Shown piece after piece: positions 1-64,000 of a stretch of DNA of 64,000 nt; within the stretch, counting starts at the first letter, position 1, and the number at the start of each line of letters is the position of its first letter. The position numbers and the translations under genes were made by a program. A model generated the notes under the pieces. The model did not search any database. It had not been told where the DNA came from and saw only the letters and a program-made list of their open reading frames with translations. Source of the DNA: Verrucomicrobiota bacterium (lineage in GTDB: Bacteria; Verrucomicrobiota; Verrucomicrobiia; Verrucomicrobiales; Verrucomicrobiaceae); NCBI GenBank assembly GCA_025360015.1, contig JANYCZ010000008.1, positions 1 through 64,000 on the forward strand, in the 5' to 3' direction.

Positions 1-1473
1 GTAGGACGGTTCTTGTTGGAGCTTTGCGATGGATGCAGTGCGAAGACACCCCAGCCTTCTAAAAATGACCCCGCGTCTGGATCTCTTTTTGCCGTCGCAG
101 AGCGCTTTGCCGCCTTTTGCAGCGGTGCCGCTTCGCTGTTCCGCACCGCGACCCACAACGGCTCCGCACATGCTCGTGTTTACCTTCACGGTCTGATGCA
201 GGCCCGCCACCGTGTTAAAAACATGGAACGCATGGAGGAAGCCGTTGCGGGTGCTGACTATGAAGGGCTGCAGCACTTCATGACCGACTCGCCCTGGCAG
301 GCGGGTCCGGTGATGGATCATGTCGCGCTGGATGTCTCCGGCCTGCTCGCCGGGCCGCAATGTCTCGCCTATGTCGATGAGACTGGCATTTCAAAAAAGG
401 GCGACAAGTCCGTCGGGGTGGCGCGTCAATACAACGGCCGTCTTGGCAAGGTGGACAACTGCCAGGTCGCGGTGTTTGCCGCACTTGGAGCTGCGGAGCG
501 TGTCGCCCTGGTGGGAGCCCGCCTGTATCTGCCGCAGCAGTGGTGCGAAGACCCGGCGCGCTGCAAGCAGGCGGGCATCCCCGTGGAAGACCGTGTCTTC
601 AAATCCAAGTCCACGCTTGCGCTGGAGCTCATCACCCATCTGCGCGGCATTGGCGTGCAGTTCGCAGCCACCGCGCTGGATGCCGGTTACGGCAAGGAGC
701 CCGGACTGCTGCGTGCTTTGGATGCTGCGGGGGAGGTGTTCGTCGTGGAGGTGCACAGCTCGCAGCGCGTCTGGCGCGACGATCCCTGGCCTGCGGCACA
801 CCTGCCGGGCACGCCGCGCCGCGCCACCGGCAAGCTGCATGCGGTGGGCACAGCGCTCAGCGTCCGTGACTGGGCCGAGGCACAACCGCCCGCCGCCTGG
901 CGCACCGTCGCGTTACGCCAAGGCACCCAGGGGGAGATCCGTGTCGAGTTCATCCACCAGCGCGTGTATTTGTGGGACGGCGACGAGAGCTCTGCCAAGC
1001 TCTGGCATCTGGTGGCCCGGCGCACACTCGACGCCCAGGGACATGCCGGGAAGACCTCCTGGACGCTGAGCAACGCGCCTGCGGACACCCAGCCCGCGCA
1101 GATTGTGGCGATGGCCTGCGCACGGTATTTCATTGAGCGTGGCTTCCAGGATGCCAAAACCTCGCTGGGCCTGGCCGACTATCAGACCCGCGGCTGGCTC
1201 GCGTGGCATCACCACATGGCCCTGGTGATGCTGGCCATGCAGTTCCAGCTCCATGAACGCATGCTGCACGCGCAGGCCCATCCGCTGCTGAGCACTGCGG
1301 ACGTCGTCGAGCTGCTGCGCCACCAGTTGCCCTCAGCGGCGGTCACGCCGGAGAGTGTCATGGCGCAACTTCAGCACCGTCATCGAAAGCGACAGAACTC
1401 CATAGACTCTGCCTGCCGCAATCAAACACCTCCCGATGACTTTTATGAACGCCCTGGAGAGTTACCAAAGTAG
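1..1473 (+). mobile_element. IS701-family insertion sequence, left end outside the window
   Basis: A full IS701-type transposase frame fills the first 1.47 kb. Just beyond its stop the sequence switches to what looks like the 5' end of an unrelated membrane-protein gene on the other strand, so the right boundary lies close to position 1473. The left terminal inverted repeat would fall before base 1, so the ends, target duplication and exact length cannot be checked here. Confidence 0.65.
13..1473 (+). CDS. IS701-family DDE transposase
   Basis: Cut-and-paste transposase of the insertion sequence. The 486-residue product has the IS701 signature VDETGISKKGDKSVGVARQY at about residues 121-140. 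The likely catalytic triad is Asp122, Asp223 (ALDAGYG) and Glu375 (YFIERGFQDAK). Length is a little above the usual 400-450 residues. The frame opens with a TTG at 13, and no upstream sequence is available, so the true start could be internal or outside the window. The frame is uninterrupted, so the element may still be active. It points away from the truncated gene to its right. Confidence 0.85.
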   Translation: MLELCDGCSAKTPQPSKNDPASGSLFAVAERFAAFCSGAASLFRTATHNGSAHARVYLHGLMQARHRVKNMERMEEAVAGADYEGLQHFMTDSPWQAGPVMDHVALDVSGLLAGPQCLAYVDETGISKKGDKSVGVARQYNGRLGKVDNCQVAVFAALGAAERVALVGARLYLPQQWCEDPARCKQAGIPVEDRVFKSKSTLALELITHLRGIGVQFAATALDAGYGKEPGLLRALDAAGEVFVVEVHSSQRVWRDDPWPAAHLPGTPRRATGKLHAVGTALSVRDWAEAQPPAAWRTVALRQGTQGEIRVEFIHQRVYLWDGDESSAKLWHLVARRTLDAQGHAGKTSWTLSNAPADTQPAQIVAMACARYFIERGFQDAKTSLGLADYQTRGWLAWHHHMALVMLAMQFQLHERMLHAQAHPLLSTADVVELLRHQLPSAAVTPESVMAQLQHRHRKRQNSIDSACRNQTPPDDFYERPGELPK

Positions 1474-1591
1474 AAATAGTCAGCCCATGCTTTGCATCGG
1501 CCGCCTTCACCCGTCGGAGATAGCGGCGGCAGATGACACCCATCGTCACCATCAGCACCGCGAAGAGCAGGAACGGCAGATAATTCAGCAT
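1470..1591 (-). pseudogene. 5' fragment of a membrane-protein gene cut by the IS element
   Basis: Reading leftwards from an ATG at 1591, about 40 codons encode a typical membrane-anchor N-terminus (MLNYLPFLLFAVLMVTMGVI, then a basic RRYLRR stretch). The frame then runs into sequence antisense to the transposase, where it loses protein-like character. The simplest reading is a gene interrupted by the IS. It lies 56 bp downstream of the NERD-domain gene on the same strand and may have been its operon partner. The original function is unknown. A naturally short single-pass protein remains possible. Confidence 0.4.
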
Positions 1592-1647
1592 ACGAATTCA
1601 AAGGTTCAAAGCGTGGCTGTAGGACCACATTCCATCCCTCGCCACAC

Positions 1648-2319
1648 CTACGCCCCCCTCACCCGCTTCTTCACCCCCGCCACATGCGCCCGCTTCGCCG
1701 CCCTCTTATCCGTCCCCTTCACCAGCTCCTCCAGCGCCCCTTTCACCCTCTCCACCTCCTCCGTCCCCAGCAGCACCTCCTCATGCCCCGTGATGTAGCT
1801 GGTCAGCCCGTCCTCGATCACATACTTCGGCAGCTCGGTTTTAAACGTGCTCCCGCCCATGAAGAAAATCACCGAATGAAACTTCACCTCCGGCAGCTTT
1901 AAAAACTGTGCCAGCGCTTTGATGTGCAGCCGGTTTTGCCAGATCGGATTCTGGAAGGGCACCTTCGCCCCGGAACCAAACGTCTGCGTCCACTTCGCCT
2001 GGTTTTCAGATCCGTAAATCCAACCCGTGTAGTTCTTCGTCTCGATCACAAAGATCCCAAACGGCGACACCACCACGTGGTCCACCTGCGTCGTCCCATC
2101 GCCATCCGGGCGTGGCAGATACAGATCGCTGAAGCCCCGGTAGAGCTGCTGATCCAGCCGGCGGAAGGTCCCCTTGTTTACCAGCGCCTCCCCCAGCGAT
2201 CCCTTGATGGAAGACTTGAACCTCCGATAAACAAACAGCGCCACATACAGCCCCGCGACCACCCCGAAGATCGGCAGGTTGGCCTTGATCAAGGCGGAGA
2301 GTGCATGGGGGTCGGTCAT
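1648..2319 (-). CDS. NERD-domain (nuclease-related) membrane-anchored protein
   Basis: The protein begins with a short segment and one membrane helix (about residues 8-27, NLPIFGVVAGLYVALFVY). A nuclease-related domain follows, with the core pattern TQVDHVVVSPFGIFVIETKN, in which Asp and Glu-x-Lys match the PD-(D/E)XK-like NERD core. NERD proteins are thought to act on nucleic acid, but direct evidence is limited. The lysine/arginine-rich C-terminus fits nucleic-acid contact. The ATG at 2319 (MTDPHALS) was chosen because it places the membrane helix near the N-terminus. An in-frame start at 2394 would add 25 residues without an obvious ribosome-binding site. Confidence 0.7.
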   Translation of the reverse strand: MTDPHALSALIKANLPIFGVVAGLYVALFVYRRFKSSIKGSLGEALVNKGTFRRLDQQLYRGFSDLYLPRPDGDGTTQVDHVVVSPFGIFVIETKNYTGWIYGSENQAKWTQTFGSGAKVPFQNPIWQNRLHIKALAQFLKLPEVKFHSVIFFMGGSTFKTELPKYVIEDGLTSYITGHEEVLLGTEEVERVKGALEELVKGTDKRAAKRAHVAGVKKRVRGA

Positions 2320-2485
2320 AAAGCCGACTTTCGGCAGCAGCCCCTTCGCCACAAGTCGAAGCATGCGTGGCCACGCTGAGTGGCGGTGGTTCACAGTCGT
2401 TGACGATTGTTTTGCCGTGGCTGCCCAGACACCACCATTCGTCCTCTCTCAAAAACCACTGTCAACAACAGTAAACCAGCCCCCC

Positions 2486-2674
2486 TCACGCCGCCGGTCT
2501 CAACACAAACGCCTCCACCACCTGCCCCTTCGGACCTTGATACACCACCTTCCCCTCGATGTCGGAGGCCTCCATCAGACGCACATTTACCGCGCGCCAT
2601 TGAGGTGCTTTGGGATGACGGTCACCAAGATCAGGATGCGACTTCAAGACAAGAGGATCAGAGGAAGGATTCAT
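2486..2674 (-). CDS. Small hypothetical protein (62 aa)
   Basis: A 62-residue frame starts at the ATG at 2674 (MNPSSDPLVLKSHPDLGDRH). An AGAGGA ribosome-binding sequence sits just upstream, stronger than for most genes in this window, and it decides the start over the upstream in-frame ATG at 2722. The product is soluble, with no signal peptide or membrane segment, and no family is recognised. It lies about 90 bp upstream of the NERD gene on the same strand. Confidence 0.5.
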   Translation of the reverse strand: MNPSSDPLVLKSHPDLGDRHPKAPQWRAVNVRLMEASDIEGKVVYQGPKGQVVEAFVLRPAA

Positions 2675-2752
2675 GGTTCCTCTAATCGCACATTCACCTC
2701 CACCGCGCCACCCGACCGCCATATCGGGTTATCCCTCATTCACCCCCGCCTC

Positions 2753-2790
2753 GCATCGGAGCACACTCCGATGCTTGGACCTGAATCCAA
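2753..2790. other. Two adjacent hairpins downstream of the hybrid kinase genes
   Basis: GCATCGGA-gcacac-TCCGATGC (2753-2774) is a perfect 8-bp stem. It is followed at once by TTGGA-cctgaa-TCCAA (2775-2790). Both lie about 100 bp past the stop of the REC-HK-REC kinase on the minus strand. There is no flanking U-run on that strand, so intrinsic termination is not shown. Confidence 0.4.
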
Positions 2791-2875
2791 GGGGGGAGCT
2801 TGACTCTCGGAGCCATCTCCCAGCCGGTGAAGTCTTAGCAGAGAAAGTGTGCCCGGTTGAGAGGGGAAAGCGGCC

Positions 2876-4534
2876 TCACTCATCCCCCGTCAGCAGCGCC
2901 TGAATCATCGCATCCAGTTCTCCCACATCGATCGGCTTGGTCAGATGCTTCGTAAAGCCAGCCGTCAGGCTGCGCGCCACATCTTCTTCCATCCCGTACC
3001 CGCTCAGGGCGATGCAGCGCTGGCGGTCTTCCTTCGGCAGCTGGCTGATGAAGTCACACCCGGTGCCGTCCGGCAGTCCGATGTCGCTGATGATGACATC
3101 AAAGCGGGCTTTGCTCGTGATTTCCAGAGCGGTGGCGATGTCCGGAGCGGTCTCCAGGGTGTAGCCGCGGTGGCGGAGTATGCGCTCCAGCGTCTGGCGC
3201 GAGTCGGCATGGTCTTCCACCAGTAGAATGCGTGCGCTCCGGCGCGGCGTGCCCACGGGCAGCGCAGCCCTGTCCATCTGGCCCCGCTGCGGCGGGGCCA
3301 GAGTTTCCGGAGCCGCAGCCGGCAGGCAGACGGAAAAGGTCGCGCCGCGGCCCAGGCCCTCGCTGCGCGCTTCGATGCAGCCCCCATGCAGCTCCACCAG
3401 GGAGCGCGTGATGGCCAGGCCCAGGCCCAGGCCTCCAGTGGTATGCATGCCCTGCCGAAAGGCCTCAAAGATGTTCGGCAGCAGCTCCGGGCTGATGCCG
3501 CAGCCCGCATCCTTGACGTGAATGCAAAAATGGCCGCGCTTCCCCTGGCTCATGGCAATGTCGATCTTCCCATGCGCCGGGGAGTACTTCACCGCATTGC
3601 GAATCAGATTCCACAGGATCTGCTTGAGCCGCGCCGAGTCCGCACGCACCACCGCCTGCAGCTCCAGGTTGGACACATTCACGGTGATGTGTTTTTCATC
3701 CATCTCCGCCTGGCAGATGTGCAGCACGTTTTGGATCGCCTCCTGCACATCCACCGCTTCCAGCCGCAGGCTCACCTTACCGCGGCTCACCTTCGTCAGG
3801 TCCAGCAGATCATCGATCAGCCGCGCCTCCAGCACCACATTGCGGCGGATCGTCTCAAGGTGCGCGCGCAGTTCCGGTGCATGGTCTGACGTGTCCAGCA
3901 GCAGCTCGATGGTGTTGAGCACCGGCGAGAGCGGCGTGCGCAGTTCATGGGAAAGCATCGCCAGGAAGTGGTCCTTCGCCGCGCTGGCCCGCTCGGCCTC
4001 CGCACGCGCGGCCTCCGCACGCAGCATGCGCTCACGCTCGCCCGCCATGCGTCGCGTCTTCACCAGCCGGCGGTGAAAGTCCGCAAACACCGCCACCTTG
4101 GAGCGCAGCACTTCAGCCGGGATGGGTGCCACCAGCAAATCCACCGCTCCCAGCTCGTAGGCCATGGTCTGCATCTGCCGCGCGGTCTCATCATCGGCCG
4201 TGTAAAAAATGATCGGCGTCTTCGCCGAGCGCCGCCGGCTGCGGATGAGGCCCGCCAGCTCCATACCGCCCATCTCTGGCATGTTGATGTCCAGCAGGAT
4301 GACCGAAAAATCCTCCCGCAGCAGATGACGCAGCGCCTCGTTCCCCGACTCCGCGAGCACGATGGGGTGGTGCAGCTCCTCCAGCACGGCCTGCAGGGCC
4401 ATGCGTTTGTCCCTGCGATCATCCACCACGAGGAGAGCGCTGCCAGAGCCCCCCTCCTCCTCCGTGTCGGCGGCCTCGGCTTGGGCTGGTGCGGCGGAGC
4501 GCCTTGTTTCAGCAGGATGGAGCATGGGTTTCAT
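2876..4534 (-). CDS. Hybrid sensor kinase / response regulator (REC-HisKA-HATPase-REC)
   Basis: A 552-residue cytoplasmic signalling protein. The N-terminal receiver (about residues 33-150) has VVDD and phosphoacceptor Asp82 (LLDINMPEMGG). A coiled segment leads to a histidine phosphotransfer domain with His196 in LSHELRTPL. The ATPase domain has the N box (NLIRNAVKYSP), G1 (DAGCGIS) and G2 (GGLGLGLAI). A second receiver follows, with the phosphoacceptor in ISDIGLPDGTG near residue 488. There is no sensory or membrane domain, so input probably reaches the first receiver from a partner. It begins 14 bp after the stop of the PAS-PAS hybrid kinase and is almost surely co-transcribed with it. No DNA-binding regulator is adjacent, so the output is unknown. 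Confidence 0.9.
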   Translation of the reverse strand: MKPMLHPAETRRSAAPAQAEAADTEEEGGSGSALLVVDDRRDKRMALQAVLEELHHPIVLAESGNEALRHLLREDFSVILLDINMPEMGGMELAGLIRSRRRSAKTPIIFYTADDETARQMQTMAYELGAVDLLVAPIPAEVLRSKVAVFADFHRRLVKTRRMAGERERMLRAEAARAEAERASAAKDHFLAMLSHELRTPLSPVLNTIELLLDTSDHAPELRAHLETIRRNVVLEARLIDDLLDLTKVSRGKVSLRLEAVDVQEAIQNVLHICQAEMDEKHITVNVSNLELQAVVRADSARLKQILWNLIRNAVKYSPAHGKIDIAMSQGKRGHFCIHVKDAGCGISPELLPNIFEAFRQGMHTTGGLGLGLAITRSLVELHGGCIEARSEGLGRGATFSVCLPAAAPETLAPPQRGQMDRAALPVGTPRRSARILLVEDHADSRQTLERILRHRGYTLETAPDIATALEITSKARFDVIISDIGLPDGTGCDFISQLPKEDRQRCIALSGYGMEEDVARSLTAGFTKHLTKPIDVGELDAMIQALLTGDE

Positions 4535-4548
4535 TCAAGGGCGGCATT

Positions 4549-6654
<2,106 letters not shown>

Positions 6655-6930
6655 ATGAGTGAGCGTTGATGTTACAAGTCTCGTTTTTTTACTGCCACTG
6701 TTTATTTGGTTTCACCCCATCGGGGAAACCATGATTTGTATTCAACGATCTCCAAGACCTCCCTGCGCCAACGCCATGACAAAACCTGGCGTGGGGCTGG
6801 CGCAACCCCACACCTGACGATCCATTCATTGCTCTTCGGCGGGCTACCGCAGATGCTTGTGGCCCCCACACATTGCGCACGAGCCCACCAAGCCGGATGT
6901 ATGCCGCCGAAATTTATTTCTCCCGCCCCA
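6655..6930. other. Gap between protease and kinase genes, with one hairpin
   Basis: No credible gene is seen in this 276-bp gap. It holds an imperfect inverted repeat, GGTTTCACCCC-atc-GGGGAAACC (6708-6730), about 55 bp upstream of the PAS-PAS kinase start. It could be a regulatory site or the end of the protease transcript. The leader just upstream of the kinase carries a run of seven T (plus strand). Confidence 0.4.
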
Positions 6931-7938
6931 TCACTCCTCCCGCTCAAACTTCCCCTTCGCATGCTTCTCCAAAAACGGCAGCACCGCATCGATGGGCTGC
7001 GCCAGGCTGAACTGCGCCAGCTTCGCATCCGTCTTCCCCATCCAGAAGGTCAGGATGCCCACCACGCAGCCATCCGTCGTGATGATCGGTGCGCCGCTGT
7101 CCCCGCCATTCACGCGGATGTCCAGCTGCATGACCTCCACGCCGTCAAAAACACGATGCGTCGCGCTGATGCTCCCCTTCACCGAGGTCGCGCTCAGATT
7201 GTCAAACTCCGGATAGCCGATCATCACCACCTCCTGCAGTTCCCGGCAGTTCGCCGAAACACCCAGCGGCAGAAACTCATTATCCTTCTTGTCGATCTGC
7301 ACCAGCGCCACGTCCGGCACCTCCATTTGCGCCAGCACCGTGGCAGAGTGCTCGCTCCCGTCCGCCTCCATCTTCACGGTGATCTGCGTGGCCCCTTCGA
7401 CGACGTGCCCGTTGGTCAGCAGCAGCCCCGGGCCGATGAAAAAGCCGCTCCCATGCGCCGTGCCATCCGGCAGAGTCACCAGCACCTTGGCGGCCGCTTT
7501 CTTCCATTCCACCACCTTGTCTGCCAGGTTCTCCGCCCCACCCGCGCCGGGTTTGCGGTGAAATTTGTAAAAGCCGCGCAGCTCGGCAGGCAGCAGACTT
7601 TTCGGCTGGTCCGGCGGAAAGGTCAGCGCCGCGCTCTTGCCTTCGAGTCCGTCGTTCCACCCCTGCTGCAGCAGCTTGATCTCGGAGTTTTTCAGGGAGC
7701 TCGTCTGCACCCCCAGCGCCCCCAGCACGCCATTCATCCGCCGGCTCATCGCTGTCTCAGGCAGCTCCATCATCCGAAAGCCGGGCAGCGCCTCGCCAGC
7801 CATGCGGTAGCCCACGGCGTACCACTCTCCTTGCGGGTCGATGACCGGCTCCTGCTCCGCCGCTGGCAGGATGCACGGCAGCACCATCATCACGGCGGCC
7901 ATCAGTAGAGCAGCTTGGAGCAGGCGGGTAAAGTTCAT
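6931..7938 (-). CDS. Secreted trypsin-like serine protease (DegP/HtrA-type catalytic domain)
   Basis: A 335-residue exported protease. The N-terminal signal peptide (MNFTRLLQAALLMAAVMMVL, cleavage probably after PAA) is followed by an alpha-helical segment (about residues 35-105). That segment resembles the N-terminal dimerisation region of FKBP-type isomerases, but the match is weak. The chymotrypsin-fold domain has His178 (LLTNGHVVEG), Asp209 (VPDVALVQI) and Ser281 (VNGGDSGAPI), a complete triad. No PDZ domain follows, unlike classical DegP. It probably acts in the periplasm. The downstream gap and the 62 bp to the next upstream gene leave operon structure open. Confidence 0.85.
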   Translation of the reverse strand: MNFTRLLQAALLMAAVMMVLPCILPAAEQEPVIDPQGEWYAVGYRMAGEALPGFRMMELPETAMSRRMNGVLGALGVQTSSLKNSEIKLLQQGWNDGLEGKSAALTFPPDQPKSLLPAELRGFYKFHRKPGAGGAENLADKVVEWKKAAAKVLVTLPDGTAHGSGFFIGPGLLLTNGHVVEGATQITVKMEADGSEHSATVLAQMEVPDVALVQIDKKDNEFLPLGVSANCRELQEVVMIGYPEFDNLSATSVKGSISATHRVFDGVEVMQLDIRVNGGDSGAPIITTDGCVVGILTFWMGKTDAKLAQFSLAQPIDAVLPFLEKHAKGKFEREE

Positions 7939-8000
7939 GCGCTTGGGGTGCAGGGAGAGGTGGGTTTAGGTGCGCGCGGGCGCGTGTGCAGGGCACTGTT

Positions 8001-9176
8001 TCAGGTGGCTGGCCGGATCGTGATCAACACCAGATGAACGTACCGGTTCTCCAGCTCCTGCGGACGGAAAACTTCGATCAGCACCCGGTAGCCCGCCATG
8101 TCAGTGCGGTTGAAAGGAGTGCCCCTGTCTGTCGGCGGTGTATCTTTGAGCGCTGCCATGATCCTGCTTGCAGCGATCACGTCGGGGACGCAGTCAAAGA
8201 TCCGTGAGTCGAACTGATCGAGCACTTTTTTGACGCTCGCCACCTCCGCCTTGTTTCGGCTGGTGAGGGACTGCCCCGGCGCGCTGGACTCCATGTGCAG
8301 CGCCACGTCTGCCCCCACGAGCTTGCTCATGTCGGCATTGAAAGTGTACAGCACCGCGCCCACCGAGTCCGACTCGGCCCCTCCCAGCACCTGCAGCATC
8401 GGCGTGACGATGCCATTCTGCGGCAGCGCGACCATCTGCCCAGGATCAGGCCGCACAGACACCGGAAGCACCTGCCACCTCCCGGCGGCGGCGGTCGCAG
8501 ACTTCACCATGGCCTCGAAATTCTGAATGAGGTTTTGTGCCGGGACTGAGACGTAGGGGCGGGACAGGTTCTTCTGCAGGATCCTTTCCGCCGCCTTTCT
8601 TTTTTCCATTTTGGCGCGCAGTTCCACCTGCGCCGCCTCGTCTGCGGCCTTGGTCGCGGTCATCGTGGCCATCCGGGCCTTTTGCTCCGCATCCTGCGTC
8701 GCCAGGTGCTTCTCACGCTCGATCCACTTGCCCTTCACGCGCACGCTCCCCTTCTCGTAGCGGTCCATCTCCGCCTGGATGGCTTTCGTGGCAGCATTCG
8801 CCGCACCCGCCAGTTGCGGCGACTGTTTCGCGGCAGCCGCCAGTTGCGCCTGCACGCTCCGGCAGTACTCCACATGCTTGTCCGTGGTGAAGTCTGCCTC
8901 AAACAGCGCCCCAAATTTGATCTCATTTACAAACAGATCCCGCGCCAGGTAAAACGGCTTCGCCTGCCCCACATCATACTCCAGCCACACCGGCCCGGGG
9001 GTGGAGCCCAGAAACAACGTGCCGCTGTAATGCGCCGGCAGATCGCTCGGCACCTTTTTATAAATCACAAACCCCCGCGCCAATCGCGCCCCCTCCGCCC
9101 GTCCCCGTACAGGGAGCAGACTCAGCAGCAAAACCACCAGCACCGCAGTGCTCGGAGACATGAAGCGCGCGAACAT
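8001..9176 (-). CDS. Secreted protein of unknown function (391 aa)
   Basis: The N-terminus (hydrophobic run STAVLVVLLLSLLPV, then GRAEG) is a clear signal peptide. The rest is soluble, with a strongly charged helical or coiled-coil stretch at about residues 110-215 rich in Ala, Lys and Glu. A beta-rich C-terminal part ends near residue 391. No family is recognised. It lies 62 bp upstream of the serine protease on the same strand, so both could belong to one envelope-related unit. Met6 (9161) is an alternative start. Confidence 0.7.
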   Translation of the reverse strand: MFARFMSPSTAVLVVLLLSLLPVRGRAEGARLARGFVIYKKVPSDLPAHYSGTLFLGSTPGPVWLEYDVGQAKPFYLARDLFVNEIKFGALFEADFTTDKHVEYCRSVQAQLAAAAKQSPQLAGAANAATKAIQAEMDRYEKGSVRVKGKWIEREKHLATQDAEQKARMATMTATKAADEAAQVELRAKMEKRKAAERILQKNLSRPYVSVPAQNLIQNFEAMVKSATAAAGRWQVLPVSVRPDPGQMVALPQNGIVTPMLQVLGGAESDSVGAVLYTFNADMSKLVGADVALHMESSAPGQSLTSRNKAEVASVKKVLDQFDSRIFDCVPDVIAASRIMAALKDTPPTDRGTPFNRTDMAGYRVLIEVFRPQELENRYVHLVLITIRPAT

Positions 9177-9261
9177 CCCGACCCTTATCGAAAGCCCTCA
9201 CACTTGTCCAGAGCCGAATGCCCTCCCCCACTTCCACCCCTTCTCTCCTAAGCCGCTTCGC

Positions 9262-9501
9262 TCATCCGTCATTCGTCATCCCTGGATCCTTCTTCAGCAC
9301 GCTCATCCAGCTCAGCAGCGGATCTCCCTGCGGCGTGTCATCCGCCGGCTGCTCCTCGATCCGCGACACCATCCGGCGCGGAAACACCGCCATCAGCGCC
9401 CCACCGCGATACAGACACACCAGCGCGCCGTCCAGCATGCAGCTGTCCGCCTCCTTCATGGCAGTACCACCTCTCGTGAAATGAATCTTGTATCGATGCA
9501 T
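9262..9501 (-). CDS. Small hypothetical protein (79 aa)
   Basis: The frame runs from the ATG at 9501 (MHRYKIHFTRGG). A GAGG ribosome-binding element lies 3-6 bases upstream, which favours it over the in-frame ATG at 9549. The product has alternating hydrophobic and polar residues suggesting a small beta-rich domain (MLDGALVCLYRGGALMAVFP), with no signal peptide. The sequence pattern resembles short beta-barrel or SH3-like proteins, but no family can be named. Confidence 0.5.
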   Translation of the reverse strand: MHRYKIHFTRGGTAMKEADSCMLDGALVCLYRGGALMAVFPRRMVSRIEEQPADDTPQGDPLLSWMSVLKKDPGMTNDG

Positions 9502-9764
9502 GACCTCAATTTTCCCCTCGATAATTCTTACGCCTCCCGGAGAATTCATTCCGTTTTCATTTCATGCCTGACCCCTTCATCAGGCCACGGTCTTGAATGT
9601 TGCTTTAGAGATCTCAATCCCGCATCCCCGCTGCGGCGAAGAAACCGACAGCCTCGTTTCCCCAGATTTCTCGGCACATTCCCGCATCTCCGATTTTCGA
9701 CCCCCTCAGGCTTTCCCCCGGTCCCACTATCAGATTCACACGCTCTCCACGCCCCTGACATGCG
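9502..9764. promoter_or_regulatory. Divergent intergenic region
   Basis: The 79-residue protein gene reads left and the erythromycin-esterase-family gene reads right from this 263-bp gap, so both promoters should lie here. No strong -35/-10 pair is picked out. The sequence around 9540-9560 (attcattccgttttcatttcatg) is AT-richer than its surroundings. Confidence 0.3.
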
Positions 9765-11117
9765 ATGACCCCAGGGATGAGAACGTCAAAACTAGACCTG
9801 GACGCCGCCACTCTCCGCCTCGCCGCGCAGCCGCTTTCCACGCACACCGACTACGATGCCCTCATCCATCTCGCCGGAGATGCAGACATCGTCCTCCTCG
9901 GTGAAGCCACGCACGGCACGCAGGAGTTTTACGCCATCCGCGCCGAGCTCACCCGCCGGCTCATCGTCGAAAAAGGCTTCCGCGCCATCGCCATCGAAGG
10001 CGACTGGCCGGACACCTTCCGCGTGCACCGCTACGTCACCGGCCGCGGAGACGACTCCACCGCGCGGGAGGCCCTCGGCGGCTTCCGCCGCTTTCCCTCC
10101 TGGATGTGGCGCAACACCGTCGTGCAGGAATTCATCGAATGGCTCCGCCACTGGAACCTCCACACCAGCGCAGCGCGCGGCATGACCGGCTTTTACGGCA
10201 TGGATCTCTACAGCCTCCACACCTCCATGGAGTCCGTCATCACCTATCTCGAACAAGTCGATCCCCAGGCCGCCCAGCGCGCACGCCACCGCTATGCCTG
10301 CTTTGACCACTTCCGCGCCGAGCCCCACGAGTACGGCCTCGCCACCGTGAAGCATGGCAGTGAGCCCTGTGAAGAAAAAGTCGTCCTCCAGCTCCTCGAA
10401 ATGCGCCAGCAGCACATCGATCAGCTCAAGAGCACCGGCCACCACACCAGCGAAGACTTCTTCTCCGCCGAGCAAAACGCCCGCCTCGTCGTCAATGCTG
10501 AGCGCTACTACCGCTCCATGTTTTACGGCCGCGATGAATCATGGAATCTCCGCGACACCCACATGTATGAAACCCTGGAAGAACTCCGCATGCACCTCGG
10601 CGGCGGCCCCCAGGCCAAGACCATCGTCTGGGCGCACAACTCCCACCTCGGCGATGCCCGCGCCACCGAGATGGGCGCACGCGGCGAGCTCAACGTCGGC
10701 CAGCTCATCCGCACCCAGTTCAGCGGCCGCAGTTTCTCCCTCGGCTTCACCACCCACACCGGCAGCGTCACCGCCGCCACAGACTGGGGCGGCCCCACCG
10801 AGCGCAAAACCGTCCGCCCCAGCCGGCGCGGCAGCTATGAAAAGCTTCTCCACACCGTCGGCATTCCCCGCTTCTGGCTCAATCTCCAGGAGACCAACGC
10901 CGCCACCCAGCTCCTCGAAACCCAGCGCCTGCAGCGTGCCATCGGCGTCATCTACCGCACCAGCACCGAACTCTGGAGCCACTACTTCAACGCCAGCTTC
11001 CCCCGCCAGTTTGACGCCCTCATCCACATCGACGAAACCCACGCCCTCACCCCGCTCGAGCGCACCTCCCAATGGGACACCGGCGAATTCCCCGACACCT
11101 ACCCCAGCGCCCTCTGA
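9765..11117 (+). CDS. Erythromycin esterase family hydrolase
   Basis: A 450-residue protein with the EreA/EreB-type core. LLGEATHGTQEF near residue 45 holds the conserved Glu and His used to activate water in macrolide esterases. AIEGDWPDTFRVHRYV, the SWMWRN region and IVWAHNSHLGDARATEMG follow, all typical of this superfamily. Members open macrolide lactones, but most environmental relatives have unknown substrates, so resistance should not be assumed. There is no signal peptide, so it is cytoplasmic. ATG 9777 (MRTSKLDL) is an alternative start. It converges with the transpeptidase gene 106 bp away. Confidence 0.88.
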   Translation: MTPGMRTSKLDLDAATLRLAAQPLSTHTDYDALIHLAGDADIVLLGEATHGTQEFYAIRAELTRRLIVEKGFRAIAIEGDWPDTFRVHRYVTGRGDDSTAREALGGFRRFPSWMWRNTVVQEFIEWLRHWNLHTSAARGMTGFYGMDLYSLHTSMESVITYLEQVDPQAAQRARHRYACFDHFRAEPHEYGLATVKHGSEPCEEKVVLQLLEMRQQHIDQLKSTGHHTSEDFFSAEQNARLVVNAERYYRSMFYGRDESWNLRDTHMYETLEELRMHLGGGPQAKTIVWAHNSHLGDARATEMGARGELNVGQLIRTQFSGRSFSLGFTTHTGSVTAATDWGGPTERKTVRPSRRGSYEKLLHTVGIPRFWLNLQETNAATQLLETQRLQRAIGVIYRTSTELWSHYFNASFPRQFDALIHIDETHALTPLERTSQWDTGEFPDTYPSAL

Positions 11118-11223
11118 CCCTTGTCCTCCGCGCCCGCCACACCCAAAATCAAACGCCAGGCATCTAGTCATTGACCTCGCAGGCCATTCAGCATCTCGCA
11201 CTGCACCACCCCTGCTTGCGCCC

Positions 11224-13785
11224 TCACTTCCCCTTCCCCGCCCCCGCCCTCTTCACCGCGGGCTGGCTCTCCAGCCACGTCATGAGTTCGGGAAAGAAAT
11301 CCTCGGTGAGCTGCACGGCCACGGCGGAGTTGCGCGGGGAGGTGTTGCCGCGCGTGGCGGCGCGATCTTGCAGGTAGGTCGCAGTGCTTAGCGCGGCCAG
11401 CGCCGCGCCGCTCTTGTCACGCACTTCCAGGTAAAGGCAGAAGGCGGCGCATTCGCGTTTGTCCTCCACCATCACCCCCTTTTTCATCACCGCAGCCCGG
11501 CGCGTGGCGGTGCCGGTTTTCGCCAGGGCAAACAGCTTCAGACCCCTCGCCTCGAATTTCTTGCGCGCCGCCTTCACGCTGTCGCTGATGCGCTCTGCGG
11601 TGCTCCCTGGCAGGCCATCGGCGCACTCCTGCATCCCCGCGTACACCAGCGCCAGCGTCTCGCGTTTCAGCGGCAGTGCCGGGAAGTCCTCCAGACGGCT
11701 CTCCCTGCCGCCCTCCGCAGCAAGACGCACCTGCACCTTGCGCCCGGTGCCCAGACGCGCGTAGGCCTCGGCCAGCTTCACATTGCTCCAGTAGTTGGTG
11801 CCAGATCCTAGCAGCATGGAGGTATATTTGCCGCGCACGCTGCTCACCGTGTCCAGTTGCAGGTTTGCGCGTTCGGGCAGCACACTGGAAAAGCTGTTGT
11901 ACAAGATCTCCCGCATGTCTGCCATGGACTTGTCCGGCACGGCGCCTTCAGCCGCCGCCTGCATGGCCGCATCCTTCACGCCCAGTTGGCGCAGCATCGG
12001 CTGCAGAAGGCCCGCATCCCACATGGCGCTCGCTCCATCCGTGAGACGCTGCACTAGGCCCACGTCGTAGCATTCCGCCAGCTTCGGAAACGCCGGGACG
12101 TCCGGGCGGTCCAGGCCGCCGGGGATGGTGTCGCCACGAAAGAAAGCGGAGAGGTCGGCCTTGCCTGCGGGAAAGATCGGCGCGCCGTTCGCGCCAAAGG
12201 TCACCCCCTTGGCCAGCATCAGCAGTCCCAGATGCAGCGTGTAGTCGTTGGATGACATCCGCAGAAAACCCTTCGCGTCCACATGGCGTGGCCCGACCGT
12301 GCCATAGGGCGCAGTCAGTCTGTAGCCCAGCAGCTCGCTCCGGCCACCCGCAGGCTCCTCGATGACGAGTTTTCTCAGCTCAGGATTCGTGTCCCAGACC
12401 GCGCTGGCAAACAGCGGTTTCGTCGTCGAGCCAATCGGGATGAGGGTGAGGTTTTGGTTCAGGCTCAGGCGGCGCAGCTTGGCTTCCGTGACACTTGGCA
12501 GGGAGCCGCCTTGTGCGCGCTGGCGTAGCGACTGGATGTCTGCGGGTGCAGGATAGGACGGCATGGCCAATACATCGCCATTGAGGGCATTGATGATGCA
12601 GATGCATGCAGGCTCGAGCTGGATGTTGGAAACGGCGGAGCGCCGGGCGTCAAAGCCGCGCACGGCGTCCAGAAAGATGCGGTTCACGCTGCTGTGCAGG
12701 CCGCGATCAATCGTGAGGTGAATGTTCGGCTGGCCGATCTGCTCCGGATGCGGGTGCTGCTGCACAAAACGGTTCAGTGCATCCTGAAGCTGCTGGAAAT
12801 AGGGCAGTTCGGCAGCGAGTTCGGGATCCACCAAGTTGACCTCGCGCCCGTCTTCCAGCCAGCGGCGGCTCACCATGCCGCCGGCGTAGCGGCCGTAGCG
12901 CAGCGAAATCTCACGGCCGGTGCGCAGGTGGCGCAGGCGCAGGCGGTCGCCATCGCGCAGGGGGGCGGAGTTGTTGGGCAGCTTTGCTTCCGGCATGTCT
13001 GCACGGCGCTGCATGAAGCGGCTCACCGACTCGGAACCGGCGCGGTTGATGACGTCCCCATTGAGCTTGATCTCGCAGTCGTTGGTGTTGGTGAGTTGCA
13101 GCACCACGCGTTCCCCTACCAGGGCGAGACGCGCCAGCGGCGACTCCTCGCCCAGCAGCTCAAAGGCGCGGGCGCGGTAGTGCGTCTGGTTTTTCCCGGG
13201 GTGCGACCAGGCATCCAGTTTCAGCACGCGATAGTCCGTTGCCGAGGGCGCGCCGTCTTCGTCCGTGGCGGAAAAGCCGAGATACAAATCCTCGCTCACC
13301 AGCGATGGCAGCTTCTCACCGGCCAGCGAAAAGCTCCCGCGCCATGCCGGGCGCTTCGGGTAGGGCAGCGCAAAGTTGTGAAACTGCTGGGCGATGTAGA
13401 TCTTGCCATCCAGACGCACCTCGAAGAAGCCGCCGCCCGTTTCATTGAAGTCGCGCAGGTCCTCATGGAGGCGGCGGCTTTCCTGGTAGAACTGCGCCTG
13501 GCGAGGGTTCGCATTCGCATCATCAAAGATCATGCGGCCCCACGGCGGCAGCACCTGTCGCGGATCGGCAGGCGCTGTCTTGTCATGCCGGATGGCACCC
13601 GCCTTCGCCATCGTCGTCACATTTTTGCGATAGCCCTCCGGCACATAGTAGTTCGTGGCCTCATCATCCACATGCGCCCCCGCGACAAACAGGACTGCGG
13701 CAATCAGACCCAGTGCCACCGCACAGCACGCCACCCACAGGAGCAGCGGCCGTTGATGGATTTGAGGGATGGGAAGCGTGTGCAT
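11224..13785 (-). CDS. Class B penicillin-binding-protein-like transpeptidase
   Basis: An 853-residue protein with one N-terminal membrane helix (about residues 14-36) and a long extracytoplasmic part. The C-terminal half has the three transpeptidase motifs in order: Ser453-x-x-Lys456 (GSTTKP), Ser511-x-Asn513 (MSSND) and Lys756-Thr-Gly (LAKTGTAT). It should cross-link peptidoglycan at the inner membrane. The roughly 400-residue N-terminal portion has beta-rich segments (e.g. DGDRLRLRHLRTGREISLR) and does not look like a standard PBP dimerisation domain. The ATG at 13785 was chosen because an upstream extension to 13860 would translate the flanking palindromic repeat. Its probable partner, the SEDS-like gene, lies upstream on the same strand beyond the transposase unit. 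Confidence 0.82.
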   Translation of the reverse strand: MHTLPIPQIHQRPLLLWVACCAVALGLIAAVLFVAGAHVDDEATNYYVPEGYRKNVTTMAKAGAIRHDKTAPADPRQVLPPWGRMIFDDANANPRQAQFYQESRRLHEDLRDFNETGGGFFEVRLDGKIYIAQQFHNFALPYPKRPAWRGSFSLAGEKLPSLVSEDLYLGFSATDEDGAPSATDYRVLKLDAWSHPGKNQTHYRARAFELLGEESPLARLALVGERVVLQLTNTNDCEIKLNGDVINRAGSESVSRFMQRRADMPEAKLPNNSAPLRDGDRLRLRHLRTGREISLRYGRYAGGMVSRRWLEDGREVNLVDPELAAELPYFQQLQDALNRFVQQHPHPEQIGQPNIHLTIDRGLHSSVNRIFLDAVRGFDARRSAVSNIQLEPACICIINALNGDVLAMPSYPAPADIQSLRQRAQGGSLPSVTEAKLRRLSLNQNLTLIPIGSTTKPLFASAVWDTNPELRKLVIEEPAGGRSELLGYRLTAPYGTVGPRHVDAKGFLRMSSNDYTLHLGLLMLAKGVTFGANGAPIFPAGKADLSAFFRGDTIPGGLDRPDVPAFPKLAECYDVGLVQRLTDGASAMWDAGLLQPMLRQLGVKDAAMQAAAEGAVPDKSMADMREILYNSFSSVLPERANLQLDTVSSVRGKYTSMLLGSGTNYWSNVKLAEAYARLGTGRKVQVRLAAEGGRESRLEDFPALPLKRETLALVYAGMQECADGLPGSTAERISDSVKAARKKFEARGLKLFALAKTGTATRRAAVMKKGVMVEDKRECAAFCLYLEVRDKSGAALAALSTATYLQDRAATRGNTSPRNSAVAVQLTEDFFPELMTWLESQPAVKRAGAGKGK

Positions 13786-13810
13786 GGGGAGTGAGCTGAG
13801 GGTCTCTGGA

Positions 13811-13955
13811 AGTGGCCCGCACAGTCCTCTGTGCGGAACGAGCGAAGGTAGGGCGAGCAAGTTAAGAAAGGGGGCGGTTCGGACTTTGCGATCTATGGGT
13901 TGGGTTCGGGAGTGCTACGGCCTGCGGTTCCGCACAGAGGACTGTGCGGGCCACT
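13811..13955. repeat. 145-bp palindrome pair, copy 1 (REP/BIME-like)
   Basis: A 29-nt element at 13811-13839 (agtggcccgcacagtcctct, then gtgcggaac) and its exact reverse complement at 13927-13955 enclose an 87-bp spacer. Each 29-mer is itself partly palindromic (CCGCACAG...CTGTGCGG). The same arrangement with the same total length recurs at 14615-14759, on the other side of the REP-associated transposase gene. Confidence 0.9.
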
Positions 13956-14605
13956 TGATCAGGGCCACTTCCATAAATGAATTCACCAGCTTGCAAACGC
14001 GCGCGCGCCGGGTTTTCGGCGATGTAGCGGCGAATTTTCTCGAAGGATGTCTCATCACGGATCAGGTGGTCAAAACTCTCGTCCTGCCAAAAACGGCCCT
14101 TCTGCTGAATACGGCGGTTGATCTCCAGCGCGGTCCATTTTTTCCAGGACGCCACCTGCTTCAGCATGGCTCCGCGCTCCAGGCCTCCGACGATCAGGTG
14201 AACATGGTTCGGCATGATGACATGGTCCCCCAGGGTGTAAGCCGTACCGTGGCGGAAATGAAGCGAGTCACGCACGATCTGCGCCAGCGCAGGCTGCCGC
14301 AGCGGGCAGTCTCCGTGGCAGGCATCCAGCTCCACCTCCAGTGTGCGGGTGAAGCGGCGGAAGTCTCTTCGCTGTGCTTCCGGCAGCCGCTCCAGTTCCG
14401 CCCGCCAGTCGGGCTGCGCAGGGTCGATGCCGTGATGCCGCAGCCAGGACTCGCGCTCTGAGATCCAGCGTTTCCACACTTCATGCGGGATGGAGTCCTG
14501 CGTGCGCCAGGTGATGAAGTAAGTGGCCCCCTCCTGCTCCCAATGCGGCAGGTCGCCATGCGTGATGGTGAGCGTTTTCGCGGGATCAAAGAACTGGAAT
14601 GACAT
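13862..14605 (-). CDS. REP-associated tyrosine transposase (RAYT, Y1-transposase family)
   Basis: A 247-residue HUH endonuclease of the Y1_Tnp family. The HUH motif is His134-Val-His136 within IMPNHVHLIVGG. The catalytic Tyr is probably Tyr194 in IRRYIAENPARA. RAYTs bind and cut REP hairpins and are thought to spread them. This gene is bracketed by two matching palindrome pairs. ATG 14605 (MSFQFFDPAK) fits the family N-terminus. A longer frame to 14626 would run into the repeat. The last 30 or so residues are encoded by the left palindrome and its spacer (residues about 217-226 by the 29-mer itself), so the C-terminus may be read-through rather than functional sequence. Confidence 0.88.
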   Translation of the reverse strand: MSFQFFDPAKTLTITHGDLPHWEQEGATYFITWRTQDSIPHEVWKRWISERESWLRHHGIDPAQPDWRAELERLPEAQRRDFRRFTRTLEVELDACHGDCPLRQPALAQIVRDSLHFRHGTAYTLGDHVIMPNHVHLIVGGLERGAMLKQVASWKKWTALEINRRIQQKGRFWQDESFDHLIRDETSFEKIRRYIAENPARARLQAGEFIYGSGPDQVARTVLCAEPQAVALPNPTHRSQSPNRPLS

Positions 14606-14614
14606 GGCTTTGGA

Positions 14615-14759
14615 AGTGGCCCGCACAGTCCGCTGTGCGGAACAAGCGAAGGTATGACGAGCAAGTTAAGAAAGGGTGTGGTTCGGACTTTGAGCGTTTG
14701 AGATTGAGTTCGGTGATTGTTCGGCCTGCGGTTCCGCACAGAGGACTGTGCGGGCCACT
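14615..14759. repeat. 145-bp palindrome pair, copy 2 (REP/BIME-like)
   Basis: A 29-nt element at 14615-14643, differing from copy 1 by a single base (ccgctg for cctctg), and its inverted partner at 14731-14759 enclose an 87-bp spacer. The spacer is partly conserved with copy 1 (e.g. gcgagcaagttaagaaaggg in copy 1 and gacgagcaagttaagaaagg here). Direct repetition of the whole 145-bp unit flanks the RAYT gene. Confidence 0.9.
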
Positions 14760-14761
14760 GT

Positions 14762-17700
14762 TCATGGTTCATTCCCTTCGATCACATCCGCGAGCACGGC
14801 GGAGGCGGGTTTCTCGAAGGTCTGCGCATGGAAGTCCGCACGGGCAATGCCGAGCATGATGAGGAAAATCAGCGCGAAGCTTTCGGCCACATCGCTCCAG
14901 CTGTTGAGGCCGAGCAGGTACATGTTGCGGCCGGTGAAGGGCAGCAGGCCGTAGTTCGCGGCCATCATGTAGAGGCTCACCAGCGCGAAGGACATGCCCG
15001 CCATGAGGCTGAGCCAGCTTGTCAGGGAGTTGATGCGATCCCGCCCGCCCAACGCACTGATCATTACTGCGAGATAGGCCAGCATGACCGCCAGCGCGCC
15101 AACCACGCCGAACTGCGCGAAGATGAACACGGAGGAGACATTGTCATTCAGCGCGGTCACCGCCTTCGCGGAGAGAACATCCACCTGGAGGTAGCCTTCG
15201 CCCAACAAGCCGCGATGCGCGTAGTTCGCCATGATCGCATGATCCTGTGCGATGCGCTCGGCGGTGTCTGTGCCGAGGTTGATGAGGTAATCCTCATGCG
15301 CAAACTGCAGCACGCGCAGCAGCGTGCTGTCGGTGACGAGTTCCTCGTCGCTGGTCATTTCCTGCGCCACGTGGGGCCAAAGATTGAGCAGCGCCTTGGG
15401 AGCTGTGAAGACCAGCAGCATCATCACCAGCGGCACCATCAGCCCCAGCCCGGCCACGCCAGCCAGCCATGGCTTCTGCGCCTTCAGTTCCTCCGGGGAC
15501 ACACGCAGGCTGCGCATCACGCCCTCCCACAGCGCGCTCACGCCTACGGTGGCCAGCACCAGGGCCATCGGTACGAAGTAGAGAAACATGCCCAGATCAC
15601 TCACGACGCCCGCCGTGAAAGCCTGGCAGCCAAAGAGCCAGAGCGTCACCAGCGCAAAGCGCCCCACCACCCCTGCGGCCAGTCCGCCCGCACTCTCCTT
15701 TTCCCGCCACAGCAGCAGGCAGGCCTGCGCAAACAAGAGCAAGTACCCCGGCACAAAGAACACCGACAGCGCGATGCGCAGGCCGCCAAACGACAGCGCC
15801 TCCTTCGCACCCAGCGCGACCAGCAGCAGCAGGCGCAGCAGCACCAGCGCCGCCGCGATGGCACACAGCCACGGATACGTCAGCCGCGACTCGATGCCGC
15901 GCAGCCGCTGCTCGATGCGGCCCGGCAGGAGTTCACGCGCCAAAAACATGCCCATCCCCAGCAGCACCGGCGCGGCCACCAGCGTCTTCATGGCCACGCT
16001 CACGATGTCCGGATTGAACGGCGGATTCACCAGCACCGCCTGGCCGAAGATGACGCGATTGCAGGTCAGAAAGGACACGCCAAACTGCAGCGACATCCAC
16101 CAGAACGACGCGCCGTTTTTCCATGCGACCACCAGCGCGATGAGCCCGGCCACGATGACCCAGAAAATGCGCCACGGCGGGATCGTTTCCTTGGTGATGG
16201 AGAGCAGCAGACGGTGGCTGCCGCCGATCTTGAAAGGATCGCCATAGTCGAGCGCCTGCCGTTTGAAATCATCCTGCACGTTGAAGCCCGCCCACTGCAT
16301 CTCCACATCAGCATTGGCTTCGTCAAACGCGCGGGTCAGCAGCGGGAAGGTGATCTGGTGCGGCAGATCGCTGAAGCCGCTGCGGTCATTGAGGCCAAAG
16401 CGCACGCCCTTCAGCGTGGCATCATCCCGCGCGGCCAGTTCCTCCTTCACCTCGGACATGGACACGGAGCGGGTCATGGGCCGCTCAAATTCCACGTGCA
16501 GGACCGGCACCTCTTTCTTGCCGCGCTCCTCCATGACCACACTCAGACTGGCAAAGCGCCGACGCAGCGCGATCCGCTGCGCATCGTAGGCCGTGGCGGG
16601 GTGGAGTACGCTGCCCAGACTGCTGGCGATGCGCTCCCCCTGCACCTCCGCGAGCACTTGGAGGATCTCCAGCGTCTCGCCCTTTTGCAGTACCCCCGTC
16701 TCGGTAAAAGCCGTGGCCACCGGCCGGCCCGCGCGGGTGAGCGTCAGCCCAGGGTCCAGTTGCAGCAGGGCCGCGCCATTCACCCAGGCCGGATGCTCCG
16801 GCGTGTAGGCAATGACCGACCGCAGGCTGCCCTCCCGCGCCGCCATCTGGTTCAGCGGAAACACCCGCTGCGTCCACAGCCGGCGGGTGAAAAGATTCAC
16901 CGGCACATCAATCAGCGGCATGCTGATGGTACGGTTCGGCAGCTCCCAGTGCGTCTGGATCAGCGGCTGCCACGCGCAGCGCCAGCGGTTGATGGGCTCG
17001 GCGGTCACGACCGCAGCAGCCGCTGTGTCAGTGCCGTCGGCATCGTCGTCGTCATCATCGTCGCTGGTATCGTCGTCATCCGGAGGATCCGCAGGCGTGG
17101 CACCCTCCGCAGGCTTGGTGCCTTCCGCAGGTTTCACCACCGCTGGCACCGGCACGGGCACAGGAGCTGGCATCGCCGCACCCAGCAGATGAAAGGTGCC
17201 GGCATAGGGCACGCTGGCCTCGCCGACCGGCAGCGCCTTGCCCACCGCCACCGTCTGCGGATACACCCCGCTGATGCGCCCCCCTCTCTGGGCATCCAGT
17301 CCGTCCTTGGTGAGCTCCACTGTTAGCTTCCCATCCGCGTCCACATGCAGTGTCATGGCACCGGCAGGCAGTCCTTTGATGAACACATGATCCTCCAGCG
17401 AGCCGCCCACGCGATAGGCACGGCCTGTCTCCACCTCAAAGGGAAAGGCCACGGGCTGATCCAGCAAAGATTTCCAGGTCATGCCGGCAGACGTGCGCAA
17501 CGGCGCTGCGGATTCCTCAAACGTCATCGTGCCCGCCAGGGGTTCCTGCTTTACCAGCGCCACGGTGGTCAGCCCGCTGCGATAGGGCGCGCGCAGTTCC
17601 GCCTTGTCGCCAAAGCTCACCCGCCGGCCATTGATGAGCACGCCCCATTCATTGGCCCAGCCGCCGCCTTTCACGATCACCAGCGTCCCGCCGTCCAGTT

Positions 17701-18316
17701 TCAGGCCCATGACCTGCGGCACCAGCCCCGGGAGTCTTGCCATGCCTGTGCCGCTGCTGCCCACCCAGCGCGTGGCCCCGGTGACATCCATCTCCATGCG
17801 CTGCTTCCCCAGCCGCCATTGCGCGATGATCCCTCCCCCTTCCTCCGCAGGCACGTTGATCTGATCCCCATTCGTCAGCGGCACCAGCCGAGGCACGCCG
17901 CCCTCTTCCAGCGCCACGAGCTGGCCAGCACTGCGCACCAGGATGCCCCGCTGATAACCGGGCCCCGGCAGGATTTTTAATTTATCTCCGTCCATGCGGA
18001 GCAGCAGCGCCTCCGGTGGTAGCCCCGGCACCTCGATGCCGTCCTCCGCACGCCCACCCGTGAGAGCCCCGCCCAGGGGGATCGCCTGCTTCTTGCCATC
18101 GCGCCCCACGAGATCCATCTCCAGCCCGCTGAGCTGCACATGGCCCACGCGGTGGCACATGCCGCCGCCGAACAGCAGCACCGCCGTGACCGCGTAGCAG
18201 GACACCACCGGCAGCACCGCAAAGAACCGCGGCAGCCGCCCTCCGACATACCAGACAAACGCCATCGCCAGAAAGACCCCGGCGGGCAGGAGGTAGAAGA
18301 GAGTGAGGGTCGGCAT
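14762..18316 (-). CDS. SEDS (FtsW/RodA)-like membrane protein with large N-terminal soluble domain
   Basis: About 1184 residues. Two N-terminal membrane helices (residues about 5-50) are followed by about 580 soluble residues. These are beta-rich and contain FHA-like stretches (LINGRRVSFGDKAELR), a Pro/Ala segment and an Asp-rich run. About ten membrane helices follow. The C-terminal part has SEDS-like features: GLLGEGYLQ, NDNVSSVFIFAQFGVVG (compare HTDFIFA in RodA/FtsW) and GLLPFTGRNMYLLGL (compare GLLPVTGIPLPF). The usual Asp directly before FIFA is not in place, but an Asp lies five residues upstream. The predicted role is glycan-strand polymerisation with the class B transpeptidase. ATG 18316 (MPTLTLFYLL) was preferred to 18367 because it starts at the first helix. 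The assignment rests on motif resemblance only. Confidence 0.65.
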   Translation of the reverse strand: MPTLTLFYLLPAGVFLAMAFVWYVGGRLPRFFAVLPVVSCYAVTAVLLFGGGMCHRVGHVQLSGLEMDLVGRDGKKQAIPLGGALTGGRAEDGIEVPGLPPEALLLRMDGDKLKILPGPGYQRGILVRSAGQLVALEEGGVPRLVPLTNGDQINVPAEEGGGIIAQWRLGKQRMEMDVTGATRWVGSSGTGMARLPGLVPQVMGLKLDGGTLVIVKGGGWANEWGVLINGRRVSFGDKAELRAPYRSGLTTVALVKQEPLAGTMTFEESAAPLRTSAGMTWKSLLDQPVAFPFEVETGRAYRVGGSLEDHVFIKGLPAGAMTLHVDADGKLTVELTKDGLDAQRGGRISGVYPQTVAVGKALPVGEASVPYAGTFHLLGAAMPAPVPVPVPAVVKPAEGTKPAEGATPADPPDDDDTSDDDDDDDADGTDTAAAAVVTAEPINRWRCAWQPLIQTHWELPNRTISMPLIDVPVNLFTRRLWTQRVFPLNQMAAREGSLRSVIAYTPEHPAWVNGAALLQLDPGLTLTRAGRPVATAFTETGVLQKGETLEILQVLAEVQGERIASSLGSVLHPATAYDAQRIALRRRFASLSVVMEERGKKEVPVLHVEFERPMTRSVSMSEVKEELAARDDATLKGVRFGLNDRSGFSDLPHQITFPLLTRAFDEANADVEMQWAGFNVQDDFKRQALDYGDPFKIGGSHRLLLSITKETIPPWRIFWVIVAGLIALVVAWKNGASFWWMSLQFGVSFLTCNRVIFGQAVLVNPPFNPDIVSVAMKTLVAAPVLLGMGMFLARELLPGRIEQRLRGIESRLTYPWLCAIAAALVLLRLLLLVALGAKEALSFGGLRIALSVFFVPGYLLLFAQACLLLWREKESAGGLAAGVVGRFALVTLWLFGCQAFTAGVVSDLGMFLYFVPMALVLATVGVSALWEGVMRSLRVSPEELKAQKPWLAGVAGLGLMVPLVMMLLVFTAPKALLNLWPHVAQEMTSDEELVTDSTLLRVLQFAHEDYLINLGTDTAERIAQDHAIMANYAHRGLLGEGYLQVDVLSAKAVTALNDNVSSVFIFAQFGVVGALAVMLAYLAVMISALGGRDRINSLTSWLSLMAGMSFALVSLYMMAANYGLLPFTGRNMYLLGLNSWSDVAESFALIFLIMLGIARADFHAQTFEKPASAVLADVIEGNEP

Positions 18317-18567
18317 GAAGGTTGTGAGAGTTAGATTAAGAAACTCCGCACAGAAGGCGAGAAACATTCCATGAAGAATGAGGCCTCAAATGCAGCCACG
18401 GGGGTCGCAGGGGAGGAGAGAGGCTTCGCGCGGTTTTTCCGTCTGATTCGTTTGCCACAGCGGTGAGCCAGGGCAGCGCACGCTGAGGCTCGCTTGCCTT
18501 GGGCCCAAATCCTTCCACGTAAAAGATGCCTGTCGTATGGAGAGCCTTGCCTGCAATCAGCCCACAC

Positions 18568-18621
18568 AACGGTGTCCAAAGCTCCAGGCGCAAAACTGCG
18601 TCTGGAGCTTTGGACACCGTT
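18568..18621. repeat. Perfect 20-bp inverted repeat (hairpin)
   Basis: aacggtgtccaaagctccag and its exact complement ctggagctttggacaccgtt are separated by 14 bases. Within the loop GCGCA/TGCGT can add four more pairs. No U-run follows on either strand. Confidence 0.85.
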
Positions 18622-18635
18622 GTTGGAGTGCCATT

Positions 18636-18966
18636 CATTCCTGCCATGAATGGCGCTCAGTTAAGGGCGGTCGTCGCGGAATGGAGCGACGCAGGCCCCA
18701 AGGGTACTGGCGCGCGGACCTCCGAGTCCGCAGCACTCCGCAAACACACGTCGCTCCGTAGCGTCCCTGCCGCCATCGCTCTCTCGTCCCGGTGGTCCTC
18801 GTGTTTCCGCTGTTCTGTCTGCAGCCACACCCGCTGCGTGGAGGCGACCCGCTGCGGGCTCGGAGGCCCGCGCGCCAGGGACTTTTTTTCAGCGGAGCCT
18901 TGGGGTTAGTAGGAGGTGAGAAAAGAACGAAGCACCGCCTTAACCGAGTGTCATTCATTCCTGGCA
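18636..18966. repeat. Composite inverted element: A(+) B(-) B(+) A(-)
   Basis: Unit A (cattcctgccatgaatggcg, then ctcagttaagggcggtcg) at 18636-18673 reappears inverted at 18929-18966. Unit B (ctggcgcgcggacctccgag, then tccgcagcactccgc) at 18707-18741 reappears inverted at 18851-18877. The symmetry suggests a nonautonomous mobile or BIME-like element of about 330 bp. Single A and B units occur again at 49155-49190 and 49324-49357. Confidence 0.65.
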
Positions 18967-19287
18967 TTATTAACTTCGGCGGATTCCGTTCATCGCGGCT
19001 TTTAACCAAGAAAATATCCTCCTTGGAGCCTTCCTTGAAAGGCAACGTGTGAGATTGCCATGACTGGAGCCTTGCTCTTGGTCCCAGTATTGCTGACGGC
19101 AAGACAGGGAAAAGTTCAGCAGCGGAGTCTGGGACTCTCCCAGCGTCACCTGCTGCTCTTTGCCTCCCACCGTCTTGTCGAACCGGCCAGCGATGCATGC
19201 CCGCAACGCCGAACCGTGTTCTTATGCGCAATCACGTAAATTTCGTGAAAAAGATGTGGGCTTGTCTTTTTGAAGGAAATGATCACC

Positions 19288-20445
19288 ATGCACGTCGAAT
19301 CCGCTTCATCCATGACCGACGCGCCCTTTTCTTCCGTCTCTCCGCAGCGGAAAGTCATCGCGATGGGTGCCGCCGCTTGTTTCGTGGTGAGTCTGGGGCT
19401 GGCGTTTGTCCTTACCGGGAAAAAAACGCACGCGCCGAAGATCGACAGCTCCGACACCCAGATCGGCACGCTGACCGGTCTGGCGGTGGTGGATCTGAGC
19501 TCGCAGCCGACGCCGAATGACTGGTTTGATGGCGTGCCCGACGGCATCGACGCACGGGCGAAGCCCTCGGTTGAGGCATCTGCCGCTGGCAAAGCGGCCT
19601 CCACGGTGGTCACTGGCGACAGTGACGCCGCCATCGCCGCCGTCAGCAAAACCGCCGACAGTCCGCTCAAGGTCAGCAGGACGGCCCCGGCCGCCGCTGG
19701 GCCGCAGCCAGCGCCAGCGGCAGCGCCCGTGGTGAGCGTGCAGGCACAGCCCAGCAAGGCACCGGCTCCCGCCGCAGTTCCTTCCACGCCTCAGCCATTG
19801 CCGGTCATCAGCGCGGCACCAGCACCGCCTCCGCCTCCTGCGGCCGTTGTTTCCGCTGCTCAATCTGCCGTGGTGAACCCGCCAGCGGCCCCTGCCCCCG
19901 CTGCTCGGCAGCCATCTGGCGGCACGAGTCCCACTTCGGCCATCGCGGCTGATCTGGGCCTCGCGGCCAAGCCCAGCGCAACCGGTCCCCAGCCGACTGA
20001 AGGCAAGATGTTTGCCACACGCCGGCAGGAGCCCAGACCGCTTTTTGCGCTCCCGCCTTACAAACAGCCGGGCCTCCTCGCGCAGACACTCACGCTGATC
20101 ACGGAGGCGCAGTTCCGCCACCTGATCAAGCCGCCCGCCCCTCAGGATCAGCCGCCGGTGACGAAGCCGCAGGAGCCAGCGCAACTGCAGGATGCGCCCA
20201 AGGCTGCTCCGCCGCTGGTCAGCGCCGCAGCCGCAGGCGTAGCCGAAGAGCCGGTGCCCAAGGCGATCCCGGTACATGTGCTGCATGAACCGGCCCTGGT
20301 CTATGCGGCGCAGGCCACCCGGCCTTCGCGGCAACAGGCCATCATCGACGCCTCAGGACACATGCGCCTGACCAAGCGTGCCGACACCCCGAACAGCGAA
20401 GACAAGCCTGCTGCCCCCCGGGTGAAGCGGCCGCTGCATGAGTGA
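19288..20445 (+). CDS. Single-pass membrane protein with Pro/Ala-rich periplasmic region
   Basis: About 385 residues starting at ATG 19288 (MHVESASSMTDAPF). AAGGA at 19273-19277 is well placed for this start, while TTG 19270 and ATG 19279 are alternatives. A short cytoplasmic N-terminus is followed by one membrane helix (VIAMGAAACFVVSLGLAFVL) and a long Ala/Pro-rich, probably unstructured segment. A less biased part (about residues 245-385) includes FALPPYKQPGLLAQTLTLI. The layout resembles TonB-like or envelope-spanning linkers, but no TonB C-terminal domain is seen. Function is unknown. Confidence 0.65.
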   Translation: MHVESASSMTDAPFSSVSPQRKVIAMGAAACFVVSLGLAFVLTGKKTHAPKIDSSDTQIGTLTGLAVVDLSSQPTPNDWFDGVPDGIDARAKPSVEASAAGKAASTVVTGDSDAAIAAVSKTADSPLKVSRTAPAAAGPQPAPAAAPVVSVQAQPSKAPAPAAVPSTPQPLPVISAAPAPPPPPAAVVSAAQSAVVNPPAAPAPAARQPSGGTSPTSAIAADLGLAAKPSATGPQPTEGKMFATRRQEPRPLFALPPYKQPGLLAQTLTLITEAQFRHLIKPPAPQDQPPVTKPQEPAQLQDAPKAAPPLVSAAAAGVAEEPVPKAIPVHVLHEPALVYAAQATRPSRQQAIIDASGHMRLTKRADTPNSEDKPAAPRVKRPLHE

Positions 20446-20597
20446 GGCGCTGGGTCGTGTTTGGAAATCCGTTCTAGTGCTGGCGCGGGCAGGTTTCGGG
20501 GGTGGCGGCGGTTTGTGTCACCGCTACGCGGTTCCACGGACTAGGGAGGTGGTGATCCGCGTCTGTGGGTTGTCACCCACCGCTACGGCTGTGCCAG

Positions 20598-20617
20598 CCC
20601 TCCGGGCTTGCGGAGGG
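20598..20617. other. Hairpin past the end of the N-ATPase operon
   Basis: CCCTCCG-ggcttg-CGGAGGG is a 7-bp GC stem located about 70 bp beyond the atpG stop on the minus strand. It could end or stabilise the operon transcript. No U-run is seen. Confidence 0.4.
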
Positions 20618-20685
20618 AGTGTGCGTGGGGCTCAAAGTCTGCCATGAAATGGTATGAACTTGCCACGGCCATTGAGCCGACGGTT

Positions 20686-21615
20686 TCAAACACCGCTCGA
20701 AGATGAGGTTTTGTGTGGCTTGCCGGCAAGGCATGGAGCCAGCGCCTCGAAGCCGGAGACGACATCGAACAATTCTTCATCAATGCTGCTTTGACGGAGG
20801 CGATGGAAGCTGCCGTGGAGGGTCCCCATCAGTTCGTCGATGTTCTTCTCGGCCCGTTGCATGGCGGAGAGGCGGCTGGCATTTTCGCTGGCGAGGGATT
20901 CGGCGCAGGCGCGGAAGAGTGAGATGAAGAGGTATTCGCGGATGAGCGCGCGCAGCGTCGCGGGGAGGTCGTTGAGGACTTCGGGCAGGATGTGGGTGGG
21001 CCATGGGACCTGCGTGAGGCTTTGCTGCCAAATTTCATCGAGGGGTAAGAGCCGCTGGCTGACCGGCGCGTAGAGTGAGCCGGGCTGGGGGCGATTGTGG
21101 AAGACGTAAACCTGCCCGCTATCGCCCGGGGCGCGGTGGGTTTCGCTTTGGATCTGAATCTGGGCGACGAGCGGGGTGATGGCTTTGACGGAGTTTGGCA
21201 CGACGAATTTTCCTGCCATCGTGAGGCCTGCATCGGCCAGGCGTGCGTGGACACGCTCGCCCACGGCCCAGACGTGTACTTTACCGGGGAGATCGGCGAG
21301 GGTCTTGAGGGCGAAATCGGAGATGATGTCGTTGAACTGGCCTACGAGTCCCTGGTCGGAACCAAACACGATGGCATGGAGCGTGACTGCGGCCTTGGCA
21401 GGAACGCTTACCGTAGCCGTGGAGGCGCGTTCGCTTTGACGAAGGCAGACGCTGAGGCCCAGCTCGATGGTGCGATAGTAGTCTGCCAAGGCGCGCACGG
21501 ACTGCTCGTATTGCCCGATGCTGGAAGCGGCGAGAGCCTTCATGGTGCGCACGACGGACTGCAGATCGGCAGCGCTGCTGATCTTGCGCTGCAGGCTGGC
21601 GGTGGTGTCGCTCAT
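20686..21615 (-). CDS. atpG: N-type ATPase gamma subunit
   Basis: A 309-residue central-stalk subunit. The N-terminal helix [28 protein letters not shown] and the C-terminal [20 protein letters not shown] match the gamma coiled coil, although the mid-domain is diverged from housekeeping gamma. It is the last gene of the atpDCQRBEFAG operon, the usual place in N-type ATPases. Its start overlaps the atpA stop by 4 bp, indicating translational coupling. Confidence 0.9.
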
Positions 21616-23159
21616 GCTTTCTTGGCGGATGCAGGCTGAAAGGGCGCGAGTGCCTGACGTGCGATCTCGATGATCGCGTGGCGGTCTTCGTCGCTCAGTT
21701 TTTTGGCGGTTTCGAAGCGGGCGGTTATTTCTGCCGAGATGCTGGCGGCAGCTTTCTCCACGGACAGTTGAGCCTCGGTCATTTTTTCGAGTGCGATGGG
21801 ATCGAAAAGCTTTGCGGTGAGGGCGAGCAATACGGCGATCTGCGCGGGGACGGCGACGGGTGAGAATTCAGCCTGCTTCAAGCAGGCGCGGATGCGGCGG
21901 CCGTGCTCGATGGTCTGACGCGTGTCTTCATCCAGCCGAGCGCCGAAGCGTGCAAAGGTTTCGAGTTCCTCAAACTGCGCGTAGGCGAGTTTCAAATCGC
22001 CAGCGACAGCGCGGTAGGTGGCGCGCTGAGCCTTGCCGCCGACGCGGGAAACTGATTTGCCCACATCCACGGCGGGCAGCACGCCGAGCTCAAACAGCGA
22101 GGGCGAGAGGTAGATCTGGCCGTCGGTGATGGAGATCAAATTGGTGGGGATGTAGGCGGAGATGTTTTGGGCCTCGGTCTCGATGATGGGCAGCGCGGTG
22201 AGCGAGCCGCCGCCACGCTCTGCACAGAGATGCGTGGCACGCTCCAGCAGCCGTGAGTGAATGTAAAAGATGTCGCCGGGAAACGCCTCGCGCCCGGGCG
22301 GACGCCGCAGCAGGAGCGACAGCTCACGATAGGCGCGAGCATGCTGGGTGAGATCGTCATAGACGATGAGCACATCGCGGCCTTTTTCCATGGAGTGCTC
22401 GGCGATGCTGGTCGCGGCGTAAGGTGCAATGAAGGCGAGGCCGGGTGGATCATTGCCCTCCGTCACCACCACCACGGTGTATGCCAGAGCGCCCTGCTCG
22501 CGCAAAATGGCCACGCCTTTTGCGACAGCAGAGGCGCGCTGACCGATGGCGCAATAGACACACAGCACGTCCTTGCCGCGCTGATTGAGGATGGTATCGA
22601 GAGCGATGGCGGTCTTGCCCGTCTGGCGATCTCCCACGATGAGCTCACGCTGACCGCGACCGATGGGGATGAGTGCATCGACGACTTTGAGCCCGGTCTG
22701 AAGTGGAACGGTGACGGGCGCACGCTCCATGATGGGCACGGCGGGGCGCTCGACGGCCAGACGCTCGGTGGTGGTGATGGGGCCCATGCCATCCAACGGG
22801 CGGCCCAGCGGATCGATCACACGCCCGAGCAAGGCATCGCCCACGGCCACATCCATGACGCGGCCGGTCCGCTGCACTTCATCGCCCGCCTGAAGATTTG
22901 CGTAGTCGCCGAGGAGCACGACGCCGATTTCGTCTTCATCCAAATTGAAGGCGATGCCATAGACATCCCCGGGGAAGCGGAGCAGTTCGTCGAAGCCCGC
23001 TCCGGGCAGGCCGGAGACTTTGGCGATGCCCGTGGCCACGTTGGTGATGGTGCCGACTTCGCGCAGCGACAGCGCAGGCACAAAGGTCTCGCGAGCCTGG
23101 CTCAGGCGGGTGAAGAGGCCATCGAAGACGCCGGTCCATGTTTCTGCGGCTGAGCTCAT
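21612..23159 (-). CDS. atpA: N-type ATPase alpha subunit
   Basis: A 515-residue non-catalytic nucleotide-binding subunit. The Walker A motif is [30 protein letters not shown] and the Ser-Arg region [10 protein letters not shown] are typical of alpha. It assembles as a hexamer with beta. It overlaps atpF by 4 bp upstream and atpG by 4 bp downstream. Confidence 0.95.
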
Positions 23160-23938
23160 GACGGGGAAGCAGCGGGTGTCTTCGTCTTGGTCAGCAGCTC
23201 ACTGATCCCCTGCTCCAGCGTGCTGAGGTAATCGGCAATGCTCCACGCCACCTTCTGCCCACCGGCGCTGAGTTCGATGCCGCTGACAATCTCCGGTGCT
23301 GTTTCAAACTGCAGCCGGACATCCGCCGAGAAGGTTGCGTTGATGGCTTGCTGCAATGCCGCATGCCGCTCGGGCGAAGCTTCAAAGGCACTGCGCACGA
23401 GTGCGGGTGCCGGGGATTGTTTCATCGCCTCGGCGAGCCTGGCTTTTGTCGCGTCATCCAGCGCCCTCAACTTGCTGACGAACACCTCCCACACACGCTC
23501 CTCCAGACTCGCGCCGGCGAGATCTGCCAGTGTCTTTCTTGCAATCGCAAACACCTCCGTCTGCGTGCGGCGGGCGATGGATGCATTGAGATTGCTGGCG
23601 TCGTTGCGGAGGAGTTCGTCCCGTTTAGCGCTCAGGTCGTCGGCGGCTTTTCGAGCTTCTTCGATCAGGCGCTGGCGCTCGGAGGATGCCTCTTCGGCGG
23701 CCTTGCTCAGCAGGGCGGCGCGCTGCTTGTCGAACTCCGCGTTCTTGTGCTGAAATTCGTCGCGCTGCTTGTCGGCCTCGGCCTTCCGCGCAGCGGCGTC
23801 TGCGAGTTCTGCGGCGATGCGCTTCTCGCGGGCGTTGATGGCATTGAGCACGGGATGATAGAGATAGCGCTGCATCAACCACACCAGGAGGAGGAAGTTC
23901 AGGGTTTGCGCGCCGACAGTGAACCAGTCAATGAGCAT
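23156..23938 (-). CDS. atpF: N-type ATPase b subunit with delta-like C-terminal part
   Basis: 260 residues, far longer than the usual 160-residue b. One N-terminal membrane helix ([20 protein letters not shown]) precedes a long charged coiled coil (about residues 30-130). A C-terminal part (about 145-250, ending [20 protein letters not shown]) resembles delta. No separate atpH gene exists in the operon, which fits the N-ATPase pattern in which b takes over the delta role in the stator. The start lies 4 bp after the atpE stop. Confidence 0.9.
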
Positions 23939-23942
23939 GGCG

Positions 23943-24224
23943 TTACTTGGCGACGGTTTGCGTGATGAAGTGATTCCAAAACGGATTGGCGAAAATCAGA
24001 ATCATCGAGACCACAAAGCAGTAGATGGCCGTGGACTCGATCATGGCGAGTCCGACGAACAAGGTGCGCGTGATGGTGGAGGAGGCGTCCGGCTGCTGGG
24101 CCAGCGAAGTCAGCGCCGTGGCGACGGCTTTGCCTTCCGCGAAGGCCGGGCCCATGCAGCCGAAGCTGGTGGTAAGGCCCGCCGTGATGATGGAGGCGAT
24201 TGCGACGAGGGTGGTGTCATCCAT
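23943..24224 (-). CDS. atpE: N-type ATPase c subunit (two-carboxylate rotor subunit)
   Basis: A 93-residue, two-helix rotor-ring proteolipid. Helix 2 carries the ion-binding Glu63 in MIESTAIY, the EST-x-x-Y pattern associated with Na+ coordination. Helix 1 carries Glu30 in GPAFAEGKAV, at the position of the Gln ligand of the Ilyobacter Na+ ring when aligned by the AQQP loop. Two facing carboxylates are a hallmark of N-type c subunits. Whether Na+ or H+ is moved in vivo cannot be decided from sequence. Confidence 0.93.
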   Translation of the reverse strand: MDDTTLVAIASIITAGLTTSFGCMGPAFAEGKAVATALTSLAQQPDASSTITRTLFVGLAMIESTAIYCFVVSMILIFANPFWNHFITQTVAK

Positions 24225-24254
24225 GGTGTGTGTTGGGGTGGTTGAGGGGTGGGT

Positions 24255-24950
24255 TCAAGCGGGTGATGCGGCGGCGGCTTTCGTTTTCACCGGATGCATG
24301 GCGGCGGCGATGTAAACAGCGGCGAGAATGCTGAAGATGTAGGCCTGCACCATGCCGGTGAGCAGGCCGAGGAGGGTCATCAAAATGGGGAATAGAAACG
24401 GGGTGATCGTCAGCAGGATGGCGATGATCATGGCCCCGCTCATCATGTTGCCAAAGAGGCGGACGGCGAGCGCCAGCGTGCGTGAGACCTCGCTGATGAG
24501 ATTGAAGGGCAGCATGATGAATGTTGGCTCAAGGTAGGATTTCAGATAACCGCGCAGGCCCTGGTCCTGAATGCCGAACATTGGCACCGCGATCAACACG
24601 CATAGAGCCAGCGCCGCTGTCGTGGAGAGCGAGCCGGTGGGCGGCTCGTAGCCGGGGATCACGGTGCAAAGCGCGGCGGTGGCCACGAAGAGAAACAGCG
24701 TGCCGAGAAAGCCGATGAATTTCTCCGGCTGGCGCAGGCCCACTTCAGAGATCTGCTGCTGCATCGCGGTGACGATGATCTCCAGCAGGTTTTGCCAGCG
24801 TGAGCGCTGGTGGTCCGTGGAGAGATGGCGCGTGATCAGCTTCGCACCCACCGCGAGCAGCAGCATGATGCCCCAGGTGAACACGAGGGTGCCGTTGATT
24901 TTGACAAACCCGTGCTGCCAGAAAATCATTTCATCAGGACTCAGGCGCAT
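24255..24950 (-). CDS. atpB: N-type ATPase a subunit
   Basis: A 231-residue, multi-helix stator channel protein. The essential Arg lies in LALAVRLFGNMMSG, and the C-terminal helix has GMVQAYIFSILAAVYIAAAM. It forms the two ion half-channels against the c ring. Its start overlaps the atpR stop by 17 bp. Confidence 0.95.
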   Translation of the reverse strand: MRLSPDEMIFWQHGFVKINGTLVFTWGIMLLLAVGAKLITRHLSTDHQRSRWQNLLEIIVTAMQQQISEVGLRQPEKFIGFLGTLFLFVATAALCTVIPGYEPPTGSLSTTAALALCVLIAVPMFGIQDQGLRGYLKSYLEPTFIMLPFNLISEVSRTLALAVRLFGNMMSGAMIIAILLTITPFLFPILMTLLGLLTGMVQAYIFSILAAVYIAAAMHPVKTKAAAASPA

Positions 24951-25233
24951 GCTTTTCCTCCTTCTGCTTGAGACGCGTCAGCCAGGTCACGGCCAGACGT
25001 GCGATGATGAAACCCACGAGGCAGGCCAGCAGGCGCTGCCACTGGCCGTTCGCGGTGAAATAGAAGCCGGTGACCACGACACTCATCCGCGCGACGGCGC
25101 TGACGACCAGCAGCAAAGCAGGATGCGGTGACACAAGCATTTGGCGAATGGTCCACCACAGGCCGCCGAAGAAGACCGCGCCGAGCAGCAGGCCCACGGC
25201 GAAGGGTGGCAGCATGGAAAGGGCGTCATTCAT
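24934..25233 (-). CDS. atpR: N-type ATPase accessory membrane protein AtpR
   Basis: A 99-residue, three-helix membrane protein (MLPPFAVGLLLGAVFFGGLW; LLLVVSAVARMSVVVTGFYF; LLACLVGFIIARLAVTWL). Helices 2 and 3 carry membrane-embedded Arg residues (VARMS and IIARL), the characteristic of AtpR. The family occurs only in N-ATPase operons and may assist c-ring assembly or ion specificity. ATG 25233 (MNDALSML) fits the family length better than the upstream 25257. It overlaps atpQ by 8 bp. Confidence 0.88.
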   Translation of the reverse strand: MNDALSMLPPFAVGLLLGAVFFGGLWWTIRQMLVSPHPALLLVVSAVARMSVVVTGFYFTANGQWQRLLACLVGFIIARLAVTWLTRLKQKEEKHAPES

Positions 25234-25559
25234 CTTTAGCATCCTCCTGCTCTTCACTCATGGCTTTGTCTTCCTTGTCGATCCAGTGCCACGCATTCAC
25301 GCAGCCCAGCACCAGCCCGGCCACCAGCAGAGCCAGCGTCCAGGAATGCGCGCCGGGGTGGTTCGCATCCAGCCAGGATCCCAGGGCCGCACCGAGGAGA
25401 GTCGGTACCACCACCGACCAGCCGACGAGGCCCATCATGCCCAGACCAAACCACACGGCGGAGGTGGGATGACGCCGCGCCTTGAGCTTGCGCGCCGCCT
25501 GCGCGCCGACCTGCTGGGCGAGAGTGGGCGCGCGTTTCGCATCGGGTGCTGGCGGTTCG

Positions 25560-25567
<8 letters not shown>
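25226..25567 (-). CDS. atpQ: N-type ATPase accessory membrane protein AtpQ (AtpI-like)
   Basis: A 113-residue protein with a basic N-terminal segment and two helices (VWFGLGMMGLVGWSVVVPTL and LALLVAGLVLGCVNAWHWI) joined by GSWLDANHPGAHSW, like AtpI. Its position after atpC identifies it as AtpQ. AtpI-type proteins are linked to c-ring assembly and divalent-ion uptake. ATG 25567 overlaps the atpC stop by 8 bp. The longer frame to 25678 only reads through atpC in another frame. Confidence 0.88.
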
Positions 25568-27415
<1,848 letters not shown>

Positions 27416-27528
27416 TTACTTTATTGAGGGTTTTTGCTGTTCCGTCATCGACCCTGCGGCGATCACGTGCCATGGGGCCTTCACCCCATACTCCCCTGGC
27501 GGAAGGGTTCTCGGCGGATCCTGCGAGA

Positions 27529-28644
27529 TCAGCGCTCTCTCTTGTCGCCCGGCCCAGAACCCTGCATCGCTCCAGGCAGATGCTCCGGCAGGTCAAGCCG
27601 CGCCACGCCGATGCGGCTGTCCGCCATGCCGTAATAGACATCGAACCGATCCGGCGTGCCGAGGTCATCCCGGCGGTCGATGCCCGTTGGGAAAACGACG
27701 TTGGAGATCGTTCCTCTAAGCTCATCCGCTGACAACGGCGTCAGCACCGGCTCGGGAGATCGGTAGCGGATGATGCGCGGATGTTCTTCAGACAGCACCA
27801 TCACGCCCGCAGAGTAGCAGAGCGCGCGCCCGGCATTGTCCGGCTCGGTTGTCTTGCTCACGCCATGATAAACCACGAGCCAGCCATGCCGCGTGAGCAC
27901 CGGCGGAGTGCCGCCGCCGATTTTAAGCATCTCCCAAGGGGCGACCGGAGTCGCCAGCCGGTGGTGCGAATTGAACAGGCCGGGCTGATGCGGCTCAAGG
28001 TTGCCCGGCGGCATGGGGCAATAGGAAATCCAGATGCTTTCATGATCGAGGTCCACCGGTCGGCAATCGCCCTGACACACGGTCTCCTCCGGGCGAGTGC
28101 CGGCGAAGAGCGGGCGATGCAGCATGGCGAGCTGGAGCTTTCCCACATGATTGGGGATCGCGGTGGGGAAGATGCTGGCGTCCTTGTTGTCCACATTGAC
28201 GAAGTCGATGCCGTGATACGGCTCAAACTGCGCCAGCCCGATGCGCTCCCAGTGGAAGAGATCTCGGGACATCGCCAAAGCAATGCGCGGCCCATGCCGT
28301 GAGAGCGCCGTGTAGGTCATCACATAGTGCCGCAGCGGTTCGACAAAGGTGACACGCGGGTCTTCACAGCCGCCACCACCCCCCGGCAGCCGCTCGTAGT
28401 CAGCCTCCGGTTCGAGCGCGATGCCCAGGCGCTCCACCCCAGAGGGATCACCCGCTTCATTGAACTTCACCCTGGCGATGCCAATGCGCGAATAGTTCCC
28501 CTTTGCGACCAGCCGTGGAAAAAGATAAAGCTCGCCGTCCTGCCCGCGTACCGCCGCAGGATTCAACGTGCCTTCAACCTCATGCGCATTGCGGGGTGCG
28601 GGCTCCATGATGAGCCCGAGGCGCTTGAGTTGGAAATCACTCAT
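27529..28644 (-). CDS. GH130-family glycoside phosphorylase
   Basis: A 371-residue five-bladed beta-propeller enzyme. The GH130 signature GGGGGCEDPRVTF includes the conserved Asp used as general acid. Other conserved segments are NVDNKDASIFPTAI and YHGVSKTTEPDNAGR. Family members split beta-mannosides or related glycosides with phosphate to give sugar 1-phosphates. The substrate here is not predictable. There is no signal peptide, so it acts in the cytoplasm. The start overlaps the histidine phosphatase stop by 4 bp (ATGA), so the two are translationally coupled. Confidence 0.85.
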   Translation of the reverse strand: MSDFQLKRLGLIMEPAPRNAHEVEGTLNPAAVRGQDGELYLFPRLVAKGNYSRIGIARVKFNEAGDPSGVERLGIALEPEADYERLPGGGGGCEDPRVTFVEPLRHYVMTYTALSRHGPRIALAMSRDLFHWERIGLAQFEPYHGIDFVNVDNKDASIFPTAIPNHVGKLQLAMLHRPLFAGTRPEETVCQGDCRPVDLDHESIWISYCPMPPGNLEPHQPGLFNSHHRLATPVAPWEMLKIGGGTPPVLTRHGWLVVYHGVSKTTEPDNAGRALCYSAGVMVLSEEHPRIIRYRSPEPVLTPLSADELRGTISNVVFPTGIDRRDDLGTPDRFDVYYGMADSRIGVARLDLPEHLPGAMQGSGPGDKRER

Positions 28645-29357
28645 GGGCCATCCGTGGACGGCGCGCTGGCTGCCACGGTCGGAATCTCGCCGCCTTCGTT
28701 CTCCCAGCGCTGCAGAGCGCGCTGCCGCACGGACATGTGATCGACAGCACGGGACACGGCAGCCAGACGTGAGGCCTCATGGGGAGCGGCATTCCACAGC
28801 TCCAGGACCGGTACCGCAGGGTGATGCGGATCATTGCAGAGAATGCTGAGCGACGCCGTGCTCAGCGGGAAATGGCGGGCCTCGACCACAGAAAGTCCGA
28901 TCCAGCGTGCGGCCAGCACGCTGCCAAACTGACCGTGCGAAAAGAGCGCGATGTTGCCTTCCAGCGTACGCAGGCGAGCGATGAGGCGGTCGGCGCGGGC
29001 GGCGATTTCTTTGGGAGATTCCCCGTTCGGGCAGCCGTCGTGAAACACGTTCCAGCCGGGCCGCTCCTGGCGAATATCCACGGAGGTCCTGCCTTCGTAG
29101 TCGCCGTAGTCCCATTCCACCAGGTCGGGTTCGATCTCGGCGTCTTTGCCCAGTCCCACGAGTTCACAGGTGCCCTGCGCACGCTGGGAGGGGCTGGTCA
29201 GCACATGGGCAAAGGGGATTTTGCACAGGCGGTCGCCCCACTCCCGCACTTCGTCTTCGCCGAGCGCGGTCAGCGGGATGTCCGTGCGGCTGGTATGCTG
29301 ACCGGTGAAGGTCCATTCCGTTTCGCCGTGGCGGATGAAGTAGAGGTGCGGAGTCAT
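28641..29357 (-). CDS. Histidine phosphatase family protein (phosphoglycerate-mutase-like)
   Basis: 238 residues. The RHG motif is at the N-terminus (LYFIRHGETEW), with the second catalytic His in ALFSHGQFGSVLAARW. Such enzymes remove phosphate from sugars or small molecules through a phosphohistidine. A C-terminal extension of about 35 residues beyond the fold is unassigned. ATG 29357 (MTPHLYFIRHG) was chosen over 29384 because the fold begins there. It lies between the aldolase (19 bp) and GH130 (4-bp overlap), so it may act on a sugar phosphate of this pathway. Confidence 0.85.
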   Translation of the reverse strand: MTPHLYFIRHGETEWTFTGQHTSRTDIPLTALGEDEVREWGDRLCKIPFAHVLTSPSQRAQGTCELVGLGKDAEIEPDLVEWDYGDYEGRTSVDIRQERPGWNVFHDGCPNGESPKEIAARADRLIARLRTLEGNIALFSHGQFGSVLAARWIGLSVVEARHFPLSTASLSILCNDPHHPAVPVLELWNAAPHEASRLAAVSRAVDHMSVRQRALQRWENEGGEIPTVAASAPSTDGP

Positions 29358-29376
29358 GGCGGTGCCTTTGGCGGGT

Positions 29377-30399
29377 TCAGCCATCTTCCATGGCGGCGGT
29401 GTACTCGCCCCGGCGGGCGGCGGTATTGCACCGGGCGCGGTGCAGCAGGGCCTGCTGGGCCGCTTTCACATTTGCCGCATCGCCCAGCCAGAGCTCCAAG
29501 GCCGGCTGCTGGACGGCGCGGGCAAAGGAAAACGCCAGCGCCCAAGGGGCACGCGATTTGAAGCGAAGGTTCATCGCATTCAGCCGGGCCGAGGCGAGCT
29601 GGGCGGACTGACCGCCGGAGAGAAAGGCAATGCCCGGGACGGTGGCAGGGACGGCTTGCAGCAGGCAATCCACCGTGGCATCTGCCACCTCATCCACCGA
29701 CGCCTGCGTGGGACAGCCTGATCCCGGCAGGACCATGGCGGGCTTGAGGATCATGCCTTCCAGCAGCACGCGCTGGCAGCCGAGCTGGATGAACACAATG
29801 CGCAGCACCTCCTGGGTGACTTCAAGGCAGCGGTCCAGCGTGTGCGTGCCCTCCATGAGCACTTCCGGCTCGACGATGGGCACCAGACCTGCCTCCTGAC
29901 AGAGGGCGGCGTAGCGCGCCAGCGTGTGCGCGTTTCCTTCGAGGCAGCACTGGGTGGGAATGCCTTCGCCGATGGCAATCACGGCACGCCATTTGGCAAA
30001 GCGGGCGCCCATCTCATGATACTCCGCGAGGCGCTCGCGCAGGCCGTCCAGCCCTTCCGTGATCTTCTCGCCAGGATGACCGGCCAGCTCCTTCGCCCCC
30101 ATGTCCACCTTGATGCCGGGAATGATGTTGGAATCAATGAGGACATTCAGGAAGGACGTGCCCTCCTTGGTCTTCTGGCGGATGGTTTCGTCATAGAGGA
30201 TGGCACCGCTGATGCACTCGCCGAGCTTGGGCGTGGTCACGATCATTTCACGATAGGCGCGACGTGCCACTTCAGTCTGGGGGATGCCCAGTGCGGCGAA
30301 GCGCTTGTTGCAGGTGGGCGTGCTTTCATCCATGGCCAGCAGCCCCTTGTCATCCGCCACGAGGGCGCTTGCCGTGTTGATCAGTACCTGTGTGTTCAT
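29377..30399 (-). CDS. Class I fructose-bisphosphate aldolase
   Basis: A 340-residue Schiff-base aldolase. The N-terminal [16 protein letters not shown] is the class I signature. The lysine that forms the Schiff base lies in [33 protein letters not shown] matches the phosphate-binding loop. It interconverts fructose 1,6-bisphosphate with the two triose phosphates. ATG 30399 overlaps the phosphoketolase stop by 4 bp, so it is coupled. With phosphoketolase it can supply fructose 6-phosphate or drain glyceraldehyde 3-phosphate. Confidence 0.93.
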
Positions 30400-32768
30400 G
30401 GTGAGTGGTTCCACTTCCAGTTTCGAATCTCGGGCATGTCCTGGCCGTTCTTGTCGATGTACTGCTTGTGTTCGATGAGCTTGATTTTGAGCTGCTCCTT
30501 CACGGCGAGTCCTTTTTCGCCCGTCTGCGGCAGGCGGTCGATGGTGTCCATGACGAGGTGAAAGCGATCCAGATCATTGAGCACCGTCATGTCAAAGGGC
30601 GTGGTGATGGTGCCTTCCTCCTTGTAGCCACGGACGTGAATGTTGTGGTGGTTCGTGCGGCGATAGGTCAGCCGGTGGATCAGCCACGGGTAGGCATGGA
30701 AGGCGAAGATGACAGGCCGCGCCGTGGTGAAGAGCGCATCAAACGCTTCATCACTCAAGCCGTGCGGATGCTCGCTCTGCGGCTGGAGCTTCATGAGATC
30801 GACCACATTGACGACGCGGATTTTCAACTCGGGCAGAAGCTCCCGCAGAATGGAGACGGCGGCAAGAGTCTCCAGCGTGGGCACATCCCCGCAGCAGGCC
30901 ATGACGACATCGGGATCCCCAGTTTCATCATTGCTGGCCCAGTGCCAGACGCCGATGCCTGCGGCGCAGTGTTTGACGGCGTCGTCCATGCTGAGCCATT
31001 GCGGCGCGGCGTGCTTGCCGGCGATGACGACATTGACGTAATGGCGGCTGCGCAGGCAGTGATCCATGACGGAGAGCAGGCAGTTCGCATCCGGCGGCAG
31101 ATAGACGCGCACGACGGATGCTTTCTTGTTCACGACGTGGTCGATGAAGCCGGGGTCCTGATGCGTGAACCCATTGTGATCCTGCCGCCAGACGTGCGAG
31201 GCGAGCAGGTAGTTCAATGACGCGATCGGCTTGCGCCATGGCAGGCCTGCGGTGACCTTCAGCCACTTGGCATGCTGATTGAACATGGAATCGACGATGT
31301 GGATGAAGGCCTCATAGCAGTTGAAGACGCCGTGGCGTCCGGTGAGCAGGTAGCCTTCCAGCCAGCCTTCGCACTGGTGCTCGCTGAGCATTTCCATCAC
31401 GCGCCCCGTCGGTGCGAGCCATTGGTCGTTGGATTCCGTGCCGGCATCCCACTGGCGTTCGGTGGTTTCAAAGAGAGCTTCGAGGCCGTTCGACAGGGTC
31501 TCATCCGGACCGAAGACGCGGAAGTTTTTCTGGGCCTCATTGACCTTCGCCACGTCACGTAGAAAGGGGCCGAGCACATGCGTGTCGCCAATGCCGGGGG
31601 CTCCCGGTGTGGGCACCGCCGCAGCGTAGGCACGGAAGTCCGGCATCTTCAAATCACGCAGCAGCAGGCCGCCATTGGCATGCGGATTTGAGCCCATGCG
31701 GCGTGTGCCTGTGGGGGCCAGCTCGGCGAGCTCGGGCTTCAGCCTGCCCTGCTCATCAAAGAGTTCCTCAGGGCGGTAGCTGCGCAGCCAGTCTTCCAGG
31801 AGCTTGAGGTGTTCGGGATGGGTGGCAGGATCTGACACCGGCACCTGATGTGCGCGGAAGGTGCCTTCAATCTGCTTGCCATCGACCCACTTCGGCCCCG
31901 TCCAGCCTTTGGGAGATTTGACCACGATCATCGGCCAGCGCGGCCGTGTCTGGCTGCCGCCCGCGCGTGCTTCGAGCTGGATGCGTTTGATCTCCGCGAC
32001 AGCCTCGTCAAGCGCCGCCGCCATGGCCTGATGCATCGCGTCATTGTCGTCCTGGTAATCGACGAAGTAGGGCGTCCAGCCGTAGCCGCGCATGAGTTGC
32101 TCCAGCTCCTCACGCGTGATGCGTGCGAGCACGGTGGGATTGGAAATCTTGTAGCCGTTGAGATGCAGGATGGGCAGCACCGCGCCGTCCGTCGCGGCAT
32201 CGAGAAACTTGTTGGAATGCCAGGCCGTGGCCAGGGGGCCGGTCTCCGCTTCACCATCCCCCACCACGCAGGCGACAATGAGCTCAGGATTGTCAAACAC
32301 CGCGCCAAAGGAATGGCTCAGCGAATAGCCCAGCTCGCCGCCTTCATGGATGGAGCCCGGAGTTTCCGGCGATGCATGACTCGGAATGCCGCCGGGAAAC
32401 GAGAACTGCAGGAAGAGCTTTTGCAGGCCCGCCTCATCCTGGCTGATGTTCGGATAGACCTCGCTGTAAGTGCCTTCGAGGTAGGTGTGGCTGACCACCG
32501 CCGGTCCGCCATGCCCGGGGCCGGAGACGTAGATCATGTCGAGGTCATGCTCTTTGATGACGCGGTTCAGGTGCGCATAAATGAAGTTCTGCCCCGGCGT
32601 GGTGCCCCAATGGCCGAGCAGCATGTGCTTGATGTCTGTGAGGGCGAGCGGGCGCTTGAGCAGGGGGTTGTCGAACAGATAGATCTGGCCAACCGAAAGG
32701 TAATTCGCCGCGCGCCAGTAGGCGTCGATGCGATGCAGGAGTTCAGGAGAAAGGGGTGTCGTTTTCAT
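30396..32768 (-). CDS. xfp: Phosphoketolase (xylulose-5-P / fructose-6-P)
   Basis: A 790-residue thiamine-diphosphate enzyme that splits xylulose 5-phosphate or fructose 6-phosphate to acetyl phosphate plus a shorter sugar phosphate. Conserved segments are [29 protein letters not shown], the cofactor loop [19 protein letters not shown], and [20 protein letters not shown]. Length is normal. ATG 32768 ([11 protein letters not shown]) gives the usual N-terminus. It is the first gene of the run that reaches atpG. Acetyl phosphate can be used by the acetate kinase encoded 1.5 kb upstream. Confidence 0.96.
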
Positions 32769-32978
32769 AAGCAGTATCAGTTGCACCATCTCCGCAAGGG
32801 GGACGTTTGGATGTCTAAAGCCTGGGCACTACCCTTGAATATGGGGTGGTACCCTACCGTGATACAGCACTCACGCCTGCATGACCAATGGTGAACAATC
32901 AGTGGCTTGCCTTTGCCAAAGGATGCGTACCTGCCCCCCGAAGGATGCGGGGGAGTGGCAGGGGTGCAGCCATGCAGA
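32769..32978. promoter_or_regulatory. Leader of the phosphoketolase operon with imperfect inverted repeat
   Basis: The 210-bp gap upstream of xfp holds gggcactaccc-ttgaatat-ggggtggtaccc (32824-32854), arms matching at about 9 of 11 positions, 56-86 bp before the start codon. This is a plausible operator for a dimeric regulator. Further left, cctgccccccg-aaggatg-cggggga-gtggcagg (32930-32962) can form a GC-rich hairpin just past the stop of the oxidoreductase gene. Confidence 0.4.
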
Positions 32979-33983
32979 TCAGCCCAGCTTCACGATCATC
33001 TTGCCCATGTTCTGGCCGGAGAAGAGGCCGAGGAAGGCACTGACGGCATGATCAATGCCGTTCACCACGGTCTCTTGGTGCTTGAGTTTGCCGGCTTTGA
33101 AGTAGCCGCCGGCTTCTTTCTCAAACTCGGCCTGCTGTTCCAGCCAGTCGCGCACAAGGAGACCTTTCATGGTGAGCCGCTTGGTGGTCATGTTGAACAG
33201 ATTGCTGGGGCCGGGCTTCGGCTTCTCTTCATTGTACCCGGAGATGCCGCCGCAGGCGATGATGCGGCCATGGGGCCGGAGGCAGGACAGAGCCGCTTCG
33301 AGAGACTCGCCGCCCACGTTGTCAAAATAGACGTCGATGCCATCGGGTGCGGCAGCCTTGAGCTGGTCCAGCACCGGGCCGGTCTTGTAGTCGAAGGCGA
33401 CGTCATAGCCGCAGACGTCATGTGAAAATGCGACCTTCTCAGGGGAGCCTGCGGAGCCGATGACACGGCAGCCTTTCAATTTGGCAAGCTGACCCGCGAC
33501 ACTGCCGACAGCGCCCGCAGCGCCTGAGATGTAGATGACATCTCCCGCTTTCACCTCCACCAGCTTGAGTCCCGCCCAGGCCGTCATGCCCGTCATCCCG
33601 AGCGCCCCGAGGTAAACCGAAAGCGGCTGAATTTCCTTGCTGACTTGATGCAGCTCCTTGGCAGGAGCGTTGAAGTATTCCCGCCAGCCGTAGTTGGAGG
33701 TAACGACATCGCCCTGCTTAAGTCCGGCAGCACGCGATTCAACGACTTCGCCCACGGCACCGCCTTCCATGGCCTTGTTCAACTCGAACGCGGGCATGTA
33801 GGACTTCACATCGTTCATGCGACCGCGCATGTAGGGATCGACCGAGAGGAACAGATTTCGAACCCGCACCTGCTGATCTTGCAAAGGTGGGAGCTGGGAT
33901 TCGACGAGCGCGAAGTCAGCCGCAACGGGCATTCCTTTCGGGCGGGAGACGAGGTGGACTTCACGGGTGGTGATCGATGACAT
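32979..33983 (-). CDS. NADP-dependent oxidoreductase (PTGR / CurA-like MDR family)
   Basis: A 334-residue zinc-independent medium-chain reductase. NLFLSVDPYMRGRM and LGALGMTGMTAWAGL are signatures of the leukotriene B4 12-hydroxydehydrogenase/CurA group. The nucleotide-binding loop is SGAAGAVGSVAGQLAKL. It reduces activated double bonds (enones, enals) with NADPH, often in detoxification. ATG 33983 (MSSITTREVHLV) matches family N-termini. It lies on the same strand as the phosphoketolase operon, 210 bp upstream, and is probably separately transcribed. Confidence 0.9.
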   Translation of the reverse strand: MSSITTREVHLVSRPKGMPVAADFALVESQLPPLQDQQVRVRNLFLSVDPYMRGRMNDVKSYMPAFELNKAMEGGAVGEVVESRAAGLKQGDVVTSNYGWREYFNAPAKELHQVSKEIQPLSVYLGALGMTGMTAWAGLKLVEVKAGDVIYISGAAGAVGSVAGQLAKLKGCRVIGSAGSPEKVAFSHDVCGYDVAFDYKTGPVLDQLKAAAPDGIDVYFDNVGGESLEAALSCLRPHGRIIACGGISGYNEEKPKPGPSNLFNMTTKRLTMKGLLVRDWLEQQAEFEKEAGGYFKAGKLKHQETVVNGIDHAVSAFLGLFSGQNMGKMIVKLG

Positions 33984-34220
33984 GATGCTCAGGGGGTGGT
34001 GGGGTAATGGGCAACGGCAAGGCCGCGGATACTCAGTCGCATCCAGTCCGCAGGGCGAAACGTTCCGGCCCAAAATCTGGATCGTCCGCCGGCAACGATT
34101 TTATCGGCGCTGCATTCAGGATTGGCTGTGATCAAAATCGGCAGCTGCGCGGCCTGCTTCGAGGTGTTGGCGGTGGGGTCGTTCGGTGCGGATCGCCTGA
34201 GCCCCCTCCCCTCCGGTGAT

Positions 34221-35390
34221 TCACTGCTCCGCCATCCGCAGGACGAGCCTTGCGATCATCAGCTCCTCATCCGTTCGAATGACGCGCACTTTCACCCGGC
34301 CTGAGACGGTGGAAATGATGGCCTCACCGTTTTCATTGCGTTGCGCATGGATCTCGATGCCGAGAAAGCCCAGCCCTTCGCAGATGCGTGAGCGGACGGG
34401 CGCGCAGTTTTCACCGATGCCGCCGGCAAAGACGAGGGTGTCGATGCCGCCGAGCGCAGCTGCGAAGGAGCCGATGCATTTCTTGGCCTGATAGCAGAAC
34501 AGCGCCACGGCTTCCGCCGCCCGCACATCCGTGCTTTCTTTCTCCAGCAGATCCCGCATGTCAGAACTCGTTTCAGAGACACCCAGCAGGCCGGACTCAT
34601 GATTCACCAGATGCTGAAACTGCGCGGCGGTCATGCCTTCGGTACGGGACAAATAACTCACCAGCCCCGGATCGAGATCACCCGAGCGCGTGCTCATGAC
34701 CACCCCTGAGGCGGGCGTGAAGCCCATGCTGGTGTCCATCCCCTGCCCCTCACGCACGGCGGCCAGGCTGGCGCCATTCCCCAGATGCGCCAGAATCACG
34801 CGCCCGTGCCGCGCGGCGTCATCGCCGAGATGCACGAGCTCCTCCATGAGGTACGCGTAGGAGAGGCCATGGAAGCCGTAGCGCTGCACGCCCTGCGCTT
34901 CATATCGGCGGGGGATCCCCAGCAGCTTGGCCACGCGCGGCATGGTTTGATGAAAGGCGGTGTCAAAACAGGCCGTCTGCGGCAGTTGCGGATGGCGCTT
35001 TTGAATGGCTTCGATCAGCTCGATCTCACGCGGCAGATGCTCCGGGTCGTAAAAGCTGATGCTGCGCAGCTCCTCCAGCAGCTCTGCGGTGATGCGCTCC
35101 GGCGCGCTGTGGTGCATGCCATGCACGATGCGATGCCCGACGGCGGTGACCTGTTGAAACACCGGCTGCTGCTCAAGCCAGTCTACCAAAAACTCCGCAG
35201 CGGATGTGCCCTCCGGCACCGCGAGGCTGCGGCCGGCGTCTCCCGCTTCGCTGAATGTCAAAGTCGTGTCGTGGGAGCCGATGCGGTCCACCTTGCCGTG
35301 GAGTTGTTTTTCCAGCGTGCCGCCAGCCTGATAGAAAGCGAAGCGGATGCTGGAAGACCCCGCATTGATCGTGAGAATGAAGCGCATCAT
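34221..35390 (-). CDS. ackA: Acetate kinase
   Basis: A 389-residue ASKHA-fold enzyme that converts acetyl phosphate and ADP to acetate and ATP. Motifs are ILTINAGSSSIRF (phosphate 1), AHLGNGASLAAV (phosphate 2), ACFDTAFHQTMP with the catalytic Asp, and VFAGGIGENCAPVRSRI (adenosine). It lies in the same cluster as phosphoketolase and can complete the phosphoketolase-acetate branch with net ATP. The second Met (35387) is an equally good start. The tRNA-Leu gene ends 62 bp upstream on the same strand. Confidence 0.95.
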   Translation of the reverse strand: MMRFILTINAGSSSIRFAFYQAGGTLEKQLHGKVDRIGSHDTTLTFSEAGDAGRSLAVPEGTSAAEFLVDWLEQQPVFQQVTAVGHRIVHGMHHSAPERITAELLEELRSISFYDPEHLPREIELIEAIQKRHPQLPQTACFDTAFHQTMPRVAKLLGIPRRYEAQGVQRYGFHGLSYAYLMEELVHLGDDAARHGRVILAHLGNGASLAAVREGQGMDTSMGFTPASGVVMSTRSGDLDPGLVSYLSRTEGMTAAQFQHLVNHESGLLGVSETSSDMRDLLEKESTDVRAAEAVALFCYQAKKCIGSFAAALGGIDTLVFAGGIGENCAPVRSRICEGLGFLGIEIHAQRNENGEAIISTVSGRVKVRVIRTDEELMIARLVLRMAEQ

Positions 35391-35432
35391 GGTGATGCAG
35401 CATTGTCTCGCATTGCAGTCCTGCCAACGTGA

Positions 35433-35453
35433 ACTCTTTGTACTTCAAAGAGT
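35433..35453. other. Short hairpin after the tRNA-Leu gene
   Basis: ACTCTTTG-tactt-CAAAGAGT is an 8-bp perfect stem adjacent to the tRNA 3' end (minus strand). It could mark the processing or end point of the tRNA transcript. No U-run follows. Confidence 0.4.
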
Positions 35454-35537
35454 GGTGCTCGGGAAGGGACTCGAACCCTTAAGCCTTTCGGCACAAGATC
35501 CTTAGTCTTGCGCGTATACCAATTCCGCCACCCGAGC
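35453..35537 (-). tRNA. tRNA-Leu, anticodon AAG
   Basis: Read on the minus strand, the 85-nt sequence folds as a class II tRNA. The acceptor stem is GCTCGGG/CCCGAGC with A73 and an encoded CCA. The D stem is GCG/CGC and the anticodon stem CAAGA/TCTTG with loop CTAAGGA. The variable arm is GCC-GAAA-GGC and the T stem AAGGG/CCCTT with TTCGAGT. The loop places A34-A35-G36 as anticodon, which reads CUU directly, or more codons if A34 is deaminated to inosine. A34 is unusual for a bacterial tRNA-Leu. Confidence 0.95.
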
Positions 35538-35680
35538 AGGTGCTGAAAACAGGGGCCGCGAATATAGACGCTCCAGTTTTTATGCAACCACTGTTTTACG
35601 TTTTTCTGCACTTCCTGCGCTTCCGCGCAAAAGACGATCACTCTTGCCTTTGCCGTGCGTTTTGGCTGTCATCCCTCCTC

Positions 35681-38050
35681 ATGCGCACTTCCCTGCTCCT
35701 CTGCCTGCTGCCCTCCCTCGCCTTCGCAGCCTCGCCTTTCCCTGAAAAGACCCCTGACACCCCGGGCAACAAGTTCCTGGACCGCTACATGGCCGAGCAG
35801 GCGCGCGAGATCACAGCAGACAATGGCCTCGCGCAGATCCAGACCGCCGCCGACTGGGAGGCCAAGGCCCCCGAGTACCGCCGCCAGATGTTTGAGATGC
35901 TGGGCCTGGATCCCCTGCCGGAGAAAACCTCGCTCCATGCCACCAAGACCGGCGAGGTGAAGGGCGACGGCTTCGTGGTGGAAAAGCTGCACTTCCAGTC
36001 CATGCCCGGCCTCTACGTCACGGCGAATCTCTACCTGCCGGAGAAGATCGACAAGCCGCTGCCCACCATCCTGTACGTCTGCGGCCATGCCAATGTGGTG
36101 AAGGAGGGCGTCAGCCTGGGAAACAAGACGGGCTACGAGCACCATGGCGAGTGGTTTGCCCGCCACGGCTACGCCTGCATGATCATCGACACCGTGGAGC
36201 TGGGCGAGATCCGGGGCGAGCACCACGGCACCTTCAGCAAAGGCCGCTGGTGGTGGCTCTCACGCGGCTACACGCCCGCCGGGCTGGAGGCGTGGAGCTG
36301 CATCCGCGCGCTCGACTACCTGGAAACGCGGAAGGAAGTGGACAAGACCCGCTTTGGCGTCACCGGCCGCAGCGGCGGCGGTGCGTACTCGTGGTTCATC
36401 ACCGCGCTGGATGAGCGCATCCAAGCCAGCGCGCCCACTGCGGGCGTCACCGACATGGTCAATCAGGTCATCGACGGCTGTGTGGAAGGCCACTGCGACT
36501 GCATGTTCTTCGTGAACACCTACCGCTGGAATTTCGAGCGCATGGCCGCCCTGGCCGCGCCGCGTCCGCTGCTCATTGTGAATACGGACAAAGACCCCAT
36601 CTTCCCCATCGACGGCGTCTTCCGCATCTACCAAAACGTGCGCAGGCTCTACGGTCTGCTCGGTAAAGAGGGCAACATCGGCCTGCAGGTCGCAGAGGGT
36701 GGGCACAAAGATCTGCAGGCGCTGAACATCGGCGCGTTTCACTGGTTCGAGCGCTTTCTCAAAAAAGCCGACCCTATGGCCGTGCTCGATGAAGGCGCGA
36801 AGAAAACTCTCGATGCTGCCGCCCTGCGCGTTTTCAACGAACTGCCGAAGGACGAGATCAACACCAAGGCCGACGAGACCTTTGTGCCCATGGCCAAAGC
36901 CCCCGAGCCCGCCACCAAGGCCGATGAGTGGAGCAAGCAGAGCGAAGGCTGGATGGGCAATCTCAAAGACAAAGTCTTCAACGGCTGGCCCAAGGACATC
37001 GCCTCCGTCAATCCGCAGAAGGAAAACAGCGCGGAGGTCGATGGCATCCGCGTGACTGCGTACGATTTCGAAAGCCAGTCCCCCTTCCGCCTCCGCCTCT
37101 ACTTGGTGCATCGCGATGGGCTCCGCGCGGAGGATCTCCAGCTCGTCGCGCTCAACGTGCTGGACGAAGCCGGCTGGGATGAATTCTGCGCCACCTACCA
37201 CTCCCGCTTTGGCAAGCTCATCGAAGTCTTCCCGGGCTCGCCGAAGGACGACGCGGCCTTTGAGCAGGAAAAGAAGATGTTCACCAGTTTCAAATGGGGC
37301 ATGGCCTACATCTGCCCGCGCGGCATCGGCCCCACCGCCTGGGTGGGCAGTGAGAAAGCGCAAACGCAGCGCCTGCGCCGCTTCAACCTGCTCGGCCAGA
37401 CGCTCGATGGCATGCGCGTGTGGGACATCCGCCGCACTCTGCAAAGCATCCGCGCCATCCCCGGCTTCGGCGAGACGCCGCTGTGGATCCAGGCCCACCG
37501 CGACATGGCTGTGGATGCCCTCTACGCCTCCCTGTTTGAAGACAACATCAAGCGCCTCGACCTCCACGACATGCCCCTCACCCACAACGGCACTGTCGCG
37601 GGCGATCCCAAAGCCCCCGGCCCCGCGCTGCTCAATGTCCTCAAATACCTCGACATCCCCCAGGCCACCGCCATGGCCGCCATGCGCAGCAAGGTCGTCA
37701 TCTACTCCGCCGACAAACCCGCCTGGACCTACCCTGCCACGGTGACCAAGAACCTCGGCAAAGAGACGCAGTTTCAGGTGCGTGTGCCAGTGAAGCCCGA
37801 GGAGGTAAAGGAAGAGCCGAAGAAAAAAGAAGAGCCAGGCAAGAAAGAGGAGACCAAGGAAAAAGCAGAAGAGCCCAAAAAATCCGCCTCACTCACTCCC
37901 GCCGCAGCCCCCATCTCCATCGCCTACGGCACCCTCCCCGATGTCTCGTACTCCGACGCCCCGCGCAAACCCCGCGTGAAGAAAGACACCATCAAAAAGG
38001 ACACCATCAAAAAGCCCCACATGAAAAAGGACAGCCCGAAGAAGAGATGA
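35681..38050 (+). CDS. Secreted alpha/beta hydrolase, acetylxylan-esterase-like, with C-terminal Lys-rich tail
   Basis: A 789-residue exported protein with signal peptide MRTSLLLCLLPSLAFAASPF. The first half is an alpha/beta hydrolase with nucleophile Ser in GRSGGGAY (about residue 230), TILYVCGHANVVKEG upstream, and the catalytic His probably in VAEGGHKDLQ. This matches acetylxylan-esterase or glucuronoyl-esterase-like enzymes that act on plant polysaccharide side groups. A second hydrolase-like domain (about residues 430-690) follows and seems to lack a clear catalytic set. The last 90 residues are dominated by Lys, Glu and Pro with the repeat KKDTIKKDTIKK. ATG 35681 sits directly before the signal peptide. 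Confidence 0.8.
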   Translation: MRTSLLLCLLPSLAFAASPFPEKTPDTPGNKFLDRYMAEQAREITADNGLAQIQTAADWEAKAPEYRRQMFEMLGLDPLPEKTSLHATKTGEVKGDGFVVEKLHFQSMPGLYVTANLYLPEKIDKPLPTILYVCGHANVVKEGVSLGNKTGYEHHGEWFARHGYACMIIDTVELGEIRGEHHGTFSKGRWWWLSRGYTPAGLEAWSCIRALDYLETRKEVDKTRFGVTGRSGGGAYSWFITALDERIQASAPTAGVTDMVNQVIDGCVEGHCDCMFFVNTYRWNFERMAALAAPRPLLIVNTDKDPIFPIDGVFRIYQNVRRLYGLLGKEGNIGLQVAEGGHKDLQALNIGAFHWFERFLKKADPMAVLDEGAKKTLDAAALRVFNELPKDEINTKADETFVPMAKAPEPATKADEWSKQSEGWMGNLKDKVFNGWPKDIASVNPQKENSAEVDGIRVTAYDFESQSPFRLRLYLVHRDGLRAEDLQLVALNVLDEAGWDEFCATYHSRFGKLIEVFPGSPKDDAAFEQEKKMFTSFKWGMAYICPRGIGPTAWVGSEKAQTQRLRRFNLLGQTLDGMRVWDIRRTLQSIRAIPGFGETPLWIQAHRDMAVDALYASLFEDNIKRLDLHDMPLTHNGTVAGDPKAPGPALLNVLKYLDIPQATAMAAMRSKVVIYSADKPAWTYPATVTKNLGKETQFQVRVPVKPEEVKEEPKKKEEPGKKEETKEKAEEPKKSASLTPAAAPISIAYGTLPDVSYSDAPRKPRVKKDTIKKDTIKKPHMKKDSPKKR

Positions 38051-38056
38051 CGTTGG

Positions 38057-38092
38057 AGTACGATGGGCGCTCCTGGCAGTCGGCCAGCGCTC
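38057..38092 (+). repeat. 36-nt dispersed element, copy 1
   Basis: agtacgatgggcgctcctgg followed by cagtcggccagcgctc, 7 bp past the stop of the hydrolase gene. It matches 30 of 36 positions with 52867-52902, also between genes. Both centre on a TCCTG flanked by partly complementary GG-C and G-C-G tracts. Confidence 0.5.
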
Positions 38093-38128
38093 ACGCATCA
38101 TTCCACCGCCCTCAAAAAACCGCATCCC

Positions 38129-38743
38129 ATGCTCGCCCCGAAGCCCATCACTTTCCTGGTGGGCCTGCTCTTCCTCCTTTCCTTGGCCATCTCCTTTTGT
38201 CTCATGGCCTTCCGCAATCAAGATGCTGAAGCAAAGTCCAAAGAGACCTATGATGGAGCCAGCGCCATTGCTCTCGAACCCGGCTCATACACTCCCCAGC
38301 CAGACATCGTTAGCCGGATCACCTCCGCATTGGCGGCATCAAAGCTCGACCAGCTCACGCCTCATACGTCTCAAGAAAACGGCACCAAGTTTTCCTACAA
38401 CCTCAAGTCCGTGGCCTGCCTCGGCACCATAGGGCGAGGCACCGAGCGCTTTGTGCTGGCCACCGCTCTGTTCATCCGGTCCTCCGCAGAAAACAGCGAA
38501 TATCCTCCGCCCCGCGGCCACGGCTTCCTGCTCTGTCTTTCACCCAGCTATCAGTTGATTTCACACTGCCCGCTCGACTTTCCGCAGGTCAAACTCATCG
38601 ATACCAAACTCATGCGCGGAGAAGAAACCATCGCCGACTTCTCCGTCTCAGGCACCGCCACCCGCCAAAGAGGCTTCCTCATCGATGGCACTGCTTTCCT
38701 TCCCTACCCCTTTGCCGATCACCTACCCGATAAGCAGCCATAG
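38129..38743 (+). CDS. Membrane-anchored or secreted protein of unknown function (204 aa)
   Basis: ATG 38129 (MLAPKPITFLVGLLFLLSLA) begins with a strong hydrophobic segment, either a signal anchor or a signal peptide. The remaining 170 residues are soluble with alternating beta-like segments (GRGTERFVLATALFIRSSAE; GHGFLLCLSPSYQLISHCPL). No family is recognised. It lies 79 bp after the hydrolase gene and 27 bp before the YdeI-like gene on the same strand. Confidence 0.6.
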   Translation: MLAPKPITFLVGLLFLLSLAISFCLMAFRNQDAEAKSKETYDGASAIALEPGSYTPQPDIVSRITSALAASKLDQLTPHTSQENGTKFSYNLKSVACLGTIGRGTERFVLATALFIRSSAENSEYPPPRGHGFLLCLSPSYQLISHCPLDFPQVKLIDTKLMRGEETIADFSVSGTATRQRGFLIDGTAFLPYPFADHLPDKQP

Positions 38744-38769
38744 CCCGCTTCATTCCAAATCCTCTTTCC

Positions 38770-39414
38770 ATGAACCGCAAGAACCCCAAAGTCGATGACC
38801 ACATCGCCCACGCCAAAAAATGGCAGCCCGAGCTCAAGGCGCTGCGGCGCATCCTGCTGGACACCGCGCTCACCGAAGACTTCAAATGGGACCATCCCTG
38901 CTACACCTATGAAGGCAGCAACCTCATTCTCCTCCAAGGCTTCAAGGACTACTGCTCACTCAGTTTCTGCCAGGGCTCCGTGCTCAAAGATCCCCATGGC
39001 ATCCTCAGAAAACCCGGCGAACACAGCCAGGCCATGCGCCTGATCCCTTTCACCAGCGTCCGCGCCGTGACGGACCTGAAGGCTGTCCTGCATGCCTACC
39101 TGGAAGAAGCCATCGCAGCGGAAAAAGCCGGAGTGAAGCCGGTTTTCAAAAGCACGCCCGAGCCCGTTCCTGAAGAGCTTGAGGCAAAGTTGAACAGAAA
39201 CCCGGCGCTGGAGGAAGCCTTTGCCGCCCTCACTCCCGGCCGCCAGCGCGCCTACCTCCTGCACTTCAACGCCGCCAAACAGTCGGCCACGCGCGTCTCC
39301 CGCATCGAGGCCTGCACGCCCCGCATCCTCGCTGGCAAAGGCATCCACGACTGCATCTGCGGCCACTCCAAAAAGATGCCGGTGTGCGACGGCTCGCACA
39401 AGCTTTTCCGCTGA
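38770..39414 (+). CDS. YdeI/DUF1801-like protein fused to a CDGSH-type iron-sulfur motif
   Basis: A 214-residue cytoplasmic protein. The N-terminal part (about residues 10-120, KKWQPELKALRRILLDTALT...FKWDHPCY) is the DUF1801/YdhG fold. The following segment (about 150-185, LEEAFAALTPGRQRAYLLHF...ATRVSRIEACTPRIL) is the YdeI/OmdA C-terminal helix pair. The extra tail has Cys195-x-Cys197, Ser200, Pro204, Cys206-Asp-Gly-Ser-His210, an exact CDGSH [2Fe-2S] ligand pattern (three Cys and one His). YdeI homologues are linked to stress and cationic-peptide resistance. The cluster suggests a redox-responsive variant. This gene end is real coding sequence because the ligand spacing is perfect. Confidence 0.85.
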   Translation: MNRKNPKVDDHIAHAKKWQPELKALRRILLDTALTEDFKWDHPCYTYEGSNLILLQGFKDYCSLSFCQGSVLKDPHGILRKPGEHSQAMRLIPFTSVRAVTDLKAVLHAYLEEAIAAEKAGVKPVFKSTPEPVPEELEAKLNRNPALEEAFAALTPGRQRAYLLHFNAAKQSATRVSRIEACTPRILAGKGIHDCICGHSKKMPVCDGSHKLFR

Positions 39415-40008
39415 GCCAGTTTTTGAAAGAGGTAGCGCGATGTGGCAGCAGACCTTGCTGGAACGAAGGATTCCAGGGACGCGCACAGCGCGTTCCTACC
39501 ATCCCGCGTAGCGCGTGCCGCAGGGCTGGTAGGGAACCGCTGTGTCGGGTCCGAAGTCTCGGGGCTGCGTCGCGGGCGCTGAAAAAACGTGCGCCGTACT
39601 TGCAATGTGGAAAGACGGGGGGAGTGGGGAGTTTGACGCGATGGTTTGCAGGCGTGGTGCACTACCTCGATCCATGACGCGTCGCGACTGGCTGCTGCTT
39701 TCGCAGTAATTAATGGTGTGCCTAATCCTGCGGAAAGGGGGGAGGGCAGCGCTTCCCCTTTTGCTCTGCTATCTGCTGAGCCAGGCGGTCCCGCGCTGTG
39801 GTGCAACCGCGCTCCAAAAAGCGCCTTGGTCACCTCTCGCATACCTTCACTCAGGTCGCCGACTCTAAGAATACACTTACTCAACATTGGTTTATTTTTA
39901 TAATTACCATAAGATCTTACACCGCACCACGAATCCAGGGCGGCGGTCTCAAGCCCGGTTTGGAATGCAGCATTAACCACCAGCTTCTACCATATCCCGT
40001 TTCCGCCC
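39415..40008. other. 594-bp region without a gene; repeat and candidate promoter for the autotransporter
   Basis: No credible gene is seen. An imperfect inverted repeat (cacagcgcgttcctacc at 39484-39500 with ggtagggaaccgctgtg at 39528-39544) lies in the left half and resembles dispersed intergenic elements. The right end (39860-39920) is strikingly AT-rich and should hold the promoter of the giant autotransporter gene. Confidence 0.6.
39887..39915 (+). promoter_or_regulatory. Candidate sigma-70-type promoter of the autotransporter gene
   Basis: TTGGTT (39887-39892) and TAAGAT (39910-39915) are separated by exactly 17 bases of AT-rich sequence in an otherwise GC-rich region. Transcription would begin near 39922, leaving an 85-90 nt leader before the ATG at 40009. 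Confidence 0.4.
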
Positions 40009-43000
40009 ATGCACCTCACCCACCGCGTCCACCGTCGGCACTCCCTCGTCCTCGGCTGCCTGACGGCGGCGCTGCTCGCCACCCAGTTTGCCGCCGGCGG
40101 CCAGATCGACTACACTGACCTGCAGACGGATGCCTCGGGCCACGACACCAGTTCCACGCTCACGGTGAGCATCCTCTCGGGCACGGCCACGCAGAGCGGC
40201 ATCCTCAGCGGCTCAGGCCGATTGCTCAAGGTGGGTGCAGGCACCCTCGTCCTTTCCGGCGTCAATACTTACACCAACGACACCGTGGTGCACTTCGGCG
40301 CTCTCCAGGTGGTGGCCGGGGCCAACATGTCCCAGTCTCCCGCGAACATTTTCGTCGCCGATGTGAGCGGGGACATCGGCACATTGCTCATCAGCGGCGG
40401 CAGCGTCGGCAGCAACTCCGGCTACATAGGCACCCATGCGGGCGGCAGCGGCACGGTGACCGTGACCAGCGGAAGCTGGAGCAACGGTGACACCCTCTAC
40501 CTCGGCAATGAGGGCACCGGGGTGATGAATCTCAGCGGCGGCAGCGTCAGCGATTACAGCGGCCTGGTGGGCTTCACCGCAGGCAGCAACGGCAGCGCCA
40601 ATGTGAGTGGCGGCACCTGGGTCAACGTCGGCAACATCGAGGTCGGCTATCGCGGCACCGGGGTGCTGACCCTCACCGGTGGCAGCGTCACCAGCGCCAA
40701 TGGCTATCTGGGCTCCAACGCAGGCAGCGCCGGCACCGTGAATATCAGCGGCGGGAGCTGGGGCATCACCGACAACTTTTACATCGGCCACAGCACCACC
40801 GGCGTGGTGAACCTCAGCAGCGGCGGCAGCCTCAGCGACACGGGAGCCACCTTGGGCTACAATGCAGGCAGCAGCGGCACAGCCACTGTGAGCGGCGGCA
40901 GCTGGACCAACACCGGCGATTTCACCCTTGGCTCCAGCGGCACCGGGGTGCTGAACCTCAGCGGCGGGAGCGTCACCGCCCAAGTCGTTTATCAGGGCCT
41001 CAATGCAGGCAGCAGCGGCACCCTGAATGTGAGCAACGGGACTTTGACCAACAACACCTCTTACTTCCTCGGCTACTCAGGCTCCGGGGTGCTGAACCTC
41101 AGCGGCGGCAGCATCAGCAACGCCGCGAGCAGTGTGGGCTTCGGGATCGGCAGCAGCGGTACGGCGAATGTCAGCGGCGGCATCTGGACCAACAACAACG
41201 GCCTCGTCATCGGCGAGAGCGGCACCGGGGTGCTGCACCTCAGCGGCGGCAGCATCACCGCCGATGTCGTCTCTCAGGGCCTCAACGCAGGCAGCAGCGG
41301 CACCGTGACTATGAGCAACGGGACTTTGACCAACAACACCTCGTACTTCCTCGGCTACTCAGGTTCCGGGGTGCTGAACCTCAGCGGCGGCAGCATCAGC
41401 AACGCCGCCAGCAGTGTGGGCTTCAATGTCAGCAGCAGCGGCACGGCGAATGTCAGCGGCGGCAGCTGGACGAACAACGGCAGCCTCGTCATCGGCGAGA
41501 GCGGCACCGGGGTGCTGAACCTCAGCGGCGGCGGCGGCGTCAGCAGCACCAGCAGCAGTGTGGGCTTGAATGCCGGCAGCAGCGGCACGGCGCATGTGAG
41601 CGGCGGCAGCTGGACCAGCAGCGGCGACCTCATCGTCGGCAATGACGGCACCGGGGTGCTGAACCTCAGCGGCGGCAGCATGAGCAATGCCAGCGCCTAT
41701 GTGGGCCACAACGCAGGCGGCAGTGGCACCGTGACAATGACCGGCGGTACCTGGACCAGCAGCGGCGAGCTCGACATCGGCTATTTCGGCACCGGGGTTT
41801 TGAACCTCAGCGGCGGCTCGATCACCAGCGGCGACCTCAACGTCGGCTATTACAGCACCGGGACCTTGAACCTCAGCGGCGGCAGCATTAGCAGCAGCGC
41901 AAGTTATGTGGGCGGCATCTTTGGCGCCACCGCCGTGGCGAATGTGAGCGGCGGGACCTGGAGCACCAGCAACGATTTTTACATCGGCTTTCAAGGCATC
42001 GGGACAGTGAATCTCACGGATGCGGGTACGATCACCGCTGGCGCTACGGGCGGAGGCAGAGTGTTCATGGGGATGGTCGGCCCCGGCAGCGGCACGCTCA
42101 ATCTCGGCACGGGCGGCGTGGCGGGTACGCTGAATGCGGCCAGCATCTTTGGCGGACACACGGGCGCCATCGTGAACTTCAACCACACCGGCAGCTACAG
42201 CTTTGCCCCCACGCTGACTGGAGAGATGGAGGTGAACCAGATCGGCTCCGGCACCACCACGCTCGCTGCCGCAAACACCTACATGGGCGCGACTTCAGTG
42301 CTGGGCGGCACGCTGGAGCTGAGCTTTGGCACCGTCTCCACCAACATCCTCCCCACCACCACGGCTCTCACTCTCGGCAGCGGCACGCTCCGCCTCACGG
42401 GAGAGGGCACGCAGACCGTGAACGGCCTCTTCATCACTCAATACAGCAGCGCCAGCAGCATCGTGCTCGGCGCCCATGAGACCCTGGACGTGGGCCAGAT
42501 CACCCTCTCAGGTTCGTTCAACACGCTCAATTTCAACACCGCCGCCGGTGGTGCGGATGGAGCCACCGCCGGCAGCGGCGTCATCGTCATCCACGATCGC
42601 ACGTCCGGCAGCGCCATCGCTTCTTCCGTCACCGTCACAGACGCCACCGGCTTTGGCCTGGCGACCGTGGATGCCGCAGATCAAATCATCCGCCTCACCC
42701 CCACCACTCTCCTGCCCGCCAGTGGTGCCAGCGCCACGGATTACCTCATCAATAACAACAACGGCGGCAGTGCCGCTGCCGGCAGCTCCACCCTCACCAT
42801 CGCCACCTCCCAGTCGGTCGGCAGCATCACCGTGGACACCACCGCCACCTCCGGCACTCTCACCTTGTCCTCCGGCGTGGTGCTCAGCAGTGATGTGTGG
42901 AACTTCGGCGGCGGAGGCGGCAACGCCTACGCCATCACCGGCAGTGGTTCCGGCACCGGCATCACCACCGCCACGGCACGCGGCCTGCTGCAGATCAACA

Positions 43001-46000
43001 ACTACAACACCGCGCCCGTGATCCTGTCCGCCGCCATCCGCGACAATGACGGCCTCGGCCTGCGTGTTGCCGGCCCGGGCACCACCATCCTCGCAGGCAC
43101 GAACTCCTACACGGGGGACACCACGGTCTCCACCGGTGTGCTGGAAGTCACCTCCGGCGGTTCCATCAACAGCCCCAACGCCACCGTCACCATCGGCAGT
43201 TGGAGCGGTGGCAATGCCGTGTTCAACATCCACGGCGGCACCGTAACGGACACCTTCGGCGTGCTGGCCGGCTTTGAAGGCAGCCACGGCGTGGCCACCG
43301 TGGGCCCGGACGGACTGTGGAGCAACTCGGACAGTCTCAGGGTCGGACTTCTCGGCACCGGTGTACTCAACATCACCGGCGGCACCGTCACTGATAACAA
43401 TGCCGATCTCGGCTACGTGGCAGCGAGCCAAGGCACCGTCACGATGACCGCCGGCAGTTGGACCACCAGCAACGTTTTAAACATCGGCCGAGAAGGCACC
43501 GGGGTGCTGAACCTCAGCGGCGGCAGCATCAGCAGCACCAGCGCCAATGTGGGCCTCAACGCAGGCAGCAGCGGTACAGCGAATGTGAGCGGCGGGAGCT
43601 GGACCAGCAGCAGCGATCTCTACCTCGGCCTCGACGGCAGCGGCGTGCTGAATCTCACTGCGGGAAGCGTGAGCAATGCCGCTGGCATCTTCGGCTATTC
43701 CGAGACCGGGAGCGGCACGGCCAATGTCAGCGGTGGAAGCTGGACAAGCAGCGGCGAGCTCATGATCGGCTACCTCGGCAGCGGCGTGCTGAATCTTACC
43801 AGCGGTGCGGTCAGCAGTTCCGCAGGCACGGTGGGCTACTACGCAGGCGGCACGGGCACGGTGAATGTAAGTGGCGGGAGCTGGACCATGAGCGGGGACC
43901 TCAGAGTCGGCAATGAAGGCACGGGAATTTTAAACCTCAGCGGCGGCAGCGTCAGCAATGACACCGGGTATGTGGGCAACATCAACGGCAGCAGCGGCAC
44001 CGTGACCGTGAGCGGCGGGACCTGGACGAACAACAGCGGACTTTACATCGGCAACAACGCCAGCACCGGCGTGCTGAACCTCACAGGCAGCGGCGTGGTC
44101 GCGGTCGGTGTGGAGGGCAGCGGCACCTTGAATCTGGGCTACGACACCGGCAGCCATGGCACACTGAACCTCGGCACCGGCGGCGTAGCGGGCACGCTGT
44201 ATGCAGCCACCGTTTACGGCGATGGCAGCGGCGAAGACGGCCAGGCCACAGTGAACTTCAACCAAAGCGGCAGCTACCTCTTTGCGCCGAAACTGGACGG
44301 CTTCATGAACGTGAACTTCACCGGCTCCGGCACCACCACCTTCAGCACAGCGAACACCTACAGCGGCGTCACCTCGGTGCTCGGTGGCACGCTGGAGCTG
44401 AACTTTGGCGAAGTCGCGCGGGACATCCTGCCGGTCTTTTCGGACGTCATCCTCGGCAGCGGCACGCTGCAGCTCAGCGGCTCGGGCATGCAGAGCCTGC
44501 CCAGCATCAGCACGCGGGACGACAGCGCTGGCAGCATCGAACTGGGCGGTAATAACACGCTGGCCATCGGCGGACTGAACACCACCGGACAGGCCTCCGC
44601 GCTGAACTTCAACACCGCCGCTGGTGGCGTCATCACCCTCGCGGGTCAGACTGCGGGTGCTGTGATCAATCCCGGCTTCACCGTCACCGACAGCACCGGC
44701 TTCGGCCTCGCCACGGTCAATGCGGGGGATCAAGTCATCCGCCTCTCCACGCCTCTCCTGCCCGCCGTCGGCGCGCTCAGCGGCACGGATTACCTCATCA
44801 ACAACAACAGCGGAGACAGCAGTACCGCAGGCAGCGCGCAGTTGCAGATCAGCGACTCCGCCACCGTGCACAGCATCACCGTGGACACCACGGCGACCTC
44901 AGGCAGCCTGGTGCTCGGCGAGGGCGCCACCCTGAGCACGGATGTGTGGAACTTCGGCGCAGCAGGTGGTGACACGGCGCATGACTACTACGTGACGGGC
45001 GGCGCGCTCACCTCGGCCACGGCAGGCGGCACTCTGCAGATCAACAATGACAACCGCCAGCCCATCTTCATCGACTCCCCCATCGTGGACCATGGTGGCA
45101 TGACGCTGCTCTTTCAGGGTACGGGCGCCACTGTGCTGACCGGCACCAGCAGCGGGCTGAAGGATGTGAAGGTCACCAGCGGCGCGCTGGTGGTGACCTA
45201 CGGTGGCAGCCTCTCCTACACCGGGACCACGACCATCGGCAGCCAGACGGGGGACAACGCCATCCTGGCCATTGTGGACGGCAGCGTGCAGGGTGCCGAT
45301 GGCGTCATCGGCGATGCCGCAGGCGCGCAGGGCTTGGTGATCTTGCTGGGAAATGGCGCGTGGACCCAGGACTCGGGAGACCTCATCCTGGGCAAATCCG
45401 GCACCGGCGTGCTGAACATCGGCGACGGAGGCAGTTCGACGACTCAGAACGCTTATCTGGGAGTGAATGCGGGCTCCAGCGGTACGGCGACGGTAGAAAA
45501 TGGTGGGAGCTGGTATGTGAACAGCGGCCTGCACATCGGCGGAGACGGCGCGGGCGTGGTGAACGTCAACGGCGGCTACATCTCGGTCGGCCTGAACGGC
45601 AGCGGCGGCGGCACCGTGACTCTGGGCACGCAGGGCGTCTTGAACATGGGCACCGGCGCGGGCATGGGATCGCTGGGGGCAGCCACGGTGGACGGTGCTC
45701 TGGGCTCCATGGTGAATTTTAATTACAGCGCGCTCTTCCGCAACCCCAGGCTCGGCGCTGTCCTGGCCGGGGATCTCGCGGTGACCAAATCCGGCAGCGC
45801 CTCCGCCCCTTTCCTGGTGCAAAACACCTACACGGGAAGCACATCGGTCAATGGCGGCATACTCCACCTCGGCTTCTCCAGCGACTCAGATACCGACCTC
45901 ATCTCCCCCGCATCCGCCCTGATCATGGGCGGCGGCACACTGCAACTGACGGCCAACGGCACGCAGACGCTCATCGGCCTGACCACCACGGCCAGCACCG

Positions 46001-49000
46001 CCAGCCGCATCCTGCTTGCCGCCAATGACACGCTGCACCTCGGCACTCTCAGCGCCGCAGGGACGGGCTCCGCGTTGAATTTCGACCTCGCTGCCGGCGG
46101 TGCGGACGGCAGCACCCCCGGCAGCGGCATCATCCTTCTCAGCGGACAGACCGCCGGTGCGGCGATCAATCCCGGCTTCACCGTCACCGACGCCACCGGT
46201 TTCGGCCTGGCCACGGTCAATGAAGCAAACCAGGTCATCCGCCTCAGCTCCACGCCCCTCCTGCCCGCCAGCGGCGCGGACGCCCGCACAGACTACCGCA
46301 TCGACAACAATGACGGCGGCAGCACGGCGGCGGGCAGCTCCGCACTGGTGGTTTCTACCAGCGAGACGGCGCGCAGCATCACCGTGGACACCTCCGCATC
46401 CCCGGGGGGCCTGCTGACGCTGGGCTCCGGCGTGGTGCTCAAAAGCGATGTGTGGAACATCGGCGGCACGATCTCCGGGAACTACGCGGTCACTACCAGC
46501 TCAGAGACGGCAGGCATCAGCACGGCCACGCCGGGCGGCATGCTGCAGATCAACAACTACAACCTGAACATCGTGTCCATCAACACGCCCATTCTGGACA
46601 ACGACGGCAGCGGCCTGCGTGCAGGGGGCACGGGCACCACCCTGCTGAATGGAGACGCCAGCTACAAGGGAGAGACGCTCATCAGCAGCGGCACGCTTCT
46701 CATCAATGGGGACCACAGCGCCGCCACCGGAGCCATCACGGTGAACTCAGCCGCCACTCTGGGCGGGACTGGTACCCTGGGCGGCGACATCCATGTGCAA
46801 AACGGCGGCCTTCTCCAGCCTGGCAACGCACTGTCGCTGGGCACTCTCTCCGGCACCACCGCCACCTTTGACAGCAGCAGCGTCTTCAGCGTGGCGGGCG
46901 GGAGCGCCTTCATGACCTCCTTTCACCTCAGCGGGGCCGTCACCATCCACACCGGCGCGCTGCTTTTCATCAACATCACCACGGACCTGACAGCGGCCAA
47001 ATACACCCTGCTCTCCGCCGCGAGCGGGCTGGACGGCTTCACACCCTTCACCCTGGTGAACAATTCACAGGTGCCTGAAGGCTACCATCTGGTATACACT
47101 GGCACCACGCTGGAGCTGGATGTCATTGGCACCACCCCCGCCACCGCCTACTGGACCGGCAAGGTGGATGCCAACTGGTCCTCCTTCCATTCCGGCAGCA
47201 CCAACTGGGCCACCACCGCAGACGGCCTCACCGACACCACCCTGCTGCCAGACGCCCCCACGGATGTCACCTTCTCCGCCACCGGCGTGGGCAGCACGCA
47301 GACGAACCTGGATGTGAACTTCACCCTCAACAGCCTCACCATCAACAGCGACACCGGCATCTCCTCCACGGACAGCCATATTCTCATCGTCAATACCACC
47401 ACCGCAGTCAATGCCCGGCTCTCCCTCGGCAGCGGCGTGACGCTGTACAGCACGGGCGCTTTCACCATCGGCTCTGAAGGCACCCTGGCAGGCTCAGGCA
47501 GCGTGCTGATGGCGTTGGACCAGTCCACGTTCGTCAATGGCGCGATCAGCGTGGGAGACCCCGCCGCGCTCAGCGGCCAAGTGCTCAGCCTTTACAACGC
47601 CGGCACCGGAGCCGTGATCATGGGAGCTGGCAGCTCCATTCACGTCAATCTCTTCAGCGGCGCAGGCTTGGGAGACAACACGGCCCTGTCTGCTGCGGCC
47701 GATCAGCTCAGGATCGTCGGTACGCTCAATGCCACTGCTGGCGGCACGCTGGTCATTGGAAATCCCAGCGCCATGACCAGCTATGCTGGCGGCGATCAGT
47801 GGAAGGTCATCGACCTCAACAGCGGCGCCAGCACCATCACCGGTCACCTCGCGCTGAATGACAGCGCCCTCGGCCTCACCACGGGATTCACCGGCACCTT
47901 CGATCAAATCACCGGCATCTACAGCATCGCCGATCACCGCCCTGAACTCACGGCTCACAGTTCCGGTCTGCCCATGGCCAATGCGGAAGGCCAGTCCATC
48001 ATCTCCGGCTCTCAAACCGCCACCAATGACGTGAACAATCACCTCTTCAATCTCCGCAGCGGCGGCGGCGAAGAAGACTCCGATGGCAGCATCGCTTCCT
48101 CCATGGATGACGGCGTAATCATGGGCCAGGGCGACGGCCCCGAAGACCCCATCGCCCGGCGCGTCAAACGCACCCGCCAGTGGGAAGTCTTCACCACGGT
48201 GAACTACGGCAACGCCCGCCTTAATCCCATCAGCAACCAGTCCGGCGTGCAGATCGACTCCTGGGCCTCCAGCGTCGGCGTGGAGCGCCACCTCTCGCGC
48301 GGCATCACCCTTGGCTTTGCCGCGACCTTTTTGCAGAGCACGCAGACCTACACCGGCGGCCTCGGCAAGCTGGATCTCGAAGGCCCCACGCTCTCCACCT
48401 ATCTGGCCTATGTGAAGAGGAGCTTCTGGAGCAGCCTGCTCTATTCCTTCGGCGACTACGACCTCGGCTCCTCCCGCAATCCCGGCCTCGGCCTGCCTGT
48501 GGCCAGCGGGGCTACGAACGCGTATGTGAACTCCGTGCAGTTCAACACCGGTTGGAACTTCCGCTTCCAAAACAAGACGCTGGTCACGGGTCCGTTCGTC
48601 GGCATCGACTACCTCCACGGCAGCGTGGATGCGTACAACGAAACCGGCGGCGGCGCAGGTGCGCTGCATTACAACAAGCAGACCTTCGAGTCCCTCGTCA
48701 CCCGCGTCGGCTGGTCGCTCTCCAAGAAGTTCGAAACCAACTGGGCCGCGATCACCCCGCAGCTCCGCCTGAGCTATGAGCGCCAGAACCTCAAGAACAA
48801 CGGCACCAGCGTCAGCCTCATCAACGCCCCCTTCAGCGCCACCGGCGGCAATCAGTCCCCCGGGCAGGACTACCTTGTCATCGGCACCGGCGTGAACTTC
48901 CAGTTCACCCCCGACTTCAGCCTGCTCCTCGGCTACCAGACCCAGCTCTTCCGCAACAACATGACAGCGCACTTCGGCAGCGTGCGGTTTGGGTATAAGT

Positions 49001-49005
49001 TCTGA
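40009..49005 (+). CDS. Giant autotransporter with beta-strand repeats and C-terminal beta-barrel
   Basis: A 2998-residue surface protein. An N-terminal export signal (RRHSLVLGCLTAALLATQFA) precedes a passenger made of Gly/Ser/Thr-rich beta-helix repeats. Autotransporter-associated repeats (e.g. GAGTLVLSGVNTYTNDTVV, GSGTTTLAAANTYMGATSV) alternate with blocks of 47-residue units of the type GTGVLNLSGGS...GSSGTANVSGGSWT. Three unequal super-repeats are visible. The last 280 residues (from about 2715, RQWEVFTTVNYGNARLNPIS, to the C-terminal Phe in VRFGYKF) form a type V secretion beta-barrel. The passenger is probably displayed on the outer membrane for adhesion or cell contact. No protease or catalytic site is seen. 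Confidence 0.9.
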   Translation: MHLTHRVHRRHSLVLGCLTAALLATQFAAGGQIDYTDLQTDASGHDTSSTLTVSILSGTATQSGILSGSGRLLKVGAGTLVLSGVNTYTNDTVVHFGALQVVAGANMSQSPANIFVADVSGDIGTLLISGGSVGSNSGYIGTHAGGSGTVTVTSGSWSNGDTLYLGNEGTGVMNLSGGSVSDYSGLVGFTAGSNGSANVSGGTWVNVGNIEVGYRGTGVLTLTGGSVTSANGYLGSNAGSAGTVNISGGSWGITDNFYIGHSTTGVVNLSSGGSLSDTGATLGYNAGSSGTATVSGGSWTNTGDFTLGSSGTGVLNLSGGSVTAQVVYQGLNAGSSGTLNVSNGTLTNNTSYFLGYSGSGVLNLSGGSISNAASSVGFGIGSSGTANVSGGIWTNNNGLVIGESGTGVLHLSGGSITADVVSQGLNAGSSGTVTMSNGTLTNNTSYFLGYSGSGVLNLSGGSISNAASSVGFNVSSSGTANVSGGSWTNNGSLVIGESGTGVLNLSGGGGVSSTSSSVGLNAGSSGTAHVSGGSWTSSGDLIVGNDGTGVLNLSGGSMSNASAYVGHNAGGSGTVTMTGGTWTSSGELDIGYFGTGVLNLSGGSITSGDLNVGYYSTGTLNLSGGSISSSASYVGGIFGATAVANVSGGTWSTSNDFYIGFQGIGTVNLTDAGTITAGATGGGRVFMGMVGPGSGTLNLGTGGVAGTLNAASIFGGHTGAIVNFNHTGSYSFAPTLTGEMEVNQIGSGTTTLAAANTYMGATSVLGGTLELSFGTVSTNILPTTTALTLGSGTLRLTGEGTQTVNGLFITQYSSASSIVLGAHETLDVGQITLSGSFNTLNFNTAAGGADGATAGSGVIVIHDRTSGSAIASSVTVTDATGFGLATVDAADQIIRLTPTTLLPASGASATDYLINNNNGGSAAAGSSTLTIATSQSVGSITVDTTATSGTLTLSSGVVLSSDVWNFGGGGGNAYAITGSGSGTGITTATARGLLQINNYNTAPVILSAAIRDNDGLGLRVAGPGTTILAGTNSYTGDTTVSTGVLEVTSGGSINSPNATVTIGSWSGGNAVFNIHGGTVTDTFGVLAGFEGSHGVATVGPDGLWSNSDSLRVGLLGTGVLNITGGTVTDNNADLGYVAASQGTVTMTAGSWTTSNVLNIGREGTGVLNLSGGSISSTSANVGLNAGSSGTANVSGGSWTSSSDLYLGLDGSGVLNLTAGSVSNAAGIFGYSETGSGTANVSGGSWTSSGELMIGYLGSGVLNLTSGAVSSSAGTVGYYAGGTGTVNVSGGSWTMSGDLRVGNEGTGILNLSGGSVSNDTGYVGNINGSSGTVTVSGGTWTNNSGLYIGNNASTGVLNLTGSGVVAVGVEGSGTLNLGYDTGSHGTLNLGTGGVAGTLYAATVYGDGSGEDGQATVNFNQSGSYLFAPKLDGFMNVNFTGSGTTTFSTANTYSGVTSVLGGTLELNFGEVARDILPVFSDVILGSGTLQLSGSGMQSLPSISTRDDSAGSIELGGNNTLAIGGLNTTGQASALNFNTAAGGVITLAGQTAGAVINPGFTVTDSTGFGLATVNAGDQVIRLSTPLLPAVGALSGTDYLINNNSGDSSTAGSAQLQISDSATVHSITVDTTATSGSLVLGEGATLSTDVWNFGAAGGDTAHDYYVTGGALTSATAGGTLQINNDNRQPIFIDSPIVDHGGMTLLFQGTGATVLTGTSSGLKDVKVTSGALVVTYGGSLSYTGTTTIGSQTGDNAILAIVDGSVQGADGVIGDAAGAQGLVILLGNGAWTQDSGDLILGKSGTGVLNIGDGGSSTTQNAYLGVNAGSSGTATVENGGSWYVNSGLHIGGDGAGVVNVNGGYISVGLNGSGGGTVTLGTQGVLNMGTGAGMGSLGAATVDGALGSMVNFNYSALFRNPRLGAVLAGDLAVTKSGSASAPFLVQNTYTGSTSVNGGILHLGFSSDSDTDLISPASALIMGGGTLQLTANGTQTLIGLTTTASTASRILLAANDTLHLGTLSAAGTGSALNFDLAAGGADGSTPGSGIILLSGQTAGAAINPGFTVTDATGFGLATVNEANQVIRLSSTPLLPASGADARTDYRIDNNDGGSTAAGSSALVVSTSETARSITVDTSASPGGLLTLGSGVVLKSDVWNIGGTISGNYAVTTSSETAGISTATPGGMLQINNYNLNIVSINTPILDNDGSGLRAGGTGTTLLNGDASYKGETLISSGTLLINGDHSAATGAITVNSAATLGGTGTLGGDIHVQNGGLLQPGNALSLGTLSGTTATFDSSSVFSVAGGSAFMTSFHLSGAVTIHTGALLFINITTDLTAAKYTLLSAASGLDGFTPFTLVNNSQVPEGYHLVYTGTTLELDVIGTTPATAYWTGKVDANWSSFHSGSTNWATTADGLTDTTLLPDAPTDVTFSATGVGSTQTNLDVNFTLNSLTINSDTGISSTDSHILIVNTTTAVNARLSLGSGVTLYSTGAFTIGSEGTLAGSGSVLMALDQSTFVNGAISVGDPAALSGQVLSLYNAGTGAVIMGAGSSIHVNLFSGAGLGDNTALSAAADQLRIVGTLNATAGGTLVIGNPSAMTSYAGGDQWKVIDLNSGASTITGHLALNDSALGLTTGFTGTFDQITGIYSIADHRPELTAHSSGLPMANAEGQSIISGSQTATNDVNNHLFNLRSGGGEEDSDGSIASSMDDGVIMGQGDGPEDPIARRVKRTRQWEVFTTVNYGNARLNPISNQSGVQIDSWASSVGVERHLSRGITLGFAATFLQSTQTYTGGLGKLDLEGPTLSTYLAYVKRSFWSSLLYSFGDYDLGSSRNPGLGLPVASGATNAYVNSVQFNTGWNFRFQNKTLVTGPFVGIDYLHGSVDAYNETGGGAGALHYNKQTFESLVTRVGWSLSKKFETNWAAITPQLRLSYERQNLKNNGTSVSLINAPFSATGGNQSPGQDYLVIGTGVNFQFTPDFSLLLGYQTQLFRNNMTAHFGSVRFGYKF
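40378..41996 (+). repeat. 47-residue coding repeats, block 1 (about 12 units)
   Basis: Units start with G-T/S-G-V-L-N-L-S-G-G-S and contain N-A-G-S-S-G-T-x-N-V-S-G-G-S-W-T. Most are 141 bp long. The first clear full unit begins at 40513. Units at 40939-41220 and 41221-41502 form two nearly identical 282-bp pairs, a recent duplication. Confidence 0.85.
42247..43150 (+). repeat. Super-module of the autotransporter, copy 1
   Basis: About 300 residues from GSGTTTLAAANTYMGATSVL to SYTGDTTVSTGVLEV, including NFNTAAGG, VTDATGFGLATV, LLPASGA, DYLINNNNGGS and ITVDTTATSGTL. The same order recurs near 44329-45195 and 45793-46701. Confidence 0.8.
43180..44060 (+). repeat. 47-residue coding repeats, block 2 (about 6 units)
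   Basis: Units of the same type as block 1 (e.g. GTGVLNLSGGSISSTSANVG) run from the end of super-module 1 to just before the second GSGTLNLGYDTGSHGTLNLG segment. Units are less alike than in block 1. Confidence 0.8.
44329..45195 (+). repeat. Super-module of the autotransporter, copy 2
   Basis: Begins GSGTTTFSTANTYSGVTSVL and ends GATVLTGTSSGLKDVKVTSG. It contains NFNTAAGG, VTDSTGFGLATV, LLPAVGA, DYLINNNSGDS and ITVDTTATSGSL in the same order as copy 1. Confidence 0.8.
45232..45600 (+). repeat. 47-residue coding repeats, block 3 (2-3 degenerate units)
   Basis: Two to three diverged units (GTGVLNIGDGGSSTTQNAYL; GAGVVNVNGGYISVG) precede the third super-module. Unit number falls from about 12 to 6 to 2 along the protein. 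Confidence 0.7.
45793..46701 (+). repeat. Super-module of the autotransporter, copy 3
   Basis: Begins GSASAPFLVQNTYTGSTSVN and ends GTTLLNGDASYKGETLISSG, with NFDLAAGG, VTDATGFGLATV, LLPASGA, DYRIDNNDGGS and ITVDTSASPGGL in the conserved order. Confidence 0.8.
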
Positions 49006-49581
49006 AACATCGCAGCGCAGCACAGCACAGGGCTCGCATATAGGCATGGAAGAATGGCCAATAGAGAAGCGGGTCAGAAAGGTGGGAGGGGCGTTGCCTG
49101 CCCACGCCAACTCCGGCGCCAAACACCGGCCTGCCCGGCATCCCCTTTTCACTACATTCCTGGCGCGAATGGCACTCAGTTTAAGGTCGTATTTCGTTCG
49201 CAGCCTCGGCTTAGGGGGCAGCGGCACGCCCTGGCAGAAAGAGCAGTGATCTACGCCGCGTGCGGCAAGCAGGAGGACACGCTGGAGGCGATGCTGAAGA
49301 GACGCGCGGAAGCATGGTTGCACGCGGAGTGCTGCGGACTGGAAGTCCGCGCGCCAGAGCTCTTTCGCCTGACCCGCTCATCCCCTCAAGAGTGCGCTAG
49401 CGTTGTCTCTGCCACTAAATGCCTGGCATTTAGTACGCATAGCCGCCTCTTTTTCCTTTGCCCTCCCGTAGCGAGAAACAGCCCGTCCTCCGCCCTGGCA
49501 TTCGGAGCTTTTAGCGGAGACGGTAACTCGCTGAGCGAACGGCGACGCGCGACTACCACATCATGGTTTCACTGGTCCGCT
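49006..49581. other. 576-bp intergenic region with dispersed repeats
   Basis: No gene is apparent between the convergent autotransporter and the 178-residue protein gene. The region holds a unit A element (49155-49190) and a unit B element (49324-49357, gcggagtgctgcggactgga, then agtccgcgcgccag), both also found at 18.6-19.0 kb. It also holds the palindrome actaaatgc-ctg-gcatttagt (49414-49434). Confidence 0.65.
49155..49357 (+). repeat. Dispersed units A and B, second locus
   Basis: Unit A (49155-49190: cattcctggcgcgaatggca, then ctcagtttaaggtcgt) and unit B (49324-49357) lie in the same relative orientation as one half of the composite element at 18636-18966, but about 135 bp further apart than within that copy. 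Confidence 0.6.
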
Positions 49582-50118
49582 TTACACCCGCACGATGCTT
49601 TCGATCTGCGCGGCCGCAAAGGTGTGCCCGCCGATCTTCAGGCGGAGCTGCTTGGCGGACTTCCCTTCAGGCTCCTCCGCCACACTCAGGAGGCCTTCGC
49701 GTTCGCGGGATTCCCCGCGCAGTTGCACCCGCACCGGCTTGCCCAGCGGCACGCCCCAGCGTTTCTCAAAGGCCCGCTTCGCCGACTCCGCCTCCTCTTT
49801 CCAGCGGGCAAAGCCCGCTTCACCGGACTGCACCGGCAGTTCCGCGCTGCGGCGCTGGGTTTCTGCCGCCGCCTTCTCCGCAGCCATCGCAGCCTTCCAC
49901 GCGGCGTAGCCATCTGCCTCCGCAGCCGGTGACTCCTGAAACAGCGCCAGCCCTGCGGTCACATCTGGCTTCGGTGGCTGACTCGGACCCGCTCCAAAGC
50001 AGCCTGCCACCGCCCACGAGCGCCCCGCAAACAGAGGCAGTGCCGGCATGCCATCATCGTTCATCTTCTCACCCATAAAAAAGTAAGTCCACGCAGCGCC
50101 TCCCCCTGCATTCGTCAC
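49582..50118 (-). CDS. Small protein partner of the P-loop ATPase (178 aa)
   Basis: The frame opens with GTG at 50118 immediately after the TGA of the ATPase gene (TGA-GTG), implying coupled translation. Internal ATGs at 50076 and 50064 are alternatives. The middle (about residues 65-120) is an Ala/Glu/Lys-rich helix likely to form a coiled coil. The C-terminal 60 residues (KPVRVQLRGESREREGLLSV...LRLKIGGHTFAAAQIESIVR) look like a small beta-barrel, possibly SH3-like. No family is recognised. Tight linkage points to joint function with the ATPase. Confidence 0.6.
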   Translation of the reverse strand: MTNAGGGAAWTYFFMGEKMNDDGMPALPLFAGRSWAVAGCFGAGPSQPPKPDVTAGLALFQESPAAEADGYAAWKAAMAAEKAAAETQRRSAELPVQSGEAGFARWKEEAESAKRAFEKRWGVPLGKPVRVQLRGESREREGLLSVAEEPEGKSAKQLRLKIGGHTFAAAQIESIVRV

Positions 50119-52593
50119 TCACCCCGCCCGCGTCACCCGTTTCCAGAAAAAGTCGAGCTCCCGCGCCAGCGCGCTCATCACCTGCGCCGGCGTCGCCTGG
50201 AGGCTGCCGGCTTCGGACTCCTTGATGATCCGCTGCATGGCATACAGCGCCGCTACATTCTGCGTGTCCAGGTGGATCGCATCCACATTCTCCCGCAGCA
50301 CTTCAGGGAAAGCGGTGCTGTGCTGCAAAATCGCCCAGCTCTGCTGCTCGCGGTCTGTCTTAAAGGTCGTGATCTTCAGCTTGGGCACCTTAAGGCCCGA
50401 GGCCTGCGCATCCAGGTTCAGCTCCGCCAGACGGCCCGCCGCAAAACCTGCCAGCGTGCGCCAGTAGGAGCCATCCGCAAAGTTCGCCAGGCCAAACACG
50501 ATCTCCAGTCCTTGCAGGGACCAGCACACCGCATAGCGGCCCGTCATGCCCGGCAGCTCATGCTCGCTGAAGCGCACCAAAGGAAAGCGCTTGCCCGCCA
50601 GCCGGATCAGATCTGCCAGCTTCGTAAAATCCAGCGGCAGGGAGACCGCCTCCGCCGCCATTTGCAGCCGCAGTGCCTCGTAGCGACCCAGCAGCGCATC
50701 ACGCTCCGCATTCGGCGCAGCCACCGTGCCGGGCAGAGGGGGCGGCCCGCTCGCAGCAGGCGCGGGCTTGGTAAAAGTGGGCGCAGGCAGAGCCGGAGGC
50801 ACCGCTGGCGCAGCCACTGCAGCCAGCACAGCCGGGGTCGCCGTCGCATCCATCACCTCCGCCAGGCGTTCCGCCACATCATGCGTGCCGTTGCTGCTCT
50901 CAGCAGCAGCCGCATGCGGCGCACTCGGCTGCCGCAGTTTGCCCAGCATCTCGCGCAAATTTTCAAACGCACCCGCCGAGCTCGGCGAGAATTGCGCGGA
51001 CGTCTCGCCCGCCTCACTAGCAGCAGCGGTTCCGGTCACCGCTGCACGCGGCAGCGGCGGATGGTTCCCGTTGCCATTCAGTCTGACAGGAGGCGGAGTC
51101 AGCAGCGGCGCGCCCTTCGGCTGCGGTGCCTCATTCTGCGGCGGCAGCGGCAGCGGCACTTCATTCTGCTGCGGCAGCGCCGGCGTCGGTTCCGCCAGTC
51201 CCTCCGCCATCAGCTTCATCTGCGCCGTCGTGGTGGAGTCAAAGATCGAATTTTCATCCGCAGCCTCGGCGTCCCCATCCAAATTTTCCGGCACCTCGTC
51301 CGTCAACAGCGGCAGCGTGCCCGGGCCTTCCGCTGCGGGAGGCTGTGGTATCAGCGCCGGCGGCGCAGGGGGTGAGGCCAGCGTTTGCTGGAAAAAATCC
51401 CACTGCTTCGCCGCATGCCGCAGAAACGTCCGCGCAGACACCGAGCCCAGCGGCCGCCCCAGGAAATACCGCTTCACATCCAGGAACATCGTAAACTCAC
51501 GCGCCTTGCCCGCCACGATGCCCGCATGCTGAAGGCGCAGACGCAGCAGCGTCACCGCTTCGCTTTCACCGATGCCGCGCAGCAGCATCTGCGAAGCCGT
51601 CAGCCTGTCCTCCATCGCACTCGGCAGATGATGCCCAAACGTCGCCTGCCACACATCCTGGTTCAGGCTCAGCACCACATGCACGCCATCCATCTCAGAC
51701 ATGTCCAGCAGCAGCGAGGCGATGCGCAGCCCCGCCTCCGGATTGCGGTAATACGCATCCAGGTGATCCACCAGCAGCACCACGGGACGCCACAGGCCCA
51801 GCAGTCGCAGCCACGTCACCGGGCCCTCGTTGCTCTCATCTGCCGCCAGCATGCGCAGCACCGCCACGTGGGACATCCCGCCATCCAGCGCGTGATTCAG
51901 CATCGCATTCACCCAGGACTCCAGCGCCGCAGGGATCGCAGGCACACGCTTCATGGCCTGCTCCGTCATCGGCTTGCGCAGCTGCCCTTCAAAGCGCCGC
52001 ACCCATTCACCGATCAGGCGCGCATTGCCGCTCGCATCGAAAACTTCCACCGGATCCCCGCCCAGCACGCGCAGCGCCTGCTCAGGATTCGCACAGGGCA
52101 GCGTACCATTTTCGATCAACCGCCGCACCAAAATCGCACACACGCCAGCGCAGGCCTCACGCAGCTTCGTCCAGCCCTCTCGCGAAGCCTCCGCCCGTGC
52201 CATGGACTCCAGCCCGCGCACCGCCACGGCTGAAATGCCGATGGTATCCTCCAGCCGAAATGCCAGGGGTACTAATACCACCTGCCCATTCGCCGCAGCC
52301 GCCAGCCGCCCCAACAGATGCGTCTTGCCATAGCCCGCGCGTGGTGCCGTGAGCAGCAGCAGAGGCTGCCCGCCCGCCCGACCCGCCGTGCTCTGGCGTT
52401 CATCGATCGTCGTCGTCAACTGGCCCAAAATATCGCCATTCAGCCCCGGCACCGAGCGATTCTCCTCCACGCCAAACGGCCCCGCGCAGACATCGTCCGC
52501 AAACGGATTCAGGCCCTCCGCCTGCGGCAAGGAGTGCGGCAGTCCTAAAGCGGACGGCAGCGGTGATAGCGATGGTGATTCTGGACTTTCCAC
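50119..52593 (-). CDS. P-loop ATPase of unknown function with Pro-rich linker and C-terminal domain
   Basis: 824 residues from a GTG at 52593 (no earlier Met before residue 130). The N-terminal ATPase (about residues 30-420) has a Walker A-like APRAGYGKTHLL (Lys90-Thr91) and Walker B VVLLVDHLDAYY. A sensor-like segment VHVVLSLNQDVW follows, giving the overall look of AAA+/STAND or KAP-type NTPases. A low-complexity Pro/Ala linker (about 425-610) joins a roughly 200-residue C-terminal alpha/beta domain (FSEHELPGMTGRYAVCWSLQ...LKITTFKTDREQQSWAI...) that is unassigned. There is no membrane segment. Roles in DNA transactions, defence or protein remodelling are all possible. It sits next to the 178-residue partner. 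Confidence 0.7.
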   Translation of the reverse strand: MESPESPSLSPLPSALGLPHSLPQAEGLNPFADDVCAGPFGVEENRSVPGLNGDILGQLTTTIDERQSTAGRAGGQPLLLLTAPRAGYGKTHLLGRLAAAANGQVVLVPLAFRLEDTIGISAVAVRGLESMARAEASREGWTKLREACAGVCAILVRRLIENGTLPCANPEQALRVLGGDPVEVFDASGNARLIGEWVRRFEGQLRKPMTEQAMKRVPAIPAALESWVNAMLNHALDGGMSHVAVLRMLAADESNEGPVTWLRLLGLWRPVVLLVDHLDAYYRNPEAGLRIASLLLDMSEMDGVHVVLSLNQDVWQATFGHHLPSAMEDRLTASQMLLRGIGESEAVTLLRLRLQHAGIVAGKAREFTMFLDVKRYFLGRPLGSVSARTFLRHAAKQWDFFQQTLASPPAPPALIPQPPAAEGPGTLPLLTDEVPENLDGDAEAADENSIFDSTTTAQMKLMAEGLAEPTPALPQQNEVPLPLPPQNEAPQPKGAPLLTPPPVRLNGNGNHPPLPRAAVTGTAAASEAGETSAQFSPSSAGAFENLREMLGKLRQPSAPHAAAAESSNGTHDVAERLAEVMDATATPAVLAAVAAPAVPPALPAPTFTKPAPAASGPPPLPGTVAAPNAERDALLGRYEALRLQMAAEAVSLPLDFTKLADLIRLAGKRFPLVRFSEHELPGMTGRYAVCWSLQGLEIVFGLANFADGSYWRTLAGFAAGRLAELNLDAQASGLKVPKLKITTFKTDREQQSWAILQHSTAFPEVLRENVDAIHLDTQNVAALYAMQRIIKESEAGSLQATPAQVMSALARELDFFWKRVTRAG

Positions 52594-52686
52594 AACGAAT
52601 CCGGTTTTAGCGTTCTGATTCAGGTCAGATTCAATGATATTTATGCCAAATCATACTCCACAGAAAGTAAGATTTTTGCTTTTGAC

Positions 52687-52710
52687 GTTATTCTCTAAAA
52701 CGAGAATAAC
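52687..52710. promoter_or_regulatory. Perfect 9-bp inverted repeat, candidate operator
   Basis: GTTATTCTC and GAGAATAAC, separated by six bases, lie about 95-118 bp upstream of the ATPase start codon on the minus strand. No U-run follows on that strand, so an operator is more likely than a terminator. Confidence 0.4.
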
Positions 52711-52866
52711 GGGACCCAACGATAGAACGCCCCTCCTCAAGGCCGCGGATGCGCCGAAAAACGCTGCTTGGAAGTGCGACGGACTGGCTTCGCCCGTCTC
52801 GCCAAGCCTCGGCTCTCCTGTCTGCCGATGCCCAGCGCTCTCGCCATCTCCCAGCCCCTCCCTGAA

Positions 52867-52902
52867 AGTACGATGGACACTCCTGTCCGTCGATCAGCGC
52901 TC
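52867..52902 (+). repeat. 36-nt dispersed element, copy 2
   Basis: agtacgatggacactcctgt followed by ccgtcgatcagcgctc. Here GGAC and GTCC around the TCCT core can pair. It matches 30 of 36 positions with the copy at 38057. Confidence 0.5.
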
Positions 52903-52989
52903 CGTCACCACCCCGGACCGGTCGCATAATCATGTCACAGATCCTCCTTTGAGGTTATCTAAATCAAAAGGCCGAGACAGCAAACACGC

Positions 52990-53232
52990 TCAAAGACTCT
53001 TCCTCGCCTCCTGCCACTCCTCCCAGCAGCGCACTGGGTCGATGTCCTTGTACCCGCGCTCCGCATCGATCTTCTCCGCCACCTCCCTCGGGACAGCCGC
53101 CGCCTTGCAACTATTGCGGATTTCAATCACCTCCGCCTCCGTCAGCGCACTGCCCTTCTCCTGCTCACGGTTCAGCAGGGTCGAAATCAAACTCGGGATT
53201 GGATATATCAGCAGCGGCGCGGAATCACTCAT
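52990..53232 (-). CDS. Small soluble protein of unknown function (80 aa)
   Basis: ATG 53232 (MSDSAPLLIYPIPSLISTLL) opens an 80-residue charged helical protein (EQEKGSALTEAEVIEIRNSC; VAEKIDAERGYKDIDPVRCW). No signal peptide is present. It follows the 197-residue secreted protein gene by 40 bp on the same strand. The longer frame to 53283 overlaps that gene. No family is recognised. Confidence 0.6.
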   Translation of the reverse strand: MSDSAPLLIYPIPSLISTLLNREQEKGSALTEAEVIEIRNSCKAAAVPREVAEKIDAERGYKDIDPVRCWEEWQEARKSL

Positions 53233-53272
53233 GGCGGGGTGGAAAGTTCCAAACTCCTTTTCACGACTCCCC

Positions 53273-53866
53273 TCAAGGGTCAATCCCGAGTTTGGCCTTA
53301 GACTCGTCCAAATTCATTTCCACCGGCTGGGTGTGAAACAGCGTTTGGATCGTCGTGTCCAGCGGAGAGAAGGGCCCGAATTCGTCGAGCTTTACTTCGC
53401 CAGTGGCGCTTTTCCCCCGAATGCTCAACATCTCGACATCGGTGGGGACTATCTTCAAAGCCCCGCTCTGAATCATTTCCCGCGCTTTCTCAGGAGGCAA
53501 TGAATGGTATATCTCCAATGGATATCGATGCTCAAAGGTGGCCTTGGCGGCTGCCAGCGTTGCAGCATAGAGCGTTTGCAAATCCTTCTCACTCACCGTC
53601 TCCTTCTCAGCTGCTGCCAGCCCCAGCGGCAACGAGTAATAAACCGGCGACTTCGGAGTCTCACGTTTCAGCCTGACAGCAGTCGCGATAACTCTGCCAT
53701 CATCAGACCCTACCACGGTCCTAATCGAAAGTTCCGCCCACCCAGAATCCAGCAAGGCCCGCACGCGTTCCAGAAACGGTTGCACCGGCTTCGGCACAGC
53801 AGCAGTCTCCTGCGCCTGCGCAAACACAGCAATCCCGCACAAGATCGTAATGATGCAGAGCTTCAT
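53273..53866 (-). CDS. Secreted protein of unknown function (197 aa)
   Basis: A signal peptide (MKLCIITILCGIAVFAQAQE) is followed by a 175-residue soluble domain with helical and beta segments (RALLDSGWAELSIRTVVGSD; TLAAAKATFEHRYPLEIYHS). It is probably periplasmic. No family is recognised. It lies in a same-strand run of small secreted and membrane protein genes that extends to 57.3 kb. Confidence 0.65.
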   Translation of the reverse strand: MKLCIITILCGIAVFAQAQETAAVPKPVQPFLERVRALLDSGWAELSIRTVVGSDDGRVIATAVRLKRETPKSPVYYSLPLGLAAAEKETVSEKDLQTLYAATLAAAKATFEHRYPLEIYHSLPPEKAREMIQSGALKIVPTDVEMLSIRGKSATGEVKLDEFGPFSPLDTTIQTLFHTQPVEMNLDESKAKLGIDP

Positions 53867-53908
53867 GGGCGTGAAATCGTCAGTTCAGCTCATCTCACGC
53901 ACAGGCCC

Positions 53909-54391
53909 TCACTTCCCCTTCCCCTTCACCGCGTCCAGCTTCTGAATGGAAAGCCGCGCACTGCGCGTGCCCGCGCGGATGATCTGCACCTCCTCTCCCA
54001 GCTTGAGCCGCACGCTGCCTTGCATCCTGGATGACACATACTGCGTGGAACCGGGTCCCCCGGCGGGCGTCTGCCAGTTGAGGTCGTAGCTGACCAGGAG
54101 GCTCCCCGACTCTTCCACCTTCACATACCCGCCGAAGCCAAGGCTCTGCTCACCAAACATCGCAGTAAACTGCGCAGAAGCCACGACGACGGAGAGCTCC
54201 AGCGGCGTGCCGTCCTTGTCCGTGATGTTCAGAGTGATCTGGTAGTTGTCCGGCAGCATCTCAGATGACTGCTGCGCCCCACTTCCCTGCGGCGGCATGA
54301 GTCGTTGCCGCGCAATCGGCGGAGCCGGTTGCGGAGTTTGGGCCATGAGTACCGAAGGCAGGAAAAGAGCGGAAAGCACGATGAGTTTCAT
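53909..54391 (-). CDS. Secreted beta-rich protein of unknown function (160 aa)
   Basis: A signal peptide (MKLIVLSALFLPSVLMAQTP) is followed by a Pro-rich segment and a beta-sandwich-like part (YQITLNITDKDGTPLELSVV; LVSYDLNWQTPAG...STQYVSSRMQGSVRLKLGEE). The pattern recalls small periplasmic beta proteins such as secretin-associated domains, but no assignment is possible. It lies 42 bp upstream of the 197-residue protein gene on the same strand. Confidence 0.65.
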   Translation of the reverse strand: MKLIVLSALFLPSVLMAQTPQPAPPIARQRLMPPQGSGAQQSSEMLPDNYQITLNITDKDGTPLELSVVVASAQFTAMFGEQSLGFGGYVKVEESGSLLVSYDLNWQTPAGGPGSTQYVSSRMQGSVRLKLGEEVQIIRAGTRSARLSIQKLDAVKGKGK

Positions 54392-54551
54392 AGGTTGGAA
54401 GAGCTGGGTGGCTGAGAGGCGGGCCTAAACAGAAGCCATGGAACGAGATTGTCAGTCATTTATTTAAACAAGGTGCGGGCAGTCACTAACCCGATGAACG
54501 AGCATCGTCTTGGTTATAACGCTCGACCACCCTCCGTTTCAATAAAATTGC

Positions 54552-55028
54552 TCACTGCCCCACGATGGCCCGTCTCCGCCACTGTTTCACCGGCTCCACC
54601 AGCAGGTGCAAAACCGCCGGGATCAACGGAAAGATCCAGCAGGCAGGCGAGGGCTCCATCCGGCTCAAGGCAGGCACCCAGAGACTGGCCAGCATGGCAA
54701 TCACATCGACCGAAACGAGGTACAGATAGACAAGCTGCTTCAAGCTAAAGACACGAAACAACAACCACAACCAAAGCACCGCTCCAAGTTGGAGGGACAC
54801 GGTTGCATAGGAAAACATCAAAGCCTGCAGCCGTTCGCCAACGAGATCCTTGCATAAAATCAGCGCCACCCCATAACACAGCGTCCACACCCCGCCCGCC
54901 CGCCGTTGCGTCCGGCTAAAGTACTCCGCACGCATCCACCACACCCAGAAAATCGGCAAGATGATGAGGCCGATCCAGAAGAACAGACGACCGCGCAAGG
55001 TTTGCAATTCAGGCGGCGGGGAGTTCAT
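54552..55028 (-). CDS. Four-helix membrane protein, paralogue 1
   Basis: 158 residues with four predicted membrane helices, beginning RLFFWIGLIILPIFWVWWMR and ending in HLLVEPVKQWRRR. Its layout and start match the 162-residue neighbour (RQFFFWLGVFVLPLFWSWF), so the two are tandem paralogues. The start lies 3 bp after the neighbour's stop. Function unknown. Confidence 0.7.
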   Translation of the reverse strand: MNSPPPELQTLRGRLFFWIGLIILPIFWVWWMRAEYFSRTQRRAGGVWTLCYGVALILCKDLVGERLQALMFSYATVSLQLGAVLWLWLLFRVFSLKQLVYLYLVSVDVIAMLASLWVPALSRMEPSPACWIFPLIPAVLHLLVEPVKQWRRRAIVGQ

Positions 55029-55031
55029 GAG

Positions 55032-55520
55032 TTAATCTTCAAGTGGACGGTGCACCAAGCTCTTTCCCTTGCTCAGCCTGCACAAACCCAGCGGCTCTAG
55101 AGCTAGATGTGCCAGCACAGCAAGACCCGGCAGCAGCAGCCACCCCCGTTGAAACGGCGTTTCCAGGCGATCCACAAAAAAAGTGGACCGATGAATGCCC
55201 CCAAAGAATACCACGGCAAGAATGAAGACAATGACCAAGAAGGTGACTGAAAAAAAGTGGGCAATGCGAAAAAACAGCCACACAAACAACGCCACCGTCA
55301 CCCACCCCAGTATGGCGGGATAGACGAACGACACCATTTCAAACCGCTCCACCAGCGCACTCCGCTGCTGCAGCAGCCACGCCACAAAAACCCCCAGCCA
55401 CAGAAAAGCCACGAGGCGCTCACGCCATGTAAACCCCTTCGCCAACGTGAACCACGACCAAAACAGCGGCAGCACGAAGACACCCAGCCAGAAGAAGAAC
55501 TGCCTGCGTCGATCTTTCAT
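55032..55520 (-). CDS. Four-helix membrane protein, paralogue 2
   Basis: 162 residues with four or five membrane helices (FFFWLGVFVLPLFWSWFTLA; ILGWVTVALFVWLFFRIAHF; VTFLVIVFILAVVFFGGI) and a short basic tail. Its start overlaps the stop of the upstream lipoprotein gene by 4 bp (ATGA). Together with paralogue 1 and the lipoprotein it forms a tight three-gene unit. Function unknown. Confidence 0.7.
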   Translation of the reverse strand: MKDRRRQFFFWLGVFVLPLFWSWFTLAKGFTWRERLVAFLWLGVFVAWLLQQRSALVERFEMVSFVYPAILGWVTVALFVWLFFRIAHFFSVTFLVIVFILAVVFFGGIHRSTFFVDRLETPFQRGWLLLPGLAVLAHLALEPLGLCRLSKGKSLVHRPLED

Positions 55521-56149
55521 GGCTGCTTGGTTCCGGAAAGCGCCCTCAATATCGGGTCGCGATATTCGGGATCTTTCTCCTTAAATTCCACCAAGCGGGA
55601 CGCCAGATCGATGTTTAAGTACAGCTCAGCATAGTAAAGTTCAGATGCCTTGTCTCCCTCCTCCTCAGGCTCGCAGAACAGTTTGATTTTGGCGCGCCCC
55701 TTCTCCAACTGGGCCGGAGCCCCCTCCAAACTGATCGCCGTCAATGTCACGGCGGGAACCATTTTTGTCGGTCGGAGGGATCCTTCATACAAGTGGGAGA
55801 GCATGGCCATAAAGGCATCGCTGGCCGGCCCCACGCTCTCGAGGTTCAAGGTGGATTGGTAGGTCGTCAGGCCGGAATTTCCCAGAGTGCCCTGCTTCCA
55901 CGTGGCAGGCAGGCGAATCCGAAACCCCACTTCCGTGCCCAGATGCATTCCACGTGCCACGCAAACTTGGGTGCCGTCTGCCAGCCGTTCGTGGCTCGCC
56001 AAATAGAAAGACAAGTCCACAAAGCCATCCTCCACGGACTTGATCACTTCAGGCACTGCTGATTCAGCAGGCTGCTGCTTCGGGGAGCAGGAGGTAAAAA
56101 GCCAGGAGAACAGACCCATAAAAGTGAGTGTGATTTTGAGAGGGTACAT
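55517..56149 (-). CDS. Lipoprotein of unknown function (210 aa)
   Basis: The N-terminus (MYPLKITLTFMGLFSWLFTSCS) is a lipoprotein signal with lipobox LFTSC. The mature domain is about 190 residues with alternating beta strands (VDLSFYLASHERLADGTQVC; GTEVGFRIRLPATWKQ; YYAELYLNIDLASRLVEF). It heads the unit with the two four-helix paralogues and overlaps the next gene by 4 bp, suggesting a membrane-associated complex. Confidence 0.7.
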   Translation of the reverse strand: MYPLKITLTFMGLFSWLFTSCSPKQQPAESAVPEVIKSVEDGFVDLSFYLASHERLADGTQVCVARGMHLGTEVGFRIRLPATWKQGTLGNSGLTTYQSTLNLESVGPASDAFMAMLSHLYEGSLRPTKMVPAVTLTAISLEGAPAQLEKGRAKIKLFCEPEEEGDKASELYYAELYLNIDLASRLVEFKEKDPEYRDPILRALSGTKQP

Positions 56150-56275
56150 CGAATTTGAACGAGGTGCGAAAGCTCAGCGTCGATGCCGGGCGGCGCAAGT
56201 TAAGGATGGCAATGGTTCTGGTAAAGCGGGAGCCGGTCTTGGTCTGTCTAAGCCATCGCTCAAGGCCATTCCACT

Positions 56276-56554
56276 TCACTCCGCCTTCCCCACACAAGTC
56301 GCCCCGCCGCTCGTTCCATCTTTGGAGCATGCAGCCATCGATCCCAAAAACCGAAAGACGAACCGCAGCACCAACTGGCTCAGCGCCAGCGCCCCAAAGA
56401 CGTAGCACACGATGATCAGCAGATGCGAGAACTGCAGGTTTACAAAGTCCCGCAGCCCCGCCGCCATAAACACAAACGGCGCGGAAGCAGGCCCGATGAA
56501 CATCGATAAACGATACGCGAGGTCGGTTTGAACGTTTGGCTTCATCGAGTTCAT
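56276..56554 (-). CDS. Small two-helix membrane protein
   Basis: From ATG 56554 (MNSMKPNVQTDLAYRLSMF) the protein has 92 residues with two helices (FIGPASAPFVFMAAGL and LLIIVCYVFGALALSQLVLR). Met at 56545 is an alternative start. The longer frame to 56680 adds a stretch without protein character. Function unknown. Confidence 0.5.
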   Translation of the reverse strand: MNSMKPNVQTDLAYRLSMFIGPASAPFVFMAAGLRDFVNLQFSHLLIIVCYVFGALALSQLVLRFVFRFLGSMAACSKDGTSGGATCVGKAE

Positions 56555-56737
56555 GGGAGCTGAAGTTGCGACAGGTTGGGTTGGATAAGCACAGGGTGAA
56601 CTGCTTATCCCCGTCATTCTACCCTCCCACGCTGCATCAGAGCAATACAAATGTGGCAGCCCTCCCGCCGTCCCCCTCATGCATCAAACCCCCGCATGAT
56701 ACGCCACGCTGCATGATGCTGTGTCTTCGGAGAAACA

Positions 56738-57256
56738 TCACTGCTCCCCATAAAAAACCTTGCTCCGGTCATGCCGGTTGAATTCATCCACGATCTTGCC
56801 CATCCACTCCTTGTTCTCGGCAGATGCGGTGAAAGTCAAAGGCGTCTTGAGCAGCTTCGTGGACAGCACCCGTCGCACACATTCCATGCTGGCCTTCAAA
56901 ATGGCCTCCCGATGATAGCCCCCATAGGCGACGAACTCGTCCGCATTCATGACAAGCTTCAGCGGCATGCCAGGACCGCTCTGGCTGTCAAAGGAGAGAT
57001 GGCTGGTTGATGCCAGGTTCAGATCCCCACTCGTCTTTTCAGAGAAGGTGGGCGGAACATTTTCGGCTGAGATATGATGCAGGACGTTCACCAGTCCGGA
57101 ATCCATGTTCCATACAAAGCACGTCACCCGCTCAATGCTGATCTCTCCTGATCCGCAGCCATCGAGCGGTTGATACGTTCTCAGCAGGCCAGATTCACCG
57201 CCGGTGACGGGTGCCGCCATCCAAAGACCTAAAACCGCTGCGATGAAGATTTTCAT
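56738..57256 (-). CDS. Secreted protein of unknown function (172 aa)
   Basis: ATG 57256 has an AAGGA ribosome-binding site five bases upstream and begins a signal peptide (MKIFIAAVLGLWMAAPVTGG). The mature part has about 150 residues, with a Cys pair (DGCGSGEISIERVTCFVW) and charged helical segments. It lies 71 bp downstream of the HNH-like protein gene on the same strand. No family is recognised. Confidence 0.65.
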   Translation of the reverse strand: MKIFIAAVLGLWMAAPVTGGESGLLRTYQPLDGCGSGEISIERVTCFVWNMDSGLVNVLHHISAENVPPTFSEKTSGDLNLASTSHLSFDSQSGPGMPLKLVMNADEFVAYGGYHREAILKASMECVRRVLSTKLLKTPLTFTASAENKEWMGKIVDEFNRHDRSKVFYGEQ

Positions 57257-57327
57257 GGGTGTCCTTTCATGATCGGATGTTGTTTTTATCAAACTCAGAG
57301 CTGCACATGGTTGCGGGACCAGCATCC

Positions 57328-58095
57328 TCAAGCCGCCACCCCCACCGTCTCAAACACCTTCAGCTCCCGTCTGAAGCCATCGTGCCAGTCAGTGTTCCAC
57401 TTCTTCTTTTTGCAAATATTGAGCAGTTCGCCTTCATCCAGAATGCCCTCCTTCGTCAGCAGCCGGTGCGTCAGCACATTCACCACCACTCCGTTCCAGT
57501 CCTTGTCCGCCATTTCAAAGTAAAGACTGGCCGCGCGGATGTGCGCAAAGTTCGCCTCCTTTTCCAGAGAGTCCCCCGTGAGTTCGTCGTGCTTGATCTT
57601 CAGCCGCTTCACCCGCTGCTTCTTGAGGTTCTTCTGCGTGCTCTGCAACTGCTCGCGAAACTCCGCCCGCAGCAGCCGCGCATCCTTGCTGTCGCGCACC
57701 TGCCGGTACACCGCCTCGGAATACTTCAGGTATTCCACCGTGCGTGACACCACGGGCGACTGAATGGACTCATTCACCCACTCGCAGATCTTCGTGCTGC
57801 GCACCAGCGTCTCCAGCACCTTTTCACCTCCCATCAGATTCGTCCCTGTCATCTGCACCTTGTCGCGTCTGCCCACGCTCCCCACCAGATAGCGCGCCTT
57901 GTCCTTCTTCGTCCGCAGGATGGTGTGCAGCTTGCTCACCTTGACCCAAACCGCACCTCGCTGGTCGATCACAGACGCCGCAACCCAGGCATTAAAAATC
58001 CCCTTCAAAGTTCCTTTCGCCAGTCCTCCCTGCAGCTCCAGAAAATCCAGCCCCAGCTCTTCGCCTGTCAGTTTGCGATGAATGAGCGAGTTCAT
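57328..58095 (-). CDS. HNH-endonuclease-like protein
   Basis: 255 residues. A charged helical segment (about residues 125-170, rich in Arg and Lys) precedes the candidate HNH core: ELTG (171-174), FAHI with His185, NGVVVN with Asn201, and THRLL with His210, followed by KEGILDE. This order matches HNH nucleases of the AHI-NG-xx-N-xxx-H-LL/F-D/K-G type (e.g. HNH_2). If active it would bind one metal ion and nick or cut DNA. There is no signal peptide. The start codon lies two bases after the stop of the J-domain-like gene, so the pair is co-transcribed. Sequence similarity is judged by motif only. Confidence 0.55.
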   Translation of the reverse strand: MNSLIHRKLTGEELGLDFLELQGGLAKGTLKGIFNAWVAASVIDQRGAVWVKVSKLHTILRTKKDKARYLVGSVGRRDKVQMTGTNLMGGEKVLETLVRSTKICEWVNESIQSPVVSRTVEYLKYSEAVYRQVRDSKDARLLRAEFREQLQSTQKNLKKQRVKRLKIKHDELTGDSLEKEANFAHIRAASLYFEMADKDWNGVVVNVLTHRLLTKEGILDEGELLNICKKKKWNTDWHDGFRRELKVFETVGVAA

Positions 58096-58097
58096 AA

Positions 58098-58781
58098 CTA
58101 GGCGGTCATTTCCTGGAACATCATGGCCAGTTCATTCGCGGCGTCGTGCGCTTTGGCGTGACGGCACACATCGGGATGGATCTGCATCGCAATCCGGTTC
58201 CGCCATAGCTTTGCCAGCTCCGCATCACGATAATGGGCCTGCGTCAGCCCCAGCACCCGCTGGCGGCATTCACCATCCAGTTCCACCAGAGCGAAAATCA
58301 GCCGGGCGGGCTCCGAAACAAAATAGCTCTCCCCTGTCTGCGGCGAGCCCCCGGTCGGAAAAACGCTGCGGTGAATGTACTTCCGCGCCTTGCCATCCTT
58401 CACCTCCAGCATCCCACCGCCGGCGCACAGCGCCTTCACCGCCGCCGTCACTTCGGCAAGCGTGTAATGTTTGAACTTCTTCAGCGCTTTGCCGAGATCA
58501 GCCTCCTTCCAAAGCACCGCCCCCTTTTCCTCGCTGGTGCGCTGAAGCAACTCCGCCAGCGCCTCACCAGCAGCCACAGGCGGATGCTCCCCAGCAAACC
58601 AGAAAACAACCCCACCGCTGACCTTTTGGACGATCCGCCCCTCCTTCTCCAAATCCAGCAAAGCCGCCTGCTTCTCCAGCACCTTGCTTTTGCCGATCAA
58701 AGAAGAACGCGCACACCCCACACCACCCGCCTTGTGCAGCTTCGCCAGAAGAGCTTGGACCGTTTTGGAATCTTCAGGCAT
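58098..58781 (-). CDS. J-domain-like protein with helical/winged-helix-like N-terminus
   Basis: 227 residues from ATG 58781 (MPEDSKTVQALLAKL). The N-terminal two-thirds (about residues 1-150) contain repeated helix-strand segments (LIGKSKVLEKQAALLDLEKE; GRIVQKVSGGVVFWF; YTLAEVTAAVKALCAGGGML), resembling two winged-helix folds. The C-terminus has a J-domain-like helix pair around His202-Pro-Asp204 (WRNRIAMQIHPDVCRHAKAH), ending soon after helix III. HPD is the Hsp70-stimulating loop of J proteins. The gene ends two bases before the HNH-like gene, so they form one unit. Which Hsp70, if any, it contacts is unknown. Confidence 0.6.
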   Translation of the reverse strand: MPEDSKTVQALLAKLHKAGGVGCARSSLIGKSKVLEKQAALLDLEKEGRIVQKVSGGVVFWFAGEHPPVAAGEALAELLQRTSEEKGAVLWKEADLGKALKKFKHYTLAEVTAAVKALCAGGGMLEVKDGKARKYIHRSVFPTGGSPQTGESYFVSEPARLIFALVELDGECRQRVLGLTQAHYRDAELAKLWRNRIAMQIHPDVCRHAKAHDAANELAMMFQEMTA

Positions 58782-59169
58782 AAGAGGAGCGCGTAAGCAG
58801 CAGGATGGCAGCAGAGCATGAAAGCTAGGCATGGCAAATACTACGCCAGCTCATTTCCTCTGAAGCTCAACTTTTCCGCCCCTGATTTCTCCATCCTCCT
58901 CGCGGCCATTCACGCCTTCCAGAGCAAGCTAAAGCTCGCGACTACTTTTCGCTCCCTCCATTCTCAGCCACCTCTTCCCCCTTGTCCTTCGCGTGAAGAA
59001 GCATCACTCTCCGCCCGCAAAGAACCCCGCCCACGCCGCGTTAAGAAATACTGATTAAAACCGCAGCGCAAAGAAGACCGCACAGAAATGCCTTCAAACT
59101 CCGATCTCTGCGGTTTTCTAATCTCTCGCGGTGCAAATCATTCAGTGCTTCTTTAAGCGTCTCCCTCTC
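58782..59169. promoter_or_regulatory. Divergent intergenic region with interrupted inverted repeat
   Basis: The HNH/J-domain unit and the DUF4175-type gene diverge from this 388-bp gap. gattaaaaccgcag (59053-59066) pairs with ctgcggtttt-ct-aatc (59108-59123), leaving a 41-base loop. The element lies 46-117 bp upstream of the DUF4175-type start codon. No other clear promoter elements were identified. Confidence 0.4.
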
Positions 59170-62100
59170 ATGAATCTCGCCCTCCGTCCCGCCACGCACG
59201 AAGCTTTGCAACGCTTTCGCCTGCGCCGTCAGAAGCTGCTGCAGTTCCGCGCAGCCCTCTGTGCTGCGGCACTCGCCCTCGCCGCTTTCGTGCTCATCGC
59301 CCTGCTGGACCGCGTGAGGTTCATGCCGGATGCGCTGCGTCCGTGGGTCACGCTCACCGCTTACGGTGCCGCCGCGTATGCGGCCTGGCGTGTGGCGTGG
59401 AGATTCATCGCGCAGGCGAATGGCAAAGAAGGCACGGCCAAACTCATCGAGGCTGCGGAGCCGGCGCTGCGCGAGCGCCTTCTGGCGGCGGTGGAGCTTG
59501 CCGATCCGAAGGGTGGCGTGAACGTGAAGGACTCCGTCGAGTTCCGCGAGAAGCTGCAGGACGATGTCGCCGCCTCCATCGAAGGCATTGACTGGAACAC
59601 CAAGCTGCCCACGCGCACGCTGCGCCCGTGGTTCTTCGCGGCGGGTGGGGTGGTCGCGGCCATCCTCGTGCTCTGCCTCATCCCTGGCCTGCACCTCAGC
59701 GGCTTCATGGCACGTGCGGCGCTGCCCTTCGCGAATCTTGAACGGCCCGCCTCGGTGAAGATCCGCATTTTGGAACCGCTGAAGGCGAGCACGCTCGCTC
59801 CCATTGGCTCGGAGGTCGCGCTGATCATCGAAACCGAAGGCCCGCAGCCCGCGCAGGCCACGCTGGAGTTCGCCGTGGAAGGCTCCAAGCCCCGCCGCAC
59901 CGAGCTCTCCGCCGTCGGCACCGCACGCTTTGAAGGCGTCGTCCCTGTTGGCCAGACGGACGTGCGCTACCGCATCCATGCCGCCGATGCCATCACCCCC
60001 TGGCGCACCCTCAGCGCCCGCGCACGGCCCCGCATTGTCGAGTTCACCAAGACCATCGTCCCGCCGAAGTACTCCGGCTGGCCGGAGTCCCAGGTCAAGG
60101 CAGACCAGGGCGATCTCGAAGCCCTCGACGGCTCCACCATCAAGCTCACGCTCAAGACGAACCAGCCTGTCTCGCAGAGCGACTTCCAGTTGAACCCCGA
60201 TCTCCCCGAGAAAAAGACCCTGCCCTCCACCACCACGCCCGAAGGCCTGCTCACCGCAGACATCGCCGTGCAGGCCACGCACAGCGCCTGGCAGATCGCT
60301 CTCACCTCCAAGGAAACTGGCTTCACCAATGAGGAGAGCACGCCATGGCGCATCACCACCATCCCCGATCTCCCGCCGACCGCGCAGATCAGCGAGCCTG
60401 CGGAGCAGATCGAGCTCCTGGCCGATGAAGCCGTGCGCCTCACCGGTCTCGCCACCGATGACGTCGGCCTCGGCGGCTTGAAACTCGCCCACGCCATCAA
60501 TGGTGCGAACTGGACCGAGCGCGATCTCCCCTTCACCAAAGCCGCCAAAGAAGCCCCGGTGCAGACGCTGCTCCCCCTGGCACCGCTTGGCGTGAAGACG
60601 GGCGATGCTTTGCTGATCAAGCTCATCGCCATCGACCTCAAAGGGCAGAAGGCGGAGTCGCCGCCTGTGCGCATCATCATCCTGGAGCAGACGGTCGATC
60701 CCCGCCAGCGCGAGTGGGCGGAAAGCCAGCGCCGCCTCGCGCTGAAGGCCGACCGCCTTGAGGAGCAAACGCGCGAGCTGCGCAAGGACCTGGAGAAGGT
60801 GCGCAAGACCGAACGCAACGCCCGCAAAGACAAAGACCCCGACAAGGCGAAGGATGAAGCCGCCAACGTCCTGGCCTCCGCGCAGGAAAAACTCGAGCAG
60901 GTCAAAGCGCAGTCCGAAGAACTGTGGACCGCGCTGAAGGAAGCCGCCCGCGATGCGCCGAACCAGCTCGATGCCGCCGAGGCGCAGCTCCTTGGCAAAA
61001 AGCTCGCCCAGCTCCGCCGCGAGCAGCTCCCCGATCTCGACAAGCTCAATGCGCCCGAGATTGAAAACACCGAGCAGATCAAGCGCGCCGCCAATGAAGC
61101 CGCCGGCCACGCCGCCGTCATCGCCGATGCGCTCCGCGCCTTCGCCGCCGAAGACAGCGCCAAGATCGCCGCCAAAGAATCCCAGCAACTCCAGCGCCAG
61201 GCCCGCATGCTCACGGACACTTCACTGCAAGCCAACCGCGATGCCGAGCAGCGCCCCAAATGGCAGGAGCAGCAGCGCGCGCTGATGGCGCAGGCCAAGA
61301 CCTTGCAGAAGGATCTCGACAAGCTCGATGAAACGCAGAAGGGCCGCAATCGCGGACAGCTCCAGGAGGTGGACAAACGCATCGCCGAGACCTCCGCGGA
61401 TCTCACCAGCAGCCTCGACAAGCCCGACCAGACCAAGAGCCCCGAGCACCTCTACGGCGCCTCCGACAATCTGCGCAGCCGCCTTCAACAGGCCGCGGAC
61501 ATCAGCCGGAACATCGCCGAGCAAACCGCCAACGACGCCACGCAGCGCCGTGAAAACCTCAACCGCCAGGACAACCCCGCTCTCCAAAAACTGGAGGAGG
61601 CGCGGAACTACCTCGCCAACGCCGAAAACATCACGCGTGATCCCCGTCACAACAAGAAAGACCACGACGACCTCACGCCCGTCGAGAAAGCGGAAAAGCT
61701 CCTTACCCAGTCCGCCAAACAGCTCCAAGACCAGGCCGAGCTGCGCGAGCAAAACCAGACCACCAACACCCAGGCCGCGCTGGACATGAACCGCGCCAGC
61801 CGCGCCGTGGACGAGCTCGCCCGCCAGACCACCGAGGCCAAAAAGGTCCCCCTGCTCTCTCCCGAAGCCGCCGAGAAAGCGCGCCGCAGCAACGCACCTC
61901 CATCCGAAGCCACGAAGGCCATGACCAACTTAAAGGAGCAGGCCACGCAGCTCACGCAGGCCGCACGCGCGCTGGAGGCAGACGCCCTCGCGCAAGATGC
62001 GGCGCAGGCGCTTGAGGCCGCGCAGGCGGAGTCCATGCTGCCGCAGAATCAGCAGGACCTCGCGCAAAGCGCCGCGCAGTCCAAGGCCGCCGCCGAGGCG

Positions 62101-63852
62101 CTGCAGCAGGTGCCGGAAAAGATCAACCGCGCCCGCATTGCCGAGGCCATGCAGCAGAAAGATCCCCAAGGCGCGAACAATCTCCGCCAGGCCGCGCAGC
62201 AGGCCAGCGACACCTCGCGCAACGCAGCCGAACAAAACAAAAACCTCGCCCGCGAGGCCGCGCAGCAGCAGCCCGGCCAGCAGCTCAACAACCAGGGGGC
62301 GCTGCAGGCCACCGCCGACGCGCAGAAGAAGGCCCACGAACTCGCCGCGCAGCTCCAGCCGCAGATCGATGCCGCACGCGCGCAGCTCGCCACGCTCACT
62401 CCCGAAGTCAGCGACATGATGAAACGCGTGGCCGCCGATTTGAAGCAGACTCAGCAGGAAACGCAGACCGCCGCCGATGCCGCAAAAGCTGAAAAGCCCG
62501 TCGCCGAAGTCGCCGAGAAAGCCCAGGAGCTGCGCCCTGAAGCCGCCGCCAACGCCGAGAAAATGGCCGCTCTACAAGCCGCCCTGCGCCAGGAAGCCAA
62601 CGCGTCTGACTTGACCAAGCAGGCCGAAACCCAGCTTGCCCGCACCGCCGATGTCGCGCTCGCGCAGATGCAGCAGAAGACGCCGCAGATCGCGCAGAAT
62701 TTGAAGCAGGCCGCGCAGGCATCGCAAAGCAAGCCGCAGGCCCAGGCCTTGCAGTCCGCCGCCACCGCGCAGCAGCAGACCGCGCAGGCGCTGGAGCAGC
62801 TCGCGCAAAACATGCAGAAGGTGGAGGACGGCCAGCAGCTCACCGAAGCCGATCAAGCCGCCATGCAAAAGATGGAGCAGGAGCTCGGCGTGCAGGAGCC
62901 GCTGGATGAAGCGTATGACCGCGCCAAGCAGCTCGCCGAAATGGCGCAGGACGCCACGCAAAATCCGCAGGCCGTGCTTGAAGCTCTTGAAAAAGAACTG
63001 CCCAAGAATCAGGCGATGCAGAAGGCCCTCGCTGAAACCGCGCAGTCCACCGCGCAACTGGCCGAGCAGGCCGTCGCCAAAGAAACGCAGCAGGCCGTGC
63101 AGAACGGCATGGCGCAGAAGCAGGCCGCCAGCGATCTCGCGCGCGTCTCCCGCCATCAGCAGCGCCTTGGCGACAAAGAAGCCGCGGAACAAGTCGCCCA
63201 GGCCAGCAATCAACTCCAGCAGGCCGGTCAGAAAGCCGAAGCCACCCAGGCCCATCCCGTGCCCAATCCGCAGGCCTCACAGCAGAGCCAGGCCAGCGCC
63301 GGCAAAGCAGCCAAAGCCGCCGAATCCACCGCCAGCAAAACCTCCCCTCCCGTGCTCGCCTCCCCCCTCGAACAACTCCAGGGCCAGATGCTCGCCCAGG
63401 CGCTCGACCAGCTCGATGCCCAGCTTCACCCCATGCAGGGCAGCCAGCAGCAGCAGTCGCAAAACGGCCAGCAGCAGGCCGGTCAGCCACAGCAAGGCCA
63501 GCAGGCCCAGCAGAGCCTCAACAACGCCCAGCAGGCCCAGCAGCAAAGCATGGCCGACTCCCGCAATCAGGGCCAGGCCCCCGGCCAGAAACCCTCCCAG
63601 CAGCAGGCGCAAAACCAGAAACAGCAGGGTCAAAATTCCCAGGCCCAGTCCGCCGAAGGCGGCAATCAATCCACGCAACTGCAAGACGGCGTGCTCGGAC
63701 AAGTCATGGTCCTCACCAAAGGCGACTGGGGCCACCTGCCGCAAAAAATGGCCGACGACCTCACCGAAGCCACCCGCTCCGAAGCCGCCCCCGAATACCG
63801 CGCTGCGATTGAGAGCTACTATAAGGCGATTGCGGCGAAGGCGAAGAAGTAG
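59170..63852 (+). CDS. DUF4175-type membrane protein with very long Gln/Ala-rich coiled coil
   Basis: 1560 residues from ATG 59170 (MNLALRPATHEALQRFRLRR). Two membrane helices near residues 34-58 and 65-85 and a third near 160-180 are followed by an Ig-like extracytoplasmic region (about residues 190-500). Coiled coil from about 525 to the end has recurrent Ala, Gln, Lys and Glu heptads (KADRLEEQTRELRKDLEKVR), with a Gln/Ser-rich tail (about 1405-1510). The last 45 residues (GDWGHLPQKMADDLTEATRS) are a conserved end motif. DUF4175-type proteins commonly accompany MoxR/BatA-type gene groups in planctomycetes and verrucomicrobia, but no MoxR gene is in view, possibly because it lies past the window edge. 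Confidence 0.7.
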   Translation: MNLALRPATHEALQRFRLRRQKLLQFRAALCAAALALAAFVLIALLDRVRFMPDALRPWVTLTAYGAAAYAAWRVAWRFIAQANGKEGTAKLIEAAEPALRERLLAAVELADPKGGVNVKDSVEFREKLQDDVAASIEGIDWNTKLPTRTLRPWFFAAGGVVAAILVLCLIPGLHLSGFMARAALPFANLERPASVKIRILEPLKASTLAPIGSEVALIIETEGPQPAQATLEFAVEGSKPRRTELSAVGTARFEGVVPVGQTDVRYRIHAADAITPWRTLSARARPRIVEFTKTIVPPKYSGWPESQVKADQGDLEALDGSTIKLTLKTNQPVSQSDFQLNPDLPEKKTLPSTTTPEGLLTADIAVQATHSAWQIALTSKETGFTNEESTPWRITTIPDLPPTAQISEPAEQIELLADEAVRLTGLATDDVGLGGLKLAHAINGANWTERDLPFTKAAKEAPVQTLLPLAPLGVKTGDALLIKLIAIDLKGQKAESPPVRIIILEQTVDPRQREWAESQRRLALKADRLEEQTRELRKDLEKVRKTERNARKDKDPDKAKDEAANVLASAQEKLEQVKAQSEELWTALKEAARDAPNQLDAAEAQLLGKKLAQLRREQLPDLDKLNAPEIENTEQIKRAANEAAGHAAVIADALRAFAAEDSAKIAAKESQQLQRQARMLTDTSLQANRDAEQRPKWQEQQRALMAQAKTLQKDLDKLDETQKGRNRGQLQEVDKRIAETSADLTSSLDKPDQTKSPEHLYGASDNLRSRLQQAADISRNIAEQTANDATQRRENLNRQDNPALQKLEEARNYLANAENITRDPRHNKKDHDDLTPVEKAEKLLTQSAKQLQDQAELREQNQTTNTQAALDMNRASRAVDELARQTTEAKKVPLLSPEAAEKARRSNAPPSEATKAMTNLKEQATQLTQAARALEADALAQDAAQALEAAQAESMLPQNQQDLAQSAAQSKAAAEALQQVPEKINRARIAEAMQQKDPQGANNLRQAAQQASDTSRNAAEQNKNLAREAAQQQPGQQLNNQGALQATADAQKKAHELAAQLQPQIDAARAQLATLTPEVSDMMKRVAADLKQTQQETQTAADAAKAEKPVAEVAEKAQELRPEAAANAEKMAALQAALRQEANASDLTKQAETQLARTADVALAQMQQKTPQIAQNLKQAAQASQSKPQAQALQSAATAQQQTAQALEQLAQNMQKVEDGQQLTEADQAAMQKMEQELGVQEPLDEAYDRAKQLAEMAQDATQNPQAVLEALEKELPKNQAMQKALAETAQSTAQLAEQAVAKETQQAVQNGMAQKQAASDLARVSRHQQRLGDKEAAEQVAQASNQLQQAGQKAEATQAHPVPNPQASQQSQASAGKAAKAAESTASKTSPPVLASPLEQLQGQMLAQALDQLDAQLHPMQGSQQQQSQNGQQQAGQPQQGQQAQQSLNNAQQAQQQSMADSRNQGQAPGQKPSQQQAQNQKQQGQNSQAQSAEGGNQSTQLQDGVLGQVMVLTKGDWGHLPQKMADDLTEATRSEAAPEYRAAIESYYKAIAAKAKK

Positions 63853-64000
63853 AGAAGTGACAAGTCTAAGGTTTCAAGTTTCAAGCTCATCGAGCGTTCC
63901 CGCCTATCAGCAGTACACGCATAGCACGCGCTGCGCAGGTCCCAGTAAGCACTGCCAAGCTTCAGTTCGTTCTGGATTCTGGAAAGCCCCCGCGCTGCCC

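What the first reader, a model, noticed from the sequence alone, without database searches (positions are those of the whole stretch)
57328..58781. Two-gene HNH nuclease plus J-domain-like unit, candidate undescribed system
Seen: a protein with ELTG, AHI, NG-x3-N-x3-H spacing (His185, Asn201, His210) and a 227-residue protein with HPD in a helix-loop-helix at its C-terminus. The genes are separated by 2 bp. Known: HNH nucleases often act in phage defence, and J proteins deliver clients to Hsp70. Inference: a nuclease held inactive or assembled with a chaperone partner, perhaps released by stress or phage damage. I know of no described system with this pairing.
Basis: partly seen in the sequence, partly recalled or inferred. 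Interest (0 to 1): 0.65.

Follow-up and report, generated by a model that had tools for sequence, protein, structure and literature searches.

The report
Nuclease gene paired with co-chaperone gene
Two neighbouring genes, one for an HNH-type (DNA-cutting) protein and one for a small J-domain (co-chaperone-like) protein, recur together in distant groups of bacteria, which points to an undescribed chaperone-linked nuclease system whose job, perhaps phage defence or toxin control, is still untested.

Summary
Window 57328-58095 (minus strand) encodes a 255-aa HNH-like protein; 2 bp upstream lies a 227-aa protein with a C-terminal J domain and HPD (58098-58781). Both are below Pfam thresholds, but predicted folds, profiles and relatives support them. 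The pairing reaches far beyond the window. I found 17 intact partner-then-HNH pairs in Verrucomicrobiota, Clostridia, Fusobacteria, one cyanobacterium, Gammaproteobacteria and a viral contig (the Vibrio plasmid partner is not confirmed as J), plus one with a frameshifted HNH. A homologous second branch is in 39 of 194 cyanobacterial genomes: 40 of 40 long HNH genes have a J gene with HPD directly upstream; 4 of 5 such J proteins tested pass Pfam DnaJ. Free-standing J genes exist in fusobacteria and their phages. Compact-branch pairs occur on plasmids, in integron-like cassettes and beside type I R-M genes; cyanobacterial sites look ordinary. HPD is missing in 6 of 17 compact-branch J proteins. 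PADLOC and my paper searches showed no such system. Most likely J is the dedicated partner that restrains, matures or loads an HNH DNase, often with DnaK, in a toxin-antitoxin-like or defence unit. Function is inferred.

The parts
58098..58781 (-). Upstream gene: J-domain partner protein, 227 aa
   Evidence: ORF; same start in G001 and G002, dN/dS 0.14-0.16; J homologues directly before the HNH gene in relatives
58101..58328 (-). C-terminal J domain of the partner (residues 169-244 counted from 58832)
   Evidence: Model pLDDT blocks 81-95 for residues 181-244; DnaJ-like domains 2ys8 Z 9.0 and 6jmg Z 8.5; family profile finds DnaJ chains first in the PDB, best E 0.007; Pfam DnaJ on the window protein itself only E 0.19, below cut-off
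58170..58178 (-). HPD tripeptide codons
   Evidence: Read directly; aligned
58347..58589 (-). Winged-helix-like middle domain of the partner (residues 82-162 counted from 58832)
   Evidence: Many winged-helix matches, Z up to 7.6, below the level at which a shared arrangement is specific; not seen in the shorter partners
57328..58095 (-). Downstream gene: HNH-like endonuclease, 255 aa
   Evidence: ORF; relatives; dN/dS 0.10-0.16
57367..57654 (-). HNH (His-Me finger) domain, residues 148-243
   Evidence: Strand 182-185, strand 202-205, helix 207-216; EcoKMcrA Z 5.4, Cap5 Z 5.2, VcaM4I Z 5.0, GeoCas9 HNH Z 5.0; no Foldseek match at E <= 0.001
57541..57543 (-). His185 codon, probable catalytic His
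   Evidence: Invariant in 12 rows
57466..57468 (-). His210 codon, probable metal-binding His
   Evidence: Invariant in 12 rows
57676..58080 (-). N-terminal domain of the HNH protein (residues 6-140), possibly DNA-binding
   Evidence: 4ye7 Z 6.0 over 97, Mbp1 Z 4.4, DdrC Z 4.1: weak, may be a common arrangement; no Pfam support

Best explanation
A two-gene unit, widespread but patchy, in which an upstream J-domain protein is the dedicated partner of a downstream HNH endonuclease. Shown by computation: the pairing, its order, its co-divergence, mobility of some copies, and the predicted folds. Inferred: the J protein is made first, binds the nuclease and keeps it soluble and inactive until needed; where HPD is kept it does so by recruiting the host Hsp70 (DnaK). 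When the chaperone system is diverted by phage growth or stress, or the partner is lost, the nuclease cuts DNA and stops the infection or the cell. The unit would act like a chaperone-controlled toxin-antitoxin or abortive defence module.
For: Order and adjacency: partner first, gap -14 to +8 bp, in 17 intact pairs; 40 of 40 long cyanobacterial HNH genes have J with HPD upstream. J and HNH distances correlate over 16 pairs, r = 0.872, 0 of 20,000 permutations as high. Asymmetry: J without adjacent HNH in five fusobacterial or phage loci, while the complete HNH genes I examined all have an upstream partner gene; an insertion splits one HNH gene with J intact (L144). Mobility and neighbours: conjugative plasmids, integron-like cassettes, HsdM or TIR next door; a DUF433-DUF5615 gene pair in the same variable site of a relative. 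Precedent for chaperone sensing: bNACHT25 needs DnaJ (PMC12169576, abstract and Discussion read); precedent for a phage-borne antitoxin mimic: AdfB against DarTG (PMC11481870, abstract read).
Against: No activity, binding or phenotype was tested. HPD is absent in 6 of 17 compact-branch J proteins. Cyanobacterial copies sit in ordinary-looking chromosomal sites (five opened). Some weak HNH hits or fragments have no J hit (L146, L147, L156-L158; G1157). The distance correlation does not correct for shared ancestry. Structural matches of the HNH domain are modest (Z 5.0-5.4). The Vibrio plasmid partner is not confirmed as J.
Confidence: 0.48

Rival explanations
1. The J protein is a targeting or loading subunit, not a restraint: it brings the nuclease to DnaK-bound substrates or to phage replication complexes (DnaJ/DnaK act at lambda origins, recalled), so the pair cuts invading DNA directly.
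For: HPD kept in 40 of 40 cyanobacterial and 11 of 17 compact-branch J proteins; winged-helix-like domain in the window's J protein and a possible DNA-binding N-terminus on the HNH protein.
Against: J is found alone but complete HNH genes were found with a partner, which fits a restraint better; short J proteins (103 aa) lack the extra domain and have HSD.
Confidence: 0.22
2. The J-like protein binds the nuclease only as a fold, without Hsp70; HPD is a relic and the unit is an ordinary two-protein toxin-antitoxin pair.
For: HSD in four, SPD in one and RED in one compact-branch partner, although the rest of the J sequence is kept.
Against: HPD is invariant in 40 of 40 cyanobacterial partners and kept in 11 of 17 compact ones, which is hard to explain for a relic.
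Confidence: 0.13
3. A chromosomal DNA-processing or repair enzyme matured by a dedicated co-chaperone, with no role in conflict.
For: Ordinary gene neighbourhoods in the five cyanobacterial loci opened, with the same flanking genes in L159 and L160; purifying selection.
Against: Patchy: 39 of 194 cyanobacterial genomes, 1 of 341 and 1 of 321 genomes around a Clostridium and Serpens, each being the query's own genome, 3 of 56 relatives of the window; on conjugative plasmids and in integron-like cassettes.
Confidence: 0.12

Closest known systems
Chaperone-linked toxin-antitoxin systems (TAC with SecB-like chaperone; CmdTAC)
   Same: A chaperone-type protein controls a toxic effector in one operon. 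Basis: a passage of PMC7159879 on the SecB three-gene system and the listed start of the CmdTAC abstract, PMC11618068
   Different: Those have three genes and a SecB-like chaperone (recalled for CmdTAC); here two genes, a J-domain partner and an HNH protein
bNACHT25, a defence protein that needs DnaJ
   Same: DnaJ/DnaK is part of phage sensing (PMC12169576, abstract and Discussion read)
   Different: It uses the host's own DnaJ and a NACHT protein; here the J protein is encoded beside the nuclease
HNH restriction or effector nucleases: EcoKMcrA, VcaM4I, CBASS Cap5
   Same: Predicted HNH fold of residues 148-243 (Z 5.0-5.4); cyanobacterial members also weakly match a PADLOC type II restriction enzyme model, 10 of 15 members, best E 1.1e-5
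   Different: No modified-base or nucleotide-sensing domain was recognised; a J partner instead of a methylase or a signal synthase
phrog_17986, phage proteins of unknown function
   Same: Covers the J domain of the window protein, residues 169-243, E 7.4e-15
   Different: The family is short (77 positions); its members that I saw, such as Funu1, stand without an HNH neighbour
CbpM-CbpA (a protein that binds a J domain)
   Same: CbpM was a weak match to the N-terminal part of the HNH protein (3ucs_A, Z 2.7)
   Different: Too weak to count; MerR-type proteins match as well or better

Membership tests
J-domain (DnaJ/Hsp40) proteins | HPD tripeptide between two helices | tested here: met
   Window: HPD at 58170-58178, helices 204-218 and 228-243 in the model. 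In the family: 11 of 17 compact-branch J proteins and 40 of 40 cyanobacterial ones have HPD
J-domain (DnaJ/Hsp40) proteins | J-domain fold | tested here: met
   2ys8 Z 9.0 (rmsd 5.4 over 74) and 6jmg Z 8.5 (rmsd 2.4 over 70); Foldseek lists DnaJ-like 2ys8 with probability 1.00 but E 0.07, none at E <= 0.001
J-domain (DnaJ/Hsp40) proteins | Match to Pfam DnaJ above its cut-off | tested here: not met
   Window 12.3 bits against 27.8; relatives L030, L012, L011 19.4-21.4 bits, L028 no DnaJ row; cyanobacterial partners 4 of 5 above
J-domain (DnaJ/Hsp40) proteins | Stimulates Hsp70 ATPase | not testable with these tools
   Needs protein work
HNH (His-Me finger) nucleases | Conserved catalytic His and metal-binding His/Asn | tested here: met
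   H185 and H210 invariant in 12 rows; N201 not conserved in all
HNH (His-Me finger) nucleases | Two strands and a helix (beta-beta-alpha metal finger) | tested here: met
   Predicted, HNH nucleases among the best matches at Z 5.0-5.4; modest scores and pLDDT under 50 at 189-197
HNH (His-Me finger) nucleases | Match to a Pfam HNH model above its cut-off | tested here: not met
   Window and six compact-branch HNH proteins have no HNH row; cyanobacterial L047 reaches HNH_2 at 21.0 bits, its cut-off, L058 14.8, three others no HNH row
HNH (His-Me finger) nucleases | Cuts DNA | not testable with these tools
   Needs an assay
Type II toxin-antitoxin systems | Two small adjacent or overlapping genes, partner usually first | tested here: met
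   17 intact pairs, gap -14 to +8 bp
Type II toxin-antitoxin systems | Toxicity of one protein, neutralised by the other | not testable with these tools
   Needs expression tests
Restriction-modification systems | Cognate DNA methylase in the unit | tested here: not met
   The pair is two genes; no methylase gene was seen beside it in the window (by eye). HsdM stands beside two fusobacterial pairs but most opened loci lack one (by eye)
Defence systems listed in PADLOC-DB 2.0.0 | Match to a model of a system protein | tested here: not met
   Window and A5/A6 members: best E 0.004. Cyanobacterial HNH: weak type II restriction enzyme match, best E 1.1e-5. The library dates from 2023

The most novel reading that the evidence does not exclude
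A new class of immune nuclease with its own co-chaperone: the J protein ties an HNH DNase to the state of DnaK, so that phage capture of the host folding machinery releases or aims the nuclease, and fusobacterial phages carry free-standing J genes that disarm it.
Probability: 0.25. Interest if true: 0.88.

Novelty: new variant of a known kind. Interest (0 to 1): 0.68.

Why it matters
Chaperones are suspected as infection sensors in bacteria (bNACHT25 needs DnaJ), but my searches turned up no system in which a nuclease has its own J-domain partner. If the J protein controls the HNH enzyme through DnaK, it would be a compact, testable case of immunity or toxin control that reads the state of protein folding. 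It could also explain why some phages carry small J genes of unknown function.

Tried and rejected
Rejected: a chance ORF pair (purifying selection; recurrent pairing). Rejected: a homing endonuclease with a passenger gene, since the partner and the gene order recur in unrelated sites. Not upheld: a CbpM-like N-terminal domain on the HNH protein (Z 2.7, in a crowd of MerR-type proteins). A DNA-binding domain like Mbp1 or DdrC is only slightly better (Z 4.1-4.4; top row 4ye7 Z 6.0) and has no Pfam support.

Led nowhere: phages for the window HNH, K. oxytoca HNH, Clostridium HNH and cyanobacterial HNH; E. coli genomes for the K. oxytoca pair; plasmids for the cyanobacterial HNH; PDB sequence search with the HNH profile (best hit an unrelated reductase, E 0.003) and with each window protein; viral scan with A7; the window J protein as single query in its phylum (1 of 387, its own genome); Verrucomicrobiota with the cyanobacterial profile (1 of 249, a weak 61-position match); Foldseek gave no match at E <= 0.001 for either model. 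The Acetoanaerobium neighbour that I took for a RES toxin by eye has no Pfam hit. The attC-like sites do not fold clearly better than shuffles (z -0.08 to -1.72), so the integron reading rests on boundary sequences and on an integron integrase above cut-off elsewhere in the Serpens genome; Alcanivorax and Salinivibrio have none above cut-off, and hits below it occur in all 14 control genomes.

Dropped or set aside before counts: of 10 plasmid records with a window-HNH hit, nine are Vibrio/Photobacterium records with identical match scores, of which I opened one (L005); its partner is counted as an adjacent gene but not as J. Of four plasmid-collection records with a J hit I opened three; F. 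animalis was not opened. Weak HNH hits G1157 and G188 were set aside. Of 46 cyanobacterial places two are halves of one split gene and five are fragments or weak hits without a J hit (L146, L147, L156, L157 at a contig end, L158). The 15 loci overlap the 40 and are not added. Weak J hits G1126, G1129, L020 and L021 were not followed up.

Full report
What is there. On its minus strand the window carries a J-like gene at 58098-58781 (227 aa; frame open from 58832), followed after 2 bp by an HNH-like gene at 57328-58095 (255 aa). The genome is of a Verrucomicrobiaceae-type bacterium: G001 of the same genus corresponds to contig L013, titled 'Verrucomicrobiaceae bacterium'. Neither window protein passes a curated Pfam, NCBIfam or PADLOC model. 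The C-terminus of the J protein matches phrog_17986, a phage family of unknown function, at E 7.4e-15.

The J domain. The AlphaFold model is poor overall (mean pLDDT 66.0, pTM 0.42) but confident at the C-terminus (blocks 81-95 over residues 181-244), with helices at 187-193, 204-218 and 228-243 and HPD between the last two. It matches DnaJ-like domains 2ys8 (Z 9.0, rmsd 5.4 over 74) and 6jmg (Z 8.5, rmsd 2.4 over 70). A profile of 16 members finds DnaJ chains as its six best PDB matches (best E 0.007). Three of four relatives tested reach Pfam DnaJ at E 2.7e-4 to 1.1e-3, below its cut-off; the fourth does not list it.

The HNH domain. H185 and H210 are invariant in 12 rows. The model (mean pLDDT 78.7) has strand, strand, helix in the right order, and residues 148-243 align to EcoKMcrA, Cap5, VcaM4I and GeoCas9 HNH at Z 5.0-5.4. 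These scores are modest; activity is untested.

Compact branch. A J-first scan of the genome collection gave 10 loci, of which 8 have the HNH frame directly downstream, one of them broken. HNH-first searches gave the pair in 3 of 56 relatives of the window, its own genome included. In Fusobacteria 5 of 98 genomes had HNH hits, 4 strong, and all 4 have J adjacent. Around a Clostridium and Serpens only the query's own genome was hit (1 of 341; 1 of 321). Plasmid searches added K. pneumoniae, K. oxytoca, Acetoanaerobium and Vibrio/Photobacterium records, and a viral contig one more. In all: 17 intact pairs (3 Verrucomicrobiota, 3 Clostridia, 4 Fusobacteria, 1 cyanobacterium, 5 Gammaproteobacteria, 1 viral contig), plus Salinivibrio with a frameshifted HNH. 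The partner is always first, gap -14 to +8 bp. The Vibrio partner could not be confirmed as J by a leave-one-out profile. J and HNH distances over 16 pairs correlate at r = 0.872, 0 of 20,000 permutations as high; shared ancestry is not corrected for.

Cyanobacterial branch. Fifteen weak HNH places in 14 genomes proved to be a second family: 15 of 15 have a J-domain gene directly upstream, with HPD. Four of five of these J proteins pass the Pfam DnaJ cut-off, and one of five HNH proteins reaches the HNH_2 cut-off. Profile comparison ties the branches together (HNH 97.1%, E 7.3e-11 over 205 columns; J 77.9%, E 1.8e-5 over 51 columns). With its own profile the branch is in 39 of 194 genomes, 46 places. 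All 40 long HNH genes, one of them split by an insertion, have J with HPD directly upstream; five fragments or weak hits have no J hit. These loci share ancestry, so counts are not independent events.

Asymmetry and HPD. J genes without an adjacent HNH occur in phage Funu1 (L009), F. vincentii (L010), G441 (L065), G1186 (L060, a prophage-type stretch with an ERF gene) and G1118 (L064, prophage-like by eye). G441 and G1186 also carry the pair elsewhere. For L009 and L010 only 12-16 kb were searched for HNH. The complete HNH genes of this family that I examined all have an upstream partner gene. HPD is kept in 11 of 17 compact J proteins; it is HSD in 4, SPD in 1 and RED in 1.

Where it sits. 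In the window's genus the large gene beside the pair is in 39 of 39 genomes, the pair in few. Seven relatives opened at the site lack the pair, and one of them has a DUF433-DUF5615 gene pair there. Elsewhere the pair lies 0.2 kb before HsdM in two fusobacteria and 0.1 kb before a TIR gene in Serpens, about 7 kb from an HsdM gene in a Clostridium, near SIR2 on a Vibrio plasmid and UvrD-helicase, multiubiquitin and ThiF genes on a Klebsiella plasmid, and next to tra-like genes in Salinivibrio (by eye). In Serpens and Alcanivorax both genes lie between GTTATGC/GCATAAC-type boundaries, like one integron cassette; the Serpens genome has an integron integrase above cut-off on another contig. The five cyanobacterial neighbourhoods opened look ordinary, as do those of the second Clostridium (L067) and Laspinema (by eye). 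So the context leans to mobile and defence-type in part of the compact branch only.

How it most likely works. Partner first and nuclease second, a partner tolerated alone, co-divergence and mobility fit a nuclease restrained or matured by its partner. HPD in most of the family suggests that DnaK is involved; its loss in some mobile lineages suggests that the J fold itself binds the nuclease. These steps are inference. The nearest published idea is that the defence protein bNACHT25 needs DnaJ, and DnaJ-DnaK contact, to respond to phage (PMC12169576; abstract and Discussion read). A free-standing phage J gene could be an antitoxin mimic, as AdfB is against DarTG (PMC11481870; abstract read).

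Novelty. PADLOC-DB of 2023 has no such system. Ten full-text searches listed no paper whose title or abstract start describes an HNH and J-domain pair; three of those lists were capped (25 of 41, 15 of 462 and 15 of 168 shown). 'J-domain' with 'HNH nuclease' gave 0 papers. I looked for the terms inside PMC13092281, PMC7159879, PMC3710099 and PMC7824862 and saw no such pair in the passages shown. Subscription papers and most preprints are outside the library, so a description there is possible. I file it as a new variant of a known kind (partner-controlled nuclease) because its function is unproven; the pairing itself was new to every source searched.

Noticed in passing
L060 6129-6362; L009 7986-8222; L064 6751-6981: Free-standing 76-78 aa J genes in a prophage-type stretch, phage Funu1 and a prophage-like region of fusobacteria; two of the three (L009, L064) lack HPD. 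Possible counter-defence genes.
   Followed up: partly
L144 2100-5802: A cyanobacterial HNH gene of this family is split by an insertion of about 2.6 kb while the J gene upstream is intact.
   Followed up: no
L030 6757-7380: On a viral-collection contig the pair is followed 69 bp downstream, same strand, by a LexA-type gene (Pfam).
   Followed up: no
L107 9383-9942: In relative G033 a DUF433-DUF5615 gene pair, likely toxin-antitoxin, occupies the site beside the large gene where the window has the J-HNH pair.
   Followed up: no
50119-52593: An 824-aa P-loop ATPase-like protein, kept near this site in several relatives, has only a sub-threshold AAA_16 match (E 0.0069).
   Followed up: no
59057-59066 and 59108-59117: A perfect 10-bp inverted repeat, 41 bp between the arms, upstream of the J gene; may be chance.
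   Followed up: no
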